Assembly (NCBI RefSeq): GCF_027213965.1
Contig: NZ_JAPWGX010000007.1
Coordinates: 1-64,000 of the forward strand
Length of the DNA stretch: 64,000 nucleotides
Source of the DNA: Maritalea porphyrae
Lineage (GTDB): Bacteria; Pseudomonadota; Alphaproteobacteria; Rhizobiales; Devosiaceae
Direction: 5' to 3'
Part shown: positions 1-64,000 of the stretch, in pieces
Position numbering within the stretch: the stretch's first letter is position 1
Layout of the letters: each line of letters starts with the position of its first letter
The notes under the pieces: generated by a model
The model's input: only the letters and a program-made list of their open reading frames with translations
What the model was told of the DNA's origin: nothing
Databases searched by the model: none
Program-made: the position numbers and the translations under genes

Positions 1-2333
1 TGATTGAGAACGTCGGTCGTATCGCCATCAATCTGAATTTTGTACGACGACACCGGCGCGGCCAAATTGAATACAAACTTTTTCGATTTTAGCTTGTCCA
101 AAGTCTCCGGCTCTTCTAGGTCCGTTGTCACATCAACTGCTTCAACGGTGTCATATGATCCACCGACTAAGATTTTGCATGTCAGTGTATGATCAGCCGC
201 ATCCCAATGCTTTGCCCGAAGAACCACTTCAACCGTGTCGCACGGTGCTGAAAGTGTACGGACGGTTGAGATATGATCCAAGTTGATATCACCGCGTGCC
301 GCAACCATGCTGGACCGCGTATCGCCAATACCAAACGAAGGCATCGCGTCAGTTGTACCAATTAAGATGGCTTTCAATTGAACAATACTGGGTCGTGACG
401 ATAAAGCGCTCAACAAAGAACCCACGCCACCAAACAGCGCCTGCCACACACCGCCAATAAGTCCCTCAATCACAATATTGGTGCCCTCGGGAATTGACGT
501 ATCACAATTGATCAACAAATTTTCGATGCCACCAGCGAGTTCGCAGCCATTCAATTGCACTTCAACCCGCGTATCTTTATAGCCGTTGAACCACAACTCG
601 AAAGCCAAATCGATATCGGCAGCAGCTGGCACCCAATCATCCCCGTTACGTTGGAAGAACGCGCCTTGAGCATATTTGTTGCCGGAGACTGTAGAACAGA
701 AATGCGAACCCTGCGAGACGATCCAAATGCCGTAAAGTCGCCCTTTGACCAATGAAGCCGCCTCAACATCAAACGAGGTTGGAGTTAGGCCTGCAAGGTC
801 TGCGTTCAACTCCGCTGGCGTTTTTGTCATTTTGTGCAAAACACGAGTAGGATCTGGGCGACCCGCCGCGTCAGTTTCAGTCAAGAACACATGCACATCC
901 CCGCTCTCCGCTTTGCGCGTAAAATAGAGATTTATTCGTCCAAGCGAGCCTTCTTGCGAGTTTAAGAATGTTGAACCAATCTGAAAGCCCTGCACTGTTT
1001 CTTGACTGGTTATATCGTCAAAATACGGCTCCTCTATTGTGCGAAGGACGTGATGGCCCCAGTAATACTCACGAACTTTTGAGTATGTTTGCACCATGTC
1101 TGGGCTCAAATGCTTGACGGTTTTCTCGCCCCAATTCCATTCCCAAGCTTCAATGGCTTCGTTGGTGATCGGATCATAGCGCGTGAGCGTCCTAACCGTA
1201 TCATTTCCATAATAGGGGAACCACTGAGTTGTTTCGCGCCAAACGCCATCGTTGGTATTTGGCACTTCCCCAGGTGCGAGTTTTAAATCCCCATGTTCCC
1301 ATTGAGTACGCGTTCTGGTGAGCTTCACGGTTTCCGTCGTTGTGCTCGTGAATGTCGCCAGAGCAACTTCCCCATCGCGACCCAATACCGACAAACGTTT
1401 GATCAGGTCGTGACGCGGCATCACCATATTGTCGATAACAGTAATCCGTTCATCGAGCGGATTTACAAGCGAAAGTCCGACCGAAGTTCGAGCTGCATCC
1501 CTAAAATGCAAACCATTCCGCACTTTACAATCAAACTCAGCATGGTCTTTGTCGCTTTGTCCCAAATCGATAAAGTTATCTGCGCTCCAATTGGTGTAAT
1601 TGTCGGGCAATTCATTCAACCGCTTTACGCGCGCAAAATCTCCAGCAAGGTTCACCACCATTTCCATTGGCGCCTTACCGCGTGCGGTGATGGCAAGTCC
1701 CGCTAGATCAGAGCGTAAGGTGTCGATCTGCGAACCTGCCAAATCCAAGCGTTTCTCAACGATTGTTAGGCGCGTGTTGAGCGATTTCAATGAGATCAGC
1801 CGATTGGCTTCAATCATCTCAATCTTTTCAATACCGGTTGTGGTCAAGGTGATATGAGCAACACCCAAAACATTGGCATCAAGTGCAGGCGGCTGTGGAT
1901 CAACATTTTCCGTGCCAGCAACCCGATCGATGTTGGCTGTGCGGTGGTTCTCAGTTGAAACAACCCGCGCTTCAGTTGTCCGTGCCACCGCATCCAGCAT
2001 AAATGTACGTGGCTCAACTGCCGCATCAATGCCAACGCCCCAGACAACAATCGTTACAATTCGTTTGGTGACGGCTGGCAAGAGAGAAACAAGATTGATG
2101 TTGGCGCTATCGTCTGCACGACCATATACTTTGCCATCGCGATAAAGGCGACCACCACCAACAGTCACTTCGGTAGGACTGGACTGCACTACAGATAATT
2201 GGATGTAGCCCGGTTGGTCGGTGATTGCGTCCGTCACAACATTGTCCAGAGCCTCTCGACTAAAAACACCAATGTTCTTGATGTCATCATTGGTAATGCG
2301 TTGATTTAAGCTCGGCGTGACAATTTTAGACAT
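1..2333 (-). CDS. Phage tail fibre-like protein (C-terminus beyond window)
   Basis: A long minus-strand reading frame starts at ATG 2333 and stays open to the window edge (about 777 residues, incomplete). It follows the baseplate J and tail I genes, the usual place of a tail fibre or a large baseplate-associated protein. The N-terminus (MSKIVTPSLNQRITNDDIKN) is followed by a region with heptad-like patterns near residues 180-220, and then long beta-rich stretches with many aromatic residues. The stretch around residues 300-420 (several W, Y and D) looks like a receptor- or carbohydrate-facing module. The family was not recognised with certainty; the assignment rests mostly on gene order. Plus-strand frames across this stretch are short and overlap one another, as expected of shadows. 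Confidence 0.75.
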   Translation of the reverse strand, partial: MSKIVTPSLNQRITNDDIKNIGVFSREALDNVVTDAITDQPGYIQLSVVQSSPTEVTVGGGRLYRDGKVYGRADDSANINLVSLLPAVTKRIVTIVVWGVGIDAAVEPRTFMLDAVARTTEARVVSTENHRTANIDRVAGTENVDPQPPALDANVLGVAHITLTTTGIEKIEMIEANRLISLKSLNTRLTIVEKRLDLAGSQIDTLRSDLAGLAITARGKAPMEMVVNLAGDFARVKRLNELPDNYTNWSADNFIDLGQSDKDHAEFDCKVRNGLHFRDAARTSVGLSLVNPLDERITVIDNMVMPRHDLIKRLSVLGRDGEVALATFTSTTTETVKLTRTRTQWEHGDLKLAPGEVPNTNDGVWRETTQWFPYYGNDTVRTLTRYDPITNEAIEAWEWNWGEKTVKHLSPDMVQTYSKVREYYWGHHVLRTIEEPYFDDITSQETVQGFQIGSTFLNSQEGSLGRINLYFTRKAESGDVHVFLTETDAAGRPDPTRVLHKMTKTPAELNADLAGLTPTSFDVEAASLVKGRLYGIWIVSQGSHFCSTVSGNKYAQGAFFQRNGDDWVPAAADIDLAFELWFNGYKDTRVEVQLNGCELAGGIENLLINCDTSIPEGTNIVIEGLIGGVWQALFGGVGSLLSALSSRPSIVQLKAILIGTTDAMPSFGIGDTRSSMVAARGDINLDHISTVRTLSAPCDTVEVVLRAKHWDAADHTLTCKILVGGSYDTVEAVDVTTDLEEPETLDKLKSKKFVFNLAAPVSSYKIQIDGDTTDVLN

Positions 2334-2342
2334 AAAAGTCTC

Positions 2343-3608
2343 CTAAAGGCTGGCAGGCACGCGCGCGTCTAAAGCGGTGCTTTGATCTAGTGGCAGGCCA
2401 AGATCGAGACTTGGCGCTTTGGTTGTTTGAAAGTCGACCAACAAGCGGTCAGTAAATCGTTTAGAAGCGCAGATTGCATCTAGCGATGCGTTGAGCTTTT
2501 TAAGATCATCCGTGCTGACAAAATCATCATCAAAAAAAGATTGGTCTGCAAAAATACCGTCGTGCAGCAAGACAGTACCTTCAGCACGCACCAGCATTTC
2601 GCCCGTATGAGCTGGGAAGCCCAATCGCGCGATATCAACAAATCCCATTGTGTCAATAATGGGTGCTGCAATATCCCGATCGTGGAAATAAATAATGTCA
2701 GAAATCAGTGCTTCTGCATAATCGTCACTTAGGCAACCGTCGTCTGCAAAATCTGCATCCAAAAAGAAGCCACCATGCCCCTCACCTTGTGACGATACAC
2801 GCTCATATCGAGGCGACCGCGGCTCAAGACTTGCTCCAACACTATCGAGCGGTAAGTTGTCTATTTCACTATTCAGGCCAGCGTTCAGGCGAAACGAGTA
2901 CACGGTTTGCACTGGATCACCCGACGCCAAAAAGTCTGTGTCTAAATAGCCTTCATCGGCATAAAAACCAGCTTCATCGCGCTTTGGCAGAGTAACACGT
3001 TCATAACCGTCACCATTTTCGTCACCACCCACTTCATCCAACCGCACTTCAATTTCTTCTTGCGCATCAGCAGCTTTGAAAAATGCACGGCGTCCGAGAA
3101 GTTCATGCGCTCGATCAACACCAAGAAAATCAACACCGTAAAATGAGTGATCCAGAAAAACACCGTCAGGCGGCAACCAGCTCCCTTCGCGGGTTTCCAA
3201 ACTGATCCGAACACGCGGCATCCGTTTGATGTAGGCATCCCACTCTTGCTTATTGACCGGTCCACCGACAAAGAAACCCTGTGGTCCCGTTTTTGTCTCA
3301 ACGAGCTCAGCATCAACGATATTCAGATAACGCCTATGGCCCTCTTTCGTGCCTTTCAGGCTGTGGTTTTCCAGCGATTGAGCGCAAACGGAGCGCTTCT
3401 TTAACTCGTCCCAATCTTCATCCCAGATATCAACCGATAGTTCGTGTGCCAAAAAATTGAGCAATTCAAAGGGACAAAGCCAAGGGTCTTTGAAACGCCG
3501 GATAACGTCTGGATCAAGCTGATCCCAGCGTTCACCAGAGACGCGCTCTACCGCCTTTTCCCACTGTGTGGAATTGGGTGGCAAAATGGTTTGGAAATCA
3601 GCCGTCAT
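2343..3608 (-). CDS. Phage tail protein I-like, with four internal repeats
   Basis: 421 residues. The first ~130 residues fit the P2 gpI tail protein (PxxS...WEKAVERV, then DPWLCPFELLNFLAHELSVD and a tryptophan-rich segment), which links baseplate and tail fibre. P2 gpI is under 200 residues, so this protein is more than twice as long. The extra part contains four diverged copies of a G-x-F-(L/A)-D-x-x-(F/Y) motif, at about residues 149, 214, 279 and 350, spaced 65, 65 and 71 residues apart. YERV precedes two of the copies. The gene overlaps the end of the J gene by 11 bases and is followed after 9 bases by the fibre gene. The repeats may form an array at the baseplate tip; that is inference. 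Confidence 0.8.
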   Translation of the reverse strand: MTADFQTILPPNSTQWEKAVERVSGERWDQLDPDVIRRFKDPWLCPFELLNFLAHELSVDIWDEDWDELKKRSVCAQSLENHSLKGTKEGHRRYLNIVDAELVETKTGPQGFFVGGPVNKQEWDAYIKRMPRVRISLETREGSWLPPDGVFLDHSFYGVDFLGVDRAHELLGRRAFFKAADAQEEIEVRLDEVGGDENGDGYERVTLPKRDEAGFYADEGYLDTDFLASGDPVQTVYSFRLNAGLNSEIDNLPLDSVGASLEPRSPRYERVSSQGEGHGGFFLDADFADDGCLSDDYAEALISDIIYFHDRDIAAPIIDTMGFVDIARLGFPAHTGEMLVRAEGTVLLHDGIFADQSFFDDDFVSTDDLKKLNASLDAICASKRFTDRLLVDFQTTKAPSLDLGLPLDQSTALDARVPASL

Positions 3609-4461
3609 GAGTTGAGACCTTCACAGTAATACCCACACAGCGACCTAATTCCCCCTCCAGTCGCGCTATATGGCCAGTGGGTTGATTGATCACAACGCGA
3701 TCAACAGGACCAACCGTTGCGGCTGCATGAATGGCAGAAGGCGGAATATCGCGCGCCGGTGTAAATCGAGCTGCGGCCATTTTGGCCAAGCTTTCCTCAA
3801 CTGATGTTCGCACCGACAACGGATCGGGACCAGGCAGTACAAACACCTCAACATCAATCACATAATCAAACTGGCTGACTGATCCGACGTAAACCGTATC
3901 AGTAAATGGCTTGATATCGTCCTTGTGCAAATGAAACCGCACAAATTCAACAAGCTCAGCAGATGCAATCCCATCCACCCCTTTTGCTTGCACAGCAATC
4001 TGCGCCACCCCATCGCTCGGTGACCACACATCAACATTTGAAACATCTTTATGGGCAGATAAAGCGTGGAAGATATATCCACCACGAGTGCCAATCCCAG
4101 CCGCTTCCGGCTCCAACAGAACACGACGCCGGAATGCCTCGTCCAACTCTCCATCAAGACGCATGAGCGGCAACGCAAGATGATCAAGGTCAGAGCCAAC
4201 AGCAAATGCCTTCATCACCGCCTTAATGGCGTCATTGATTTCAGACTTAACCAACATTTCCCGATAGGCATCAGTCTCTTGCAAAATCTTGCCGGGATCT
4301 GTTTCAAGCTCGGCAACATCATAATCAATATCTCGATCATCGAACAACGCAACAAGCCGCGTCATTCTATCCGCCAGAATGGCTTCGTAATCGACGCCAC
4401 GAATGGCTAAAGGTGCCGGGAAACGTGAGAGGTCCAGCGTTTCTGCAGTGTATCGTGACAT
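3598..4461 (-). CDS. Baseplate assembly protein J-like
   Basis: 287 residues, close to the usual length of P2 gpJ / Mu gp47-type baseplate wedge proteins. The sequence has the family layout: an N-terminal segment ending in an ETDPGKILQETDAYREM stretch, the middle RLDGELDEAFRRRVLLEP, and a C-terminal domain with LPGPDPLSVRTSVEESLAKM. It is an edge component of the contractile-tail baseplate. It lies between the gp25-like gene and the tail I gene, with an 11-base overlap to the latter, which implies coupled translation. The order V, small protein, W, J, I matches contractile-tailed temperate phages. Confidence 0.88.
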   Translation of the reverse strand: MSRYTAETLDLSRFPAPLAIRGVDYEAILADRMTRLVALFDDRDIDYDVAELETDPGKILQETDAYREMLVKSEINDAIKAVMKAFAVGSDLDHLALPLMRLDGELDEAFRRRVLLEPEAAGIGTRGGYIFHALSAHKDVSNVDVWSPSDGVAQIAVQAKGVDGIASAELVEFVRFHLHKDDIKPFTDTVYVGSVSQFDYVIDVEVFVLPGPDPLSVRTSVEESLAKMAAARFTPARDIPPSAIHAAATVGPVDRVVINQPTGHIARLEGELGRCVGITVKVSTHDG

Positions 4462-4469
4462 TGAAAATC

Positions 4470-4829
4470 CTAGAATAAGAAGGTTTGTTGAAATGCTACG
4501 GTTTGATCCCCAAGGTGCCCTCTTGGCAAATAGTCCCCATCAATGAAAAAGCCTAGCTTTCCCCTGGAAACATCGTGACCAGTCCGAGAGAAAAAACTTG
4601 TAGGTCTAAAACGCGGCTCCCACAGATCGATGGCAATTGCCAACAAATGGGCGAAACGAAGGAACAATTCTGGGCTCATGTTACGGCCCAAAAGCGCCAA
4701 CCCAACCAAACCAAACTGCTCACGGCGAACACGCATGGTGATTTGAGTTGAGACTATGCACTTCAGAGCGGCCTGAACTTCGGGCCAACCGTTGATTGGT
4801 CTACCGGTTTTCCCATCGATTCCACTCAT
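4470..4829 (-). CDS. Baseplate wedge protein, gpW/gp25-like
   Basis: 119 residues. It begins MSGIDGKTGRPINGW and has the gp25/W features: a G-x-P-(I/L)-x-G start, the segment VQAALKCIVSTQITMRVRRE (residues about 18-37), then a hydrophobic helix. Family members are small lysozyme-like wedge proteins that nucleate the baseplate ring. The start codon overlaps the stop of the preceding 63-residue gene (4826-4829), typical of coupled phage tail genes. The C-terminal 45 residues are less like the family. Confidence 0.75.
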   Translation of the reverse strand: MSGIDGKTGRPINGWPEVQAALKCIVSTQITMRVRREQFGLVGLALLGRNMSPELFLRFAHLLAIAIDLWEPRFRPTSFFSRTGHDVSRGKLGFFIDGDYLPRGHLGDQTVAFQQTFLF

Positions 4830-5017
4830 TTGACCTTGATAACCTTTGCCGGTTCGGCGGACACAGGCTTGGTGTCGTTGGTCTCTGCGATTAGGTGCCC
4901 CAACGTTTCATAGTACGCGGCAACTTTGTCGTTGAGTTCAATGACTTGATCTGGTTCAACTAACCTTCCATTAATTCGATCACCAGATTTATCCGTAACT
5001 CTGTATTTTTTTTGCAT
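4826..5017 (-). CDS. Small phage protein of unknown function in the baseplate operon
   Basis: 63 residues, charged (MQKKYRVTDKSGDRINGRLV...). No family recognised. It lies between the baseplate V and W genes, starts 10 bases after V ends, and its stop overlaps the W start in an ATGA. A ribosome-binding sequence (AGGAGAGA) stands just before the ATG. Contextually it could be a small structural or chaperone protein of the tail; nothing in the sequence shows which. Confidence 0.7.
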   Translation of the reverse strand: MQKKYRVTDKSGDRINGRLVEPDQVIELNDKVAAYYETLGHLIAETNDTKPVSAEPAKVIKVK

Positions 5018-5027
5018 CGTTTCTCTC

Positions 5028-5564
5028 CTAAATTAGCACCCCTTCGGCGCCATCAACCGCTTTGTCTTCGGCAGTGTCCTTGCCGCCCTTAAAGTGAGCG
5101 GGCCGTGTGCCGTTGTTCAAAATTGTTTTGGTTGTGGTTTTGACTTCACCAGCTGAGACAAATAGACCGACACCACCCACCGTGATTTGAATACCGCCAT
5201 CTACAATAAGGACGCGAGCATCGCCGCGTTGCAGCAATATCAAACCGTCACCAGCATCAGGCACCGGAAACTCATCTGAAAAGAAACCACCCATCGCGAA
5301 GCCCTGGCGCATATCTCCATTTGGCGCGAACGACATCATTGTTTGCCCAACAACTGGCGTCACTTTCGAACTGTTATTGCCCGCCGCTTCTGGCAATTGC
5401 ATCCAAGGCGACAAGAATTTTTTGCGTCCGTCCGGCGCATAGTCCAATCTCACTCGGTGCGTTTCTGGATCATATTGATCCACCCGACCTGGCCGCATTA
5501 TACGCGCCATGTCTTCAGACAAACGATTGTGGCGCCCTATCAAGCGAGCCAAATAACTGGTCAT
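5028..5564 (-). CDS. Phage baseplate assembly protein V-like (tail spike hub)
   Basis: 178 residues from ATG 5564, chosen because upstream in-frame residues overlap the end of the previous gene and do not look like the family. Central residues (RPGRVDQYDPETHRVRLDYA, then W and LPEAAG) form the OB-fold typical of gpV. The stretch PVVGQTMMSFAPNGDMRQG and the glycine-rich IQITVGGVGLFVSAGEV are typical of the trimeric beta-helix spike. The protein should form the membrane-puncturing tip under the baseplate. An apex metal-binding HxH motif is not obvious; the protein ends in an acidic tail (DTAEDKAVDGAEGVLI). Confidence 0.85.
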   Translation of the reverse strand: MTSYLARLIGRHNRLSEDMARIMRPGRVDQYDPETHRVRLDYAPDGRKKFLSPWMQLPEAAGNNSSKVTPVVGQTMMSFAPNGDMRQGFAMGGFFSDEFPVPDAGDGLILLQRGDARVLIVDGGIQITVGGVGLFVSAGEVKTTTKTILNNGTRPAHFKGGKDTAEDKAVDGAEGVLI

Positions 5565-5574
5565 TGCACCCCAC

Positions 5575-6336
5575 CTAATTGAAACTAATCTCAAACCCCA
5601 ATGGCCATTCGGTTTCAGGCAAATCCACGGTTTCCAGATTAGGACCAAGTCCCAACAATGCGCCCCCGTTTGTGGTTGTTTCCAACCTCTCAATTGCCGC
5701 AACCCAATCGGCTTTTTCGCCTGCATTGAACCAGTTTGCGATATAGCTAGCGAAAATCACACTATCGGGGTTGTTTTCCAACGCGGATAAGCAATCAGCA
5801 AACACACCCGTCGCCGGCATGCTTTGCACTGGTTCTGCTATTGTTTGAAACTCAAACACCAATTGGCGGGCTGCAAATACCGCACCGCTTTCATTACTCG
5901 CACCACGTTTGATGGAAAACTTCATTGGTTTGCTTGCAGTCAGTTTGAGCAACAATTGTGCCCACGCGTTATCAGCACTTTGCAATGCGCCCACGATTTG
6001 TGCGCTTAAGTATGCAACGCGCAGATCCAACAATGCGTCCGTCAGAATGGGTTTCAATTGCGCCTGCGCGGCCTCAGACGTCGAAACACCAGCTTCGCTA
6101 GATTTGACAATTCTTGCCAGCGCACATTCAATCACCAACTCATGACGCGGACCTGCACCCTGCTCGATCGTATTTGAATATCCATCCGAATAAGCTACAA
6201 CAATTGGAACTTCACCTTGTTCGCCGGCAATATCCTCAATCTTAGCCACCCGACTGTCCCAAACATTAGTTTGAGCCAGCGTTGTGCCAAGAAGCGCTTG
6301 CACGGCCAGATGGCGCAAAAGAATTTGGGTGATCAT
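5575..6336 (-). CDS. Phage protein of unknown function, tail-terminator position
   Basis: 253 residues with no membrane segments. The start overlaps the stop of the preceding gene at 6333-6336 (ATGA). It lies between the head-tail joining genes and baseplate V, where contractile-tail phages with lambda-like heads carry a tail completion or terminator protein. The sequence starts with a helix (MITQILLRHLAVQALLG) and has a middle part with VPIVVAYSDGYSNTIEQG, a beta pattern seen in terminator-type proteins. No diagnostic motif was seen, so the role is positional. Confidence 0.7.
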   Translation of the reverse strand: MITQILLRHLAVQALLGTTLAQTNVWDSRVAKIEDIAGEQGEVPIVVAYSDGYSNTIEQGAGPRHELVIECALARIVKSSEAGVSTSEAAQAQLKPILTDALLDLRVAYLSAQIVGALQSADNAWAQLLLKLTASKPMKFSIKRGASNESGAVFAARQLVFEFQTIAEPVQSMPATGVFADCLSALENNPDSVIFASYIANWFNAGEKADWVAAIERLETTTNGGALLGLGPNLETVDLPETEWPLGFEISFN

Positions 6337-6731
6337 GTGCTTGCTAGCTCCAAAACCAAGCGTCCGTTCTCATCACGCGAAAAATCGTGAACAACAAGCA
6401 ACGGCGCGTCAGCACGATGAGGCAAATGAATTTGGTCATCTTTACTGGGTGTATAGTCCAACTCATCGTCCGACAAAGTTGCCTGAACGCGGGTCCAGTT
6501 TATCTTATGATTAAACTCTTGGTTACCTGGTCGCGAACCGTCCAAACGCCCTTCAAGAGGCGTAAAGTTGATAATGGCTCGCGCTTCAATCTGTTCGTTG
6601 GATGCGATTTCAGGCAATCCCGTGAATTGACTGACCTTCAAAACTGGTAAAATCAAAACGGGCTCAGCAAAAACACGATCAACAATGTTGGCTGATCGCG
6701 CCGCTAAGCGATGAAATGGTGAGCCCGTCAT
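6333..6731 (-). CDS. Probable head-tail joining protein
   Basis: 132 residues. The start MTGSPFHRLAARSANIVDRV and the end FSRDENGRLVLELAST fit the small adaptor proteins that follow the capsid decoration gene in lambda-like and Mu-like modules. The gene sits 12 bases after the DUF2190-like gene and overlaps the next gene by 4 bases. It is expected to act at the head-tail interface after DNA packaging. The family call is from order and general resemblance rather than from a strong motif. Confidence 0.65.
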   Translation of the reverse strand: MTGSPFHRLAARSANIVDRVFAEPVLILPVLKVSQFTGLPEIASNEQIEARAIINFTPLEGRLDGSRPGNQEFNHKINWTRVQATLSDDELDYTPSKDDQIHLPHRADAPLLVVHDFSRDENGRLVLELAST

Positions 6732-6743
6732 CTTTTCAACAAC

Positions 6744-7073
6744 CTATTTAGATTGTGCCAAACGCACGTCAATAGATGGTGTGGCTGCGGCTACTTCTGC
6801 AAGCTGAGCCGAATGACCAATGAATGTGTTGCTGGTCGCAACATCGGTGATCGCTGTACCATCCCAGTAAAGCGCAATGCCTGGCGCGAGTGCTTTGTCG
6901 GTAACCTTTGGTAGGGTGTAGACCCCAGTCAAATCCATTTCACCTTGCTCGCCAATTTCATATTTTCCGATAGCGACCCCAGCCAGTTTTCCAACCACCA
7001 CTACCGCGCCAGATGCGACCGCAGCTGCTGCAATAAAGCTCAGCGTGCTGCCGGCTTGTACAAAATTTTTCAT
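6744..7073 (-). CDS. DUF2190-like capsid decoration protein
   Basis: 109 residues from ATG 7073. The sequence MKNFVQAGSTLSFIAAAAVA, followed by SGAVVVVGKLAGVAIG and then EMDLTGVYTLPKV, is the typical all-beta arrangement of small capsid cement proteins (DUF2190). It binds the outside of the assembled head. It directly follows the major capsid gene in transcription order, the normal place. An upstream in-frame extension to 7127 exists but lacks family resemblance, so the shorter start was kept. Confidence 0.85.
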   Translation of the reverse strand: MKNFVQAGSTLSFIAAAAVASGAVVVVGKLAGVAIGKYEIGEQGEMDLTGVYTLPKVTDKALAPGIALYWDGTAITDVATSNTFIGHSAQLAEVAAATPSIDVRLAQSK

Positions 7074-7141
7074 GATATTATTCCAGTCTTTGAGAAACAA
7101 AAAATGGCGTGGCCAATACCACGCCAAACGATGTTCAGCCG

Positions 7142-9103
7142 TTAAGCTGGTTGAGGAACTTTATGCAGGCCTTTTTCGCTCAGCACGTTCACACCAACAT
7201 CTTGGCGGACTTTGAACTCAGTGCCATCTTTGCGCCAAACATCTGTTTGATCCAAAAATGGCTCTTCATTGCCCTCGAGATATGTAACCTCGATCGTGTC
7301 ATGCGCGTGTTGATCTGCAAGTAAGAAGAAATCGCCATTGCTGATGCGCCCCTCTTGTACCAATTCAGCCATATTTCGCACAACGTTTGGCACGCCCACG
7401 TGTTTGGCATCAGGATCAGCCTGCGCGGCCAGCAACACAGCAATGTCATCAGATGTTTCTGGACCACAAATAATGTACTTTGGCGCAATGTTAAGTGCCG
7501 TAGCAACCTTGCCATCATCCTGCATCATTGCCATGCTCTTACGAGCAGCTTTCAGTGAAGAAATAGTGGGCAAAGAACCAGCGGACAAATTCTTATAGTC
7601 AGCGTGGAACAAGTCCTTGCCTTTGAACTTGTATGCAGGATTGGTAAAGACCAAGAATACCAATGTACCAATTGTGCGCTTTGCAGCCCGCCCCATCTTG
7701 AGCGGGATTTTAGTAATCGCGTTTAGATCATCATTGATGATCATTTCACGTGTTACACCGAACGTACGGCCATATGTGGATAGAAAGGCACTCACGCCAC
7801 TTTCACCAATTGTTGCGTGCTTGTATTCACCACCCTCGCCCTTTGGCGCCAGTTCGGGGAACAGCCCCACATCAACACGTTTAACTTCTTTGAAGTCTGT
7901 ATGGGTGCCAACTGAGGTGAACTTGGAGAAAGTTTCTTCAATCTCATCAAAGCCTTTTAGCATCGACAAGCGGGCAACATTTTGCAAGATAAGTGGAAAA
8001 TCTGCAGTTGAATGCATACCGCTGCCAGAACGCGTGAACGCTTCCCCCACAAGAGGCATCCGATCCATACCGCGCGTTGACACACTGGTTCGCTCCAAGC
8101 TCTCACGTGCCAAGTCTTCAAGGCGCAGGCTGGTAAACTCATTTCGTTCACCCCCAATTGCTGCCCGTGCCATCATGCCCAATGATGCGCCTTCGATGAA
8201 ACGATCGCGACCATCAGCGGTGATGGATGTTGTGGCAGTGATCGGAGCCGCCTCAGAAACCTTGGCCATTTTTTCAAACGCACGCTTGCGGAAATCATCC
8301 ACGCTATCTTCGCTATCAATTGCCGTTTTGATATCGTCATGAGACATGCCGGCACGTTTCCCAATGTCATGAATTTCTGAGATGCGCGTGCGCTCTGCCC
8401 GTGTCACGGTATTCGCATCAACTTGCGTAGTTGCTTCTGCGATTGCGCCGCGTGTTTGCTCATCTGGCGTATTTTCAATTGGGGCAACACTTTGCCCTTC
8501 AGCTTTTTTAGGCACTTGCGTGACCTCCTGGTTGAATTGGGCATCGGCCCGATTGAAATCTTTGTGTGGAATGGCAGACCGAATGAGCGCCTCAGCATCG
8601 GCTGGCACCGAAACCAATGACACTTCGAGCAAAGTCCATTTTGTGGCGGTCAAAGTGTCATGATCAGCACCCTCAGTGCGCACCTGCGTCCATTGTTCGA
8701 CGGTGTAACCAATCGAGAGTCCGCTCAATTCACCGTTGCGCACCATCTCTTCAGCCCGTTTGGCGGAATCGCCTTCCCCGAACTTGATTGTGCCGATCAA
8801 TTTCCCATCGTTGATGGACGCGCTCACGACTTTGCCAAGAACAGCATCCAGCGATCGTTTATTGTGGTGGTCCAGAAACGGCACGATGTCTTTTTCAAGC
8901 CGCTCAAGGTTGATGGCCTCTTTCGAGATCTCCAACACCTCTTCGATGCCGTAGATCATCCGGCTTGACCCTGCTGAGAATACGGCCTCTACGGTTCGGT
9001 TTTCTTCGTCGTACGTAGATGGCGAGACCAAAACGAAGCGCGCAAGGTTATTCCCAATCAGTTCAGTGGGAACTGAAGGCACAATCTTTGATGTCTGAGG
9101 CAT
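7142..9103 (-). CDS. Prohead protease / major capsid protein fusion
   Basis: 653 residues. Residues ~20-175 are an S78-type prohead protease with His79/His80 in FLDHHN, Ser130 in ELSGLSIGY and Glu160 in LLEVSLVSVPAD. Residues ~290-650 are a Mu-F-like major capsid protein (TYGRTFGVTREMIINDDL; later a conserved GKDLFHADYKN). The linker of ~110 residues is charged and helical, and probably acts as the scaffold. The protease should release itself and the scaffold during head maturation. Such fusions are known in lambda-like heads of alphaproteobacterial and enterobacterial phages. It lies 2 bases from the portal gene. A second S78-like protein is encoded at 18066-18563. Confidence 0.92.
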   Translation of the reverse strand: MPQTSKIVPSVPTELIGNNLARFVLVSPSTYDEENRTVEAVFSAGSSRMIYGIEEVLEISKEAINLERLEKDIVPFLDHHNKRSLDAVLGKVVSASINDGKLIGTIKFGEGDSAKRAEEMVRNGELSGLSIGYTVEQWTQVRTEGADHDTLTATKWTLLEVSLVSVPADAEALIRSAIPHKDFNRADAQFNQEVTQVPKKAEGQSVAPIENTPDEQTRGAIAEATTQVDANTVTRAERTRISEIHDIGKRAGMSHDDIKTAIDSEDSVDDFRKRAFEKMAKVSEAAPITATTSITADGRDRFIEGASLGMMARAAIGGERNEFTSLRLEDLARESLERTSVSTRGMDRMPLVGEAFTRSGSGMHSTADFPLILQNVARLSMLKGFDEIEETFSKFTSVGTHTDFKEVKRVDVGLFPELAPKGEGGEYKHATIGESGVSAFLSTYGRTFGVTREMIINDDLNAITKIPLKMGRAAKRTIGTLVFLVFTNPAYKFKGKDLFHADYKNLSAGSLPTISSLKAARKSMAMMQDDGKVATALNIAPKYIICGPETSDDIAVLLAAQADPDAKHVGVPNVVRNMAELVQEGRISNGDFFLLADQHAHDTIEVTYLEGNEEPFLDQTDVWRKDGTEFKVRQDVGVNVLSEKGLHKVPQPA

Positions 9104-9105
9104 GA

Positions 9106-10623
9106 TTAGTCTTCCAAAAGGCTAGACAAATGAGACAGATCCATATGGCGGACCGCTTCTTTGGTGATTTGGTTGTTTTTCAAGGTTGGCTTGCTGGCAT
9201 CAAACGCAAAGTCGTGATCCAGGTCTTTGGTCGCAGTTTCAAATTGCTTGAACTCAGTGAGCATTTTTCGCCAATCAACACCGTACGTTGCGAAAAACTT
9301 TTGTGGCGACATTGCCCCCGCTCGCACCGCCAAAATGTCCGCTTGTAGATCCTTAAGCGGATCAATTGGCTCATGGACCGGCATAACATATTGGTGCGAA
9401 TAACCATCGCGGCGCTTTGGCAGTAATCCAGCCAATTGAGTTCTGTTCAAGAAGCGGCTTGTCACACGAGCCATAAACTTTGGCACAAACTCAACGTGCT
9501 GGATTTGTGACACCAAACGACGAAGTTCGATTTTACCCGCTTTCAACGATGAATAGTTTGCTTGCCTAAGATCGCCTGTGCCTTGATCATAAGTGACGCC
9601 TGCGCCCGCGCAGATCATCATCATTGTGGTCATCCAAACAGTTTCATATTGACCAGTGCCAGAAGGTGAAACGACCTTTACATCTGCACCATGTGGCAAA
9701 TATTTGATCAACCCAGGGGCGAGTTTTTCATCCGTTGGTCGTTCTTTCGAAGTGGTGCCAATGTTTTCGGGCCCGCCACCTTGATCACTTCCAGTTACCA
9801 GTGCAGTTACACACGCCTCAACACGGGTTTTGGTAACCATCGCGTCAATCAAATCAGCTAAATCCCGACCAGTCATGAGAGATGGCGCCATCCATGGCAC
9901 CCCTCGCAACTGACCAGGCCGCAAACCGTGGTACAAATGCAAAATGCTCTCTCGATCGTGCAAAACCGGCTGATTTGCGCCGCGCCAATCGGCAGCCCCT
10001 GGGTGCTGTGGATAGAGCCAATAGCCTAAACGCTGGTCCCACTCACCCAGTTTGACGCCTAATCGTGTATCTTTATGTTTTGAAAAATTATCAAACCCAG
10101 CTGCGACTTGATCACCTTCAAATAGCTTTATTGCAAATGGCACAGTTCGATAATCGTCAAGCCTCAAATCGACGAATTTGCCAAAAACCTCGCCGCCCTC
10201 AACCATTGAGCGTGCAGCAAGAACTTGCTGCCCGGCATAGTTCGTTTCGCCTTCAATGTCAGAAGTGCTTTCAAACTCTTCATAGAGTGCTCCAACACGT
10301 CGATCCGATGCGTCAGAACCAGTGTCCCAAATTATTTTGATACCATTGCCCACAAGGTGCGATGTCATTGTTTGAACAATACGCGCGCCAATTGGTGTAT
10401 TGCGGCACATATCACGAGAACGATTTCGCAAAGTTGCAAGGGCCGGTCCAATTTCCGCGTTAACGTCAGTCGAACGCCCCTTGAAACTGTTCGTGCGCCT
10501 ACCATTTGAAGCCGCATCATAGCCTCGACTTTGGGTGACGATATCTAGCGCCTGGCGTTGCTGTGCGCGGCGCAGCGCCGTGCCAGGCGAAACCACCTTT
10601 ATGGCATTCTCTAAAATATTCAT
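9106..10623 (-). CDS. Phage portal protein, lambda family
   Basis: 505 residues, a normal portal length. Characteristic stretches are the N-terminal RNRSRDMCRNTPIGARIVQTM, then QVLAARSMVEGGEVFGKFVD, and DRESILHLYHGLRPGQLRGV followed by PWMAPSLM. A later YDQGTGDLRQANYSSLKAG segment also matches the lambda gpB-type portal. It forms the dodecameric channel for DNA entry and the tail joint. It is placed after the small joining protein and directly before the capsid fusion in transcription order, as in lambda. Confidence 0.95.
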   Translation of the reverse strand: MNILENAIKVVSPGTALRRAQQRQALDIVTQSRGYDAASNGRRTNSFKGRSTDVNAEIGPALATLRNRSRDMCRNTPIGARIVQTMTSHLVGNGIKIIWDTGSDASDRRVGALYEEFESTSDIEGETNYAGQQVLAARSMVEGGEVFGKFVDLRLDDYRTVPFAIKLFEGDQVAAGFDNFSKHKDTRLGVKLGEWDQRLGYWLYPQHPGAADWRGANQPVLHDRESILHLYHGLRPGQLRGVPWMAPSLMTGRDLADLIDAMVTKTRVEACVTALVTGSDQGGGPENIGTTSKERPTDEKLAPGLIKYLPHGADVKVVSPSGTGQYETVWMTTMMMICAGAGVTYDQGTGDLRQANYSSLKAGKIELRRLVSQIQHVEFVPKFMARVTSRFLNRTQLAGLLPKRRDGYSHQYVMPVHEPIDPLKDLQADILAVRAGAMSPQKFFATYGVDWRKMLTEFKQFETATKDLDHDFAFDASKPTLKNNQITKEAVRHMDLSHLSSLLED

Positions 10624-10625
10624 GT

Positions 10626-10832
10626 CTAATCCCGAGAATGGACCGCAAAGGTCGTGGTTGGGCGCGCATTTTGATCAGCAATGCCAAGGCTTGTCGCGAT
10701 CAGTTTGCGGATATGAAGCATGTCTGCCAGCGAACGGTATTTGACGCGGTGATTTGTAAACTCAACTTCAAAAGCGCCCAAGGCAATTGCCTCATCGATC
10801 GCCTTTAGGTCAGCTTCTGTCCAGTTATTCAT
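10626..10832 (-). CDS. gpW-like head-tail joining protein
   Basis: 68 residues, the size of lambda gpW. The sequence begins MNNWTEADLKAIDEAIALGA and continues with EVEFTNHRVKYRSLADMLHI, the alpha-beta-alpha pattern of that family. It lies between large terminase and portal, separated by 3 and 2 bases. In lambda the protein closes the head after packaging and supplies the tail attachment surface. Confidence 0.85.
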   Translation of the reverse strand: MNNWTEADLKAIDEAIALGAFEVEFTNHRVKYRSLADMLHIRKLIATSLGIADQNARPTTTFAVHSRD

Positions 10833-10835
10833 CGA

Positions 10836-12935
10836 CTAAAACCAATCTTTATCTTCAACCCAGTCACTTCGCTCAGTGTCCTTCGGGGGCTCATCGCGTG
10901 ATTGAACCATTAGCGTTTGCGATCGATTATCAACAGTGCAAGAATTCTGAGGCACCGGCAGAGCCCAATCTGGTGGGTTGCTCGGATCTATCTTTTCAGC
11001 ACCAATCACAATGACCACCGCTTTGCCGTAGCAACTCAGGTCAAGCGCTTCATTTCTTTTAACGCCAGGCTTCATCTGCCAGCCCTTGGCGGTTCTGCGC
11101 TCAGCACAGAACTCCGCATAGGCATCAACATCAATTTGCGAGCTGATATGATAGGAACCAGCACCAGGCTCAGTGCGCCTCAAGCTTGCAGTGACTTCGT
11201 CTTTCAAAATGTCAGTGCCAACCCAAATCAACGAAATGTCTGTTGCAGCCTTCTTGCCGTTGCTTGAACGCTCGATTTGTTTTGTGTAAGCACGCCGCTG
11301 TGTGGACACATCACCAGTCTTGTTCGAGTTTCCTTTAAGCAACCGAAACCGATCGCCAAGGCCCTCAGATTGCTTTCGACGCCAATATTCGTACGCCTTT
11401 TCGGTTACGCCTGGTTCGCCCGCACTATCTGAAGCTACAACGATTGGCACCAATGAGAACTCAGTGCCGTCAACTCTATATTCTCGCTTTAGAAGTGCAT
11501 CCAACGTCAACCAATCTTCATGGTAACGAGCCGGATCGAATGGACGATCAGCGTCGTCAATCGGTTTGAATATCCTAAATCGATCGATCAAAGTGCGCTC
11601 TAAGCCATCTGCCCATGCATCGGCATGACAAATGAAGTAAGCCCCCTGCACGTCCACCACGATCGTGATGAAGCGCGTATTGCCTGGCGCGGTGCGCTCA
11701 GCCAATTGAATGACTTTCTTGCGCACATCGTTCACGGTAAGAGCGCCAGATTTGCTCATCGCCCGTGGCAGGTATGGTTCGCCACGGTCAACGTTCACCG
11801 TAGTTTTGAGCGGGCCTTCATCGCCAGTTTTTCGATAATGCTCCACACCTTCCAAAAAGCGCTGTACAAGCTGCTTCCAAGTCGAAAATGCAGCTGCCGG
11901 ACCTTGCATCCAGTGACTTGCAATCGTTGTTGGCCGAATATCTCCGTCCAAGGTTACCAGATCGCCATGGCGTCCCTCGTGCAACCAAACTCCGTAGCTT
12001 TGCAATTCTCGTTTAAGATCATGCGTTATATCAGCATAGCCACAGTGCGGACATTTCATCTTAGCCATTTCCCCGGCTTCAGATGGACTTGCACCCTTTT
12101 CCCATTTCAACAGGTCGAAGATGGGTTCAAATTTCTCTTCGCAATGTGGACACGGCCAATACCACCGGCCCCGCGTTCCCATATTGTAGATACTAAGAAT
12201 GCCGGTTGTTGGCGGGGCATCATGCCAAGCCTCAGGTTTCCAGTCTTCGTCCAATATTGGATGACCAGGCGATGATTCAACGCAAGTCATGCCTTGGCTA
12301 AAATATGTTTCATTGCGCTTGCGCATCAACGAAAACAGATCCCCTTCACCGTCGATATCCAAGGGCATCCGGTCATAGTCGGTGCCAAACATGTCAGGAC
12401 TTTCATAACCCGATAGTTGGCTAATCGCGGGCCAATCAATGGTTAGCGTCATGCCACCCATAAATGCCTTATCAAAGGTATTGTTTGAGTTGCGCTCGCC
12501 CGTTAGTCGTTTGCTCAACTCCGGAGAATCCCGAAGCATCTTATCAATTTTTTCTTTGCTGAACTTACGACCCGTGTCTTTGGTCATATGGACGACGTGA
12601 ATGTTTCTTGGCTGGTAAACAATCCGATGGGCGATGCCGTTCAGCAACAGCGCATCTGTTTTACCGGTCCTGGCAGGTCCACAAAATGCCTCCGCCTCAA
12701 AAACACGCGAATTCAAAACATCGGCTGGCTCAACCATGTATGGCGTTACTGAATTATCCCAAAGCCCACGATATGCAGGGCTGTTTAGCAGTCTCACCTT
12801 TTCTGCGCTTTGACTTACACTCACGCGGCTGGGTGGAACCAATGCCGGCAACGCTAACAATGCTGCATCACGTGCTGAAGCAAATGGCGGCAGCTGATGA
12901 TCTTCAAATGCTTGCCCGATTTCTCGCATCGTCAT
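10836..12935 (-). CDS. Terminase large subunit, GpA family
   Basis: 699 residues. Walker A is GPARTGKT near residue 85; a Walker B-like LFGTDYDRM/DMFGTDYDRMP lies about 100 residues later. A CPHC...CPHC zinc-binding pair sits near residue 290-325, and the C-terminal nuclease domain has IVVDVQG and VASDSAGEPG. It is the ATP-driven packaging motor and cutter, forming a complex with the small subunit. The start ATG overlaps the small subunit stop (ATGA at 12932-12935), indicating coupling. GpA-type enzymes usually cut at cos sites, so a cos site is expected nearby. Confidence 0.95.
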   Translation of the reverse strand: MTMREIGQAFEDHQLPPFASARDAALLALPALVPPSRVSVSQSAEKVRLLNSPAYRGLWDNSVTPYMVEPADVLNSRVFEAEAFCGPARTGKTDALLLNGIAHRIVYQPRNIHVVHMTKDTGRKFSKEKIDKMLRDSPELSKRLTGERNSNNTFDKAFMGGMTLTIDWPAISQLSGYESPDMFGTDYDRMPLDIDGEGDLFSLMRKRNETYFSQGMTCVESSPGHPILDEDWKPEAWHDAPPTTGILSIYNMGTRGRWYWPCPHCEEKFEPIFDLLKWEKGASPSEAGEMAKMKCPHCGYADITHDLKRELQSYGVWLHEGRHGDLVTLDGDIRPTTIASHWMQGPAAAFSTWKQLVQRFLEGVEHYRKTGDEGPLKTTVNVDRGEPYLPRAMSKSGALTVNDVRKKVIQLAERTAPGNTRFITIVVDVQGAYFICHADAWADGLERTLIDRFRIFKPIDDADRPFDPARYHEDWLTLDALLKREYRVDGTEFSLVPIVVASDSAGEPGVTEKAYEYWRRKQSEGLGDRFRLLKGNSNKTGDVSTQRRAYTKQIERSSNGKKAATDISLIWVGTDILKDEVTASLRRTEPGAGSYHISSQIDVDAYAEFCAERRTAKGWQMKPGVKRNEALDLSCYGKAVVIVIGAEKIDPSNPPDWALPVPQNSCTVDNRSQTLMVQSRDEPPKDTERSDWVEDKDWF

Positions 12936-13558
12936 CTCTTCGGTGCCAATTTCAATTCGATCTTGTGCTTAATGTCTTCCAGCACAGCATCGGTAAGCTC
13001 AATTGCCCGTTCGACTTGTTTGGCAGAAAGCCCCATGTCGCGTTCAAGCCGGTCTGGTAGTGATGTTGCGCCATCCCGCATCACAACGAAAACAGTTTCA
13101 AGCAAATCAACAACATCAGCGCGCGGAATTAGCTCTCCGCGCGACGTCGCAGTGATTTGATATTCGCGATCGGCCGCGTAAACTTCGCGTCGGTCTTTTG
13201 GACTAAGTCCGTTGTTTTCATCTTCTTCGCCATCAGGAAATAATGCCAAGCGCATTTGCTCGACACTGGCTTGTGCTTGAAGGGCAGATTTTGCCTCCGT
13301 CGCTTCGCGATCCCTGACCCAGGCATAGCAATGGGAAAGCAAAAACTTGTATTGCTTGCCATTTGTGCCCCGCTCAAGCATCGGCATGTCATGCCGCATC
13401 CAAGCCGTAATGGTTGGCTCAGTGACTTTGAGCGCAGTTGCAAGTTGCGATCGGTTAAGCTGCGCGTCTTCAACCCCCTCAGGTAGCGGATATTGTCGCA
13501 ACAGTTCTGAAGAGATCTCTTTCGTTGGTGCTGCATGACTTAGACCAAGAGCCGACAT
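12932..13558 (-). CDS. Terminase small subunit (Nu1 / DUF1441-like)
   Basis: 208 residues. The N-terminal half contains a winged helix-turn-helix (LNRSQLATALKVTEPTITAW, ~residues 34-53) as in Nu1-type subunits. The C-terminal half is helical and charged for contact with the large subunit. It recognises the packaging site in DNA. The gene stop overlaps the large subunit start. The 186-base gap upstream (13559-13744) holds a candidate packaging-site repeat. Confidence 0.85.
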   Translation of the reverse strand: MSALGLSHAAPTKEISSELLRQYPLPEGVEDAQLNRSQLATALKVTEPTITAWMRHDMPMLERGTNGKQYKFLLSHCYAWVRDREATEAKSALQAQASVEQMRLALFPDGEEDENNGLSPKDRREVYAADREYQITATSRGELIPRADVVDLLETVFVVMRDGATSLPDRLERDMGLSAKQVERAIELTDAVLEDIKHKIELKLAPKR

Positions 13559-13658
13559 TTTACCTCCGCCACCTCAGCTAGAGCAACAACAACAACAATG
13601 AAAACAGATAGTTACCAGAAAAACTACAAATCCGAACAGAATGCGCCGCCGCGTCACC

Positions 13659-13699
13659 GTGCGGGGGAAAGGGCTGGGAAGGACCCAAACTCCCCGCAC
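13659..13699. repeat. Interrupted inverted repeat upstream of the terminase small gene (cos candidate)
   Basis: GTGCGGGG at 13659-13666 and its reverse complement CCCCGCAC at 13692-13699 flank a purine-rich 25-base spacer. The stretch is more GC-rich than its surroundings and lies in the short gap before the small terminase gene, where lambda-type cos sites lie. A second short inverted pair (GATCG/CGATC) is at about 13734-13746. A role in packaging is inference; a terminator function is less likely because no T-run follows. Confidence 0.35.
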
Positions 13700-13744
13700 T
13701 TGCGAGCGCACAATGGCAGCGCTTGAAGGCGCTGATCGTTGCGA

Positions 13745-14284
13745 TCACCTGCTAAACAGAATGAAGTCAATCTCATGACGCACATCGTCAACCAGATCTT
13801 CAGTAAAGCCATCGGACCACTGATTGATTGCTGGTTCTTTCATTATCTCAACAGGGATGGCTGGGCCAAACACCTGCTTGATTGGAAATCGGGATGCACT
13901 TTCTCGTTTGAAGGCTAACCCGTTCAGCTTGGAAACGATGAACGCCCCCTTGAACGTCTGGCTTCTACCCCATGGGCTAGCCGAAACACCCTGTTCGGTC
14001 TGCGCTCCACCAAAGTGGGCGATGTTGATATGTGCGCCCGTGGCAGTCAATGCGTATTCCAAAGCGCTATAGCTGGCGCGGCGTGTCGCAATTGATTTGC
14101 GGACTGAGGTTGTTGGTAAGCCAGTTTGCTCTACCAACGCCCGGATAATCGCAGTGCGTCGTTTATTCCCGCGTCTGTTGATGCCGCGCCGAAACGCGTG
14201 GTGCAGTTCTTGGCCCGATAGTTTATCGAGCTTGTTTGCTATTGGAGCAAATGCACTGGCGTCCAATTCAAAGATCTCTTGCAT
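13745..14284 (-). CDS. Prophage minor tail protein Z-like
   Basis: 179 residues from ATG 14284, which has a GGAG at 6 bases; a TTG start at 14302 is possible. The body has the gpZ pattern: HAFRRGINRRGNKRRTAIIRA, GLPTTSVRKSI, and the late VFGPAIPVEIM segment typical of minor tail protein Z. In lambda, Z acts in tail completion. Here it is unusually placed upstream of the terminase genes, apparently first in the late operon. A 14-bp palindrome lies 21-34 bases before the start. Confidence 0.75.
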   Translation of the reverse strand: MQEIFELDASAFAPIANKLDKLSGQELHHAFRRGINRRGNKRRTAIIRALVEQTGLPTTSVRKSIATRRASYSALEYALTATGAHINIAHFGGAQTEQGVSASPWGRSQTFKGAFIVSKLNGLAFKRESASRFPIKQVFGPAIPVEIMKEPAINQWSDGFTEDLVDDVRHEIDFILFSR

Positions 14285-14304
14285 GCCGCGCTCCAAATTC
14301 AATT

Positions 14305-14318
14305 CTGCAAATTTGCAG
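14305..14318. promoter_or_regulatory. 14-bp palindrome CTGCAAATTTGCAG upstream of the packaging operon
   Basis: A perfect palindrome just upstream of the gpZ-like gene. The same sequence with two flanking matches on each side (an 18-base identity) recurs at 24510-24523 inside the ParB-MT-A70 gene. Its position in front of the first late gene suggests an operator. No cognate regulator is proven; candidates encoded nearby are the ParB-domain methyltransferase and the GcrA-like protein. Confidence 0.5.
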
Positions 14319-14391
14319 TTTTAGCATTCGGTGTGCGCGGCTTTGGTCGCGCTATGATCATTGGTCTGCTCCACCGTTGGGGCAAGGGCAC

Positions 14392-14426
14392 AAAAAAGCG
14401 CCGCCGAGCAATTGCTGGGCAGCGCT
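14392..14426 (-). terminator. Rho-independent terminator after the replication module
   Basis: On the minus strand a hairpin (AGCGC...GCGCT outer stem with an inner GCNNAGCAATTGCT-type stem) at 14426-14397 is followed by six T. It lies between the end of the 14489-15085 gene and the gpZ-like gene, separating early from late transcription units. Confidence 0.7.
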
Positions 14427-14488
14427 ATGTTTGAACCTTTTTTGTTGTGGTATTAGTGCTTCAAATCCAAATGACTCGTCAATAGGCC

Positions 14489-15085
14489 CTAGCCAACTTT
14501 TTTCAGATCGACTGCCCATGGTTCGCGCAAAACCGAGGTGGGCAAAGGGCTGAAGGCGGATAAAATATTTTTCAGATCGCACTGCAAAGCGTTTAAACCT
14601 TCCCACCAGACTGTGTGCGCAGCCCTTGCGGCGTTCACTATGTGAGGCGGATAGCCATCATAGGTGTAAAGATACCCGCTGCGCACCACACAGTCGCCCG
14701 TTTTGGCACCTTCGAACATTTTGACGGGTTTACCGTTCTTGCCCACTTGCGGCACCAACGTACCAACGCCTTCTTCTATCCAATCTGGTTGGCTGTCCTT
14801 TTTCGCATGGAAATAAACCAAATCCCGCGCTTGCCCCTTCAAATGCCAAAGGGCATCGAACACTTCGATCGCGTCAACATGGCAATTGGCGATAATGTTT
14901 TGATCGTTTGGCCCATGGCCATCAATGGTGCAGCCCAACATCAACATACGTTCAATCTTGGCAGTGCTGGTTAGGTTGGCCGTTGGCCCATCACCACGGC
15001 GCACGGCAGCTGCTGCTTGCTCGACACATTGATCAACCAGTGCCCACCGCACCAATTCTTGAATTTCGATCTGTTCTTTGCTCAT
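14489..15085 (-). CDS. Phage protein of unknown function between origin-like repeats and late operon
   Basis: 198 residues. It starts MSKEQIEIQELVRWALVDQC, is mostly soluble, and contains a middle part with NCHVDAIEVFDALWHLKGQA and YFHAKKDSQPDW. No family recognised. It lies alone between the iteron cluster and a terminator. The position, just before the late operon, would suit a late-gene or antitermination regulator, but no DNA-binding motif is evident. Confidence 0.75.
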   Translation of the reverse strand: MSKEQIEIQELVRWALVDQCVEQAAAAVRRGDGPTANLTSTAKIERMLMLGCTIDGHGPNDQNIIANCHVDAIEVFDALWHLKGQARDLVYFHAKKDSQPDWIEEGVGTLVPQVGKNGKPVKMFEGAKTGDCVVRSGYLYTYDGYPPHIVNAARAAHTVWWEGLNALQCDLKNILSAFSPLPTSVLREPWAVDLKKVG

Positions 15086-15095
15086 TTTATCGCCT

Positions 15096-15323
15096 GTCCT
15101 AAGTGTCCTATTGCCGTGGTTTAGGTTGGACGCTGCAAAGCCCCGCTCACTGGGCTTTGTCCTATGTGTCCTATTAGTCCTATTAAAAATAGAGGTTATA
15201 AAATCAATTCAGTCGCCTTTACGCGCACGGGGCAGCTAAAAACATAGGACACATAGGACATATAGGACTCCTGTTTGAAATCATTGGCTTTTTCGGTGTC
15301 CTATTGAAGAAATTCAATAGGAC
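15096..15323. repeat. Iteron-like cluster: ten GTCCTA/TAGGAC copies with 9-bp period
   Basis: GTCCTA occurs at 15096, 15105, 15159, 15168, 15177 and 15298. Its complement TAGGAC occurs at 15245, 15254, 15263 and 15318. Neighbours within groups are exactly 9 bp apart. The last pair forms a perfect 11-bp stem with a GAAA loop (15298-15308 / 15313-15323). The cluster lies in a 396-base gene-free gap next to the helicase and primase genes, with an AT-rich stretch at about 15181-15210 between the oppositely oriented groups. The layout resembles an iteron origin of replication; an operator array is the alternative. Confidence 0.7.
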
Positions 15324-15481
15324 GGGGTTGGACTCTCAGCGCCGAAGAAACAGGGCTGGAAGATTTTTTTGGCGCTTGAACGCGTTTGAACAGGCTTTTG
15401 TTGCCACACAATTGGCTCCAAAATCGGGTTTCACCCCATCTGGCCCTGTTTGTTTTCGCTGTGGTTTATGCGGTTTGTGGG

Positions 15482-16927
15482 TCAATTTTGGTCACCATAG
15501 GCGGCTTCATCGTTCGCCCATTCCACGTCTTGATTGACTGCCTCGGCAAAGCCAGCACGGCATTCTTCTAACGTTGGAAACTCGTAACACCACTCGCGTT
15601 TTGCATATTGATCGCCATTGGATGGCACCATGCGCCTGCGCTTTAGGTTGGGCACCAGCTTTTTAAGCGCCTTGCCCACCGTGCTTTCGTAGGATCGGCG
15701 CTTAATGCCCACCAGGTCTGACAATTTGATGTAATCATCATAAATCGCGCTGCATTTGACCACGCGTTCCCACTCACCGGATCCAGACAAGGTTTCACTG
15801 TTTGAGAGGTGGGTGAACCACCATGCCTCTGCGCTATCAAGCGATTGTATCTTTTGCTCAAGCAGCGCTGTGGTTTTGGGTATGGTCCAGAAATCAATGG
15901 TGCTTAGGTCAAAGTGCTGTAGGTCATATAGCAAGGCTTCACGCCCGCCATCGTCCAACTGTTCGTGCATTTCAGCAAAGTAACCGTGGTTTTGCAGCGC
16001 AGCATCACCCACATCCAGCACACAAAAGCGCCGTTCGTCTTTACCAGCTGGCACCACCCAATCTTCGTTTGACGTCATCACCAAGCGCACAAGGTTCTTC
16101 ATGCGGATCGGGTCCACGCCCTTGGCCTCGATCATTTGGTGCTTTGAGGTAATTAGCCCTTTTAAGCGACCTTCAGCATTCTTATCACCTGCCCAAACCG
16201 CCTCTTCAGCCATCAACAGCAAGCATTTGGCCATGTGCGCATTGAAATTGCCGGTGATATATCGCGGGTCATCAACTTGATAGAAGTGGCTGGCGATCAA
16301 TTCGCCCATCACCTCGCCCACCGTAGACTTGCCCGATCCCATGCGCCCGCGAAACACCAGGGCGGTGCCGGTGCGCTCGCGTGGCCGTTGCACCATGTGG
16401 GCAAACCAGCCAAACACCCAATCGCGCAGGGCTTTGTCGCCGCCGCACACATTGTTCAGCAAATGGTCTTCAAAAACAGAATAGCCCTGCTTTTTGGGCA
16501 CCGCTTCACATGAGAACCCCTGCCATAGGTTGAGGTAACCAGGCGATCCGCCCAGCCCATCTGGATTGGGCAAAAACTCCATGCCGCGATATTGCCTGCG
16601 CCGCTCCGCGTGGATCCACGCCTTGGCCCAGGTCATCGGCTTCCGCTTGCCATCGGCCCCAGCGTAAAACACGAACTTATTGTCATACCAGCGGTTGAAA
16701 GCGTCGACCGTGCGGATTTGCAGCCGGTCTTCAATTTCATATGCATCTGGCTGCTCATGCACCATAACGGCCTTAGAGCCAAGCAACACCAACGCCCATT
16801 CTTCATTCATGTTGTCAATGGAGAAATCCCCCATCTCGGCCTGTTCTTCTTCGATGTGGTTTTGTGGTGTTACCGGCGCATCGATGGCTGTTGCTTGACC
16901 AATCGCACTTTGAATTTGGTTGCTCAC
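15482..16927 (-). CDS. Phage replicative helicase / DUF5906-type ATPase
   Basis: 481 residues. Walker A (GRMGSGKST, ~residue 195) is followed by ISHFYQVDDPRYITGNFNAH, LLLMAEEAVWAGDK and a sensor-type LVRLVMTSNEDWVVPAG. This pattern matches primase-associated SF3/D5-like helicases. The N-terminal ~60 residues are acidic. It overlaps the primase gene by 4 bases, so the two are likely translated together and act as the replisome core. Transcription then runs into the iteron cluster. Confidence 0.85.
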   Translation of the reverse strand: MSNQIQSAIGQATAIDAPVTPQNHIEEEQAEMGDFSIDNMNEEWALVLLGSKAVMVHEQPDAYEIEDRLQIRTVDAFNRWYDNKFVFYAGADGKRKPMTWAKAWIHAERRRQYRGMEFLPNPDGLGGSPGYLNLWQGFSCEAVPKKQGYSVFEDHLLNNVCGGDKALRDWVFGWFAHMVQRPRERTGTALVFRGRMGSGKSTVGEVMGELIASHFYQVDDPRYITGNFNAHMAKCLLLMAEEAVWAGDKNAEGRLKGLITSKHQMIEAKGVDPIRMKNLVRLVMTSNEDWVVPAGKDERRFCVLDVGDAALQNHGYFAEMHEQLDDGGREALLYDLQHFDLSTIDFWTIPKTTALLEQKIQSLDSAEAWWFTHLSNSETLSGSGEWERVVKCSAIYDDYIKLSDLVGIKRRSYESTVGKALKKLVPNLKRRRMVPSNGDQYAKREWCYEFPTLEECRAGFAEAVNQDVEWANDEAAYGDQN

Positions 16928-18069
16928 TCAGCGCCCTCCACAAGCATATCGTTAAAGTCTTTGCCATCTGCGGCGTTGGCAATTTTGGCCACCAGCCCTG
17001 GGCGCAAGGCCATGGCGCGGCGACCGCAGCGCTGCAGTTGGTTATCTGTCTTTTTGCTGTCGCTATCGCCATCGCGTAACAACACCAGTTCTTTGCACCA
17101 TGCGGGTGGCACAAAAGCTTCGTCATCGTTTAAATCGGGCAAGTGATTGCACCGCTTGCCGTTTTCATCTTCACCCGCTGCACCGGCCATGTTGCCTAGG
17201 TCTGCGCCGCACCAATATGCGGTGTTGGGCTGGTAAGCTTCTTGCAGCGCTGTCAGCGTTGTTTCAATGCCTTCACCAACCACCAACCGCGTTGGCGCTG
17301 ATGGTGTGTACAGGCGAATGGCCCCGCTCTTTTTGGAGCCTTTCATGATTTTTGAAGGCAATGGGTTGCCCGTATTTGGGTCTGCTTTTTCGCGCTTACC
17401 CTTTGGCGTTGTAGGGTCAAGAAAGGTCATGTGCACCGCGTCCAAATCGTCGTTTGGCTTGATGATTTCACCCACCATGACAGGGCATTCATCAATGGTG
17501 ATCCATTCCACTTTGCCCCCGTTTTTGACCGGAATTTTGCGTTCAAATCGTTCGATTTCGCGTAGCAAAATTTTGAAACGCCCTTGGGCAATCGTGTCCG
17601 CCAATTTGTCCAAACCGCGTTTGCGCAAATAGGCTTCAACCGGACCACCTGGCTTTGGCAAGCGTGCCAGGTTCATGATGCGACGGGCGGACCTTATTTG
17701 GTCCTGCCGATAGCGATTTGCCACGCGTTCCCGCGCTAGTCTGTCTTGTTCGGCCTGCGCTTTCAGCTCAGCTTCACGCGCCGGATCAATTGGCTCAGCC
17801 GCCTTGCGGCCTGTTATGCGCTCAAGGGCAGATTTGTAATCCAACCCTTCCATATGCTGCACCAGCTTGATCACATCGCCACCCACATCGCATTGGCGGC
17901 ACAGCCACACGTTTTTTGAAATGTTGATGGCAAAGCGGTCCGTGCCGCCACAAAGGGGACAAGGGCCAAACCGATCATTGCCGCGTTTGGTGATGGCCCA
18001 GCCTTGGCGTTCGGCCCAATCAATGCAGCTGGTGTTTTGGGCTTCGTTTTTGAGGTGATCGAGGTTCAT
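16924..18069 (-). CDS. Phage DNA primase with zinc finger and Toprim domain
   Basis: About 381 residues from ATG 18069, preferred over the upstream start at 18126 because a GGAGG lies 7 bases before it. The zinc finger CPLCGGTDRF...WLCRQCD lies at residues ~38-62. A Toprim-like domain follows in the second half (LVVGEGIETTLTALQEA, then LLRDGDSDSKK). The enzyme should make RNA primers for phage replication. The start overlaps the stop of the S78-like gene (ATGA), and its stop overlaps the helicase start. Confidence 0.9.
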   Translation of the reverse strand: MNLDHLKNEAQNTSCIDWAERQGWAITKRGNDRFGPCPLCGGTDRFAINISKNVWLCRQCDVGGDVIKLVQHMEGLDYKSALERITGRKAAEPIDPAREAELKAQAEQDRLARERVANRYRQDQIRSARRIMNLARLPKPGGPVEAYLRKRGLDKLADTIAQGRFKILLREIERFERKIPVKNGGKVEWITIDECPVMVGEIIKPNDDLDAVHMTFLDPTTPKGKREKADPNTGNPLPSKIMKGSKKSGAIRLYTPSAPTRLVVGEGIETTLTALQEAYQPNTAYWCGADLGNMAGAAGEDENGKRCNHLPDLNDDEAFVPPAWCKELVLLRDGDSDSKKTDNQLQRCGRRAMALRPGLVAKIANAADGKDFNDMLVEGAE

Positions 18070-18563
18070 GGTAACCACCTCCAACGCGTGTTTTGCATTG
18101 GGAACAACACAAAAGAAACCTCCCAAAGCTGCACAAGGGTTATAACTCGTTTTCCATTGACTTTTTTGGCACTTAGGGTTCTGAAACCAACCGACAACCC
18201 TGCGATGTCCTGAATTACAAGGCGCTTCAACAAGTCGCGATTGATTTCGGCTGAGACGAAGAGCCCGTTTTGGCGTTGTTCAACCTGCCAATATCCGTCG
18301 AGTGAGTTCGGAACATGCTCCATAAGCATTCGAACATTGCGCACCGGTTGCAAGCTGTTTGGCGCAAACTCGTCGCCATTCACATCACTTGTGCCGTACC
18401 ATGCTGCATACCCGCCAATCACGATTGGGTCTTTGGGCGAGGGTTTACGCCCCGTCAACATTGCAATTTCCAACATTTCCCGCTCAGCATTAAGAGCAGA
18501 TTGAACGGCCTCTTGTCCGGCTTTGCCAAAGTGCCAAAGGAATTTTATGTCTTGCAAGTTCAT
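18066..18563 (-). CDS. S78-like (HK97 prohead protease family) protein in the replication module
   Basis: 165 residues. The body reads as an S78 fold: GGYAAWYGTSDVNGDEF, His83 in VRMLMEHVPN, Ser124 in IAGLSVGFRTL and Glu148 in LWEVSFVLFPM. All three positions that would form the protease active site are present. The true maturation protease of this phage is fused to the capsid at 7142-9103, so this is a second copy, divergent and embedded between small early genes and the primase. It ends in TGGTTACCATGA, coupled to the primase start. Its function in early expression is unknown; it may process a different target. Confidence 0.75.
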   Translation of the reverse strand: MNLQDIKFLWHFGKAGQEAVQSALNAEREMLEIAMLTGRKPSPKDPIVIGGYAAWYGTSDVNGDEFAPNSLQPVRNVRMLMEHVPNSLDGYWQVEQRQNGLFVSAEINRDLLKRLVIQDIAGLSVGFRTLSAKKVNGKRVITLVQLWEVSFVLFPMQNTRWRWLP

Positions 18564-18748
18564 CGCGCCACCGTGTCTTCACCGGCCCCGATAGTATTCA
18601 GCACCAAACGGCATTGATCGCATGCGCGGATCGTTTCGTTGGACACAAGCCCGCCGTTGCCGCCTTTACCGTGCGTGCCGGTCACATCATAGGTGATCGC
18701 ATCGATCAGCTTGCTGGTGGCCGCTTGGAGTTTTTGAATGTTACTCAT
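18560..18748 (-). CDS. Small phage protein, unknown
   Basis: 62 residues from ATG 18748 (a GTG at 18757 is also in frame). It contains a C-x2-C pair (RACDQCRL) and an N-terminal helix. The stop overlaps the start of the S78-like gene. No family recognised. It belongs to a tightly packed chain of early genes in which each start overlaps the preceding stop. Confidence 0.65.
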   Translation of the reverse strand: MSNIQKLQAATSKLIDAITYDVTGTHGKGGNGGLVSNETIRACDQCRLVLNTIGAGEDTVAR

Positions 18749-18950
18749 CTTCACCACCTACACTAATTGAAACAAAATCTAGTTCCTTCAACGCCGTTTC
18801 AATTTTGCCTTCACAGCCAGTCAACTGGAAGTGTTTGGTTTTGTATTTGGCTGTCATTTCAAACCAAGTTATGTGTCTTTCAAGTTGACTACGCCAATCG
18901 GCAGGAGCAATCGACATGTCGACAAAAAGCGTAACTTCATTCGCCATCAT
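18741..18950 (-). CDS. Small phage protein, unknown
   Basis: 69 residues, MMANEVTLFVDMSIAPADWR..., soluble alpha-beta composition. It overlaps both neighbours. No family recognised. The start at 18950 lies inside the end of the preceding gene, which supports coupled translation. Confidence 0.65.
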   Translation of the reverse strand: MMANEVTLFVDMSIAPADWRSQLERHITWFEMTAKYKTKHFQLTGCEGKIETALKELDFVSISVGGEDE

Positions 18951-19236
18951 TCACCCCCAACCGTTTCAAATGCGCTTTGCGCGACCGTGTAGCCGCCGCT
19001 TTGTCTTTTGTGGATTTCCGCTTCGCCGCTGCTTTGGCGTTCACATCTTTTTCAACGATCAGATAAAGCCACTCCGCTTCGCGCTTTACGCCATCGCAAA
19101 TAGGCAAACCTTTGTTCAGGCACATGCAGTTTGTTCGCCCGTTGGCGTATTTGCACATTGAGATTGCGACCTGTTCAATCGGCGGACGATCGGTTTCACT
19201 GAGAATTGAGGTCAGGTTTTCGCGTAGGATGGCCAT
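18937..19236 (-). CDS. Small cysteine-containing phage protein, unknown
   Basis: 99 residues from ATG 19236. Cysteines are grouped as CKYANGRTNCMCLNKGLPIC, compatible with a metal site, and the C-terminal third is strongly basic (AAAKRKSTKDKAAATRSRKA). It could bind nucleic acid; this is inferred only from composition. It overlaps the upstream gene stop (TGATG). Confidence 0.65.
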   Translation of the reverse strand: MAILRENLTSILSETDRPPIEQVAISMCKYANGRTNCMCLNKGLPICDGVKREAEWLYLIVEKDVNAKAAAKRKSTKDKAAATRSRKAHLKRLGVNDGE

Positions 19237-19478
19237 CACATATCCCCACCAGTTTCGCTATACACCAACACCTCAACCTTTACGCGCCTGCCATTGGGCA
19301 AGTCTGCGGTGAATGCACCACGCGTTTCAAGAAGATCGGTTAAGTGTTCGATGAACCCATATGAAAGCCTTGCTTGTCGCCGATATTCATCGCGTTCCGC
19401 TTTCAACGCAGCCAGTTCAACTTCCATCGATAGTTCAACGGCACTAGGGAATTGCATTTCGAAATGTTGCTCACTCAT
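19236..19478 (-). CDS. Small helical phage protein, unknown
   Basis: 80 residues from ATG 19478. Residues ~10-50 form a likely coiled coil (VELSMEVELAALKAERDEYR). An upstream extension to 19541 exists without a ribosome-binding site. A 26-codon frame (19475-19555) ends in an ATGA overlap with this start and could be the remnant of a gene cut by the plus-strand insertion upstream. Confidence 0.65.
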   Translation of the reverse strand: MSEQHFEMQFPSAVELSMEVELAALKAERDEYRRQARLSYGFIEHLTDLLETRGAFTADLPNGRRVKVEVLVYSETGGDM

Positions 19479-19645
19479 TGTACCGTCATCCCCGCTGGTT
19501 TTAGGCGTAGGCCGATCATGTGGGTGACGCCGCCGCCCCATTTCTTTTTGAGCATGCCGAGGTTGCTGGTGTTATTTGTCAAATGGGGGGATTGACCTTT
19601 CTTGCCATTCGCACAAATCTGAACGAAATACTTTTGGAGATTTTT

Positions 19646-20572
19646 GTGTCCGTACCACCAGAGAAGCAAAGCCTGACTATGCTTGAGTTTGCCATTTACG
19701 GTTTCGCAATTGTGCTGTTCGTCTTTGTCATCATAATTCTGACAACAACAGTCTTCAGCCTCTCTGGCAGTACGATTGATATCAGAATTGATACCACTCA
19801 ATCCGGCACCAATTTTTGGATTGGTGGTGCGGGAATTGTGCCGACAGTTATTAGCATTGTGGCTACCATTGCTGCTATTGTTGCAGCGTTTGCTGTTGTC
19901 GGTCAGCTCCGCCAATTGAGGCAGGATGCTGAGAGCAACAACCTGTATGAAAACATTAAGTTGTTGGCGACCAAAGACCAAGTTGGACATGCGTTCGCCT
20001 TGGGCTACTTGGAGAGGGAGTTTCTCGAGAACGAGAGCCGGAAAATGGATCGCCAATTGGTCGAAGATTGTATTCAAACCTACATTTCCAGCCAAAGCTA
20101 CCAAACGCGGGAGAAGGTTTCGGATTCTAGCGGCAATTTTTCTGTGATCGGACCGCTCCACATTGACCGCGCCATTCAGCTTTTTGGCAAACACTTCGGT
20201 TCGCCAGAACACAAGGCTTCCGTTGAAATGGTATATTTTGCAAACAGCGGTAGCTTGTTGAGCTTTGAAAACCTCTATGTACAGATAGCAATTTTCCAAG
20301 GGTCTACATTCAAGTCTCCAGCGATTCAGAATGTGACGTTCCGAACGGCGAAAATCTTCGCCAATTTGGAGTTCGACGGCGTCAGATTCAGAAATGTCAA
20401 GCTTGAGAATATCCACAACATTGACCGCCCGGACTGGCAAATAATCCTTCGAAACTGCACCGGAGCATTGTCCGTTGGTGGCAGAGTTTTTGAGGTCGCA
20501 AGTGGCAAACAGCCGCTGATTATCGACAAATCGATGTTCCCCAGCAAATCCATCAAGCTTAAGTCCTTCTAA
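19646..20572 (+). CDS. Two-helix membrane protein with a pentapeptide-like C-terminus (cargo gene)
   Basis: 308 residues from GTG 19646, chosen because GGAGA lies 6 bases upstream; ATG 19679 is an alternative. Membrane segments lie at about residues 13-35 and 57-82. After them comes a soluble helical part (LRQLRQDAESNNLYENIKLL). The last ~110 residues have an alternating pattern (FKSPAIQNVTFRTAKIFANL, then EFDGVRFRNVKLENI) reminiscent of pentapeptide-repeat beta-helices. It is the only long plus-strand gene in the minus-strand early operon and ends 8 bases from the convergent methyltransferase, so it looks like an inserted moron. A role in host protection or lysogenic conversion is possible but not shown. 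Confidence 0.75.
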   Translation: MSVPPEKQSLTMLEFAIYGFAIVLFVFVIIILTTTVFSLSGSTIDIRIDTTQSGTNFWIGGAGIVPTVISIVATIAAIVAAFAVVGQLRQLRQDAESNNLYENIKLLATKDQVGHAFALGYLEREFLENESRKMDRQLVEDCIQTYISSQSYQTREKVSDSSGNFSVIGPLHIDRAIQLFGKHFGSPEHKASVEMVYFANSGSLLSFENLYVQIAIFQGSTFKSPAIQNVTFRTAKIFANLEFDGVRFRNVKLENIHNIDRPDWQIILRNCTGALSVGGRVFEVASGKQPLIIDKSMFPSKSIKLKSF

Positions 20573-20580
20573 CGGCGTCA

Positions 20581-21837
20581 TCAAACCAACTCGCCCAAAA
20601 TCTCATCAACCATCTTGATGCGCGCACCTAGCACCCGCATCACATTCACCGCCATGGAATTGCCCAGCGCTTTGTATCGCGGCCCGTCCGCTGCGGGCTT
20701 GCCGTGCGTGTGTGGCACAAGCGTATAATTGTCTGGAAAACCTTGAAGCCGCTCGCATTCGGTTGGCGTTAGCCGGCGCACTGCATAATTCGCTGGCACC
20801 AGGGCCCCTTGCTCATGTGGCAATCGCGAGGCGCTGCGCGACATGCCCGAAGTCAGCGGAAATGCCACCGCCATCTGCCCACCGCCATTTTGATGGCTGG
20901 TGGTTGAATTCATCGCTCGTAATGTTGGCGTCACATCGTTTTGAGCATCTGCGCCATAGTCCTTTGATAAAAAGGCAGTGGCGACATAGCTGTCCAGATC
21001 CTCTGCCAGACTGTCATTTCCCTTGGCCAACAATGGTCGTGAAGTATCGGGTACGAACATGGATGCGCCGCCAAGCGCATGCTGATCTTCAAGGCCAAGC
21101 TTTGAGCCAAATGACGCATTGATTGGAGCGGTCACTTCCGTCGGCCAATCGTGCACACCACCATTCAAGTCAAAATCGGTGCCGAGGCCACCACCGCCTG
21201 CAGTGCGGCTGCTAAGTGTGCCGGCAGCGTCTTGCCCCGTTTCGTGGCGCGGCGCAGAATCCCTGCGCAGGCTTTTGGCGTCAAAAAGTACCGCTGCTGC
21301 ACTTCGCCAATCTCCAAGATATCCAACAACGAACACACGGCGTCGTGATTGAGGCACAGCCCTGGGGAATCCATCCACTCGACAGTATTGAGCGTCCAAC
21401 ACTCTGTAGGCCCACCCATACCCGAGTTGCGCCAGCCCTCCGACAAAGGCACCAAAGTCCCGTCCTTCGTTGGATGACAAGACACCGGGCACATTTTCCC
21501 AAAGGATCCAACGGGGCTGATATTTTTCAGCAATTGCAAGGTAGGTAAGGGCGAGGTTACCACGTGGGTCGCTAAGTCCTTTTCTGAGGCCAGCGACGGA
21601 GAATGATTGGCAGGGGGTTCCGCCGACAAGAAGGTCAATTGCATAGTCGAGCCATTCCTTATATTTGGTCATGTCGCCAAGATTGGGCACATCCGGATAT
21701 CGGGCTTGAAGCAAGTTGCTTGGAAACTTTTCGATTTCCGAAAAGAACGCAGGTTTGAAGCCCAACGATTCCCACGCCACACTTGCCGCTTCAATGCCTG
21801 AACAGACAGATCCAAACCGCATCACACCACCCCGCAT
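20581..21837 (-). CDS. DNA (cytosine-5)-methyltransferase
   Basis: 418 residues (413 if ATG 21822 is used). Motif I is FGSVCSGIEAAS, the catalytic Cys76 is in GGTPCQSFS, motif VI is ENVPGVLSS, motif VIII is QSRRRVFVVG, and motif IX/X is ERLQGFPDNYT...ALGNSMAVNVM. The target-recognition region is long and variable (~residues 190-330). No restriction partner is adjacent, so it is an orphan enzyme, probably protecting phage DNA from host restriction or modifying regulation. It is divergent from brnT; the shared gap holds a 14-bp inverted repeat that may control both. Confidence 0.95.
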   Translation of the reverse strand: MRGGVMRFGSVCSGIEAASVAWESLGFKPAFFSEIEKFPSNLLQARYPDVPNLGDMTKYKEWLDYAIDLLVGGTPCQSFSVAGLRKGLSDPRGNLALTYLAIAEKYQPRWILWENVPGVLSSNEGRDFGAFVGGLAQLGYGWAYRVLDAQYCRVDGFPRAVPQSRRRVFVVGYLGDWRSAAAVLFDAKSLRRDSAPRHETGQDAAGTLSSRTAGGGGLGTDFDLNGGVHDWPTEVTAPINASFGSKLGLEDQHALGGASMFVPDTSRPLLAKGNDSLAEDLDSYVATAFLSKDYGADAQNDVTPTLRAMNSTTSHQNGGGQMAVAFPLTSGMSRSASRLPHEQGALVPANYAVRRLTPTECERLQGFPDNYTLVPHTHGKPAADGPRYKALGNSMAVNVMRVLGARIKMVDEILGELV

Positions 21838-21847
21838 AAGTTTTTAT

Positions 21848-21891
21848 TGTAACTACATTTATTCTTGACAAGTTCATTAAATGTAGTTACA
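21848..21891. promoter_or_regulatory. brnTA promoter overlapped by a perfect 14-bp inverted repeat
   Basis: Left arm TGTAACTACATTTA (21848-21861) and right arm TAAATGTAGTTACA (21878-21891) are exact reverse complements with a 16-base spacer. A plus-strand promoter lies across them: TTGACA at 21865-21870, 17 bases, TACATT at 21888-21893. BrnA-type antitoxins are known to repress their own operon, so the arms are the probable operator. The left arm lies 11-25 bases before the divergent methyltransferase start, so that gene may be regulated too. Confidence 0.8.
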
Positions 21892-21920
21892 TTAAACCCA
21901 TCAACAAAGTGGGATGCGAC

Positions 21921-22181
21921 ATGCTGGAATGGGATCACAACAAATCGGAACAATGCCGCGAGTTGCGCGGCTTTGGTTTTGATTTGGCTGAACAGTTCGA
22001 TTTCAGCGCGGCCCAAATGATTGTTGATGAACGCAAGGATTATGGCGAAGTTCGGATCAACGCTTTTGGGCGTATTGACGGTGCGCCATTCGCCATCACC
22101 TTCACCCCACGAGGTAGAAACATTCGCATCATTTCGATGCGCCGCATGCATGAAAAGGAGGCCAGACGATATGGCATCTAA
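21921..22181 (+). CDS. brnT: BrnT family ribonuclease toxin
   Basis: 86 residues from ATG 21921 (a GTG start at 21909 is possible). It shows the BrnT/DUF497 pattern: EWDHNKSEQC, RGFGFDLAEQFDF, VDERKDYGEVR, ITFTPRGRNIRIISMRRMHE and a final EARRYGI. BrnT is an RelE-fold RNase neutralised by BrnA. It overlaps brnA by 10 bases. The pair faces opposite to the surrounding early operon and has its own promoter, so it should be expressed in the lysogen. Confidence 0.93.
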   Translation: MLEWDHNKSEQCRELRGFGFDLAEQFDFSAAQMIVDERKDYGEVRINAFGRIDGAPFAITFTPRGRNIRIISMRRMHEKEARRYGI

Positions 22182-22446
22182 GAAACCAGATCCATTTGCG
22201 ATCGATGAGGACAACAAGCCCTTATCTGACGAGCAAGTTGCCAAGCTGCGCCCCGGTAAGGACGTGCTTGCAGAACTTGGCGTTGACGCGCCGGAGCCAA
22301 AAAAGCGCGGTCGGCCTGTGGCTGACAACCCAAAGCAATCTGTCACCTTGCGGCTAGACGCAAAAGTGCTGGAACACTTTCGCGCCACCGGCAAAGGCTG
22401 GCAAACCCGCGTAAACGAGACATTGCGCAAAGCCATTGGTGAGTGA
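22172..22446 (+). CDS. brnA: BrnA family antitoxin
   Basis: 91 residues from ATG 22172, with AAGGAGG 9 bases upstream inside brnT. The C-terminal part KQSVTLRLDAKVLEHFRATG followed by KGWQTRVNETLRKAI is the ribbon-helix-helix-like DNA-binding part of BrnA. The N-terminal part, rich in P, D and K, is expected to bind the toxin. It should bind the inverted repeat at 21848-21891. Confidence 0.92.
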
Positions 22447-22462
22447 TTGCGGGTTGAGGCCA

Positions 22463-22711
22463 TCATTCAACCGCCCGCGTTGTTGGGTTTGTGCGCTCTG
22501 TTGGTCGACCGTCATCTGCATGAATTTCGGCCAAGGCATTGTTGAGCAAACCAAGCGCCTTGCGGGCTTCTTGTTCGCTCATGTCAAATTCAAGTGGCGA
22601 TCCATCCAAATGCAGGCGAATGCGGTGATCGCCGCTTGGTGCTAGGTGCAACTTGCACAGCACATCGCGTGGGTTTGGTTTGGTCTGTCTTACGAAAGTG
22701 CTAAAAGCCAT
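22463..22711 (-). CDS. Small phage protein, unknown
   Basis: 82 residues from ATG 22711, overlapping the GcrA-like stop in a TGATG. It has the segments LCKLHLAPSGDHRIRLHLDG and EFDMSEQEARKALGLLNNAL. No family recognised. It is the last gene before the brnTA pair, converging with it. Confidence 0.65.
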   Translation of the reverse strand: MAFSTFVRQTKPNPRDVLCKLHLAPSGDHRIRLHLDGSPLEFDMSEQEARKALGLLNNALAEIHADDGRPTERTNPTTRAVE

Positions 22712-23256
22712 CACCAGCCCCCTTGCAAAGTGGCGTGTTTGGTGTGGGTTTCGCAGTAGCTGGATTTGCCTTCCCCATTGTCGTGACCGCAATAATAGGT
22801 TTTGCCATCGCGCTCGATCGGCCAGCGGCAGTGATGGTTTTTTAGGTCCATCATGGTGACAAAAAGCGCGTCCTGGTTGTGTGGCGCGGTGTCTTTGACA
22901 CAGTCAAACAGCCCTTGCTCTTGTTTTTCAGCCGAAACTTGTTGCGACTTTTCGCTAAACTTGTGCTGCAGGCGATGTTCCAAATTTGTGTCTTTGCGGC
23001 CACGCGTTGTGCGCACTTTTGTTTTTGTGCGCGCACCGGCCATACGGCTAGCCATGGCCGGTTCTGCCATTTGTAATTTGTTGCGATCGACAAAGCCCAA
23101 AATGGCATTGCGTGAGCAGCCTAATTTGGTGCCAAGTGCAGCAGCGCTTATGCCCGCACGGCGCGAAATGTTGACAATGGAGACTTTTGTGTCCTTGTCC
23201 ATATCATCCCACTGTGGGAGATCCATTTGCTCAAGGTCGGTGACAGGACTGTCCAT
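22711..23256 (-). CDS. GcrA-like cell-cycle regulator encoded by the phage
   Basis: 181 residues. The N-terminal half contains a helix-turn-helix like that of GcrA (SRRAGISAAALGTKLGCSRN, then AILGFVDRNKL). The C-terminus has the conserved CRWPIER...YYCGH...SYCETHTKHA signature. In Caulobacter, GcrA binds sigma-70 and activates promoters carrying methylated GANTC sites. Compared with host GcrA the middle linker is basic (KTKVRTTRGRK). It starts in a TAATG overlap with the methyltransferase gene, so regulator and methylase are made together. A role in steering host or phage sigma-70 promoters is inference. Confidence 0.8.
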   Translation of the reverse strand: MDSPVTDLEQMDLPQWDDMDKDTKVSIVNISRRAGISAAALGTKLGCSRNAILGFVDRNKLQMAEPAMASRMAGARTKTKVRTTRGRKDTNLEHRLQHKFSEKSQQVSAEKQEQGLFDCVKDTAPHNQDALFVTMMDLKNHHCRWPIERDGKTYYCGHDNGEGKSSYCETHTKHATLQGGW

Positions 23257-24899
23257 TAGGCCACCTCACCTTGCTTGATGATCTCTAAGTCTTTTTCCAA
23301 ATCCAACGGCAGAATTTTGCCGCCAACGGCCACCATTTCGCGCACCATCTCGTCGCCCTGTTGTCGCCCCTTTGGTTTTGGGTTGAACTTGGCGGGTTCT
23401 TTAAGCGACACGGTGTAATATTGGCCTGCAGGGCTTTCATATGGCCCGCCAACATTTAGAACGCGGTATTCTTCGATCTCACCTTTTGCAACCAGGTGCA
23501 CCAAATCGCCAAAGGCCAGCAAATCTTTTACCGTGGGCTGCCCTTCTGGCACATCACGAAACATGCCATCTTCGATCCGTGCACCATTGTTGAGCAGTGC
23601 CATTTGTTCAGCCAGTTTGTTGGACTTTGCGGCCACCACTGGCAGGTTTTCAACTGCTGCGGGTGTTTCTTCTGCTTCAGGCGCTTCATTGCCCCACACA
23701 TCCCAGCCAGGGCGGCAGGTGCGCGCGTTCAATTCGATTTTTGGCAATGACGGGTAGTGTTTTTCAATGAACTCATGAATTTCAGATGGCTTTTGCGAAT
23801 GCTTGCCCTTTGGCGCTCTAAACACCGCATCAGGCTGTGTGCCCATGGCCGGTGCGGGCACCTTGCCACGCGTGGCGATGATGAAAGGTTCGCCATTGTC
23901 GCGCAACCAATAGCCATTGCCTGCATGCAACTTGTGCCACACACCAAATGTGCAAAACTTGAAGCCCCATGCTTCAACCACCCGCAAAGCGTTGGGGAAA
24001 TTGGCGCGGGTTGCCCACATAATCAGCAAACAATCTTTGGCGGCAATTTCGCCCACCGGACGCGCCATAATTTCTTCGATCGCGCTTGTTGGGTAGTGGT
24101 TGTCGGCAGCTCTATCCATGCCGGTTTCTTGGCTATAAGGTTCAAACTTCCATTCAGGATCCGCCAAGATCACCCCATACTTTTTGTCGGGCAACGCAAT
24201 TTGTTTGGCACCCAATGCTTGCTCTTTTTCAGCCCGCTTTTGTTTTTTCTCGGCGGTCTTTTTGTCGCGCAACTCTTTGGTGACTTTGGCGATGGCTTTG
24301 GGGTTTGCATCGCGCATGATTTCGGCTTGTTCTGCCGCTGGCAGTTTGGCCAGCGCGGCAGCGGCGCTGACCTTGAGCGCACCTTGCTCAACAGCCGATG
24401 CCAGTTCTGGTGCGCCATGTGCAATGACGGTCTTCGCGTGAGCGACAGAACGCTCAGAAACTTGTAGCTTTGCAGCAGCATCTTTGATTGAGGTTTTGGG
24501 TGCGCTATTCTGCAAATTTGCAGTATTGGACTTTGGCTGTGCCCCAACCGACATGTCTGCAATTTTGGCCGCAACGGTTGCCCGTTGGCTTGAGCTCAAG
24601 TGTCGTCGTTGCAAGTTTTTGGACAGCACAAATTGCAAAGGATCTGGCGAGATGTTGGCCAGCTTGCAGTACATTGCAAAGTCAATGAAATGCTTTGGGC
24701 CAAACTCGCCAATTTCTTGCAACGCTTTATAGCGATTGCGACCGTCTAGAATTTTGCCCTCAAGCAGAATGATCTGTTCTTGCAGACCGTTTTGCCGAAT
24801 GTCGTCCACAAAATCGGCGAACCATTGTGTCGCCATGTAAGGGAACATATCGGCATATGGGTGCGGCTTAAGCGCGGTATAATTGGTCAGGTTTTTCAT
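23256..24899 (-). CDS. ParB-domain / MT-A70 adenine methyltransferase fusion
   Basis: 547 residues from ATG 24899, which overlaps the stop of the preceding gene; upstream in-frame residues to 24974 lie inside that gene. Residues ~10-110 are a ParB/Srx-like domain (LQEQIILLEGKILDGRNRYKAL, LSKNLQRRHLSSSQRA). A helical region with a helix-turn-helix-like SIKDAAAKLQVSERSVAHAK follows. The MT-A70 catalytic domain is at ~235-430 with DPEW (247-250) replacing the common DPPW. A tail of ~115 residues has no recognised fold. It probably makes N6-methyladenine in phage or host DNA. Its own coding sequence contains the 14-bp palindrome also found before the late operon. Confidence 0.9.
   Translation of the reverse strand: MKNLTNYTALKPHPYADMFPYMATQWFADFVDDIRQNGLQEQIILLEGKILDGRNRYKALQEIGEFGPKHFIDFAMYCKLANISPDPLQFVLSKNLQRRHLSSSQRATVAAKIADMSVGAQPKSNTANLQNSAPKTSIKDAAAKLQVSERSVAHAKTVIAHGAPELASAVEQGALKVSAAAALAKLPAAEQAEIMRDANPKAIAKVTKELRDKKTAEKKQKRAEKEQALGAKQIALPDKKYGVILADPEWKFEPYSQETGMDRAADNHYPTSAIEEIMARPVGEIAAKDCLLIMWATRANFPNALRVVEAWGFKFCTFGVWHKLHAGNGYWLRDNGEPFIIATRGKVPAPAMGTQPDAVFRAPKGKHSQKPSEIHEFIEKHYPSLPKIELNARTCRPGWDVWGNEAPEAEETPAAVENLPVVAAKSNKLAEQMALLNNGARIEDGMFRDVPEGQPTVKDLLAFGDLVHLVAKGEIEEYRVLNVGGPYESPAGQYYTVSLKEPAKFNPKPKGRQQGDEMVREMVAVGGKILPLDLEKDLEIIKQGEVA
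24510..24523. promoter_or_regulatory. Second copy of palindrome CTGCAAATTTGCAG, inside the methyltransferase gene
   Basis: Identical to 14305-14318 including two flanking bases on each side (ATT...GT context). It is in the part of the gene coding for the linker between the ParB-like and HTH-like segments. An intragenic operator or a recruitment site for the encoded protein are both possible. Confidence 0.4.
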
Positions 24900-25342
24900 G
24901 CGTACGCTCCATGCCATTCGATCAGCAGCAGCAGGCTTTGCGCTTCTTGTCTTTCCTCGGCGAAAGCAGCGCATTCCGCTTCATGTTCAAACCGTTCCTT
25001 AAGAGCGCACTGCATTTTGTGGGAAAGGAGCGGCCTTTGTTCGCGACCATGGTTTTTGACAATGGTGCTTAGGCGCTCAACTTCTTGGTGCAGTGCAAAA
25101 ATCCGTGCGCGGGCGGCACAAATGATTTCATCATGTTCAGTGTCGTGGCGCTTTAGCATCCGTATTTGGGTGTCGAGTTCCCAATCTGTCAGCTGATCAA
25201 AGGCCGAGGGGTCTTTGACCACAGCGTGGGTAAGTTGCGTCATGCGGAAGATTGATTGCGGGTCATCACCATGATTGGTGCCATCGCCAAATCGCAAGGC
25301 CGGTTGCAGGTCTTCAAGTTCAACTTTACTCGACTTACTCAT
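24896..25342 (-). CDS. Phage protein with coiled coil, unknown
   Basis: 148 residues, highly charged, with a predicted coiled coil in residues ~50-130 (ARARIFALHQEVERLSTIVK). No family recognised. It overlaps the CII-like gene upstream and the methyltransferase downstream by 8 and 4 bases, placing it in the early leftward operon. Confidence 0.7.
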   Translation of the reverse strand: MSKSSKVELEDLQPALRFGDGTNHGDDPQSIFRMTQLTHAVVKDPSAFDQLTDWELDTQIRMLKRHDTEHDEIICAARARIFALHQEVERLSTIVKNHGREQRPLLSHKMQCALKERFEHEAECAAFAEERQEAQSLLLLIEWHGAYA

Positions 25343-25823
25343 CGCCCTGCCCTCGCTCAGCTAAATTGCGCAGTGCCAACAGCGCCAAAATGGCGTCGTC
25401 GATTTCTTTTAAATCGGCTTGGCGCTCTTTGTGGTCCCACTTGCCATCTGAAATGTGCACGCCAATGCTGGAAATGACTTCGCCGAATTCTTTGGCGGAT
25501 TTGCCCATGGCGATCTGTAAGTCTGTAAAGCCGTTTGGCAGGTTGGGCAGCTCGATGACTTCACAACCAACTGCGCGTGCCATTGCCCGCAGAATGTGGA
25601 CCTCACCACTTTCCTGCATTAGGTCGACCGCAATATCGATGGCGATAAAATTCTCGTGGGTGCTTTGCCCATATTCTGAAAAGGCTTGAAAGCGCTTGAT
25701 GCGCGAATGCTCGACACAAGCCATGCACCCGCCACCCGCATCTACCTGGGCGCGTGTTGCTGCCTTTAGGGCCAGCCGCTGCGATTTTGTGGAATGCCGA
25801 TCAACCACGGAAACAAACTCCAT
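25335..25823 (-). CDS. CII-like phage regulatory protein (tentative)
   Basis: 162 residues. The stretch ALKAATRAQVDAGGGCMACV, a yg-like SEYGQ, FIAIDIAVDLMQESGEVHIL and RAMARAVGCEVIELPN resembles the phage regulatory CII family of P2-like and Mu-like phages. The C-terminal third is charged and helical. It lies second in the leftward early operon after the Cro-like gene, where CII-type regulators usually are. The resemblance is by eye and moderate. Confidence 0.55.
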   Translation of the reverse strand: MEFVSVVDRHSTKSQRLALKAATRAQVDAGGGCMACVEHSRIKRFQAFSEYGQSTHENFIAIDIAVDLMQESGEVHILRAMARAVGCEVIELPNLPNGFTDLQIAMGKSAKEFGEVISSIGVHISDGKWDHKERQADLKEIDDAILALLALRNLAERGQGDE

Positions 25824-25842
25824 TGCTCCGTGTGACAGCCAT

Positions 25843-25865
25843 GGCTGAGCGTGAGACGCTCAGCC
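25843..25865. repeat. Perfect 9-bp hairpin directly before ATG 25867
   Basis: GGCTGAGCG (25843-25851), loop TGAGA, CGCTCAGCC (25857-25865). It ends one base before ATG 25867 and lies within a 9-codon frame (25841-25870) whose stop overlaps that ATG. It could hide the start of the plus-strand gene or act as an operator; no T-run follows in either direction, so a terminator is unlikely. Confidence 0.5.
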
Positions 25866-25866
25866 C

Positions 25867-26130
25867 ATGAAAACGATCACCACACCACAATTGGACTTGG
25901 CGCTTAAAGCGCTTGAACGGGCTGAAGCTGAATGCAAGTTGGCAGCAGAGCAAGATATGGTTGGAGCGTCGGGCATAAGGGGCACCCTCCCCACACCAAG
26001 CTCTGCCACCATTCGCCACACCGCGCTCACGGTGGTTCGAAATAAAAATTGGACGCAGCAAATGGCTCAATGCCGCGCCCAAGTTGACCAGCTGGTGAAA
26101 AGGAAACAACTGGTTGGGAGGAAAAAATGA
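25867..26130 (+). CDS. Possible small helical protein antisense to the early operon
   Basis: 87 residues, alanine-, lysine- and glutamate-rich (LDLALKALERAEAECKLAAE), with protein-like composition. It lies in the 312-base gap between the Cro-like and CII-like genes on the other strand, ending 5 bases from the Cro-like stop. No Shine-Dalgarno sequence; a hairpin covers the start. An opposing 111-codon frame fills the same gap with ATGA overlaps but has cysteine-, tryptophan- and serine-rich, shadow-like composition. Which strand is coding is not settled. Confidence 0.45.
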   Translation: MKTITTPQLDLALKALERAEAECKLAAEQDMVGASGIRGTLPTPSSATIRHTALTVVRNKNWTQQMAQCRAQVDQLVKRKQLVGRKK

Positions 26131-26135
26131 GGCGC

Positions 26136-26405
26136 TCATGCGGACACCTCGACGGTTGGGAAATTCGCAACTTCGTTTGGTCTGTTGGCACGCAACCAAT
26201 CTAGCCGCGTTTCATGCATGTCTTGCGCGGTGACCATGCCTTTTGTTGCTTTTACAATCTTTTCAACCACCAAGACTGGAGTTTGTCGCGAACCGTTTTC
26301 ATAGCGATGTAGATCGCGAGCTGGGTTCACACCGTACATACCGCAGAGGGTTGCCAATTTCGCCAATGTTATTGCGTTTTTAGAACGCCATTCTTTCAAG
26401 GTCAT
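26136..26405 (-). CDS. Cro-like helix-turn-helix regulator, probably leaderless
   Basis: 89 residues from ATG 26405 (GTG 26411 also in frame). The HTH is at residues ~13-45 (LAKLATLCGMYGVNPARDLH, RYENGSRQTPVLVVEKI). It diverges from the CI-like repressor. On the minus strand TTGACA (26441-26436), 17 bases and GCTATA (26418-26413) form a promoter only 7 bases from the ATG, so the mRNA should start at or next to the start codon. Operator 26415-26429 covers the -10 box, as expected of a repressed lytic promoter. Confidence 0.8.
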   Translation of the reverse strand: MTLKEWRSKNAITLAKLATLCGMYGVNPARDLHRYENGSRQTPVLVVEKIVKATKGMVTAQDMHETRLDWLRANRPNEVANFPTVEVSA

Positions 26406-26412
26406 GCGCACA

Positions 26413-26489
26413 TATAGCGATATTGGCTATTAATTTGTCAAGCATAAAAATAGCCATAATGACTACAACATGGGTAGCCGTATCAGCTA
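26413..26489. promoter_or_regulatory. Lysogeny switch: leftward promoter and three TAGC-N7-GCTA operators
   Basis: Operators at 26415-26429 (TAGCGATATTGGCTA), 26451-26465 (TAGCCATAATGACTA, one mismatch) and 26475-26489 (TAGCCGTATCAGCTA). The leftward promoter is TTGACA-N17-GCTATA (26441-26413). The GCTATA box is made partly of an operator half-site. The second operator begins 9 bp beyond the -35 box, and its centre is 36 bp from the first. The repressor promoter on the other strand is weak (possibly CATAAT at 26455-26460), consistent with a need for activation. Confidence 0.8.
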
Positions 26490-27135
26490 TGTTATTGAAA
26501 TGAAAAACAGAATTAAGCAAATTATGAAGCAAAAAAACGTTTCGCGCGACGAACTCGCCGATGCTGTTGATGCGCACCCGATTACGATCAGCAAACTTGT
26601 TTCAGGCAAAATGAACCTGACAACTGATTGGATGGAAAGAATCGCTAAAGCCCTGCGTGTACGCCCTGAAGAATTGATCAGCGCAGCACCGGCTTTGCGC
26701 ACTGTTACGGTAAATATGCATGTGGAAGCTGGCAGCTGGGCCGAAGCAAATGTTTGGGAAGATCCAGACCAGCAATATCAGATTGCCGTTCCAAATGACC
26801 CAGAGTTTGCAAACCTCACATTGCATGGTGCGGAGACGCGCGGCCCTTCAATGAATAAACGCTATCCATCTGGAACAATCGTTGTTTATACCAGCATTTA
26901 TGAGACAGACGAAGAACCCGTCCCAGGACGTCGCTACATTATCGAATGCGAAAGAACTGATGGATTGCGCGAAGCGACGGTAAAAACACTTCACAAGGAC
27001 GAACAGGGTTGCCTCTGGCTGATGCCTGAGTCTAATGATCCCAGACATCAGCAACCCATTGAGGTCAATGGCAACCTCGGCGACACAATACGAATTGTCG
27101 GCAGGGTTGTGTTTTCAGTGCAGAAAGAAACCTAA
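26470..27135 (+). CDS. CI-like repressor (HTH plus S24 autoprotease)
   Basis: 221 residues from ATG 26470, or 211 from ATG 26500; neither has a good ribosome-binding site. The HTH is at ~27-50 (SRDELADAVDAHPITISKLV). The LexA-type domain has a cleavage pair Ala87-Gly88 in VEAGSWAE, Ser127 in RGPSMNKRYPSG and Lys172 in REATVKTLHK. DNA damage should therefore induce the prophage by RecA-stimulated self-cleavage. It should bind the TAGC-N7-GCTA sites. Its stop overlaps by 4 bases the stop of the convergent PD-(D/E)XK-like gene. Confidence 0.9.
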   Translation: MGSRISYVIEMKNRIKQIMKQKNVSRDELADAVDAHPITISKLVSGKMNLTTDWMERIAKALRVRPEELISAAPALRTVTVNMHVEAGSWAEANVWEDPDQQYQIAVPNDPEFANLTLHGAETRGPSMNKRYPSGTIVVYTSIYETDEEPVPGRRYIIECERTDGLREATVKTLHKDEQGCLWLMPESNDPRHQQPIEVNGNLGDTIRIVGRVVFSVQKET

Positions 27136-28475
27136 CTCTTTTCTTCCGGGCCCTGATCATCAGCTTCAAGTTCACGCTCAGGCACTTTTACCGGCTTCGG
27201 CGCACTAGGCTGCCAATTACGAACGTTGGCCACCGCATTCTCATAAAAAACCAAAAGCGAATTCTCCAACTGTTCAATAAAGGTTTTTGAACCTGCGAAC
27301 TTGCCACCTTGATCATCGACCAGAAGTACGTCAGCGGTAGTACAGGCCAAATCCTTGTGCGCGGTGAGAATGTCTGGATCTTCCCGTATTGCAGTCAACT
27401 CCAACATAGCCGCCTCTCTTCGGCCTGGAAAGTTCAGTCGCACATAGAAGCGTGGATCCGTTGCGAGTTTCAGCTGTTTCATCAGCCAGTTAACCCGTGC
27501 CTTGGTTGACTTGATGTCCTCCGGCAGCTTAACCCTCATACCAAAAGTCACGGTGCGCCGAGAAAGCACGGCCTCAACGTCAAGCGACCCAGCCGCATCA
27601 GGCACTGCAATTGAAGCCGTCAAGCGGTTAGCGCTTAACAGGGTGTCTGTAGTGGCTTTCTGCCACTCAGCGGAGGAGTCAAGGTGCGCGCGCGGTAATT
27701 TCAGAGTCACCGACCGCTTGACGAGACGTGAAAGTATTAAGCACATATCTTTTTGTTCTTCGTGCCAACTTGAAACCACGCCAAGAACACCAACGTCATT
27801 CTTGGGAAGGCGCGCGCCTGAAACTAGCGCCTTAACCACATCTTTCCACTCCTTGTTCATTTGCGTGAACCCAGCAATACTGGAAGCTGGGTGCCTAAGA
27901 TATTCATGCAACTCGTGCAGGACCAGTGCACGATCAGGATCTTTAATTTCATCATTGGCCAACAACAGATCAACTGTGGTGGCAATCGCTGACCAGCTCA
28001 AATGGAACAAATCGCATTTGCGCTTTAGTTTTGAAGAAATGGAAACTGGAGAGTGACTTGGGGTAGCAGCGAATTCGTTAGAAACCGTCAACACAGCATC
28101 AATTTGCGGCTCCTTATTGGCAATCTCCAAATATCGCTCTAATTGGCTCTGACCAATTTTGTTATTGCCGAACTTTGCCTCCACCAAGCATCGCCACTGC
28201 GTCCGCCCGTTGTCGACGACAATTAAACCATCAGGTCGGCTAGAATTGTCGACCATGTCCTTTGTTTTCTTGAACACCACTTCAGTAAAACAAGAGACTT
28301 TTGAACGGGTGCCGATCTTCACACCCAGTTGCCCCAACAGTTCTTTTGACAATTCTGGTATCAAGGGCAGAGCACCTAACACCGGACCAATAAGACGATT
28401 CTCTTTGTTTGATTCTGAAACAACAGGCAACAACCGAGCACGTTGACCTGCCTCTAAATAATCTGGAAACCCCAC
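27132..28475 (-). CDS. PD-(D/E)XK nuclease-like protein, cargo gene (function unknown)
   Basis: 447 residues from a GTG start. Residues 60-120 form a restriction-endonuclease-like core: Glu65 in FTEVVF, Pro81-Asp82 in SRPDGLIV, and Glu99-Ala-Lys101 in RCLVEAKFG, followed by Gln109 and a helix. The rest (120-420) has no recognised domain; the end is rich in P, E and D. It lies between the repressor and the operator cluster of the int operon, on the strand opposite to both neighbours, as a typical moron expressed in lysogens. Similar proteins are annotated as stress-response or unknown; a defence role is inference. Confidence 0.75.
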   Translation of the reverse strand: MGFPDYLEAGQRARLLPVVSESNKENRLIGPVLGALPLIPELSKELLGQLGVKIGTRSKVSCFTEVVFKKTKDMVDNSSRPDGLIVVDNGRTQWRCLVEAKFGNNKIGQSQLERYLEIANKEPQIDAVLTVSNEFAATPSHSPVSISSKLKRKCDLFHLSWSAIATTVDLLLANDEIKDPDRALVLHELHEYLRHPASSIAGFTQMNKEWKDVVKALVSGARLPKNDVGVLGVVSSWHEEQKDMCLILSRLVKRSVTLKLPRAHLDSSAEWQKATTDTLLSANRLTASIAVPDAAGSLDVEAVLSRRTVTFGMRVKLPEDIKSTKARVNWLMKQLKLATDPRFYVRLNFPGRREAAMLELTAIREDPDILTAHKDLACTTADVLLVDDQGGKFAGSKTFIEQLENSLLVFYENAVANVRNWQPSAPKPVKVPERELEADDQGPEEKS

Positions 28476-28542
28476 AACAAATTCACTTTCCTCAATAATC
28501 TTAAATACTTAATGACAGTACCAAATCTCCTAGACAATGAAA

Positions 28543-28595
28543 TAGCCATATTCGCTATTTATTGACTTGACAGGTATGTAGCCATATCTGCTACT
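28543..28595 (+). promoter_or_regulatory. Repressor-controlled promoter of the HD-xis-int operon
   Basis: Operators TAGCCATATTCGCTA (28543-28557) and TAGCCATATCTGCTA (28579-28593). Promoter TTGACA (28567-28572), 17 bases, GCTACT (28590-28595). The downstream operator supplies GCTA of the -10 box, and the upstream one ends 9 bp before the -35 box; centres are 36 bp apart. This repeats exactly the geometry at the Cro-like promoter, so one repressor should shut both. Confidence 0.82.
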
Positions 28596-28625
28596 TTATT
28601 ACATCACCAACCATGGAGATGCACA

Positions 28626-28937
28626 ATGAAGCACAACCTTTATTCAACTTTCAGCCCATTCGATAAACCGTTCCCAGGCATGGATTTGGACCAAACCTGC
28701 CAAGATGAAATTGAACAGCGCGACCCACCAGCAATTGCCGACCACAATGTGATTGAAGTTGGACGCCAATCGATTTGCGGCGTGGAAAAGCCAAACGAAA
28801 TTCAGGTAAAACGCCGACTTGATCAATCGGGTCTAACAAAGGTTCAGATCGAAAGGAACCTCAACGCCATCCTTTCAGCCGCAGGGCCACGATTTGCCTG
28901 TGTTCTTGGTGGTGTTCGTCGCCAGATGGCTCACTAA
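28626..28937 (+). CDS. Small phage early protein, unknown
   Basis: 103 residues, first gene of the rightward operon; GGAG lies 6 bases before the ATG. Soluble, with no recognised family. Residues ~62-100 (KRRLDQSGLTKVQIERNLNA) look helical. The stop overlaps the next start in a TAATG. Confidence 0.7.
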   Translation: MKHNLYSTFSPFDKPFPGMDLDQTCQDEIEQRDPPAIADHNVIEVGRQSICGVEKPNEIQVKRRLDQSGLTKVQIERNLNAILSAAGPRFACVLGGVRRQMAH

Positions 28938-29053
28938 TGGGCGGCGTTCCCTTTAGCGAAATGGCGGCAGGCACTGCAGCGTTGGCTGCAAGTGCCCTCG
29001 TCTACACATTCACCTGCACCCCATATTCAATCTTCTTGTGGATCTCAGCATGA
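28937..29053 (+). CDS. 38-residue membrane peptide, unknown
   Basis: A short frame begins in a TAATG overlap with the previous gene and ends in an ATGA overlap with the HD gene. It encodes a hydrophobic peptide (MGGVPFSEMAAGTAALAASA, then VYTFTCTPYSIFLWISA) with one membrane span. Coupling on both sides supports real translation. It could be a small phage membrane effector; no homologue is recognised. Confidence 0.55.
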   Translation: MGGVPFSEMAAGTAALAASALVYTFTCTPYSIFLWISA

Positions 29054-29631
29054 GCAAACAATTCATTGCTAACCGTGCAGACGGATCCAGCATCAATTTT
29101 GCGCACGTACACTATGGCCCATTCAACCCATGGGCCACATTCAAACAGATGAGCTTCATCAACCGATGGGCAGGCAACATCAAGTTTGAGTATAGCGTTT
29201 TGCAGCATTCTTTGTTGGTTGCTGATCTGATCGAAGCACCTGGCGAAAAGATTTATGGGCTGGTCCATGATGTACCAGAAGATGGCACCGGCGATCTAAC
29301 GGGTCCGTTTAAAAGCTTTGTCGACCATGCCAGTGGTGGCTTTGTGGAAAAGCACGAACGCCACATGCTCGATATGTTTTTGCAATCGATTGAAGTTGAG
29401 TTGCCAAGCAATGGCGCAAGGGATCGCCTGCACGCAGCTGATATGATTGCCCGTGCCACAGAATTGCGCGACGTGGTGGAAAACACCAAAAACACTACTA
29501 TCCCCTACCAACCGGCCACAACAGTTATTCAGCCACAAAAGCGTGAGGCGCTGCTGATCAAAGCCATAGATGCATTTGGCACTTATATGGAGTGGCACAT
29601 GGATGCGCAAAAGGCCAATGCCAATGGCTAA
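29050..29631 (+). CDS. HD-domain phosphohydrolase
   Basis: 193 residues from ATG 29050. HD features: RWAGN, YSVLQHSLLVADLI, and YGLVHDVPEDGTGDLTGP with the His-Asp pair, then a later DRLHAADMIARATEL. The fold is that of YfbR-like 5'-deoxynucleotidases, which phages use to adjust nucleotide pools. It lies in the repressor-controlled rightward operon ahead of excisionase and integrase, an uncommon place for a nucleotide enzyme. Confidence 0.8.
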   Translation: MSKQFIANRADGSSINFAHVHYGPFNPWATFKQMSFINRWAGNIKFEYSVLQHSLLVADLIEAPGEKIYGLVHDVPEDGTGDLTGPFKSFVDHASGGFVEKHERHMLDMFLQSIEVELPSNGARDRLHAADMIARATELRDVVENTKNTTIPYQPATTVIQPQKREALLIKAIDAFGTYMEWHMDAQKANANG

Positions 29632-29866
29632 TACTGTTTACACCGCACAATGGTTTGGTTGCCGGCACTGCGACGTGATGTGGCTTGGCGGCACCTTGCC
29701 AATGTCCACCGATCAGACTGCAGCCATGAAACATGCCAACCGGACTTGCCCTGGCTGTTCCAGACCAACTCAGTTCCACGGCGGGCGCGCACAATTCACC
29801 GCCACCTACACATATTCTGGCCCTGCCAGCGACATTTTGCACTTGTTTGAAAGGAAAGTGGCGTGA
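29624..29866 (+). CDS. Small zinc-ribbon phage protein
   Basis: 80 residues from ATG 29624, overlapping the HD gene by 8 bases, with AAAGG before it. CRHC near residue 11 and CPGC near residue 43 form a two-knuckle zinc site. Function unknown. The stop overlaps the GTG start of the excisionase gene (GTGA). Confidence 0.65.
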   Translation: MANTVYTAQWFGCRHCDVMWLGGTLPMSTDQTAAMKHANRTCPGCSRPTQFHGGRAQFTATYTYSGPASDILHLFERKVA

Positions 29867-30228
29867 ACGTGGTTGATCTTGATGCTCCAATCCCGATCTC
29901 AAAGGCTGTGCCAATCATCTTCCCGCATGGTGGCGGCACTTTAAACACTGTTCGCACCCTCATTCGCAAGGGTGACTTGCCAGCATTGAAGCTTGGCCGT
30001 AGCTTCTTTGTAACAAGACGCCACATTCAAGAGATGAAACAAAGATGCCAGCTGCCGCAAAAGGCCCCTACCTTTGGTTTAGGAAAGAACGCCGTGACAA
30101 ACAGTCAGGACGGATCATTGCCAACGGGCTCTGGATCATTATCGACAACAAACAACATATCGCCACAGGATGCACTAAACGCGAAGTTGAACGCGCTCAA
30201 GAAAAGCTGCGCCAATACTCAGAACTAA
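29863..30228 (+). CDS. Excisionase-like helix-turn-helix protein
   Basis: 121 residues from GTG 29863. Residues ~25-60 (NTVRTLIRKGDLPALKLGRS, FFVTRRHIQEM) are the winged-helix of AlpA/Xis type. The last ~60 residues are of low complexity (S, T, N, Q, K) and are read out of frame from the integrase N-terminus over 184 bases; they may be accidental. It should steer the integrase toward excision on induction. Confidence 0.75.
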   Translation: MNVVDLDAPIPISKAVPIIFPHGGGTLNTVRTLIRKGDLPALKLGRSFFVTRRHIQEMKQRCQLPQKAPTFGLGKNAVTNSQDGSLPTGSGSLSTTNNISPQDALNAKLNALKKSCANTQN

Positions 30229-31112
30229 AGTACGATCCGCGCAAAAAGAAGCGCGACATTGATCATATTGGCGTCGCAGACGTTCTCAGCATCTACCTCA
30301 CAGACAAAAACGCCAATATTGGACGCATACAGCGCCTAAATGAATTTTGGGGCAACAAGGCCCTGTCGGATGTTAACGGCGAGACATGCCGTGCCTATGT
30401 AAAGCATCGTGGCACCGTTCAAGGCGCAAGACGCGACCTAGAAGATCTGCGATCAGCCATCAACCATCATGCCAAGCAAGGCTTGCACCGCGAACTCGTT
30501 ATGGTGGCACTACCACCTCGCAATCCATCCAAAGATCGTTGGTTGTCACGATCAGAAATAGCACGATTGCTTTGGACATGCCTTACATATCACGAAGTTC
30601 AGCGCGGCAAGAAAACCAAGAAGCGCCCATTACGCCATCTGGCGCGTTTCATTCTAATTGCTTACTACACTGGAACGCGACACAGCGCGGTGCTCACCGC
30701 ATCATTCATGCGAGGTAAGGACCGCTCGTTTATAGACCTGGAGGCGGGCCTATTTTATCGCCTTGCTGAAGGTAAAAATGCAACCAACAAGCGTCAAACA
30801 CCCGTTCCCATTCCACCGCGTTTGCTTGCCCATCTCAAAAGATGGAATCGAACAAGTGATGATTATGTGGTGCAGTTTAAAGGCAAGCCTTTGGCCAGCG
30901 TCAAAAACGCATTCGGAACGTGCGCAGAACTTGCCGGAATACAAGACATCACCCCACACACCCTGCGCCACTCAACGGCCACACACCTTATGCAAAGAGG
31001 CGTTGACAAGTGGGAAGCAGCTGGCTTCTTAGGTATGTCAATTGAAATGTTAGATCGTGTCTATGGCCACCATCACCCGTCTTACATGCGGGCAGCGGCG
31101 GCTGCGCTTTAG
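30045..31112 (+). CDS. int: Tyrosine recombinase integrase
   Basis: 355 residues. The N-terminal arm-binding part KGPYLWFRKERRDKQSGR is typical of alphaproteobacterial phage integrases, so the start at 30045 inside the excisionase gene is credible. Catalytic residues: Arg in YTGTRHSA, the His-x2-Arg box TPHTLRHS, then GHHH and the nucleophile Tyr in MLDRVYGHHH. It integrates the element at the tRNA 3' end at 32071. Confidence 0.95.
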   Translation: MPAAAKGPYLWFRKERRDKQSGRIIANGLWIIIDNKQHIATGCTKREVERAQEKLRQYSELKYDPRKKKRDIDHIGVADVLSIYLTDKNANIGRIQRLNEFWGNKALSDVNGETCRAYVKHRGTVQGARRDLEDLRSAINHHAKQGLHRELVMVALPPRNPSKDRWLSRSEIARLLWTCLTYHEVQRGKKTKKRPLRHLARFILIAYYTGTRHSAVLTASFMRGKDRSFIDLEAGLFYRLAEGKNATNKRQTPVPIPPRLLAHLKRWNRTSDDYVVQFKGKPLASVKNAFGTCAELAGIQDITPHTLRHSTATHLMQRGVDKWEAAGFLGMSIEMLDRVYGHHHPSYMRAAAAAL

Positions 31113-31127
31113 AGTTATACAATAGGA

Positions 31128-31976
31128 CTAGCCGTCGACGTTTTTAGCGATCAGGTAAGATACAAAAGAAGCGCATGCACCCAGCATAAACAATGCATCG
31201 GCTTCATCAACCTGCACAGAATCAGGAAACACAATGGCGTGACGAGCGGCGGTGTTTTCGTCGTTTGTGTAGCTGTATAGTTTCTCGAACGCAGCTTTCA
31301 ATTTTTCATTGATTACTTTGCGTTTTCCGATCTTCTTTAGAGCCGAGCCCAAAGTGCCTTTTTCGTCTTCGGAAATGTTCTTCGCGACCGATTCCACGGC
31401 ATGAATACTCTCACGAACGCTTGAGCGCCAATCCTTTTCAGCTAGCATCTTCCCAGATGAGACTAGATGCTCCCGCGCACCGGCAAATCCACTTTCCTCG
31501 GCATCATCGACCGCGTTCAAGAAGGTATCCGCTTGCTCGGCGGTGCCGATTGCTACAACCTGCAAATCAATTATACGGTAAGCCAACCCGGCTTCAAGAA
31601 AAGCATTGATTAAATCAACTTGAAGCGTCGACGTGATCGCCCGATGTCCAACAAAAAACTCAATCAGATCAAACAGTCGGTTGTACTCATATGTACGGGT
31701 GCAGTTTTCTAGTTGCTCCTTTAAAATGTTGGCACTGTCGTTAAAAGTTCCAATCGACTTGCGATAGAACTTGACATGCAAATCCTTTGCAACGTTAACC
31801 CATGTTCCGAGAGAAGATCTACCCGGACCCCAAACCGTGTTGCGTTCGATTTCCGATTGAAAGGCATAGTCAACCAGCAAACGGAATTGGTTCGAAATCT
31901 CGTATAGGCGCAACTGGTCGGGCGCGGCCACAAGACCATTCCGCTCCGAAAAACTCTGCTTTCGTTTCTCACGCAC
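31128..31976 (-). CDS. AbiJ-like HEPN-domain protein (putative abortive infection)
   Basis: 282 residues from a GTG start. The N-terminus (KQSFSERNGL) resembles the AbiJ N-terminal domain class. The C-terminal ~100 residues match the AbiJ-type HEPN part: WRSSVRESIHAVESVAKNI, LGSALKKIG, LKAAFEKLYSYTNDENTAARHA. Such proteins are linked to abortive infection, with the HEPN part as presumed RNase, although a clear R-x4-6-H was not identified here. It is opposite in strand to the integrase and lies between integrase and attachment site, the usual slot for phage cargo. Confidence 0.75.
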   Translation of the reverse strand: MREKRKQSFSERNGLVAAPDQLRLYEISNQFRLLVDYAFQSEIERNTVWGPGRSSLGTWVNVAKDLHVKFYRKSIGTFNDSANILKEQLENCTRTYEYNRLFDLIEFFVGHRAITSTLQVDLINAFLEAGLAYRIIDLQVVAIGTAEQADTFLNAVDDAEESGFAGAREHLVSSGKMLAEKDWRSSVRESIHAVESVAKNISEDEKGTLGSALKKIGKRKVINEKLKAAFEKLYSYTNDENTAARHAIVFPDSVQVDEADALFMLGACASFVSYLIAKNVDG

Positions 31977-32070
31977 AACATATCCAATCGTTTTATTGGT
32001 TTATTTATTGGCTGTGTCCGAACACCGCAGGTCGACGAAATAATAAACCATTGATATTATTTAAAAAAAA

Positions 32071-32147
32071 TGGTGGGCCCGGTAGGACTCGAACCTACGA
32101 CCAGACCGTTATGAGCGGTCGGCTCTAACCAACTGAGCTACAGGCCC
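32071..32147 (-). tRNA. tRNA with CAT anticodon, probably tRNA-Ile2 (lysidine type)
   Basis: Minus strand, 77 bases with an encoded CCA. Acceptor stem GGGCCTG/CGGGCCC (one G-U), D-loop TAGCTCAGTTGGTTAGAGC, anticodon loop CTCATAA with CAT, T-arm GTAGGTTCGAGTCCTAC. The acceptor and body match bacterial tRNA-Ile2 (CAT, modified by TilS) rather than elongator or initiator Met, but this distinction is by eye. The 3' end is the prophage integration site and the gene stays intact. Confidence 0.93.
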
Positions 32148-32371
32148 AACCCAAACAGGCTAATAGCAAGCATCACAAAAAAATAAAAGCCATAAATGCC
32201 CCATTGATCACATTAACAGTTTTGAATAGGATTTAAGTTAGCCGTGCTGCTTTATGCCCGGCTTCATTTGAGCGGCGGCACTAGGTGCTATTTGGTATTT
32301 TCCACCAAAGCCCGTTGCTCGCCCACTATACTAAATCAATGGGGCCATATTGCCCCGAAAGTGATGTACTT

Positions 32372-32698
32372 ATGTCTATAGATTCTAGCGAAATGCACAC
32401 ATTACCTTCATTCTCCACCGATTTGCATAGTTCCGTTGGGGAAGCCTCAAATATGCTCAAAGCGATCGCTCATGAAGGGCGCTTGATGATTCTTTGCCGC
32501 CTTTCAGAAAAAGAAGCATCCGTTTCAGAACTTGAGGATCTGCTGGAGGCACGCCAAGCGGCGGTATCTCAACAATTGGCGAGGTTGCGACAAGAAGGAC
32601 TTGTGCAAACCAGACGTGACGGCAAAGCGATCTACTATTCGCTGGCCGATGATCGCGTCCGCTCAATCATAAGCGCGGTTCACGGCACTTTTAGCTGA
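32372..32698 (+). CDS. ArsR/SmtB family transcriptional regulator
   Basis: 108 residues from ATG 32372. Winged helix: LKAIAHEGRLMILCRLSEKE, recognition helix ARQAAVSQQLARLRQEGLVQ, wing TRRDGKAIYYSL. The classic ELCVC metal site is absent; a single Cys is at MILCRL, so redox or persulfide sensing as in BigR/SqrR types is conceivable. It is the first chromosomal gene after the tRNA, and no target gene is obvious beside it. Confidence 0.85.
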   Translation: MSIDSSEMHTLPSFSTDLHSSVGEASNMLKAIAHEGRLMILCRLSEKEASVSELEDLLEARQAAVSQQLARLRQEGLVQTRRDGKAIYYSLADDRVRSIISAVHGTFS

Positions 32699-32833
32699 TC
32701 CACAGAGAATTATGGCGTTGCACTATTGAATCGCCAATGAAGGCAAACTTGGCCGAACAAGCTTGGTTTTTGCCCAAATAGAGCCGCAATAGCGTGGCAA
32801 CAATTGTGCTCGACATTTTTTACGGAGATCAAA

Positions 32834-33562
32834 ATGTTAAAGCGTATTTTGCCCCTTTCAACGGCCCTATTTTTGGCGTGCGCACCCTTGCCAGGCTTTG
32901 CGCAGGACAAAGTGCCGACGGCCACGATGAACATAAGTGCAACAGGTGCCGCTACTGCCGCTCCGGACATGGCCGTTGTCACCTCTGGCGTTGTGACTGA
33001 GGGCACAACAGCACGCGAAGCCCTTACGGCCAACAATGAAGCAATGAACGCACTCATTGACGTCCTAAAGTCAGCAGGCATCGAAACGCGCCACATCCAA
33101 ACCTCGGATTTTTCGGTGCAGCCAAATTATGTACACACCGACATCCGCGATCAGAACGGTTATGTTTTGCCACCCAAGATCAGCGGCTATCGTGTGTCGA
33201 ATATGGTGACCGTAAGCGTTGTTGATTTGGACAATTTGGGCGCGGTTCTGGATCAAGCGGTAACGGTTGGGGCCAACTCAATCAATGGTGTAAGCTTTTC
33301 CGTTTCGAACCCAAACAAGCTCCTAGATGAAGCCCGCCGTCAAGCGATGGCAGAGGCCATTAAAAACGCTGATGTTTATGCGCAAGCTGCAAATGTTACT
33401 CTGAGCCGGATCATCAATATCTCAGAAAACAACAATTATGGCGGCCAGCAATATAAACCTGTGGCCCGGATGGAAATGGCGATGTCAGATTCGGTGCCAA
33501 TGCAAGCAGGCGAAATCGACTATTCGATTACCGTCAATGTGACATGGGAAATCGCTGAGTAA
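32834..33562 (+). CDS. SIMPL domain-containing periplasmic protein
   Basis: 242 residues from ATG 32834 (GGAG 8 bases upstream). Signal peptide MLKRILPLSTALFLACAPLP with cleavage after GFA. The mature part has the SIMPL/DUF541 pattern: MNISATGAATAAPDMAVVTS, IQTSDFSVQPNY, SGYRVSNMVTVSV, ARRQAMAEAIKNADVYAQAA. These are periplasmic or outer-membrane-associated oligomers of unclear role, some linked to oxidative stress. Confidence 0.88.
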   Translation: MLKRILPLSTALFLACAPLPGFAQDKVPTATMNISATGAATAAPDMAVVTSGVVTEGTTAREALTANNEAMNALIDVLKSAGIETRHIQTSDFSVQPNYVHTDIRDQNGYVLPPKISGYRVSNMVTVSVVDLDNLGAVLDQAVTVGANSINGVSFSVSNPNKLLDEARRQAMAEAIKNADVYAQAANVTLSRIINISENNNYGGQQYKPVARMEMAMSDSVPMQAGEIDYSITVNVTWEIAE

Positions 33563-33595
33563 CGTAAGATTTTGGGCGGCAAATTTGTCGCCCAA

Positions 33596-34420
33596 TTATC
33601 CAAAGAGCGCTTGAATGATCATGCGGGTCCCCACGATCAAAAGATAGATAGCCAAAACACGCTTAAGAAGCACTGCAGAGAGCTTGTGCGCGATAAAAGC
33701 ACCAACCGGGGCAAACATGATCGCGCCCACCGCCAACGCCGCCATTGCAGGCAGTGAAATATACCCAATTGAATACGCTGGCAGTCCAGCCACTCCCCAA
33801 CCCGAAATGATAAAGCCAATTGCAGCGGGCAATGCAATAAACACACCGAGCGCAGAGCTGGTGCCAACCGCTGTGTGAACAGGGGTACCGAGCACAGTCA
33901 TGGTTGGCACGCTCAAAGAGCCGCCACCAATTCCCATTAAAGATGATATATAGCCAATAAATGCAGCGCTTAAGCGATGTGTAATGGGGGATGCGGACAA
34001 GCCCTCCATCAATTTCTTTTGCAAGGGAACAACCGAGTTGATGGCGATAAAGAACGCCATCACGCCAAAAATGATGCGCAACACAAATGCCGAATAAAAC
34101 CCAGCGCTAATGCCGCCAATAAATGAAGCAATCACCATTGCCGGTGCCCAAAGTACCAGCAAGTCCTTTGCAACGGCGCCACGCTTTGCATGTGAACGCG
34201 CGCTCGACAAGCCTGTGGGCACAATCACGGCCAGCGAAGTCGCCACTGCCATATGCATAATGATTTCAGTGGGCAGCCCCATGAGTTGAAACACGGTCGC
34301 CATAACGGGCACCATAACAATGCCACCGCCAACCCCCAAAAGGCCCGCCATCAATCCACCGGCAACACCAGCACCCACAAGCCAAAGCGCCATGGGCACC
34401 AGGTCAACCATCTGATTCAT
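33596..34420 (-). CDS. TauE/SafE family membrane protein (sulfite/sulfoacetate exporter type)
   Basis: 274 residues with about eight membrane segments. The first TauE repeat has LMAGLLGVGGGIVMVPVM, the second GYISSLMGIGGGSLSVPTM, the family's paired signature. Substrates of the family include sulfite and organosulfonates; the substrate here is unknown. Its ATG overlaps the stop of the ankyrin lipoprotein gene (TAATG), and both follow the RimK fusion on the minus strand. Confidence 0.9.
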   Translation of the reverse strand: MNQMVDLVPMALWLVGAGVAGGLMAGLLGVGGGIVMVPVMATVFQLMGLPTEIIMHMAVATSLAVIVPTGLSSARSHAKRGAVAKDLLVLWAPAMVIASFIGGISAGFYSAFVLRIIFGVMAFFIAINSVVPLQKKLMEGLSASPITHRLSAAFIGYISSLMGIGGGSLSVPTMTVLGTPVHTAVGTSSALGVFIALPAAIGFIISGWGVAGLPAYSIGYISLPAMAALAVGAIMFAPVGAFIAHKLSAVLLKRVLAIYLLIVGTRMIIQALFG

Positions 34421-34872
34421 TATCTACTCATCGCTTCGCGTAAAATCTGTATGATCTGTTGTCGCGAATTTTGCGGGGCCTTGCAAGTCGCGTCTAACGC
34501 GGTTCGACCATCATTGGTCTTAAGGTGAGGATTTGCGCCAGCATTCAACAAGGCTAAAACTAGCTGCGGCGTGCACCAGCTCGCTGCATTGTGCAGCGCA
34601 GTGCGCCCCGGTGGGGTGGCGACATTCGGGTTTGCCCCTGCCCGCAAAAGCACAAGCAAAACCTCAAGACCGCCTTTGGGTCCTGCCGCCACATAAATCA
34701 GCGGATCCCCAACGCCATTTACCAAATTCGCGTCAGCACCGCCATCAAGCAGCGCACTAAGCTGCGCTGCATCATTATTTCTAACGATCTGGAAAATCTT
34801 GGGCTCAACGCCCATACGTTGAACACAAGCCGAAATCGATAAGAGGATGGTCAAAAGCAAGATAATTCGCAT
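34420..34872 (-). CDS. Ankyrin-repeat lipoprotein
   Basis: 150 residues from ATG 34872 with AAGGAG 6 bases upstream. A lipobox (LSISAC) ends the signal peptide at residue ~14. Three ankyrin repeats follow (AQLSALLDGGADANLVNGVG; LLRAGANPNVATPPGRTALH; LLNAGANPHLKTNDGRTALD). It is likely a periplasmic-side protein-binding module. It is translated just before the TauE-type exporter and 31 bases after the RimK fusion gene. Confidence 0.85.
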   Translation of the reverse strand: MRIILLLTILLSISACVQRMGVEPKIFQIVRNNDAAQLSALLDGGADANLVNGVGDPLIYVAAGPKGGLEVLLVLLRAGANPNVATPPGRTALHNAASWCTPQLVLALLNAGANPHLKTNDGRTALDATCKAPQNSRQQIIQILREAMSR

Positions 34873-34903
34873 AACAACTCCTTCCCCCGATGATCGTTTT
34901 CCC

Positions 34904-36307
34904 TTATGCGCGTTTCCGTCTGGCCACACCTGCTGGCAAACGAGCATATCGCGCAACATATTCAACAACTTCACCAGCAATATCCACACCGGTGACCGTT
35001 TCCAACCCTTCAAGCCCCGGAGTGGAATTTACCTCCAAGACTTTTGGTCCATCATCTGAGCGTAGCATATCAACACCAGCAAATCGTAAACCCATCACTT
35101 TCGCTGCTTTGATCGCCAACAGTCGCTCTTTTTTTGTGATCTTCACTTTCACGATTTTGCCGCGCTGGTGCAGGTTTGAACGAAAATCGCCATCTGCGGC
35201 TCTGCGTTGCACAGCTCCGAGAACTTTATTGCCCAAAACGATGCAGCGAATATCAGCTCCGTTCGCTTCTGCCACAAACTTTTGCACCAGAATATTAGCA
35301 CGCAAGTGCCGAAATGCAGCAATAACGCTTTCAGCCGCCTTCATTGTTTCCGCCAACACAACGCCGCGCCCATGCGCACCTTCCAATAGTTTCAGAACAA
35401 ATGGTGCTTTACCAATAATGCCTAGCATTGCTTTCACATCAAGCGGCGAATGGGCAAACCCGGTCACCGGCATCGGAATGCCGGCCTTTGCGAGCGCCTG
35501 ATGGGCGTTCAATTTGTCCCGTGCAGCCCCAATTGCGGCCCCATTGTTCAAGCTGAACGAACCAATCATTTCAAACTGTCGCACCACCGCCAAACCATAA
35601 TAGTTCACCGATGCGCCAATGCGTGGGATGATCGCATCGTAATAGGGCAATTCCTTACCCTGATGATGGATGGCGGGATTGTCTGCGGTAATGTTCATAT
35701 AACACCGGGTGGTGTTGATCACATCAATCTCAATGTCGTGTTTTTGAGCTGCAGCAACTATTTTCTTTGTCGAATAACTGTTGGGTTCCCGGCTCAACAA
35801 AGCCACACGTAACCGGCGTTCTGGCATATCTGGCGACAAATCATCATAGGCCGAAATGTCCAAATCACCATTGATTCGCACCGCCATAGGGTCCACGACA
35901 ATTCGACCCTCCATTGCGGTGCGGCCAAGCAATTTACGGTAGTTCATCGATTCTCTGTCGGTCAGCGACAGCTCAATCTCCCACTGGTGCTCACCGACCT
36001 TGAGCATAGTGCGCACAATCGGACGCATTTCTGCCTGACCATTTGAAGATATGATTTCGCGATATGCAACAAGTGGCGCTGTACACCAAATTTGAACATC
36101 AGGACGCTCAACAACCGGCTGCACACCAAATCGGATCATCCGTTGCCCGTCTTCTTCTATTTCCTCGTAGGAAAAGGCGTGCAACGACGAGGTCTTTGCC
36201 CCAGTGTCTACTTTTGCCAATACAGCGGGCAGCCCCAAATCGGGGAAAGAAATCCACTCTTCGTGGCCCACGCTGATTTTTGGCATTTCTTCATCTGAAG
36301 TCGTCAT
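34904..36307 (-). CDS. rimK: Fusion of RimB-like zinc protease domain and RimK-type ATP-grasp ligase
   Basis: 467 residues from ATG 36307 (a GTG start at 36343 is possible). Residues ~10-160 are an ATP-dependent zinc protease-like domain (VLAKVDTGAKTSSLHA, TDRESMNYRKLLGR). Residues ~165-450 are a RimK ATP-grasp ligase (LLEGAHGRGVVLAE, ILVQKFVAEANGADIRCI, RFAGVDMLRSDDGPKVLEVN followed by STPGLEG). RimK adds glutamates to ribosomal protein S6; RimB trims them in some bacteria. A single chain with both may add and remove residues from one target. First gene of the operon with the ankyrin lipoprotein and TauE. Confidence 0.88.
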   Translation of the reverse strand: MTTSDEEMPKISVGHEEWISFPDLGLPAVLAKVDTGAKTSSLHAFSYEEIEEDGQRMIRFGVQPVVERPDVQIWCTAPLVAYREIISSNGQAEMRPIVRTMLKVGEHQWEIELSLTDRESMNYRKLLGRTAMEGRIVVDPMAVRINGDLDISAYDDLSPDMPERRLRVALLSREPNSYSTKKIVAAAQKHDIEIDVINTTRCYMNITADNPAIHHQGKELPYYDAIIPRIGASVNYYGLAVVRQFEMIGSFSLNNGAAIGAARDKLNAHQALAKAGIPMPVTGFAHSPLDVKAMLGIIGKAPFVLKLLEGAHGRGVVLAETMKAAESVIAAFRHLRANILVQKFVAEANGADIRCIVLGNKVLGAVQRRAADGDFRSNLHQRGKIVKVKITKKERLLAIKAAKVMGLRFAGVDMLRSDDGPKVLEVNSTPGLEGLETVTGVDIAGEVVEYVARYARLPAGVARRKRA

Positions 36308-36388
36308 CTCAAAATTCCCATCGACGTCGATACCCGTTGGCACCTTGCCATCAGCCTATCGCGAAAACTTAAATGCTGCATTACAGCA

Positions 36389-36416
36389 AAAAATCCCGCC
36401 ACGCGACGGGATTTTT
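36389..36416 (-). terminator. Terminator downstream of the LysE gene
   Basis: A 10-bp stem AAAAATCCCG/CGGGATTTTT with an 8-base loop, ending in T-runs on both strands. It lies 31 bases after the LysE stop (minus strand) and separates it from the RimK fusion. Confidence 0.85.
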
Positions 36417-36446
36417 CAGTCATTTTAAGAATCTAAACCGGTGAAT

Positions 36447-37061
36447 CTATTGTTCTGAAACGGCCAACTTTGCCGCCAACAAACCAAAACTCACTGCAAC
36501 AGTACGTCTGAACCAGCGCATAAATGCTGGCGAATTCGTCAGAAGCTGGCGCACTGAAAACGCCAGAACAGCGAATATGGCAAAAACCAAAAACGTTAGC
36601 ATCATAAATATGCCTCCCAACACCAACATCTCAACCGTACTATTTGCAGCTTGCACATTTACAAACTGAGGCAAGAACGCCATGAAAAATAGTGACAACT
36701 TTGGATTAAGTGAATTGATCGCTATGCCCGAACCAATAACCTTAGCCACTGTCGGCACCGCTTTTGGCTTCTCGTCCAACTGAATTGGCCCAGCAGATCG
36801 CAGCGTTTGCCACGCCAGATACAACAGGTAAGCAACCCCTGCATATTTCACAAATTGAAACGCCACCGCGCTTGTGTGCATCAAAACCGCAAGGCCAAAT
36901 ATCGCTGCCAATAGATGGGGTACAATGCCCATTGTGCTCGCAAAGGCTGCAATAAGCCCCGTGCGCCAACCACCCGCAATGGCCATCGCTACCGCATAAA
37001 CCATGCCCGTGCCGGGGATCAAGATCACCACCATGCACGTTAGAAAATACTCAAATGTCAT
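36447..37061 (-). CDS. LysE family amino-acid exporter
   Basis: 204 residues, about six membrane helices. The family signature is at the N-terminus (VILIPGTGMVYAVAMAIAGG followed by WRTGLIAA) and in KYAGVAYLLYLAWQTLRS. Members export basic amino acids, homoserine or related compounds; the substrate here is not evident. It is a single gene downstream (62 bases) of an Fe-S-type regulator on the same strand. Confidence 0.9.
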   Translation of the reverse strand: MTFEYFLTCMVVILIPGTGMVYAVAMAIAGGWRTGLIAAFASTMGIVPHLLAAIFGLAVLMHTSAVAFQFVKYAGVAYLLYLAWQTLRSAGPIQLDEKPKAVPTVAKVIGSGIAINSLNPKLSLFFMAFLPQFVNVQAANSTVEMLVLGGIFMMLTFLVFAIFAVLAFSVRQLLTNSPAFMRWFRRTVAVSFGLLAAKLAVSEQ

Positions 37062-37122
37062 AACTGCCCTCCTCGGCGAATATGAGCGCGAGCCTATTCA
37101 CAAAATGTGGCGCGAACAAGCG

Positions 37123-37761
37123 CTAGGGGGCCTTTTCAACGATCCTATAGGTACAACGCCGTGCGCCGGACACAATGTGGCTCTCACGCTGAACATCCGC
37201 ATTCTCGCCCAGAACTGTTTGAAACAGTTTCAACTCGGATTTGCAAAATCCCTGGCATGTGGTCGCCGCAATACAAATGGGGCAATGGTTTTCGTGCAGC
37301 AAAAATCCACCTTCAACTGGCTCCACTTCTGCCATATATCCCTCAGCCTCGCGAATTTTCGCAAGGGTTTTGACCTTTGCCCCAAGCGCAGATTTTTGAT
37401 CCAGCTTCGATTGATAAATGTCCAGCGAACGTTGTTCGCGTTTTGCGATCAATTTATCCAAACCAGCTTCGCCAAATGTTTCAATGACTGAACTTATCAT
37501 TTCAATGGTCAAATCCGCGTGCCGATCCGGGAAACGCTGATTACCCTTGTCGGTGAGCTGCCAATATTTCTTCGGCCGCCCAACACTCTCGCGACGGTCC
37601 TCGCTAATCACCAAGCCTAGCTGGGCCAGTTTTTCCATATGCTGACGCACAGCGACAGAGGTCGTGCCCACCAACTCACCCAAGGCCACAGCTGTTTGTG
37701 GGCCACGTGTTTTGATGAGAAACAAAAGCCGCTCAATGGTCTTGTCATCAGACATTTTCAT
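37123..37761 (-). CDS. SufR-like winged-helix regulator with C-terminal cysteine cluster
   Basis: 212 residues. The HTH is at ~25-60 (TAVALGELVGTTSVAVRQHM) followed by the wing SVGRPKKYWQLTDKG. The C-terminal third has HCPICIAATTCQGFCKSEL and a late ARRCTY, the cysteine set of SufR-type Fe-S sensors. It diverges from the CxxC miniprotein and MFS genes; an inverted repeat over their promoter (37804-37819) is the probable operator. Ligand state (Fe-S cluster or another metal) is inferred from the cysteines. Confidence 0.82.
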   Translation of the reverse strand: MKMSDDKTIERLLFLIKTRGPQTAVALGELVGTTSVAVRQHMEKLAQLGLVISEDRRESVGRPKKYWQLTDKGNQRFPDRHADLTIEMISSVIETFGEAGLDKLIAKREQRSLDIYQSKLDQKSALGAKVKTLAKIREAEGYMAEVEPVEGGFLLHENHCPICIAATTCQGFCKSELKLFQTVLGENADVQRESHIVSGARRCTYRIVEKAP

Positions 37762-37803
37762 GAAAAACGATCCTTAGCTGTTGCGCCACTCTAATAAAAA
37801 AAG

Positions 37804-37834
37804 ATTTGACTTGTCAAATAATCCTGCCTAATAC
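37804..37834 (+). promoter_or_regulatory. Promoter with ATTTGAC-TT-GTCAAAT operator
   Basis: TTGACT (37806-37811), 17 bases, TAATAC (37829-37834). A 7-bp inverted repeat ATTTGAC/GTCAAAT (37804-37819) overlaps the -35 box. It faces the CxxC miniprotein and MFS genes and lies 43 bases from the divergent regulator start, so the regulator very likely controls it. Confidence 0.75.
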
Positions 37835-37876
37835 CGATAAAGAAAGAATTTTCTTATTTAATAACGAGGTGCCAAA

Positions 37877-38059
37877 ATGTGGATCAACAAATTCTTCAAC
37901 ACTCTCCCTAGAGCGTTTCCCCCTGTTGAGCCGTTGGCGCATCGTGCTGCCCTGTTGGTTGGCAATTCTGCCCCCGCCAATCAACAGGGCTCCCCCTATT
38001 GTCCGGCCTGTGAACAGGCAAAATCTGTTCACGAGTTCTATGCCGACATTGCAAAATGA
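37877..38059 (+). CDS. CxxC miniprotein ahead of the MFS pair
   Basis: 60 residues with a GAGG 9 bases before ATG. Contains one CPAC motif (SPYCPACEQAKSVHEFY) and no membrane span. The stop overlaps the MFS start (ATGA). It resembles small metal- or thiol-binding proteins in general, but no family is recognised. Position between an Fe-S-type regulator's operator and two transporters hints at metal or thiol handling. Confidence 0.6.
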   Translation: MWINKFFNTLPRAFPPVEPLAHRAALLVGNSAPANQQGSPYCPACEQAKSVHEFYADIAK

Positions 38060-39513
38060 GCACCCAAGACGAAAACGCGCATGTTAAATTCTCTGACCTG
38101 TTCAAAGAAGGGCGTGCCCTCTTAACGCTTACCCTAATTCTCAGTGTTGGCTCACACGCCACAAACCTGTTCGTCACGCGTACAGTGCTGCCCACCATTG
38201 TGGCGGATATTGGCGGCAAAGAATTGATGTATTGGGCGCTCGCCCTTTTTCAAATCGCGGCCATTGTCGGGGGCATGGGTTCCGCCCAGATCAAAGATAA
38301 ACTTGGCGGCCGGCATACAATCTATTTGGCGGCTGCCTTGCTGGTCGTCGGCTCTTGTTTTGCAGGTTTCGCACAACACTTCGGTTACCTTGTTCTCGGT
38401 CGTGGCATCCAAGGTTTTGCTGAAGGCCTGCTGATATCGCTATCGTACATCATTTTGAGCGAAAGCTATCCCAACAATCTTATGGCACGCATGATCGGCA
38501 TGCTTGCTGTGGTTTGGGCCGCAGCTTCAGCAATTGGCCCCCTCGCCGCTGGCCTGCTAGAATCCAGTTTTGGCTGGCGTAGCGCATTTTTGGTCAATCT
38601 CGTCATCGCCATCCTTCTTGTGGTGCAATCAAGATACGCCGTGAAACAACAACCGTCCCAAAAAGACGGACAGCGGATTCCTATCGCCCGACTAGCTCTT
38701 TTCGTTTCCGCAATCACCGGCATTTGCCTAACCGGACAATTTACAAACCCAGTTTTAATCCTTGCCATTTTAGCCTTCTCATTCACGTTGCTCGCTTTTG
38801 CGATCAAACGCGACAAGCGCGCGAAAAACCGGATGTTGCCCAATCAGATATTCACCACTAAAGGCACGATCGGTTTAGGTATTTGGACAAACATTTCAAT
38901 CTCAATCGCGGTCGGCGGTCATGGTGTTTATGGTGTCGCTCTACTCCAAAGCATGTGGCAACTCAGTCCCATTTATGCAGGCTTCCTGGCATCAATCGTT
39001 GCAGCGGCTTGGTCTGTTGCATCGTGGGGATTATCTGGTGTCGCAAAGTTAAAAAACCAACTGCTGCTTATACGCACCGGCATCACCATGATTACCTTTA
39101 GTTTTCCAATTACTGCTTTAGCCTGGTCACTAACCAACCTCACCATCGCCACACTTGGCTTTGCAATTCTCGGCTTGGGATTAGGCACGTCTACGATATT
39201 TCTTGAAAAGAAAATCATGCATGCAGCCACGCATAAAGAGAAAGACCGAACATCTTCAATCCTACCTCCTATAGATAGCGCCGCGGGCGCCATCGGCGCA
39301 GCATTCGCCAGCATCCTAGCGCTAAGCCTTGGTCTGTTCGGTGGCACACCAACATTTGGCATTTTGGATGCACAAGTAGCCTCAGTCGTGGCAACGCAAA
39401 TGTATTTGACATTCTTTGCCTTGTCGGTGCCTGCTATGGTGATGTCATTCCTACTTCCGCTTGATGATTCCCAATCCGAGCGATCCAATAATACTCAACC
39501 AATTGCAGAGTAA
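38056..39513 (+). CDS. MFS transporter, first of a tandem pair
   Basis: 485 residues, about 12-14 membrane helices. MFS motifs: LGGRHTIYLAAALLVVGSCF and LGRGIQGFAEGLLISLSYII. It belongs to the drug/H+ antiporter-like group by its long length and motif C region (ASAIGPLAAGLLESSFGWRS). The stop overlaps the start of a second, clearly paralogous MFS gene (TAATG). Confidence 0.9.
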   Translation: MSTQDENAHVKFSDLFKEGRALLTLTLILSVGSHATNLFVTRTVLPTIVADIGGKELMYWALALFQIAAIVGGMGSAQIKDKLGGRHTIYLAAALLVVGSCFAGFAQHFGYLVLGRGIQGFAEGLLISLSYIILSESYPNNLMARMIGMLAVVWAAASAIGPLAAGLLESSFGWRSAFLVNLVIAILLVVQSRYAVKQQPSQKDGQRIPIARLALFVSAITGICLTGQFTNPVLILAILAFSFTLLAFAIKRDKRAKNRMLPNQIFTTKGTIGLGIWTNISISIAVGGHGVYGVALLQSMWQLSPIYAGFLASIVAAAWSVASWGLSGVAKLKNQLLLIRTGITMITFSFPITALAWSLTNLTIATLGFAILGLGLGTSTIFLEKKIMHAATHKEKDRTSSILPPIDSAAGAIGAAFASILALSLGLFGGTPTFGILDAQVASVVATQMYLTFFALSVPAMVMSFLLPLDDSQSERSNNTQPIAE

Positions 39514-40949
39514 TGAGCGCACCAACACAAAGACCGCCCGACCATTTCAACAAGCTGTTTTCAAAAGAATTCATTCTGTTGAGCATGCTGAACATTCTGA
39601 TTGTCGGCTCACATGCTGTAAACAGCTACGTTACGGTCACCATTGTGCCTTCAATCGTTGTTGATTTGGGTGGTCGCGAATATATGTTCTGGCTGTTCGC
39701 GCTGTTTCAAGTCGGCTCCATCGTCGCCGGCGTGGTCGCAGGTAGCTACAAAAACCAGATCGGTGCGCGCAACATCTTTTCTATTGCCTGCTTGATCTTG
39801 CTTTTCGGCTCACTGCTCGGAGGTATGGCCAACCATTTGACCTTGGTCATTCTTGGCAGAGGACTACAAGGCATCGGCGAAGGCATGCTTTTGTCGCTGA
39901 TCTATATATTGGTCGCAGACCTTCTACCCTCGAAACTACTGCCCCGCATGTTTGCGCTTAGCTCTGTCATTTGGTCAGTCGCTGCAGCTTCAGGTCCATT
40001 GTTTGCGGGGGTTATGGATCAGTTCATTTCTTGGCGCGCAGCCTTTTTGTTCAACGTGCCGCTTGTTCTTATCCTGCTGGCCATTGCCTGGCGCGCCATT
40101 CCCAAACAAGAGGCTAAAAAGCAAGCCGATCCATTACCGATCAAAAGGCTTGTGCTTCTCACCGTGGGCCTGCTGGTTATGGGCGCGGCAGGGCAGTTTA
40201 CAACGCCAGCAATCCTCGCCGTCATCATCGTCACCTCACTTGCAATGCTGGCGGGCTTCATGTGGCTAGACAACAAAGCCACTAACCGTCTATTGCCCGC
40301 GCGGCCCTTCACCCAAGACACAGCTGTTTCGATCTGCATGACAATGATATTCCTCATTCCACTGGCGGCATCCGCAGGCAACGTCTATTTCGCGTCGCTC
40401 TTGCGCTCGGTTTGGGACTTGTCCGCACTTCAAGCGGGCTACGCATTGGCAATCATTGCTTTTGCTTGGACAACTGTCGCATGGCTCACCAACAAAATTG
40501 ACGACCCCATCATCGAATTTCGAATGATCCAGCTCGGGAGTTTTTCCTATGCGGTGGGCATGGCCATTTCAGCCGCTGGTCTATATTTTGGCTCGCTGGG
40601 CATTGTGTGTTTCGGATTTGCGGTGCAAGGGGCAGCTATGGGTGCCAGTAGCCAATTCAACCGCAAAGTCATTATAACAAGAGCGTCTCAAGCCGAACGA
40701 TCAACGACCTCAGGAGCGATCGCACCAACTTCATTTACCGGTGCAGTAATTGGCGCGGCACTTGCTGGGCTTACCGCTCAAATGTTTGGCCTTTTTGAAG
40801 GCACACCAACTTCATCTGTATTTGATCCAGATATCGCCCGCACTTCGGGCAGCATGATGATGTTGGTGTTTGCGGGCTTGGCATTCTGCGCGAACTTAAT
40901 ATCACTTAGATTGCGCCAAAGGCACCTCGCCGCGCCGATCCAAACCTAG
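39513..40949 (+). CDS. MFS transporter, second of a tandem pair
   Basis: 478 residues, paralogue of the previous gene along the whole length (shared patterns SHAxNxxVTxTxxPxIVxD, LGRGxQGxxEGxLxSLxYI, and ExTPTF/EGTPTS near the end). Coupled translation of two related full-length MFS proteins is unusual and suggests a functional pair. Substrate unknown. Confidence 0.9.
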   Translation: MSAPTQRPPDHFNKLFSKEFILLSMLNILIVGSHAVNSYVTVTIVPSIVVDLGGREYMFWLFALFQVGSIVAGVVAGSYKNQIGARNIFSIACLILLFGSLLGGMANHLTLVILGRGLQGIGEGMLLSLIYILVADLLPSKLLPRMFALSSVIWSVAAASGPLFAGVMDQFISWRAAFLFNVPLVLILLAIAWRAIPKQEAKKQADPLPIKRLVLLTVGLLVMGAAGQFTTPAILAVIIVTSLAMLAGFMWLDNKATNRLLPARPFTQDTAVSICMTMIFLIPLAASAGNVYFASLLRSVWDLSALQAGYALAIIAFAWTTVAWLTNKIDDPIIEFRMIQLGSFSYAVGMAISAAGLYFGSLGIVCFGFAVQGAAMGASSQFNRKVIITRASQAERSTTSGAIAPTSFTGAVIGAALAGLTAQMFGLFEGTPTSSVFDPDIARTSGSMMMLVFAGLAFCANLISLRLRQRHLAAPIQT

Positions 40950-40980
40950 CCCCACAACAACCAAATCAGCAGTCCACATG

Positions 40981-41268
40981 TCACCCAAACAGGCTATCGC
41001 CTTGTTCTTTGATGATTTGCTTGGCCTTGTCGATTGCCGCGCTTTTTGCCATTTCAGGACTGCCAAGTCGATCAGCACGTATGAATGTTGATGACTTCAA
41101 TTCACCATCAATCTCTTTTTCAATGATGCCGGAAAGCTGATACTCAGATCCCACTTTCATTTCCGTTGCCTTGATCAGATAGTCAAGGTGGTGCTCCTCA
41201 CCAAGCACCTTCGGCTCGCTTGATGCAGGCTCACCCCCAATGCCAAAGAGCTTTTTTAAAAATGACAT
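40981..41268 (-). CDS. HlyU family protein
   Basis: 95 residues from ATG 41268 (AAGGAAG upstream). MSFLKKLFGIGG start, then LSGIIEKEIDGELKSSTFIR, ADRLGSPEMAKSAAIDKAKQ and IIKEQGDSLF, the HlyU-family layout common in Alphaproteobacteria. Despite the name, most members are not shown to regulate toxin genes. It converges on the MFS pair. Confidence 0.82.
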   Translation of the reverse strand: MSFLKKLFGIGGEPASSEPKVLGEEHHLDYLIKATEMKVGSEYQLSGIIEKEIDGELKSSTFIRADRLGSPEMAKSAAIDKAKQIIKEQGDSLFG

Positions 41269-41344
41269 AATCTTCCTTCTCTTCAACTGGGCTCGTTCCG
41301 TAAATCTACAACCAGTGCAGTTGCCAATAACAATCTAACTAACA

Positions 41345-41749
41345 GATTCACGCTCAATGCTCCAACTATGGTCAACTTTGTTTTGGGTCGTAAAACAAAA
41401 GTTCTTCGTAAAGCGCATTCGTTTTAACGAGTTGCTAGGTTTTAAAAGATAGAACAATTCAAGCTAATTCGGCTATCCTTATGAATTGATTCAACAAATC
41501 AAAACAACCATCTGAAATTGAATCACTATTTGCTATTCGCAGAGAAGCGCTCCTGTTTGGCATTATCTGCGCGAGTGCCAAGATCCAATCGAAAATAGTG
41601 CCGATAGCTTACTCATAATTTGATTCAAGAAAATGCTCTAACCACTTGGCATTGAATCACATTCCCTAAAGCCAGCCCATGTGCCCCATTACTCAGTTAG
41701 AGATTCCTGCATTTGTGACCCACAAAGCTTTTGTTGAATCAATTGAATC
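41345..41749. repeat. Cluster of eight GANTC sites, six in a TTGAWTCA context, in a gene-free stretch
   Basis: GANTC occurs at 41345, 41488, 41520, 41622, 41654, 41702, 41736 and 41745. Six share the wider core TTGAWTCA, and two of those are adjacent (41734-41751). The 666-base interval 41269-41934 has no credible gene. Chance would give one or two GANTC in this length. In Alphaproteobacteria GANTC is the CcrM methylation site read by GcrA, so a cell-cycle-regulated element, an origin-like site or a small-RNA promoter are candidates. Confidence 0.65.
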
Positions 41750-41884
41750 ACTTAAGCTAGTTTTGTCCGTTTTTTCGTGACGTTAGCGCCGATCAAACCT
41801 CGTTTGTGCGTCCATTGGGCCGTTGGCGACGATCAAAATCACGAAAAACCCACCGGCAAACAACAAATGTACACCGCATAATAA

Positions 41885-41903
41885 AGGGCCCCGTCGGGGC
41901 CCT
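41885..41903 (-). terminator. Terminator of the MBL hydrolase gene
   Basis: AGGGCCCC/GGGGCCCT stem with a GTC loop, followed on the minus strand by TTTAT. Lies 31 bases beyond the stop of the MBL gene. A near-identical hairpin closes the HxlR gene at 43145-43165. Confidence 0.85.
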
Positions 41904-41934
41904 CCGTTAGACAAAAACCCGCGCAATTAAACGC

Positions 41935-42648
41935 CTACATTCTCCTGAGCAATTCAATATGCTTTTCAATCGCACGTGAAGCCAATTTAAATCCATGACC
42001 CAAATGAAAATGTCTAGCTCCATCAGTGAGCAATCTTTCAAGTTCCGTTGCAACCTGATCGGGTCGTTCCTCAAACGGTGGGCGTTTGGCAATTCCCGTT
42101 GGAATTATGCCACCCAGTCCTAATCCAGATGCTACGAGGTCGCTGACAAACGTATGACCATTCTCAAGCACAACAGAGATTGAACCCGGCGTATGCCCTG
42201 GTGTCGGCGTGACATAACCTGAGATGCCGTAAGGCTTAAGGTCAAAGCTGTCGTTTCCATCAATCGTAAGTTCGGGTGTAAAAAACTCAAATGGAGATTG
42301 CGGCGCGCCAGAGCGAAGCAGTAATTTTCCGACCCAGCCAGTTGGGCACAACATCATTTTCTCTTCGCCAGCGCAATAAATCGCCTCGCGCTTATGGATT
42401 AGCACCGGGGCATTGCAGAGTTTTCGAAGCACTGCTGCGTTCCCCGCATGATCAAAATGTCCATGCGTCACAATGATTAAATCGACATCCCTAAACTCTA
42501 GTCCTAGTCGTGCCAAACTCTTGGCGACGCGCGCCTCGCAATTTGGCAGTCCTGCATCAACTAAAATCACTCCTGACCCTGATTGAATGACATAGGCATT
42601 GACCATACCAAATCTCATAACGGGAACACGCTGTATTCTAAAATCCAT
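41935..42648 (-). CDS. MBL-fold metallo-hydrolase
   Basis: 237 residues from ATG 42648, with AGGAG 8 bases upstream; the frame is open further but without family resemblance. Zinc motif THGHFDHAGN at residues ~60-69, then TPGHTPGSISVVL and a late HLGHG, all typical of MBL hydrolases. Substrate unknown; glyoxalase II, lactonase and other hydrolases share the fold. It diverges from an HxlR-type regulator, probably its controller. Confidence 0.9.
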   Translation of the reverse strand: MDFRIQRVPVMRFGMVNAYVIQSGSGVILVDAGLPNCEARVAKSLARLGLEFRDVDLIIVTHGHFDHAGNAAVLRKLCNAPVLIHKREAIYCAGEEKMMLCPTGWVGKLLLRSGAPQSPFEFFTPELTIDGNDSFDLKPYGISGYVTPTPGHTPGSISVVLENGHTFVSDLVASGLGLGGIIPTGIAKRPPFEERPDQVATELERLLTDGARHFHLGHGFKLASRAIEKHIELLRRM

Positions 42649-42742
42649 ATCAAATCTCCTGACTTCGCGCGGAGAATAGATGTTCAAACCCTGCAGGCAA
42701 TCCGTTACAATTTTGTGCCCTATGGCTTTCCCGCTCGGTTGC

Positions 42743-42761
42743 GCATATACTGTGCATATAC
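42743..42761. promoter_or_regulatory. Tandem GCATATAC repeat between the MBL and HxlR genes
   Basis: GCATATAC at 42743-42750 and at 42754-42761, 11 bp apart (one helical turn), within the 134-base divergent gap. This is the likely binding site of the HxlR-type protein, which acts as a dimer. Confidence 0.5.
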
Positions 42762-42782
42762 ACGATGGATATTGGAGTGACC

Positions 42783-43142
42783 ATGCAAGATATTGAACCG
42801 GCCGCGAATTACGCGATGAACGCAAGCAACTGCCCGGTGGCCTCTGCAGTCCAAACTTTTTCCGGAAAATGGAAACCGATTATGCTGCACATGCTTGCTG
42901 AGCGCGAAATGCATTTTGCCCAAATCATTCGCGCGTTACCGAATGCCAGCAAAAAGGTTCTCACAGATCAGCTCAGAGAATTGGAAGCAGAAGGCATCAT
43001 ACTTCGCACGCCTACCAATGAACGTCGACCAAGGGTCATCTACTCGTTGTCTGAGTTAGGAAAAAGCTTGGCACCTATTCTGCTTGAGCTCTATTATTGG
43101 GAAAAGAGCCGGCGCATCGAACATCGCAACCATGCCGCATAA
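42783..43142 (+). CDS. HxlR family transcriptional regulator
   Basis: 119 residues from ATG 42783, preferred over 42765 because GGAGTG lies just before it. HxlR features: NCPVASAVQTFSGKWKPIML, ALPNASKKVLTDQLRELEAE, and the wing RRPRVIYSLSELGKSL. The Cys22-type residue near the N-terminus (NCPV) is the redox/aldehyde-sensing position in several members (HxlR, HypR, YodB). That fits regulation of a divergent MBL-fold hydrolase by a reactive carbonyl or quinone. Confidence 0.9.
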   Translation: MQDIEPAANYAMNASNCPVASAVQTFSGKWKPIMLHMLAEREMHFAQIIRALPNASKKVLTDQLRELEAEGIILRTPTNERRPRVIYSLSELGKSLAPILLELYYWEKSRRIEHRNHAA

Positions 43143-43144
43143 AA

Positions 43145-43165
43145 AAGGGCCCCATCGGGGCCCTT
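43145..43165. terminator. Bidirectional terminator between HxlR and rpoD
   Basis: AAGGGCCCC/GGGGCCCTT with an ATC loop, A-run before and TT after. It serves both the plus-strand HxlR gene and the minus-strand rpoD gene. Confidence 0.85.
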
Positions 43166-43190
43166 AATCAATTCAACTATACCAACTCGA

Positions 43191-45188
43191 TTAGTTATCG
43201 AGGAACGAGCGTAGCTTGCGGCTACGGCTTGGGTGCTTAAGCTTGCGCAAGGCTTTCGCTTCAATCTGACGAATACGTTCCCGCGTCACGCTGAACTGTT
43301 GACCAACTTCTTCCAAAGTATGGTCTGTGTTCATGCCGATACCAAAGCGCATCCGCAACACACGCTCTTCACGTGGTGTTAGCGAGGCCAAAACACGTGT
43401 TGTTGTTTCACGCAAGTTCGATTGGATCGCCGCGTCAATCGGTTGGATCGCATTGCTGTCAGGAATGAAGTCGCCCAAGTTGCTGTCTTCTTCGTCACCA
43501 ATTGGTGTTTCCAAAGAAATCGGCTCTTTAGCAATCTTCAATACTTTGCGAACTTTGTCCAAAGGCATTTGCAGCTTTTCGCTCAATTCCTCTGGCGTCG
43601 GTTCCCGGCCAATCTCATGCAACATCTGGCGCGATGTCCGAACGATCTTATTGATCGTTTCAATCATATGCACCGGAATACGAATGGTACGGGCTTGGTC
43701 AGCAATTGAACGTGTGATCGCTTGGCGAATCCACCATGTCGCATAAGTCGAAAACTTATACCCACGGCGATACTCAAACTTATCAACCGCCTTCATCAAA
43801 CCGATATTGCCCTCTTGGATCAAATCCAAGAACTGCAAACCACGGTTTGTGTATTTCTTCGCAATCGAAATCACCAAACGAAGGTTGGCTTCCACCATTT
43901 CCTTCTTGGCAATGGCCGCTTCGCGTTCGCCTTTTTGCACCTTATGTACAAGCTGGCGATATTCAGCGATATCCACCCCGGTTTCTTGCGCGAGGGTTTT
44001 AATCTCGTCGCGCAGCTCTTCAATCGTATCACGCTCTGCAATGGCAAAATTTGTCCAACCTGCAATTGGCAGCGTCGAAACACGGTCAATCCACTCTGGA
44101 TCAAGCTCTGAGCCTTGGTACTGTCCCAAGAAATCTAGGCGCTTAATGCCATAGCTTTCCGCCAAACGCAGCAAACGGCCCTCAATACGCACCAAGCTTT
44201 TGTTGATGTCATAAAGTTGCTCAACCAGCGCTTCAATACGCCCATTGTGCAATGACAAGGACTTAACTTCCTTGATTACTTCAACATGCAAGGCTGCAAG
44301 CTTCTTCTGCTGAGCGGCAGTCAGCTCTTTTGAAATAAGACGAAGCTCAACTTGCTCGTCATGCAGCTTGCGCAGTTTGGCGTATGTGCTCGCGATTAGG
44401 TCGAAAATCTCAACGACTTGCGGTTTTAGTTCCGCTTCCATTGCGGACAATGAGAGATTGTTTTCGAACTCATCATCATCGTCATCATCATCGTCGTCAG
44501 TGTTTTCGCCTTCTGCACCCTCTGCCTTTTCTTCTTCTTTTGCTTCTTCCGCTTTTTTCGCGGCAGCATCAGAATGAATGTTAGGCTCTGCGGTTTTTGC
44601 ATCTGGGCCAGCGTAAGTTGCCTCAAGATCGATAATATCGCGCAGCAAAATCTCGCCTTCAGCAAGCTGATCGCGCCAAATAATAATCGCCTGAAACGTC
44701 AACGGGCTTTCGCAAAGGCCTTCGATCATGGTCTCGCGACCCGCCTCGATGCGCTTCGCAATCGCAATCTCGCCTTCACGGCTCAACAGCTCAACGGTGC
44801 CCATTTCGCGCAAATACATGCGCACAGGGTCGTCTGTTCTATCAGAGCCTTCACGGGCGTTCGATTTAGACGCAATGGCCGTACCGGTTGCAACAGCAAC
44901 TTCGGTTCCGGTTTTTGCACGCTGCTCCGCCTCGTGCTCTTCCACTTCATCTTCTTCGATTACGGATATGCCCATTTCTGAAAGCATAGCCATAATGTCT
45001 TCGATCTGCTCGGATGACACCTCGTTAGAAGGCAGCACCTCATTGAGCTGATCGTAAGTCACATAGCCGCGTTTTTTCGCGCCCTTGATCATTTTCTTGA
45101 CCGCGGATGCGGAAAGATCGAGAAGTGGGCCGTCTTGGCTTTCGCCTGATTCTGGCTTCTCAGTTTCTTTCTGAGCCTTAGTCGCCAT
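43191..45188 (-). CDS. rpoD: RNA polymerase primary sigma factor RpoD
   Basis: 665 residues, normal for alphaproteobacterial RpoD. Region 1.1 at the N-terminus ([20 protein letters not shown]), the variable acidic insert at ~215-235 with nine consecutive Asp, region 2 ([40 protein letters not shown]), region 3, and region 4 ([20 protein letters not shown]). It directs core polymerase to housekeeping promoters. The phage GcrA-like protein would act through this factor if it behaves like Caulobacter GcrA. Transcribed after dnaG with a 183-base gap. Confidence 0.98.
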
Positions 45189-45371
45189 TCACATTCTCCT
45201 GAACGGGTAGCCGGCAAAATCGCCGAGTATATGTGGTGAGACAATCAGGCCAAGACAAGGGCGATTGCACTTCGTTCCCCAAAGGGAATAGACAATCATG
45301 CTTATCGTTTCGTTACCAAATGCAATAACTTAGCAGTTAGATGCACAAAAACGCCGACCGGCCACCCTAAA

Positions 45372-47315
45372 TCACAGGTTCCGCGTCGAGCGCCCAGATA
45401 ACGAACCAAACCCCTCAATCAGAGCCTCAGTGCCATCCACACTGGTAATCTGGTTCTGGATGTCTCGCAGCCTTTCATACGACTCTTCGCTCGGGTCATT
45501 GCCCAGCGCCATTTCGGCTGCCTTCAGCTCTCTATTTAATCGATGTGATTTATAATGCAAGGCCAAAGCGTGATTCAATCCAACCTCGGCGTCCTGACTG
45601 TTCGCTTCAGGCGTCACTTGCCATATGCCTTGTTGACGAACAACATTGTCAATTTGCGCCAAATCGATCGCGCAACCACGCCGCTCAAGCGCCTCGCGCA
45701 GCTGTTTGCTTTTGATTTCGTGATTGGCCGAAACTTGCGATATCACCACATCCAAGATTTTTCGAGCCGCGGACGACTGCAAATCAATTTGCGCCAAATC
45801 TTCAAGATGCATTTCCACAAGTTCGGGGTGATTAATCAACCCAACCAAAATCACCGCTTCGCGTGATGCCACGCCGCTCGTTGAATTGCTCGCCGAAAGA
45901 GATTTTTTAAGCGCATTGGACACTTGATAACCGCCACGCTGTGTTTTGGCGTTTGAGTATCCGCCAGACTTTGCGTCTTTGTTATATCCACTATTGTTCG
46001 TGCGCTGTTGCTGCCCACCATACTGACGCTGCGGCCGAAAGAACTTATAGAGCTTATCGTTAAACGCTTGCCCATAATGCTTGCGTACTGAAGCGTCCGC
46101 AATTTCATTGGCGATATTCTTTAGTTTGAACTCCAGCGCCGCTTTTGCTTCAGGTGTGCCAACGTTCGCACCGCGTGTTTCTCGCTCCCAAACGGCTTCA
46201 GACAATGGCAAAGCCGAATTCAGCAATTCTTCTAGCCCCTTGCGTCCCTCTTTCTGGATCAGATCATCAGGGTCCACACCGTCGGGCAGCGTCACAATTT
46301 GCGCAGTTACCCCTGGCTTAAGCATCGGCAGCATTATGTCCATGGACTTATAGGCAGCCCGTTGCCCCGCGCTATCTCCATCAAAACACAGCACCGGGTC
46401 GTTGGTCATCTTCCACAACAAGCCCAAGTGCTCGTCCGTTAGGGCCGTACCAAGCGGCGCCACAGCACCCTCAAAGCCCACCTGCACCAACGCAATCACA
46501 TCCATATAGCCTTCAACCACAATCAACGGCTTGCCGTCGTGGGAGGCTTGGCGGGCCATTTGCCCGTTGTAAAGCGTGCGCCGTTTATGAAAGAGCTCTG
46601 TTTCCGGTGAATTGAGATATTTCGCCCGCGCTTCAGGCGACATGGCGCGACCACCAAAGGCCACCACCCGACCGCGAAAATCCAATATAGGGAACATCAA
46701 CCGATTGCGAAACCGATCGAATGGCACTGCAATATCATCACCAGATACCAACAACCCACAAGCAATCATCTCGTTGGCCGTCACCCCGTTCGACGCGAGG
46801 TATTCTTTAAGTCCATTGCGGCTGTCTGGTGCAAAACCCAAACGGAACATCTGCTGAAACTTGGGCAACACACCACGCTCGTGCAAATAACCGCGCGCGC
46901 GGGCACCAACATTGGCAGCCAAAGCCTGCTCAAAATAGCTGGTCGCCAAATCCATCACATCATAAAGCGACTTGCGCTTACGATCTCGGGCTTCCTCTTG
47001 TGCATCTCTTGCGGGCAACTGCAGGCCCGCCTGCCCCGCTAGCTTTTCAACGGCTTCTGGAAATGGCAGCCCTGCCTTTTCAACCAAGAACCGAAAATGA
47101 TCGCCGGAAACGCCACAGCCAAAACAATGATAGCGACCGCGCCGGTCGTCTGCGTGAAAACTGGGCGTTTTCTCACCATGGAACGGGCAACAGGCCCAAA
47201 AATCCCCTTTTTGGGGTTGCGACTTCTTCTTGTCCCATACCACATGCTCTCCCACAACTTGGGAGATCGAAATTCGATCACGAATATCGTCTAGGAATTG
47301 ATCAGTGAACCGCAT
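45372..47315 (-). CDS. dnaG: DNA primase
   Basis: 647 residues. CHC2 zinc finger (CPFHGEKTPSFHADD, then YHCFGCGVSGD), catalytic core with EGYMDVIALVQVGFEGAVAP and LCFDGDSAGQRAAY (Toprim), and a C-terminal helicase-interaction region after a glutamine/asparagine-rich linker at ~430-460. It makes primers for chromosomal replication. The dnaG-rpoD order is the macromolecular synthesis arrangement of Alphaproteobacteria. Confidence 0.97.
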   Translation of the reverse strand: MRFTDQFLDDIRDRISISQVVGEHVVWDKKKSQPQKGDFWACCPFHGEKTPSFHADDRRGRYHCFGCGVSGDHFRFLVEKAGLPFPEAVEKLAGQAGLQLPARDAQEEARDRKRKSLYDVMDLATSYFEQALAANVGARARGYLHERGVLPKFQQMFRLGFAPDSRNGLKEYLASNGVTANEMIACGLLVSGDDIAVPFDRFRNRLMFPILDFRGRVVAFGGRAMSPEARAKYLNSPETELFHKRRTLYNGQMARQASHDGKPLIVVEGYMDVIALVQVGFEGAVAPLGTALTDEHLGLLWKMTNDPVLCFDGDSAGQRAAYKSMDIMLPMLKPGVTAQIVTLPDGVDPDDLIQKEGRKGLEELLNSALPLSEAVWERETRGANVGTPEAKAALEFKLKNIANEIADASVRKHYGQAFNDKLYKFFRPQRQYGGQQQRTNNSGYNKDAKSGGYSNAKTQRGGYQVSNALKKSLSASNSTSGVASREAVILVGLINHPELVEMHLEDLAQIDLQSSAARKILDVVISQVSANHEIKSKQLREALERRGCAIDLAQIDNVVRQQGIWQVTPEANSQDAEVGLNHALALHYKSHRLNRELKAAEMALGNDPSEESYERLRDIQNQITSVDGTEALIEGFGSLSGRSTRNL

Positions 47316-47380
47316 GGTCTCAATCTAATGGTCAAAGGGATGTAATGGCAAATGCAAAGAACGTTTCGTATCAGTTTGCG

Positions 47381-47893
47381 TCAAACAAGCCAACGCTCAA
47401 AAGACACCATATCCCCACCAAAGCCGCGCTGTTCACCGCCGCCAGTTTCGATATTAAACTTAGAAAAACCAGCGCGCTCAAGCACGCGGGTAGACCCCAG
47501 GTTCGTTGTCATCACCCGCCCAATGAGCCGATTGATCTTATAATCAGCGCACAGCATTTCAACGCCCAACTCTAGCATTTGCCCCGCAATGCCTTTTCCC
47601 AGCCAGCGCTCAGCCACCCGATAGCCAACCTCGGCCTGGTCGCCACCAATGGTGAAATTTATGCGTCCAACCACTTCATCACCAATAAGGCCAACAAAAT
47701 AAAGCCCTTCTTGCGAACGCATATCCAACTCAAGCGCAGCAATTGCATGGCTCATGCCAACCTCGGTCAGCATTTCAGGCGCCCGTGGTGGCACAAACCC
47801 AGAAAAATAGCTGGCGTTTTCAAGTTCAAAACGCAAAAGCGCCGCACAATGATGCGGCGCAATCTTCTCTAAAACAACGGCAGGTTTTGCCAT
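47381..47893 (-). CDS. GNAT family N-acetyltransferase (RimJ/RimL type)
   Basis: 170 residues. Acetyl-CoA motif A is VGYRVAERWLGKGIAGQMLE; motif B includes NLGSTRVLERAGFS, as in RimJ/RimL-type enzymes. Target unknown. The sequence AGFSKFNIETGGGEQRGFGG near the end is a loop longer than usual. It lies 7 bases downstream of the YqeY gene on the same strand. Confidence 0.88.
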   Translation of the reverse strand: MAKPAVVLEKIAPHHCAALLRFELENASYFSGFVPPRAPEMLTEVGMSHAIAALELDMRSQEGLYFVGLIGDEVVGRINFTIGGDQAEVGYRVAERWLGKGIAGQMLELGVEMLCADYKINRLIGRVMTTNLGSTRVLERAGFSKFNIETGGGEQRGFGGDMVSFERWLV

Positions 47894-47900
47894 AATAAAG

Positions 47901-48353
47901 CTAGCCGTTCAACGCCGCTTTTACAAACCGCGAGGCTTGCCCAAAGTCGATACGACCGGGGAACTTGCCCTTCAGCACACCAACAACTTTGCCCATGTCC
48001 CGCAGGCCTTCAGCGCCAGTTTCTGCAATTGCGTCTTTGATTGCGGCTTGCACTTCATCTTCGCTCAACGGTTGTGGCAAAAACTCTTGAATAACCGCAA
48101 TCTCTTCACGCTCTTGAGCGGCCAATTCTTCGCGACCATTTTCAGCATAAACAGTGGCTGATTCTTCGCGTTGTTTGACCATTTTTTGCATGATCTGCAA
48201 AATCTCTTGCTCGCTGGCAGGCTCTTTGCCCTGCCCCCGTGCTTCAATGTCCCGATCTTTGATCGCCGCATTGATCAAACGGTAGGTGCCCGTACGTCGC
48301 GCATCGCGCGCTTTGATGGCATCTTTGAGCGCTGAGCTAATTTTATCACGCAT
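47901..48353 (-). CDS. yqeY: GatB/YqeY domain-containing protein
   Basis: 150 residues from ATG 48353. Begins MRDKISSALKDAIKARDARR and continues with TGTYRLINAAIKDRDIEARG; ends with MGKVVGVLKGKFPGRIDFGQ, all typical of YqeY. The domain is related to the tRNA-binding tail of GatB, and its cellular role is unclear. It is found beside carA and dnaG/rpoD in many Rhizobiales, as here. Divergent from carA. Confidence 0.93.
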   Translation of the reverse strand: MRDKISSALKDAIKARDARRTGTYRLINAAIKDRDIEARGQGKEPASEQEILQIMQKMVKQREESATVYAENGREELAAQEREEIAVIQEFLPQPLSEDEVQAAIKDAIAETGAEGLRDMGKVVGVLKGKFPGRIDFGQASRFVKAALNG

Positions 48354-48480
48354 ATTTTCGTAAAATTCCCTGATGATTTCTGCCTCGGTTATACCCAAGC
48401 AAAACGCTTATGCCAATTTTTTCTTTCCCAGTGCATTTAACCCACTGATTTTTCACTGCTAAATCTTTCCCTCGAATCTG

Positions 48481-48509
48481 TTGACGCCGCGCTTGTTCTC
48501 ACATAGTGT
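48481..48509 (+). promoter_or_regulatory. Promoter candidate for carA
   Basis: TTGACG (48481-48486), 17 bases, TAGTGT (48504-48509). The start of carA lies 128 bases downstream of the -10 box, so a long 5' leader is expected in which control by attenuation is possible; no classic leader terminator was recognised. Confidence 0.5.
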
Positions 48510-48637
48510 CCGCCCGATCCGGACCAGTTTGAGCGCAGCGGGCCTTAAGGCATGGGCAAACGCACATCTAAGCGGCAAAAACGGGGTCTGAGGATCGGTC
48601 AAATTTACGCCCACAATAAGCGTCAAAAGGATTTGAG

Positions 48638-49813
48638 ATGACCGGCTGGCAAGACGATAAAACCACCGCACTTTTGATTTTGGAAAATGGGACGCGCATT
48701 GAGGGCCAAGGCCTTGGCGCAACCGGACATGCTGTTGGTGAAGTTTGCTTCAACACAGCCATGACTGGTTACCAAGAGATCCTCACAGATCTTTCCTATG
48801 CGGGCCAAATCATTACCTTCACTTTTCCACACATCGGCAATGTGGGCACCAACGACCAAGATGTTGAAACACCTGAGCATGCAAGCGACACAGGCGCTAA
48901 AGGGTGTGTGCTAAAAGCCGACATAACCAACCCATCAAATTATCGGTCAACACAGCATTTGAATGCTTGGCTGCAAGACAGGAACATCATCGGCATTGCC
49001 GGGGTTGATACGCGCGCTCTCACTGCGTTCATCCGTGAAAATGGCCTAACAAATGGCGTTATCGCCCACGCACCAGACGGTGTTTTTGATGAAGAAGCGA
49101 TTGCAAATGCCCTTGCTGGCTTCAAGGGGCTAGAACACGCAGACCTTGCGGCCGACGTCTCTACCGCCAAAACCTATGAGTGGAAACAAGGGCGTTGGGT
49201 GTGGAACGAAGGTTTCTCACCAATCCAAAATCCAAAAAATCACATTGTGGCAATTGATTATGGTGCGAAGGCAAACATCTTGCGCTGCCTCGCCAATGAA
49301 GACGTCACCGTAACCGTTGTGAGCGCGTCAACACCAGCCAAAGACATTTTGGACCTCAACCCAGACGGCATTTTTCTGTCCAACGGCCCAGGTGATCCAG
49401 CAGCGACAGGCCAATATGCGGTTGGCATTGTCAAAGAACTGATTGCCAGCGCAAAACCAATCTTTGGCATTTGCCTAGGCCACCAAATTTTGGCTTTGGC
49501 ACTTGGCGGCAAAACGGTCAAAATGCACCAAGGCCACCATGGCGCAAACCACCCGGTTAAAGACCTGACAACAGGCAAAGTGGAAATCACCTCAATGAAC
49601 CACGGCTTTGCCGTTGATGCAGATAGCTTGCCTGCAGGTATCGAGCAAACGCACATTTCTCTGTTTGACCAATCAAACTGCGGCCTTGCGGTTACCGGAA
49701 AACCCATCTTTTCGGTACAATATCACCCAGAAGCATCACCGGGCCCGCACGACAGCCACTATTTGTTCAAGCGTTTCTTGGACAATGTGCGCGGCGTAAA
49801 AGCGGACGCGTAG
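48638..49813 (+). CDS. carA: Carbamoyl-phosphate synthase small subunit
   Basis: 391 residues. N-terminal CarA domain (LGATGHAVGEVCFNTAMTGY, then QEILTDLSYAGQI), class-I glutaminase domain with Cys279 in FGICLGHQ, and a late QYHPEASPGPHDS for His and Glu of the triad. It hydrolyses glutamine and channels ammonia to CarB, for arginine and pyrimidine synthesis. carB is 10.3 kb downstream on the same strand rather than adjacent. Confidence 0.97.
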   Translation: MTGWQDDKTTALLILENGTRIEGQGLGATGHAVGEVCFNTAMTGYQEILTDLSYAGQIITFTFPHIGNVGTNDQDVETPEHASDTGAKGCVLKADITNPSNYRSTQHLNAWLQDRNIIGIAGVDTRALTAFIRENGLTNGVIAHAPDGVFDEEAIANALAGFKGLEHADLAADVSTAKTYEWKQGRWVWNEGFSPIQNPKNHIVAIDYGAKANILRCLANEDVTVTVVSASTPAKDILDLNPDGIFLSNGPGDPAATGQYAVGIVKELIASAKPIFGICLGHQILALALGGKTVKMHQGHHGANHPVKDLTTGKVEITSMNHGFAVDADSLPAGIEQTHISLFDQSNCGLAVTGKPIFSVQYHPEASPGPHDSHYLFKRFLDNVRGVKADA

Positions 49814-49847
49814 GTTCTAATTTCAAGCGTACCATTCAATCACAAAC

Positions 49848-49879
49848 AAGCGAAGGTCTGTTAACTCAGACCTTCGCTT
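49848..49879. terminator. Bidirectional terminator of carA overlapping the acyltransferase end
   Basis: AAGCGAAGGTCTG (49848-49860) and CAGACCTTCGCTT (49867-49879) form a 13-bp stem with a TTAACT loop. The loop contains the stop codon of the convergent acyltransferase, so the stem includes the last codons of that gene. Confidence 0.85.
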
Positions 49880-51042
49880 AGTTTTCTTGGTGCGTTCCGT
49901 GCAACTATGCTTAAAGTCCGCGCAAATATCCATTCCGCTGGCTTACGGAAACGCCACTCGAAAACCTTCGAGAACACAATCGCTAAACCATAAGTCGTCG
50001 CCATCGTCACAAGGACACTTAGCCAATAAGGCAGAGTCGGGTTTAACGCGTCCAGAAGCAAGAACCCAACGTTTTCGTGCAACAAGTACCAAGAGAAACT
50101 GAGCAGCCCTATGTGGGCTAATGCGCTGCCAAACAATGGGATATGCGGCATCCGCCATCCAACACTGTAGGCCCAGAAAACGACAATTAGCGCGGCAACA
50201 ATCAGTGCTGTGGTGGTCGATTGCACGCTCAGCAATTGCGGCTCACCTTCCCCACTCATCAAGAACACAATAAGCACACTAAGCACTGCCAATTGACCAA
50301 ACAGGTTGCTGAAATCTTTTAGATGCTCCTTCAGCTGCACGCCGACAACGCCAAGCGCAAAAAATGGCAAATATGGCGCAATCATCGCTTTCTTGAGCCC
50401 CGTGGCCAACTTTCCAATTACGGCAATGTCAGCACTTGCGACTTCCATCAACATCCATGCAATTCCCATTGCCAACGCAGTATAAGCGAAGAACCGCGCT
50501 AATTTCTTCCCGTCTTTCACCAGCATCGCCATCAAACCAATCAAAATATAGAACTGCACTTCCACAGTGATTGACCAAAACGAACCATTGACCCATTCAA
50601 ATATTCCGCCAAGTAACAATAGATTGCCGAGCAAATCGGCCATAGTTGGTGCACTTTCGCGATAGAAGTATTCGGGCAAATTCGGCAGATGGAATACCTG
50701 ATCTAAGGCGAACAAAAGGACAGCAGCAGCTGCGAACGCTGGATATATCCGCGAAAAACGTTTCGCAAAAAATGTCCAAATCGTCGGCGCACGTTCTAGC
50801 GTAAAGAAAATGCAAAAGCCTGAGATGATGAAGAAGAAATACACCCCAACCCAACCAAAACTCACGGCTGGAACAACGTGATCAACGGTGCCAAACACGG
50901 ACTGAGGTAAGCGAGCTGTATAGTGAAACAAAACCACCAGCAGCACAGCGACCGCCCGGAATATATCCAGTGTTTGGTCACGTTTTGCGACTATTTGAGC
51001 ACCAGGTTTAGAGATCTCTTGTAAAGGCGGCGCAAGTGGCAT
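49861..51042 (-). CDS. Acyltransferase family membrane protein (OafA/YrhL-like)
   Basis: 393 residues from ATG 51042 (AAGGA 7 bases upstream). Acyltransferase-3 features: RDQTLDIFRAVAVLLVVLFH near residue 38-57 with the catalytic His, GVYFFFIISGFCIFFTLERA, and FFAKRFSRIYPAF; about ten membrane spans. Family members O-acetylate surface polysaccharides or glycans. No adjacent surface-polysaccharide genes. Ends within the terminator stem. Confidence 0.9.
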   Translation of the reverse strand: MPLAPPLQEISKPGAQIVAKRDQTLDIFRAVAVLLVVLFHYTARLPQSVFGTVDHVVPAVSFGWVGVYFFFIISGFCIFFTLERAPTIWTFFAKRFSRIYPAFAAAAVLLFALDQVFHLPNLPEYFYRESAPTMADLLGNLLLLGGIFEWVNGSFWSITVEVQFYILIGLMAMLVKDGKKLARFFAYTALAMGIAWMLMEVASADIAVIGKLATGLKKAMIAPYLPFFALGVVGVQLKEHLKDFSNLFGQLAVLSVLIVFLMSGEGEPQLLSVQSTTTALIVAALIVVFWAYSVGWRMPHIPLFGSALAHIGLLSFSWYLLHENVGFLLLDALNPTLPYWLSVLVTMATTYGLAIVFSKVFEWRFRKPAEWIFARTLSIVARNAPRKLSEGLS

Positions 51043-51121
51043 GTGTTTTCCTTCCGAATTCAACTCCCATTGAATACGGAAAGCTCTCACGCGCAATCTT
51101 TACCTCTTGTTAATGTTAATT

Positions 51122-52042
51122 TCAGAGCCGTTCAGCCCCAAATGTATCGCATTGCCCCACATTGCCACTTTTATATCCACGCTCAAACCAGCGTTGGCGT
51201 TGTTCTGATGTGCCATGGTTGAAGTTCTTTGGCACCACGAACCCTTGGCTGCGCATTTGAATGGCGTCATCACCAATCTGTTCTGCCGCATTTAGCGCTT
51301 CTGCAATATCACCGCGTTCGAGCAAGTTCATTTCCCCAACATAGCTCGCCCACACACCCGCGTAACAGTCTGCTTGCAGTTCTACCCGCACAGAATAAGC
51401 GTTGGCTTCGTTGGTGCTCATGGCGCGACGTTGCTTGTTAAACTCTGGCAAAACCCCAGTAAGCTGCTGCACATGATGTCCCACTTCATGTGCCAACACA
51501 TAGGCCTGCGCAAAATCTCCACCTGCCCCAAACTGGCGGCGAAGCTGATCGTAAAAGCCCAAGTCTAAATAGATTTTTTCGTCTGCAGGGCAATAAAACG
51601 GCCCCGTTTGCGCACTTGCTGTGCCGCAAGGCGAGCTGGTTGAACCGGAAAACACAACCAATACCGGCGCGCGATAGCTCATATCATTTTGAGCAAAGAC
51701 CTGTGTCCAAAGCGCTTCTGTTTCGTTCAGGTTGACCGCAACAAAGTCAAACAGTTCATCTTTCCCCGCATCAGGCAACGGACGGGTGTCCGAGGGGCGA
51801 TATGGTGCATCGCCACCGGTTGAAATAGAGCCATCAAGAAAGCTCATAGGGTTAATCCCCAGCGCTAGAGAGATCACAATCACAACAACCAGCATCAATA
51901 AACCACCAGCGCCGCCCTTGCCAGCACGGCCACCTGGCATTGGAATGCGCACGCGGCGTCCGGTCGAACGACCAGAAGCACCTGAACGCTTGCCGCGACG
52001 GTCTTCAATATTTGAACTGCGATCCCGACCTTGCCACTTCAT
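51122..52042 (-). CDS. ypfJ: YpfJ/KPN_02809 family neutral zinc metallopeptidase
   Basis: 306 residues. Basic N-terminus, one membrane span at ~47-63 (GLLMLVVVIVISLALG), then a large domain with the zinc motif LAHEVGHHVQ and the ELQADCYAGVWA segment carrying the third ligand. Substrate unknown; a membrane-anchored, periplasm-facing protease is expected. Confidence 0.92.
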   Translation of the reverse strand: MKWQGRDRSSNIEDRRGKRSGASGRSTGRRVRIPMPGGRAGKGGAGGLLMLVVVIVISLALGINPMSFLDGSISTGGDAPYRPSDTRPLPDAGKDELFDFVAVNLNETEALWTQVFAQNDMSYRAPVLVVFSGSTSSPCGTASAQTGPFYCPADEKIYLDLGFYDQLRRQFGAGGDFAQAYVLAHEVGHHVQQLTGVLPEFNKQRRAMSTNEANAYSVRVELQADCYAGVWASYVGEMNLLERGDIAEALNAAEQIGDDAIQMRSQGFVVPKNFNHGTSEQRQRWFERGYKSGNVGQCDTFGAERL

Positions 52043-52090
52043 GCGCTCATATCCCCTTTTAAGCTTTGTCGATCATCTAACATCACCCCC

Positions 52091-52345
52091 TTAGAATACA
52101 AGCCCTTTTGCACGCATCCGGGAAACCCTATTTTCACAAAACTGTCGTCCAGTTGCCGCTAAACCGCAACACATCTGATCTAGCACTAAGCCATCAATAG
52201 CGGTTGGATCCCATGCACAATAAATACATTTTACCATTTGGTCTAAATATGACACACTCCGCTCGTCGCTTGCATACTCAGCGACCAATAGGTGGTGAAG
52301 CGCAGATAATAGCGCTCGATATTTCGGAACATTCCGCCCCACCAA
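52091..52345 (-). CDS. Possible small protein or gene remnant, unknown
   Basis: 84 residues with only TTG or GTG as start codon, in the 357-base gap 52043-52399. Composition (PKYRALLSALHHLLVAEYAS, YLDQMVKCIYCAWDP) looks like real protein rather than shadow, and it lies on the metallopeptidase strand. No ribosome-binding site and no family recognised; it may be the remains of a longer gene. Confidence 0.35.
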   Translation of the reverse strand: MVGRNVPKYRALLSALHHLLVAEYASDERSVSYLDQMVKCIYCAWDPTAIDGLVLDQMCCGLAATGRQFCENRVSRMRAKGLVF

Positions 52346-52399
52346 TAAGTGCGCCGATCCAACCGCACAAATTCAACATGACATAAGCGGAGGACTAAA

Positions 52400-54382
52400 A
52401 TGTCACTTCTAAATTCAATTTCAAGACGTTCCTTTTTAGCAGGAACCGCCAGCGCAGGTGCACTCATTGCAATGCATCCATTTGCGGCAATGGCTTCCAG
52501 TTCACAGGCGCATTTGCGCTTAATGGAAACAACCGACATTCACGTGTCGATTTTCCCTTATGACTATTACGCAGATAACCCGAACGACACCATGGGACTT
52601 GCCCGCACGGCGACACTGATTTCCAACGTGCGCGCGGAGGCAACCAACTCGATGCTCGTGGACAATGGCGACCTCATTCAAGGCAATCCGATGGGTGACT
52701 ATGTCGCTTATGAACGAGGGTTCAAAGAAGGCGATCTGCACCCCATGATTGCTGCAATGAATACCCTTGGCTACGACATAGCAACTGTGGGCAACCACGA
52801 GTTCAACTATGGCCTAAGCTTTTTGGATAAAGCGCTAGCCGGGGCTTCGTTCCCCTTCGTTAGCGCCAACATTGTCATGGGCACTGTTTTGGGCGAAGAC
52901 CCAACCAAAGACAAAACCTTGTTCCAGCCGTATAAGATTTTGGAAAAAGAAATCACAGATGGCGCAGGCAACAAACGCCCAATCAAAATTGGCTTCATCG
53001 GCTTTGTCCCACCACAAATTATGGTGTGGGATTTCCAACATCTAAACGGCAAAGTCACCACCCGCGACATCGTGCAAACGGCAAAAGCATATGTGCCGCA
53101 AATGAAAGAAGAAGGCGCAGACCTGATTGTCGCCCTTTCTCACTCCGGCATCGACGGCTCAGGCCAAACCGATATGATGGGCAACGCTTCGCTTTATTTG
53201 GCGGGCGTTGAAGGCATTGACGTTGTGTTCACCGGCCACCACCACAATGTATTCCCAAGTTCGCAATATGACGGGATCGAAGGCGTCGACGCAGCAAAAG
53301 GCACATTGATGGGCAAACCGGCCGTCATGGCTGGCTTCTGGGGTTCACATATGGGGCTCATCGATCTGCTTATCGAGCATGATGGCAACGAATGGAAAAT
53401 CGTGTCCCACACATCAGAAGCGCGTCCAATTTCGGAACGTATCGATCGTAAGGTCAACCCACTGGTTGAGAGCGACGCAGCGGTTTTGGCCTCCGTTCAA
53501 GCTACGCACGACCAAACGCTTGAATATGTGCGCACTGCCGTTGGCCAAACGGATGCGAAATTACACTCCTATTTCGCTCTTGTGGCAGATGACCCTTCCG
53601 TGCAAATCGTATCCCAAGCACAAATGTGGTACACAGAACAAATGATGCGCGGCACCCAATGGGAAGGCTTGCCCATTCTTTCTGCAGCCGCTCCATTTAA
53701 AGCGGGCGGTCGTGGCGGTCCTGATTATTACACCGATGTTCCAGTTGGCCCAGTAGCCATCAAAAACGTGGCTGATTTGTACCTCTATCCAAACACCGTT
53801 CGCGCGGTTGAAGTAACCGGTGCAGGCATTAAAGAATGGCTTGAGCGCTCGGCGGGCATTTTCAATCAAGTCGAAGTTGGCAAGACAGATCAACCCTTGG
53901 CAAATCCAGATTTCCCATCTTACAATTTTGATGTGATTGATGGTGTGACCTACAAAATCGACATTTCACAACCTTCAAAATACCCACCACGTGGTGGTGA
54001 CGCGATCAACCCAGATGCAAACCGCATTGTTGATCTGCGCTACAATGGTGAACCAATCGACATGAACCAGAAGTTCGTTGTGGCCACCAACAATTACCGC
54101 GCAGGCGGTGGTGGGGCATTCCCAGGTCTTGGAGAAGATGTCATCATCTTTGTTGGCCCAGATACCAACCGTGACGTGCTCGTGCGGTACATCGTGGAAA
54201 AAGGCACCATCAACCCAAGTGCAGATAGTAACTGGTCACTGGCGCCATTGCCGGGCACTTCAGTGTTGTTTGAAACTGGCCCGAAAGCAAAAGACCATAT
54301 CAGCGACGTCACAGCGGTCAACATCGAATATGTTGGCGAAGCTGAAAGCGGATTTGGTCAATACCGCATCAAACTTGACTAG
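52400..54382 (+). CDS. cpdB: Tat-exported 2',3'-cyclic-nucleotide 2'-phosphodiesterase / 3'-nucleotidase
   Basis: 660 residues with GGAGG 7 bases before the ATG. Twin-arginine signal ([20 protein letters not shown]) and cleavage after AMA. The calcineurin-like metal sites are [26 protein letters not shown] and later FTGHHH, and the C-terminal 5'-nucleotidase domain starts near residue 390. It recovers nucleosides and phosphate from RNA breakdown products in the periplasm. Use of the Tat rather than the Sec route is notable. Confidence 0.95.
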
Positions 54383-54389
54383 GACGATT

Positions 54390-54409
54390 GGAGGGGTGCA
54401 ATCCCCTCC
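54390..54409. terminator. Terminator between cpdB and the DUF779 gene
   Basis: GGAGGGG (54390-54396) and CCCCTCC (54403-54409), loop TGCAAT. It lies 7 bases after the cpdB stop and 3 bases from the stop of the convergent DUF779 gene. Confidence 0.65.
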
Positions 54410-54412
54410 TCT

Positions 54413-54751
54413 CTAACTTGATATCACACAAATCTCAGAACGGGTGAGGAAGCGCTTTTCTCGCCCGTTGTCGAGGGAAAACATGCCCCCGCGACCTGGC
54501 ACCACATCGATGATTAAGTTGGTGTGTTTCCACACCTCATATTGATCTCCGCCAATGTAAAATGGTGCGCCGCCGATTTCGCCTAACAGCACATCATTGT
54601 CCCCGAGCAAAAAATCACCTTGCGCATAACACATGGGCGAAGACCCATCACAACACCCACCCGATTGGTGAAACATGATCTCGCCGTGGTCGGCTTGAAT
54701 TTCAGCGATCAGCTCCAATGCAGCCGGTGTAGCTGTCACTTTCTCGCTCAT
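54413..54751 (-). CDS. DUF779 domain protein linked to aldehyde dehydrogenase
   Basis: 112 residues. Shows the DUF779 pattern HGEIMFHQSGGCCDGSSPMC, FLLGDNDVLLGEIGGAPFYI, and a C-terminal IIDVVPGRGGMFSLDNGRE. The family occurs next to alcohol and aldehyde dehydrogenase genes, as here (59 bases after the dehydrogenase), and is likely an accessory metal- or substrate-binding protein. Confidence 0.92.
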   Translation of the reverse strand: MSEKVTATPAALELIAEIQADHGEIMFHQSGGCCDGSSPMCYAQGDFLLGDNDVLLGEIGGAPFYIGGDQYEVWKHTNLIIDVVPGRGGMFSLDNGREKRFLTRSEICVISS

Positions 54752-54772
54752 TTGCCATCCCCTAAAATAAAA

Positions 54773-54795
54773 GAGGCCGGTTTGAAACCGACCTC
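54773..54795 (-). terminator. Hairpin with T-run between dehydrogenase and DUF779 genes
   Basis: GAGGTCGGTTT and AAACCGGCCTC (minus strand, one mismatch pair) flank one base and are followed by TTTTATTTTA. It should reduce but not necessarily stop transcription into the DUF779 gene. Confidence 0.65.
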
Positions 54796-54809
54796 ATGCA
54801 TGCATTGGA

Positions 54810-56327
54810 TCAAAAGAAGCCAAGTTTTTGCGGTGAATAGCTTACCAACATGTTTTTGGTTTGCTGATAATGATCGAGCATCTTCAGGTGATTTTCTCGC
54901 CCAATGCCAGACTGTTTATATCCACCAAACGCTGCGTGAGCTGGGTAAGCGTGGTAGCAGTTTGTCCACACACGACCCGCCTGAATGGCACGGCCAAAGC
55001 GATAGCACGTGTTCGCCTCACGGCTCCACACACCAGCACCAAGCCCATAAAGCGTATCATTGGCAATCGAAAGCGCTTCTTCATCATCCTTAAAGGTCGT
55101 CACAGAAACAACGGGCCCAAAGATTTCCTCTTGGAAAATCCGCATTTTATTGTTGCCCTTAAAGACGGTTGGTTGAACGTAATAACCGTTCTCCAAGTCT
55201 CCACCCAAATGGGCCTGACTGCCACCGGCCAGCACTTCAGCGCCTTCTTGTTTTCCAATATCGAGATAGGAGAGAATCTTCTCAAGCTGCTCAGAAGAAG
55301 CCTGCGCGCCGATCATTGTCGCCGGATCAAGCGGGCTCCCCTGCACAATCGCGTTTACGCGTTTGAGCGCACGCTCCATAAATTCATCATAAATGTCCTC
55401 GTGGATCAGCGCGCGGCTGGGGCAAGTACACACTTCGCCCTGGTTCAGCGCAAACATCACAAAGCCTTCAATCGCCTTGTCAAAGAAATCATCGTCTTCG
55501 CGCGTCACGTCTTTAAAGAAAATGTTTGGCGATTTGCCACCCAATTCAAGCGTGACCGGAATAAGGTTTTGACTTGCGTACTGCATAATCAGTCGACCCG
55601 TTGTGGTCTCACCGGTAAAGGCAATTTTGGCAATGCGTTTGCTTGAAGCAAGCGGTTTACCTGCTTCCAGTCCAAAACCATTGACCACATTTAACACGCC
55701 TTTTGGCAAAACGTCAGCAATCAGCTCCATCAGGATCATAATCGAAGCAGGTGTTTGCTCCGCCGGCTTCAACACCACGCAGTTACCCGCAGCCAATGCA
55801 GGTGCCAACTTCCACGTCGCCATCAAAATTGGGAAGTTCCATGGGATAATTTGCCCCACAACCCCAAGCGGCTCATTGAAATGATAGGCAACCGTATCAT
55901 TGTCGATTTGCGCGACAGACCCCTCTTGCGCACGGATCACACCTGCAAAATAGCGGAAATGATCAATCGCCAGCGGCATATCTGCCGCTGTTGTTTCCCG
56001 GATGGGCTTGCCGTTGTCCCATGTCTCAGCTTCAGCCAACAGATCAAGGTTTTCTTCCATGATATCGGCAATTTTGTTCAGCATCACACCGCGTTCGGCT
56101 TGGCTTGTGCGGCCCCAAGCATCTTTTGCGGCGTGAGCGGCGTCCAAAGCAAATTCAATGTCAGCTTCATTTGAGCGTGCAACTTCGCAGATCACCTGAC
56201 CATTTACCGGCGAAGTATTTTCAAAATACATGCCCGACTTCGGCTCAACAAATTCACCATTGATGAAATTGCCATATTGGCTTTTGTAAATGCGGGACGC
56301 AGAGCGCGTAATATCAATCTTGTTCAT
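54810..56327 (-). CDS. NAD-dependent aldehyde dehydrogenase
   Basis: 505 residues from ATG 56327 with a very good AGGAGGA. Motifs: [32 protein letters not shown] with the general-base Glu, and [11 protein letters not shown] with the nucleophile Cys. Length and sequence fit acetaldehyde/ethanol-related ExaC/AldB dehydrogenases. It diverges from a GAF-Fis regulator and precedes DUF779, the usual group for aldehyde or alcohol oxidation. Likely induced by its substrate through the divergent regulator. Confidence 0.95.
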
Positions 56328-56547
56328 TTTGTCCTCCTCTCGCCTTTGTTTGGCGTAAGGGCAGCATGTCTGAACCAACAACAGATCGTCACTAGGGGCA
56401 AACCAATCATGCCCCCTAACCTGTCTCATTTCCGCGACACAGATTGACAGCAAAAGCTCAAAACTAATGTCAAGCGCCGACATCGAGCGTCGCCACCCAC
56501 TATATCAGTCAAAAATGCTGTGCTATTCTAAAGTTGGGAGGATACTA

Positions 56548-57507
56548 ATGGCGACAAATATCACTCACGCAAATTATGTGCGCTCTATTGTTGAGAAAAA
56601 GCAATCAGCCGTTCGCTCAGGTTTGGCCGCTTCGTGGCGACGCTCCATGTTGCATTATGGCTTGACCCCAGAACAGCAACGCCGCGCCGATCTTGTTTCC
56701 GAACAAACACTACGCCATGCCCGCGAAAAGCTGGACTTTCTCCTCCACGTCGCCCAGCCCACTTTGCAAAAGCTTTTTACCACTGTCGACCGATCAGGTT
56801 GCGTTGTTGTTATGTCCGATATGGATGGGGTGATTATTGCCAGCCAAACTCAAGATGGCGACAAAATGGTATTTGACCAATGCGGTTTGACCACCGGCGC
56901 CGTGTGGAGCGAGTCTCAGCAAGGCACCAACGGCATAGGCACTTGTGCGGCAGAACAACGCCCCATCGTAATCCATAAAGATCAACACTTTAAGAGCCAA
57001 AACACAGCCATGAGCTGCATGGGCGCGCCCGTTTTTGACAATGAGGGTAACATGATTGCCGTGCTAGATGTCTCAAGCTGCCGCTCCGATTTGACCAGCG
57101 GATTTGCCAATGTATTTGGCAAAGTTGTTGCCGACACCGCCCACAAAATTGAACAAGACTATTTCCGTGCAACCTACCGTGACGCCCGTATCGTTATGGC
57201 TCCAACGCAAGATTTGAACGCGGCCTTGTTTGCTGTTGACCAAGATGAACTGGTGATCGGTGCAAACCGCCATGCCCGCAAAGCCTTCGGGCTGACAAAT
57301 GATAAAATCGCCGATCCACGACCACTCAGCGATTTAATGGGGAATAGCGATCAGCAAGTAGCCAGTCTAAAAAGCGCTGAAAAATCCGAACTACGCCGCG
57401 CCCTCGCCCGCACCAAAGGCAATGTTTCGCTGGCCGCCAAACAACTCGGCATTTCCCGCGCCACCATGTATCGGCGCATGCAACGGCTCGATATTTCGGC
57501 AAACTAG
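56548..57507 (+). CDS. AcoR-like GAF/Fis regulator without AAA+ domain
   Basis: 319 residues from ATG 56548 (GGGAGG upstream). N-terminal part as in AcoR (GLAASWRRSMLHYGLTPEQQ), GAF-type sensor with QQGTNGIGTC, and a C-terminal Fis HTH (ALARTKGNVSLAAKQLGISR followed by ATMYRRMQRL). The central sigma-54-activating AAA+ domain of AcoR is missing, so it must act on sigma-70-type promoters. It faces the aldehyde dehydrogenase gene across a 220-base gap. Confidence 0.9.
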   Translation: MATNITHANYVRSIVEKKQSAVRSGLAASWRRSMLHYGLTPEQQRRADLVSEQTLRHAREKLDFLLHVAQPTLQKLFTTVDRSGCVVVMSDMDGVIIASQTQDGDKMVFDQCGLTTGAVWSESQQGTNGIGTCAAEQRPIVIHKDQHFKSQNTAMSCMGAPVFDNEGNMIAVLDVSSCRSDLTSGFANVFGKVVADTAHKIEQDYFRATYRDARIVMAPTQDLNAALFAVDQDELVIGANRHARKAFGLTNDKIADPRPLSDLMGNSDQQVASLKSAEKSELRRALARTKGNVSLAAKQLGISRATMYRRMQRLDISAN

Positions 57508-57642
57508 GCCCTGTCCGCAGACGCGAGTCTCATTTCTGAGACAGTTTGAGACACCAAGTTCGATGTGCCATCACTACCAATTGTCTTGCCCGGTTTCAAT
57601 GCGCGCATTAAGTTGCCTTCGCGTCAAAACTCGGAGCAAAAT

Positions 57643-58107
57643 ATGTCCCGCCTCATCTTTCGAAACGCCACCCGCAACGATATCGCCACCATTCTTACAC
57701 TTGTTGTGGGGGGAAACGCCCCCGGCCGCAGCATTGTTGACGATGCAAATGACGCCGAAGCGCCAGAATACCAACGCGCGTGGGACGCAATCGAACAAGA
57801 CCCGAACAGTTCCTATGTGATCGCCGAGATTTCTGGAGAAGCAGTCGGGTGCATGCAAATCAATATTTTGCATGGACTGGCCAGACGCGGCAAAGCACGG
57901 ATGCAACTTGAAGGAGTACACATTCGAGCAGACCACCGAGGCCAAGGCCTAGGTTCTGAAATGATCCAATGGGCAGTTGAGCAAGCGCGCCAAAATGGTG
58001 CAGGCATTGTGCAACTTACTTCGTCCAAAATGCGCCCCGAGGCGCACAAGTTTTACGAGAACCTGGGATTTGAAAAAACCCACGAAGGCTTTAAGCTGCA
58101 ATTTTAG
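57643..58107 (+). CDS. GNAT family N-acetyltransferase
   Basis: 154 residues from ATG 57643 (GGAG upstream). Acetyl-CoA motif VHIRADHRGQGLGSEMIQWA, then LTSSKMRPEAHKFYENLGFE. The layout is that of small-molecule or peptide acetyltransferases; the substrate is unknown. Followed after 27 bases by the GST gene, probably co-transcribed. Confidence 0.88.
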   Translation: MSRLIFRNATRNDIATILTLVVGGNAPGRSIVDDANDAEAPEYQRAWDAIEQDPNSSYVIAEISGEAVGCMQINILHGLARRGKARMQLEGVHIRADHRGQGLGSEMIQWAVEQARQNGAGIVQLTSSKMRPEAHKFYENLGFEKTHEGFKLQF

Positions 58108-58134
58108 CCTTCCCGTTTCCTCAAGGAATTTGCC

Positions 58135-58731
58135 ATGAAATTGCTGTTCTCCCATGCGTCGCCCTACGCCCGCAAATGTCGCGTCACCGCCATCGAAAAA
58201 GGCATCCAGCTGGAAGAGATCCAAGTCAATCCAATGGAAGAGCCTGAAAAACTGAACCACATCAATCCTTTGGGTAAAATTCCCTGTTTAGTCTATGGCG
58301 AAGGCAAAACCCTTTTCGATAGCCCTGTGATTTGCGCCTACTTTGACGAAATTGGAGATGGTCCGCAATTGATGCCCAAAGAAGGCGCCGCCCACTGGGC
58401 CATGCGTCGCCATGAAGCCATAATCGATGGTATTTTGGATAGCGCGCTTGGCCTCGTGCATGAGTTTCGCAAACCAGAAGAAAAACATTTCGACTTGTGG
58501 ATCAATCGCTGGGGCTGCGCGATCGATCGGTCATTGTCACAACTGAATAATGAATTGGACCAAATCGAGGGCGATATTTCCACCGCCCAAATTGGTCTGG
58601 GCACGGCCATCGGCTATTTGCAGTTTCGACTAGGCAAAAAACACTGGATTGGCCCTTATCCTGAGTTAAGCGCTTGGTATGAGAGCTTCGCGCAACGCCC
58701 AAGTATGCAGCAAACCAACCCCCAAACTTGA
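58135..58731 (+). CDS. Glutathione S-transferase family protein
   Basis: 198 residues. The thioredoxin-like N-domain has the Ser site MKLLFSHASPYARKCRVTAI, then NPLGKIPCLVY and LFDSPVICAYFDE; the C-domain is helical. This is the common alphaproteobacterial YibF-like type. Function probably in detoxification or thiol exchange. Confidence 0.92.
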   Translation: MKLLFSHASPYARKCRVTAIEKGIQLEEIQVNPMEEPEKLNHINPLGKIPCLVYGEGKTLFDSPVICAYFDEIGDGPQLMPKEGAAHWAMRRHEAIIDGILDSALGLVHEFRKPEEKHFDLWINRWGCAIDRSLSQLNNELDQIEGDISTAQIGLGTAIGYLQFRLGKKHWIGPYPELSAWYESFAQRPSMQQTNPQT

Positions 58732-58807
58732 TGCACATCATTGCAACCAAACACCGACAAGCCCAGCCTGAACTCGTTCTTTAAAGGATTATCAAAAGGA
58801 GGAAACC

Positions 58808-58918
58808 ATGCATAATCTGGTCGTAATCGGTATTTTCTTAGCAAGTTTAGGCGTTTTTTTCATCGGCATCAGCGCGCTGTGGTGGATGTCATTGCAGACC
58901 AAGGCATCCAACAAATAG
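58808..58918 (+). CDS. 36-residue membrane protein with strong ribosome-binding site
   Basis: AGGAGG lies 5 bases before ATG 58808. The peptide is one membrane helix (VVIGIFLASLGVFFIGISAL followed by WWMSLQ) with a short basic tail. Too short for standard annotation. The strong translation signal supports expression; no family known. Confidence 0.6.
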   Translation: MHNLVVIGIFLASLGVFFIGISALWWMSLQTKASNK

Positions 58919-59065
58919 GCAATCGAGCCTAACGAGGTGGTTCAAGGCATTGGCACAAGCGGACTGTTGCGAGAATCTGATAGGATTTATCCAAACTTTG
59001 CTTCCTAAAGCTATGCGACATGCATATGTTGGAAACTTAGATTTTCAAACCGAGCGCAAAGCCCC

Positions 59066-59959
59066 ATGTCACGCACCACTTCAACGCTCATTGGAGCGAT
59101 CGCCATTTTGCTCTGGGCGTTTTTGGCTCTTTGCACGGCCGCAAGCGGCACAATCCCACCGTTTCAACTAAATGCGATGGCCTTCGCCGTGGGCACACTA
59201 GTTGGCATGGCCAAATGGATCAAAGCCCCTTCGTCCATCAAAAAGCTACGCCAACCACTAATGGCCTGGGCTTTGGGCGTCGCCGGTTTGTTTGGCTACC
59301 ACTTTTTCTATTTTACTGCTCTGCGCAATGCCCCACCAATTGATGCAAGCCTGATCGGTTATTTGTGGCCTTTGCTCATCGTCTTATTCTCAGCACTTCT
59401 GCCGGGTGAACAATTGAAATGGCAACATATACTTGGCAGCATATTGGGCCTTGGCGGCGCTGTGCTGATTGTGACCGGTGGCAAAGGCTTCACCTTTAAC
59501 GCTGAATATGGATATGGCTACTTCATGGCGTTTCTTGGTGCCCTCACATGGTCGTCTTACTCTGTGCTGTCGCGCCGCTTTGCCAATGTGCCCACAGATG
59601 CGGTAACGGGTTTTTGCGCCGCCACCGCTGTTTTGTCATTGGGCTGCCATTTGCTGTGGGAAACAACGGTCTGGCCACAAGACCTCTTACAATGGAGCGC
59701 GGTCATCGGCGTTGGTCTTGGCCCGCTTGGGCTCGCCTTTTATGTATGGGACCACGGCGTCAAACATGGTGATATCCAAATCATTGGAGCGGCGTCATAC
59801 GCAACGCCCTTGCTCTCCACATTCTTGCTGGTCGGCTTTGGCTACGCTCAGTTCACATGGGCCATCGGCGCAGCTTGCCTGTTGATAACTTTTGGGGCGG
59901 TGATTGCGTCAAAAGACATGATTCTTGGCCGCAGATCGCGCGCTGTTAACGCAAACTGA
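59066..59959 (+). CDS. EamA family transporter, YddG-like
   Basis: 297 residues, ten membrane helices in two EamA repeats. Features: LLWAFLALCTAASGTIPPFQ, FYFTALRNAPPIDASLIGYL followed by WPLLIVLFSALL, and FYVWDHGVKHGDIQIIGAAS, matching YddG-type exporters of aromatic or other amino acids. Start at 59066 has no strong Shine-Dalgarno sequence. Ends 154 bases before carB. Confidence 0.88.
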   Translation: MSRTTSTLIGAIAILLWAFLALCTAASGTIPPFQLNAMAFAVGTLVGMAKWIKAPSSIKKLRQPLMAWALGVAGLFGYHFFYFTALRNAPPIDASLIGYLWPLLIVLFSALLPGEQLKWQHILGSILGLGGAVLIVTGGKGFTFNAEYGYGYFMAFLGALTWSSYSVLSRRFANVPTDAVTGFCAATAVLSLGCHLLWETTVWPQDLLQWSAVIGVGLGPLGLAFYVWDHGVKHGDIQIIGAASYATPLLSTFLLVGFGYAQFTWAIGAACLLITFGAVIASKDMILGRRSRAVNAN

Positions 59960-60113
59960 GGTCTATCCGGCCAAAAGCGCATTTTTCTTAATTTGTGGGG
60001 TTCCCCTTTTCCCCATTACCCCCTAAAACGCGATCTCAGCCATACATGAGATGAATCGCCACGCGAACCGCGCCTCCCCGCCGTTCGTTTGTGCCCTGCT
60101 GAGAAGTGATGTT

Positions 60114-63100
60114 ATGCCCAAACGCGAAGATATTTCCTCCATCCTGATCATCGGCGCCGGACCAATTATTATTGGTCAGGCATGCGAATTTGATTATTCA
60201 GGCACACAGGCCTGCAAAGCCCTCAAAGCCGAAGGCTACCGCGTTATTTTGGTGAACTCTAATCCAGCCACCATCATGACAGACCCTGATTTGGCCGACG
60301 CCACTTACATGGAGCCAATTACCCCAGAAGTTGTGGCCAAAATCATCGAAAAAGAACGCCCCGACGCACTTCTGCCAACGATGGGCGGCCAAACAGCGCT
60401 AAACTGCGCATTGTCCCTGCGCAAAATGGGTGTGCTTGAAAAATACAATGTGGAAATGATCGGCGCGACAGCCGAAGCCATCGATAAGGCTGAAGACCGC
60501 GACCTTTTCCGCGCTGCAATGGATAAAATTGGCCTTGAAACACCAACCTCAATGCTCGCGCATGATCTCACAGAAGCGCTTGAAGCACTCGAAGTCGTTG
60601 GTCTGCCTGCCATCATTCGCCCCTCATTCACCATGGGTGGCACCGGAGGCGGTGTTGCTTACAACCGCGAAGAATATATCGCGATTGTTGAAAGCGGCAT
60701 TGATGCATCTCCAACCAATGAAGTGCTTGTTGAAGAAAGCATCATCGGTTGGAAAGAATATGAGATGGAGGTTGTCCGCGACAAAAAAGACAATTGTATC
60801 ATCATCTGTTCCATCGAAAACATCGATCCAATGGGCGTGCACACTGGCGACAGCATCACCGTGGCCCCAGCGCTTACCTTGACCGACAAAGAATACCAAA
60901 TCATGCGCGACGCATCTTTGGCGGTGTTGCGCGAAATTGGTGTGGAAACCGGTGGCTCAAACGTTCAGTTCTCCGTCAATCCAAAAGACGGCCGTTTGAT
61001 CGTTATCGAAATGAACCCACGTGTGTCGCGTTCTTCTGCTTTGGCATCAAAAGCAACGGGCTTCCCAATCGCCAAAGTTGCAGCACGGCTTGCAGTTGGC
61101 TACACGCTTGACGAGCTCGAAAACGACATCACAGGCGGTGCAACACCGGCTTCGTTTGAACCGTCCATCGACTATGTGGTCACAAAAATTCCACGTTTCG
61201 CGTTCGAAAAGTTCCCCGGTGCAGACAATCACCTAACAACAGCCATGAAATCTGTTGGCGAAGCCATGGCCATTGGCCGGACGTTCCAAGAGAGCATGCA
61301 AAAAGCGCTACGTTCGCTTGAAACAGGCCTGACTGGCTTTAATGAAATCGGCATTCCGGGTATTGGCGAAGGCGACGACAAAAACGCGGTGCGTGCTGCC
61401 TTGGGAAAACCCACTCCGGATCGGATTTTGGTCATCGCCGACGCCATGCGTTTAGGCTTTGATGATGAGTTCATCCACAATGCCTGTAAGTTTGACCCAT
61501 GGGTACTTGAGCAAATTCGCGGCATTGTTGAAATGGAAGCGAAAGTAAATGAACACGGTTTGCCAGAAACCGCGCAGCAACTGCGCAAACTCAAATCAAT
61601 GGGCTTTGCCGATACGCGACTTGCGGACCTTACCGACAAAAAACCACGCGACGTGAAAGCGTTGCGCGACAAATTGGACGTTCACCCTGTCTATAAGCGC
61701 ATTGACACATGTGCCGCAGAATTTGCCTCACCAACTGCCTATATGTATTCAACATATGAGACGCCATTTGCTGGCGCACCGGTGAGCGAAGCAGTGCCTT
61801 CTGACAAGAAGAAAATCGTCATTTTGGGTGGCGGACCAAACCGCATCGGCCAAGGCATTGAGTTTGACTATTGTTGCTGTCACGCCGCATTTGCGCTTTC
61901 TGAAGCGGGCTATGAGACCATCATGGTCAATTGTAACCCTGAAACAGTTTCAACTGACTATGACACCTCAGATCGTTTGTATTTTGAGCCATTGACCAAA
62001 GAAGATGTGCTCGAAATCCTACACCTTGAGCAGTCAAAAGGCACGCTTGAAGGCGTTATCGTGCAGTTCGGTGGTCAGACGCCGCTTGGCCTTGCCAATT
62101 CGATCAAACGCGCAGGCATCCCAATTTTGGGCACACAGCCAGAAGCCATTGATCTGGCCGAAGATCGCAACCAGTTCCAAAAACTGTTGCATGAATTGGA
62201 ATTGACCCAGCCGCGAAACGGCATTGCATATTCGCTTGAGCAATCACGCATGGTGGCAGAGGATATTTCTTATCCGTTGGTTATTCGACCCTCATTTGTG
62301 TTGGGTGGCCGCGCCATGGCGATCGTCAACAATTCCGACGAATTTGAAGACTATGTGCAAAGCACCCTCACCGAATTGGTGCCGCCTCATATCCGTCAAA
62401 AATACCCGAACGACAAAACCGGACAGATCAACTCAGTCCTTGCAACCAACCCATTGTTGTTTGACAGCTATTTGGGCGGCGCAATTGAAATTGATGTGGA
62501 CACCCTTTGTGATGGCAAAGACGTATTTGTCGCTGGCATCATGGAACATATTGAAGAAGCGGGTGTGCACTCCGGCGATAGCGCATGTTCTTTGCCATCG
62601 CGCAATTTGGATGAAGCAACAATTACTGAGATCAAACGTCAGGCCACTGAATTGGCGCTGGCCCTCAAGGTTGGTGGCCTCATGAACATCCAGTTCGCCC
62701 TTAAAGACGGCACGCTTTATGTGCTGGAGGTGAACCCACGCGCTTCACGTACGGTGCCGTTCGTCGCAAAAGTCATCGGCATGCCAGTGGCTAAAATCGC
62801 CGCGCGCATTATGGCGGGTGAAAGCCTTGCCAGCTTCAACCTCAAAGAGCCAGTTCTCAAGCATATCGCAGTCAAAGAAGCAGTCTTCCCATTTGCCCGC
62901 TTCCCTGGCGTTGATACAATTCTTGGCCCAGAAATGCGCTCAACCGGTGAAGTCATCGGCCTTGATACGGACTTTGGTATCGCTTTTGCAAAAAGCCAGC
63001 TTGGTGGCGGAACAAAAGTGCCAAAATCTGGCACCGTGTTCGTTTCCGTGCGCGACGAAGACAAAGCGACCATTCTGCCCAGCATCAAATTGCTTGAAGA

Positions 63101-63425
63101 AGTCGGTTTCAAGGTAATCGCAACCAGCGGCACGCGTCGGTTCTTGTTTGAAAATGGCGTAAAAGCCGAAAAGATCAATAAGGTTCTTGAAGGACGCCCG
63201 CACATTGTGGATGCCATGAAAAATGGCAACGTCCAATTGGTGATCAATACAACATCAGGCCAACAAGCGCTTAATGACAGCCGAGACCTGCGCCGTACTG
63301 CATTGCTCAACAAGATCCCCTATTACACCACAATTGCTGGTGCAATTGCAGCGGTTGATGGCATTGTTTCCTACTCGACCGACACATTAACTGTAAAATC
63401 TGTGCAAGAGTATTTCGCGGTTTAA
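60114..63425 (+). CDS. carB: Carbamoyl-phosphate synthase large subunit
   Basis: 1103 residues from ATG 60114, where the family start [17 protein letters not shown] begins; the open frame upstream is not family-like. Two ATP-grasp halves ([12 protein letters not shown] and [27 protein letters not shown] and [14 protein letters not shown]) and a C-terminal MGS-like regulatory domain (~950-1090). It makes carbamoyl phosphate together with CarA at 48638. Followed by a strong terminator. Confidence 0.98.
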
Positions 63426-63432
63426 CAAACTC

Positions 63433-63466
63433 GGGCGGAGTTTACATTTTCAAGTAAACTCCGCCC
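63433..63466. terminator. Terminator of carB
   Basis: GGGCGGAGTTTAC (63433-63445) and GTAAACTCCGCCC (63454-63466), a 13-bp perfect stem with an 8-base loop, followed by ATTGTTT. It also serves the convergent small membrane-protein genes. Confidence 0.88.
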
Positions 63467-63484
63467 ATTGTTTACCTAAGTGTC

Positions 63485-63598
63485 TTATTTGATAATGGTA
63501 ATTATCGCCCAAATATAGACAGGCATTGGCGCAAAGCCCCAGAGCAGAACCCAAGGCAATGCTGGCAACAGCCGTTCAAACGTTGTTTTCTTCTGCAT
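63485..63598 (-). CDS. 37-residue membrane protein at the end of the globin operon
   Basis: ATG 63598 with AGGG upstream. One membrane helix (WVLLWGFAPMPVYIWAIITI) and a basic N-terminus. It starts 9 bases after the previous gene. Unknown; probably co-transcribed with the globin gene. Confidence 0.6.
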   Translation of the reverse strand: MQKKTTFERLLPALPWVLLWGFAPMPVYIWAIITIIK

Positions 63599-63607
63599 GA
63601 TTTTCCC

Positions 63608-63820
63608 TCAAGTTGTCAGTACGGTTGCAACAGCCGCCGCAACCAACCAAAACCAAAATGCGGTCTTAGCAGCAATATCCATCTGCAGCCCCACAGGGTC
63701 GCGCAACAGCGCAGTTCGCGGTTCATCGAACCGATCACGCTCACTAAATATGATGGTTGCGAACGCGGCTAGGACCAGCAGCGCCAAACCTTCAAAGACA
63801 AAGACCACATATATGATCAT
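63608..63820 (-). CDS. Small two-helix membrane protein after the globin gene
   Basis: 70 residues with two membrane segments (IIYVVFVFEGLALLVLAAFA and AAKTAFWFWLVAAAVATVL) joined by a charged loop. It starts 1 base after the globin stop, so it is translationally linked. No family recognised; a membrane partner for the globin is conceivable. Confidence 0.7.
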   Translation of the reverse strand: MIIYVVFVFEGLALLVLAAFATIIFSERDRFDEPRTALLRDPVGLQMDIAAKTAFWFWLVAAAVATVLTT

Positions 63821-63821
63821 C

Positions 63822-64000
63822 TTATCGCTCCAATAGATCTTGTGCAGGATCGTAAAACATTCCCGTCATCAAACTACGGGCGATATTTTGAGCACGAGCG
63901 TTGAAAAAGTTTTTTGCTTCAGGCGAAGGTGCTATCTCCTCAAGGTTTTGCGCAAAGAGTTCAAGCCAGCGATCAAAATGCCAGCGCTCAACTTGCTTCA
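63822..64000 (-). CDS. Group III truncated hemoglobin, C-terminal part (cut by window edge)
   Basis: The last 58 residues are in the window: WHFDRWLELFAQNLEEIAPS and FNARAQNIARSLMTGMFYD. The HFxRWL and IARSL segments are typical of group III truncated globins (CtrHb), a type frequent in Alphaproteobacteria. The haem-binding N-terminal part lies beyond the edge. Roles proposed for the group include nitric-oxide or oxygen handling. Confidence 0.75.
   Translation of the reverse strand, partial: KQVERWHFDRWLELFAQNLEEIAPSPEAKNFFNARAQNIARSLMTGMFYDPAQDLLER

Follow-up and report, generated by a model that had tools for sequence, protein, structure and literature searches.

The origins of PICIs adjoin the 3′ end of the replication initiator gene and consist of an AT-rich region between two sets of iterons; for the Escherichia coli element EcCICFT073, the rep–ori segment supports plasmid maintenance and deletion of ori significantly lowers colony numbers (PMC6092414, in excerpt). 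The origin of the SaPIs is recognized by the C-terminal domain of their Rep helicase, and the SCCmec helicase Cch2 binds a single 23-bp site of three short iterons immediately past its own coding sequence, with binding by its C-terminal domain assayed (PMC7581432, in excerpt). Among the open-access matches listed, a set covered at the level of titles and abstract openings and lying mostly outside the subscription literature, no paper describes this layout in complete phages.

Within the 64-kb stretch of Maritalea porphyrae DNA analysed here (the window), ten copies of GTCCTA/TAGGAC are packed into 228 bp of a 396-bp intergenic gap (15086–15481), directly 3′ of the gene for a DUF5906 AAA+ helicase (Table 1). 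Copies start at 15096, 15105, 15159, 15168, 15177 and 15298 on the plus strand and at 15245, 15254, 15263 and 15318 on the minus strand, and the step within each group is exactly 9 bp. A preliminary description of this DNA had reported ten phased copies in opposed groups closed by a perfect hairpin, in a gap beside helicase and primase genes and enclosing an AT-rich part; the coordinates of the copies are confirmed, gene calls and matches to DUF5906 and CHC2/Toprim bear out the setting, and the AT-rich part corresponds to a patch filling the left half of the core between the triplets. We propose that this array very probably serves a temperate tailed prophage as its replication origin and would be bound by the C-terminal domain of the adjacent helicase.

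Table 1. Window coordinates of the array components and adjoining genes.
Feature	Position	Strand	Remarks
Outer iteron pair, two GTCCTA copies, 9-bp step	15096–15110	+	10 nt between its end and the 198-aa start codon
Small second inverted repeat, CAAAGCCC/GGGCTTTG, in the interval from outer pair to triplet	15136–15159		Fold z −3.7
Iteron triplet 1, three GTCCTA copies, 9-bp steps	15159–15182	+	Reads toward core
AT-rich patch, candidate melting site	15180–15211		30-mers of 17% G+C
Core separating the opposed triplets, 62 bp	15183–15244		39% G+C
Iteron triplet 2, three GTCCTA copies, 9-bp steps	15245–15268	−	Reads toward core
Outer inverted iteron pair forming a perfect hairpin	15298–15323 (15298–15308/15313–15323)		11-bp stem, 4-nt loop
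DUF5906 (PF19263) AAA+ helicase, proposed initiator	15482–16927	−	Pfam 4.8e-24; PHROG DNA primase 1.1e-42
CHC2 zinc-finger/Toprim primase	16924–18126	−	4-bp overlap with helicase gene
198-aa protein, PHROG 9306 (unknown function), first gene past the array	14489–15085	−	

The array is rare by every count made. Exact GTCCTA occurs 20 times in the window against 8.0 expected from shuffles, with ten of the 20 inside the 228 bp; when the gap was shuffled 2,000 times with dinucleotides preserved, each shuffle held at most two copies and opposed phased triplets appeared in 0/2,000. The sequence GTCCTANNNGTCCTA has five occurrences in the 3.6-Mb host genome, all within the array, and the triple form was found in one of 61 genomes searched, the window's own. 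Folded as plus-strand DNA, the hairpin reaches −10.3 kcal/mol (z −6.6). Among 30-mers starting in the first 32 kb of the window, 0.02% are as poor in G+C as the patch or poorer, and no 25-mer of the whole 1,200-bp stretch 3′ of the helicase has a lower G+C content. A simple consensus scan of the gap gave no promoter- or terminator-like site, so the hairpin was rejected as a terminator, and no TTWTNCACA (DnaA-box-like) site is present there. An RNA element was also set aside, Rfam returning two sub-threshold matches that we take as chance. A GC-skew switch is absent, with no change of sign at the array, which may be expected for an integrated prophage. The AGGA of the outer pair could serve the 198-aa gene as a Shine–Dalgarno sequence (15085–15110, ATG 10 nt downstream), and initiator binding at this pair might also affect that gene.

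The element is a temperate prophage, cut at base 1 by the contig end so that the gene set in view is incomplete, and it is not a satellite. Genes on the strand of the helicase gene match small and large terminase, portal, a capsid–protease fusion and a P2-I-type tail protein, whereas a PICI is by definition a satellite reliant on a helper for virion genes. One prophage block at 20581–24974 (minus strand) holds a C5 cytosine methylase, a GcrA-like cell-cycle regulator and an MT-A70 methylase, and the likely edge lies at 30045–32147, with a tyrosine integrase, an AbiJ N-terminal-domain protein and tRNA-Met. Beside the primase, a 165-aa match to Peptidase_S78 (prohead protease) spans 18066–18563 (minus strand); a second S78 domain belongs to the capsid fusion at 7142–9103. 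The helicase is the sole DUF5906 match in the host genome.

Set against the PICI and SaPI origins, the window array shows opposed iteron sets flanking an AT-rich region, a position immediately 3′ of the rep helicase gene, and a Rep that is a D5/DUF5906-type AAA+ helicase (PF19263). The Rep of the E. coli CFT073 PICI has D5_N, DUF5906 and Pox_D5 domains, with PF19263 in common with the window helicase, from which D5_N and Pox_D5 are absent at E 0.01. A looser form of the array detector described below found a single opposed array in 45 kb of EcCICFT073, directly 3′ of Rep; the strict form missed this origin, and it was recovered with wider spacing. Judged on these layout features, the window array would work like a PICI/SaPI origin in an element that is not a PICI. 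There are differences: PICIs and SaPIs are satellites, whereas this phage has its own terminase, portal, capsid and tail; the window iterons are GTCCTA in strict 9-bp steps, those of EcCICFT073 GGTAGA/TCTACC in 7–11-bp steps; the primase is a separate CHC2/Toprim protein, unlike in the PICI/SaPI systems; and the window-type layout extends beyond satellites to records with phage terminase and portal genes and to small plasmids. SCCmec Cch2 shares with the window the placement of repeats directly 3′ of the helicase gene but has a single 23-bp site, resides in a chromosomal cassette and works with a primase related to A-family polymerases (PMC7581432, in excerpt). The mechanism is of a known kind; the interest lies in the extension beyond satellites.

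By sequence profile, the closest solved relatives of the helicase family are PDB 6k9c and 6k9e ('Primase', E 2.7e-27), which we take to be the helicase domain of the NrS-1 phage primase–polymerase; in NrS-1 this helicase domain forms part of the primase–polymerase. The window helicase scores far under the cut-offs of both NCBIfam primase_Cterm and TIGR01613 ('P4 family'). The P4 alpha protein belongs to a family of primase–helicase initiators whose C-terminal domain recognizes short iterons; P4 differs in its iterons, its crr layout and its single fused protein. Classical iteron plasmid origins of the Rep_3/Pi type combine iterons of about 20 bp with a non-helicase Rep and DnaA boxes, and this class was rejected given the 9-bp unit, the gap free of TTWTNCACA and the absence of such a Rep among the ten neighbouring proteins scanned. 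Origins of the lambda O type, with iterons inside the initiator gene O and a helicase loader P, were likewise rejected: the array is intergenic and none of the ten proteins gave an O- or P-like match. The VBR1 Vibrio plasmid replicon, whose origin has four direct repeats and whose published description mentions neither 'pMP1' nor 'DUF5906' in the main text, was judged unrelated.

The layout was sought 3′ of related helicases with a strict detector (a phased triplet plus an opposed copy, any 7-mer, one mismatch, steps of 8–11, within 1,200 bp 3′ of the helicase stop). In a first, mixed set it flagged the window and 14 of 34 other relatives (28–57% identity), against 0/288 shuffles of that set's 36 stretches, EcCICFT073 included. 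In the close clade (49–58% identity) it flagged an opposed array past the helicase stop at 21 of 23 loci, four of the 21 being contigs already retrieved as L128–L131; judged by eye, the two misses look like degenerate arrays. Widening the spacing to 6–16 added one further relative (L153) as well as EcCICFT073. Arrays were found in 0/116 stretches upstream of the helicase gene and in 0/121 inside it, and a control of 278 real-DNA windows of 1,200 bp gave eight hits, namely six known arrays, one in phage RDJL Phi1 and one in phage YuA, the last of which we read as an array. In RDJL Phi1 and a near-identical contig the array appears only about 2 kb downstream of the helicase. The YuA-like clade has no array beside its helicase; 2 of its 53 adjacent stretches were flagged, both on a near-palindromic GCGATCG motif (L250, L256), and we distrust these as false positives. 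Three relatives of the Roseomonas protein (0/3) and the retrieved parts of Pam3 and RHph_TM26 gave no array. Counts leave out eight window self loci; near-copies or same contigs (L128, L133, L177, L178, L180, L191); relatives with tblastn E above 1e-8 (L141–L145, of which L142 was flagged by the looser detector); loci running off a contig end (L163 and L170 in the first set; L209, L223, L227, L247 and L261 in the second); and stretches under 600 bp (L200, L205). For plasmid pMP1 (L150) the alignment overran the annotated stop, so that its 1,200 bp begin about 69 bp too far downstream. The records of 17 close-clade loci were searched, several of them fragments and one a whole genome assembly, where an integrase may belong to something other than the phage; over cut-off, a GpA-type terminase is present in 10, a lambda-type portal in 11 and an integrase in 13.

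The resulting 32 arrays, from which the two GCGATCG hits are excluded, share an arrangement while their motif drifts (GTCCTA, GGTCCA, GTCCCA, CCCACCT, CCAACCT, GGTCAG, CTGCACA, TGGAAAA and others). Wherever the motif contains GTCC, the GTCC points toward the core (22/22); a single letter separates TGGTCCA from its reverse complement, which weakens one-mismatch orientation calls, and orientation was set by best match. Exact 9+9 steps on both sides characterize 16 of the 32, and 12 GGTCCA/CCAACCT arrays have a proximal pair with a 10+9 outer set; two others step 8+9, one 10+8 on one side, and L184 uses 11 bp. At least two outer copies accompany 31/32 arrays, and 26/32 have an outer inverted pair with members 10–40 bp apart, both outside the triplets; the hairpin in the window corresponds to such a pair. 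In 19 of the 31 arrays with an outer copy on the helicase side, the start of the closest such copy is 30–36 bp away from the triplet; many of these arrays are closely related. The lowest-G+C 25-mer of the 1,200-bp stretch falls in the core in 13/32, the window among them; an AT-rich core is therefore common but, in this measure, no rule.

The drift in motif follows the helicase. Across 27 helicases (31 of the 32 arrays, the pMP1 protein being too short, before removal of near-duplicates), iteron distance correlated with distance in the C-terminal domain once ATPase-core distance was controlled for (partial r 0.35, 0/2,000 permutations), and the close clade alone gave 0.40 (p 0.001), in permutation tests that leave part of the shared-ancestry signal; iteron distance against ATPase-core distance, given the C-terminal domain, gave r 0.00 (p 0.47) in the 27. 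The C-terminal domain matches the RFX winged helix weakly in 4 of 11 members, the window helicase included (E 0.009–0.019, below the Pfam cut-off), and a PDB chain carries the same hint (E 0.046). Past the 32 arrays, the next open reading frames (picked mechanically, a crude choice) lie on either strand and form 20 groups sharing no BLAST similarity at E 1e-5. In tblastn at E 1e-4, the 198-aa protein found no counterpart in 16 relative loci, several of them ending about 1.5 kb past the helicase. Because of the C-terminal-domain link, the varied next genes and the unmatched 198-aa protein, the helicase, rather than a regulator acting on the next gene, is the probable reader of the array.

These data bear on two other readings. 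The array might be an operator through which a phage repressor or activator controls the 198-aa gene or late genes, a use that the outer pair's closeness to the start codon of that gene would suit, as would the overlap of the YuA array with an annotated promoter stretch. We regard it as very unlikely, since the downstream genes vary as described, a consensus scan restricted to the sigma-70 type finds no such site in 14900–15700, the motif follows the C-terminal domain of the helicase, and the array recurs in small plasmids. At a similarly low probability, the array could be an origin read by some other protein, whether the 198-aa product, the primase or a host initiator such as DnaA, with the helicase loaded second. 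Classical plasmid and lambdoid phage iterons are indeed read by non-helicase initiators; here, the lack of a TTWTNCACA site in the gap, the failure of the 198-aa protein to match in the relative loci and the tracking of motif divergence with the C-terminal domain all speak for the helicase, as does recognition of the SaPI origin by the C-terminal domain of its Rep helicase (PMC7581432, in excerpt). Of the two initiators that the preliminary description had considered, the helicase is thus favoured on comparative grounds over the 198-residue protein, and its broader idea of an origin served by a phage-encoded initiator gains support from the conserved layout, the drift of the motif with the C-terminal domain and the published EcCICFT073 origin.

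The array also occurs outside prophages of this type. The plasmids pMP1 (7.6 kb), a Roseomonas plasmid (9.7 kb) and pMNOD07 (9.8 kb) carry it 3′ of a DUF5906 gene whose product is the only replication gene listed for them in the PLSDB table, an incomplete source; the 27-kb pEC224_4 has the array and also encodes a RepB-family initiator. The lytic-type Vibrio phage VP5 holds a perfect TGTCCAC array (L175, 39114–39242), its GTCC reading away from the core, and phage YuA has an array at L172, 33044–33190; both are opposed 9-bp arrays upstream of the terminase small subunit and far from the DUF5906 gene, and both are candidate origins. This placement, together with the position of the window array between replication and packaging genes, would fit a packaging (cos/pac) or an incompatibility/partition site instead of an origin. 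We consider that reading the least probable of all, given that the small plasmids with the array list no terminase in their (incomplete) gene tables and that in satellites the same organization functions as an origin (PMC6092414, in excerpt).

A scan of viral contigs for GTCCTA triplets listed at least 120 stretches, and of the 120 listed one, L103, matches the window helicase in tblastn at E 1e-3. Opposed GTCC-type arrays lie beside AAA_25 proteins (L015, 6028–6250; L119, 3161–3427), a Prim-Pol/DUF3987 protein (L094, 6446–6665) and a D5_N/DUF5906 protein (L072, 6304–6403), suggesting that close DUF5906 relatives are not the only carriers of the layout. Further hits in viral contigs, often with GGTCC or AGGTCC motifs, may be chance or coding repeats.

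Under the origin reading preferred here, the C-terminal domain of the DUF5906 AAA+ helicase, which covers residues of about 345–481 and is probably a winged helix, would bind the GTCCTA iterons with their 9-bp phasing. Each opposed triplet would help to position one hexamer; the two helicase rings would then face one another across the AT-rich core, melt it and depart in opposite directions, while the adjacent CHC2/Toprim primase would prime the forks. Bidirectional replication is proposed from the opposed orientation of the triplets. As further copies of the same iteron, the outer pair and the hairpin may act as extra initiator sites for loading, handcuffing or auto-control.

The origin type called unique to PICIs is, on balance, probably a general replicon of elements with DUF5906 helicases, with a shared grammar and a drifting recognition code between C-terminal domain and motif. 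If so, one grammar (an outer inverted pair, triplets converging on a core, steps of about 9 bp) would serve complete temperate phages, some lytic ones (RDJL Phi1, VP5, perhaps YuA), small plasmids and satellites. It provides a sequence-level rule by which origins can be nominated wherever a phage or plasmid carries a DUF5906 helicase, and the 27 distinct natural motif–helicase pairs are available for tests of initiator specificity. The fast-drifting C-terminal domain and its short motif would then form a readable code setting which elements compete for, or use, each other's initiator, and these observations suggest that satellites and complete phages may draw on one replicon type.
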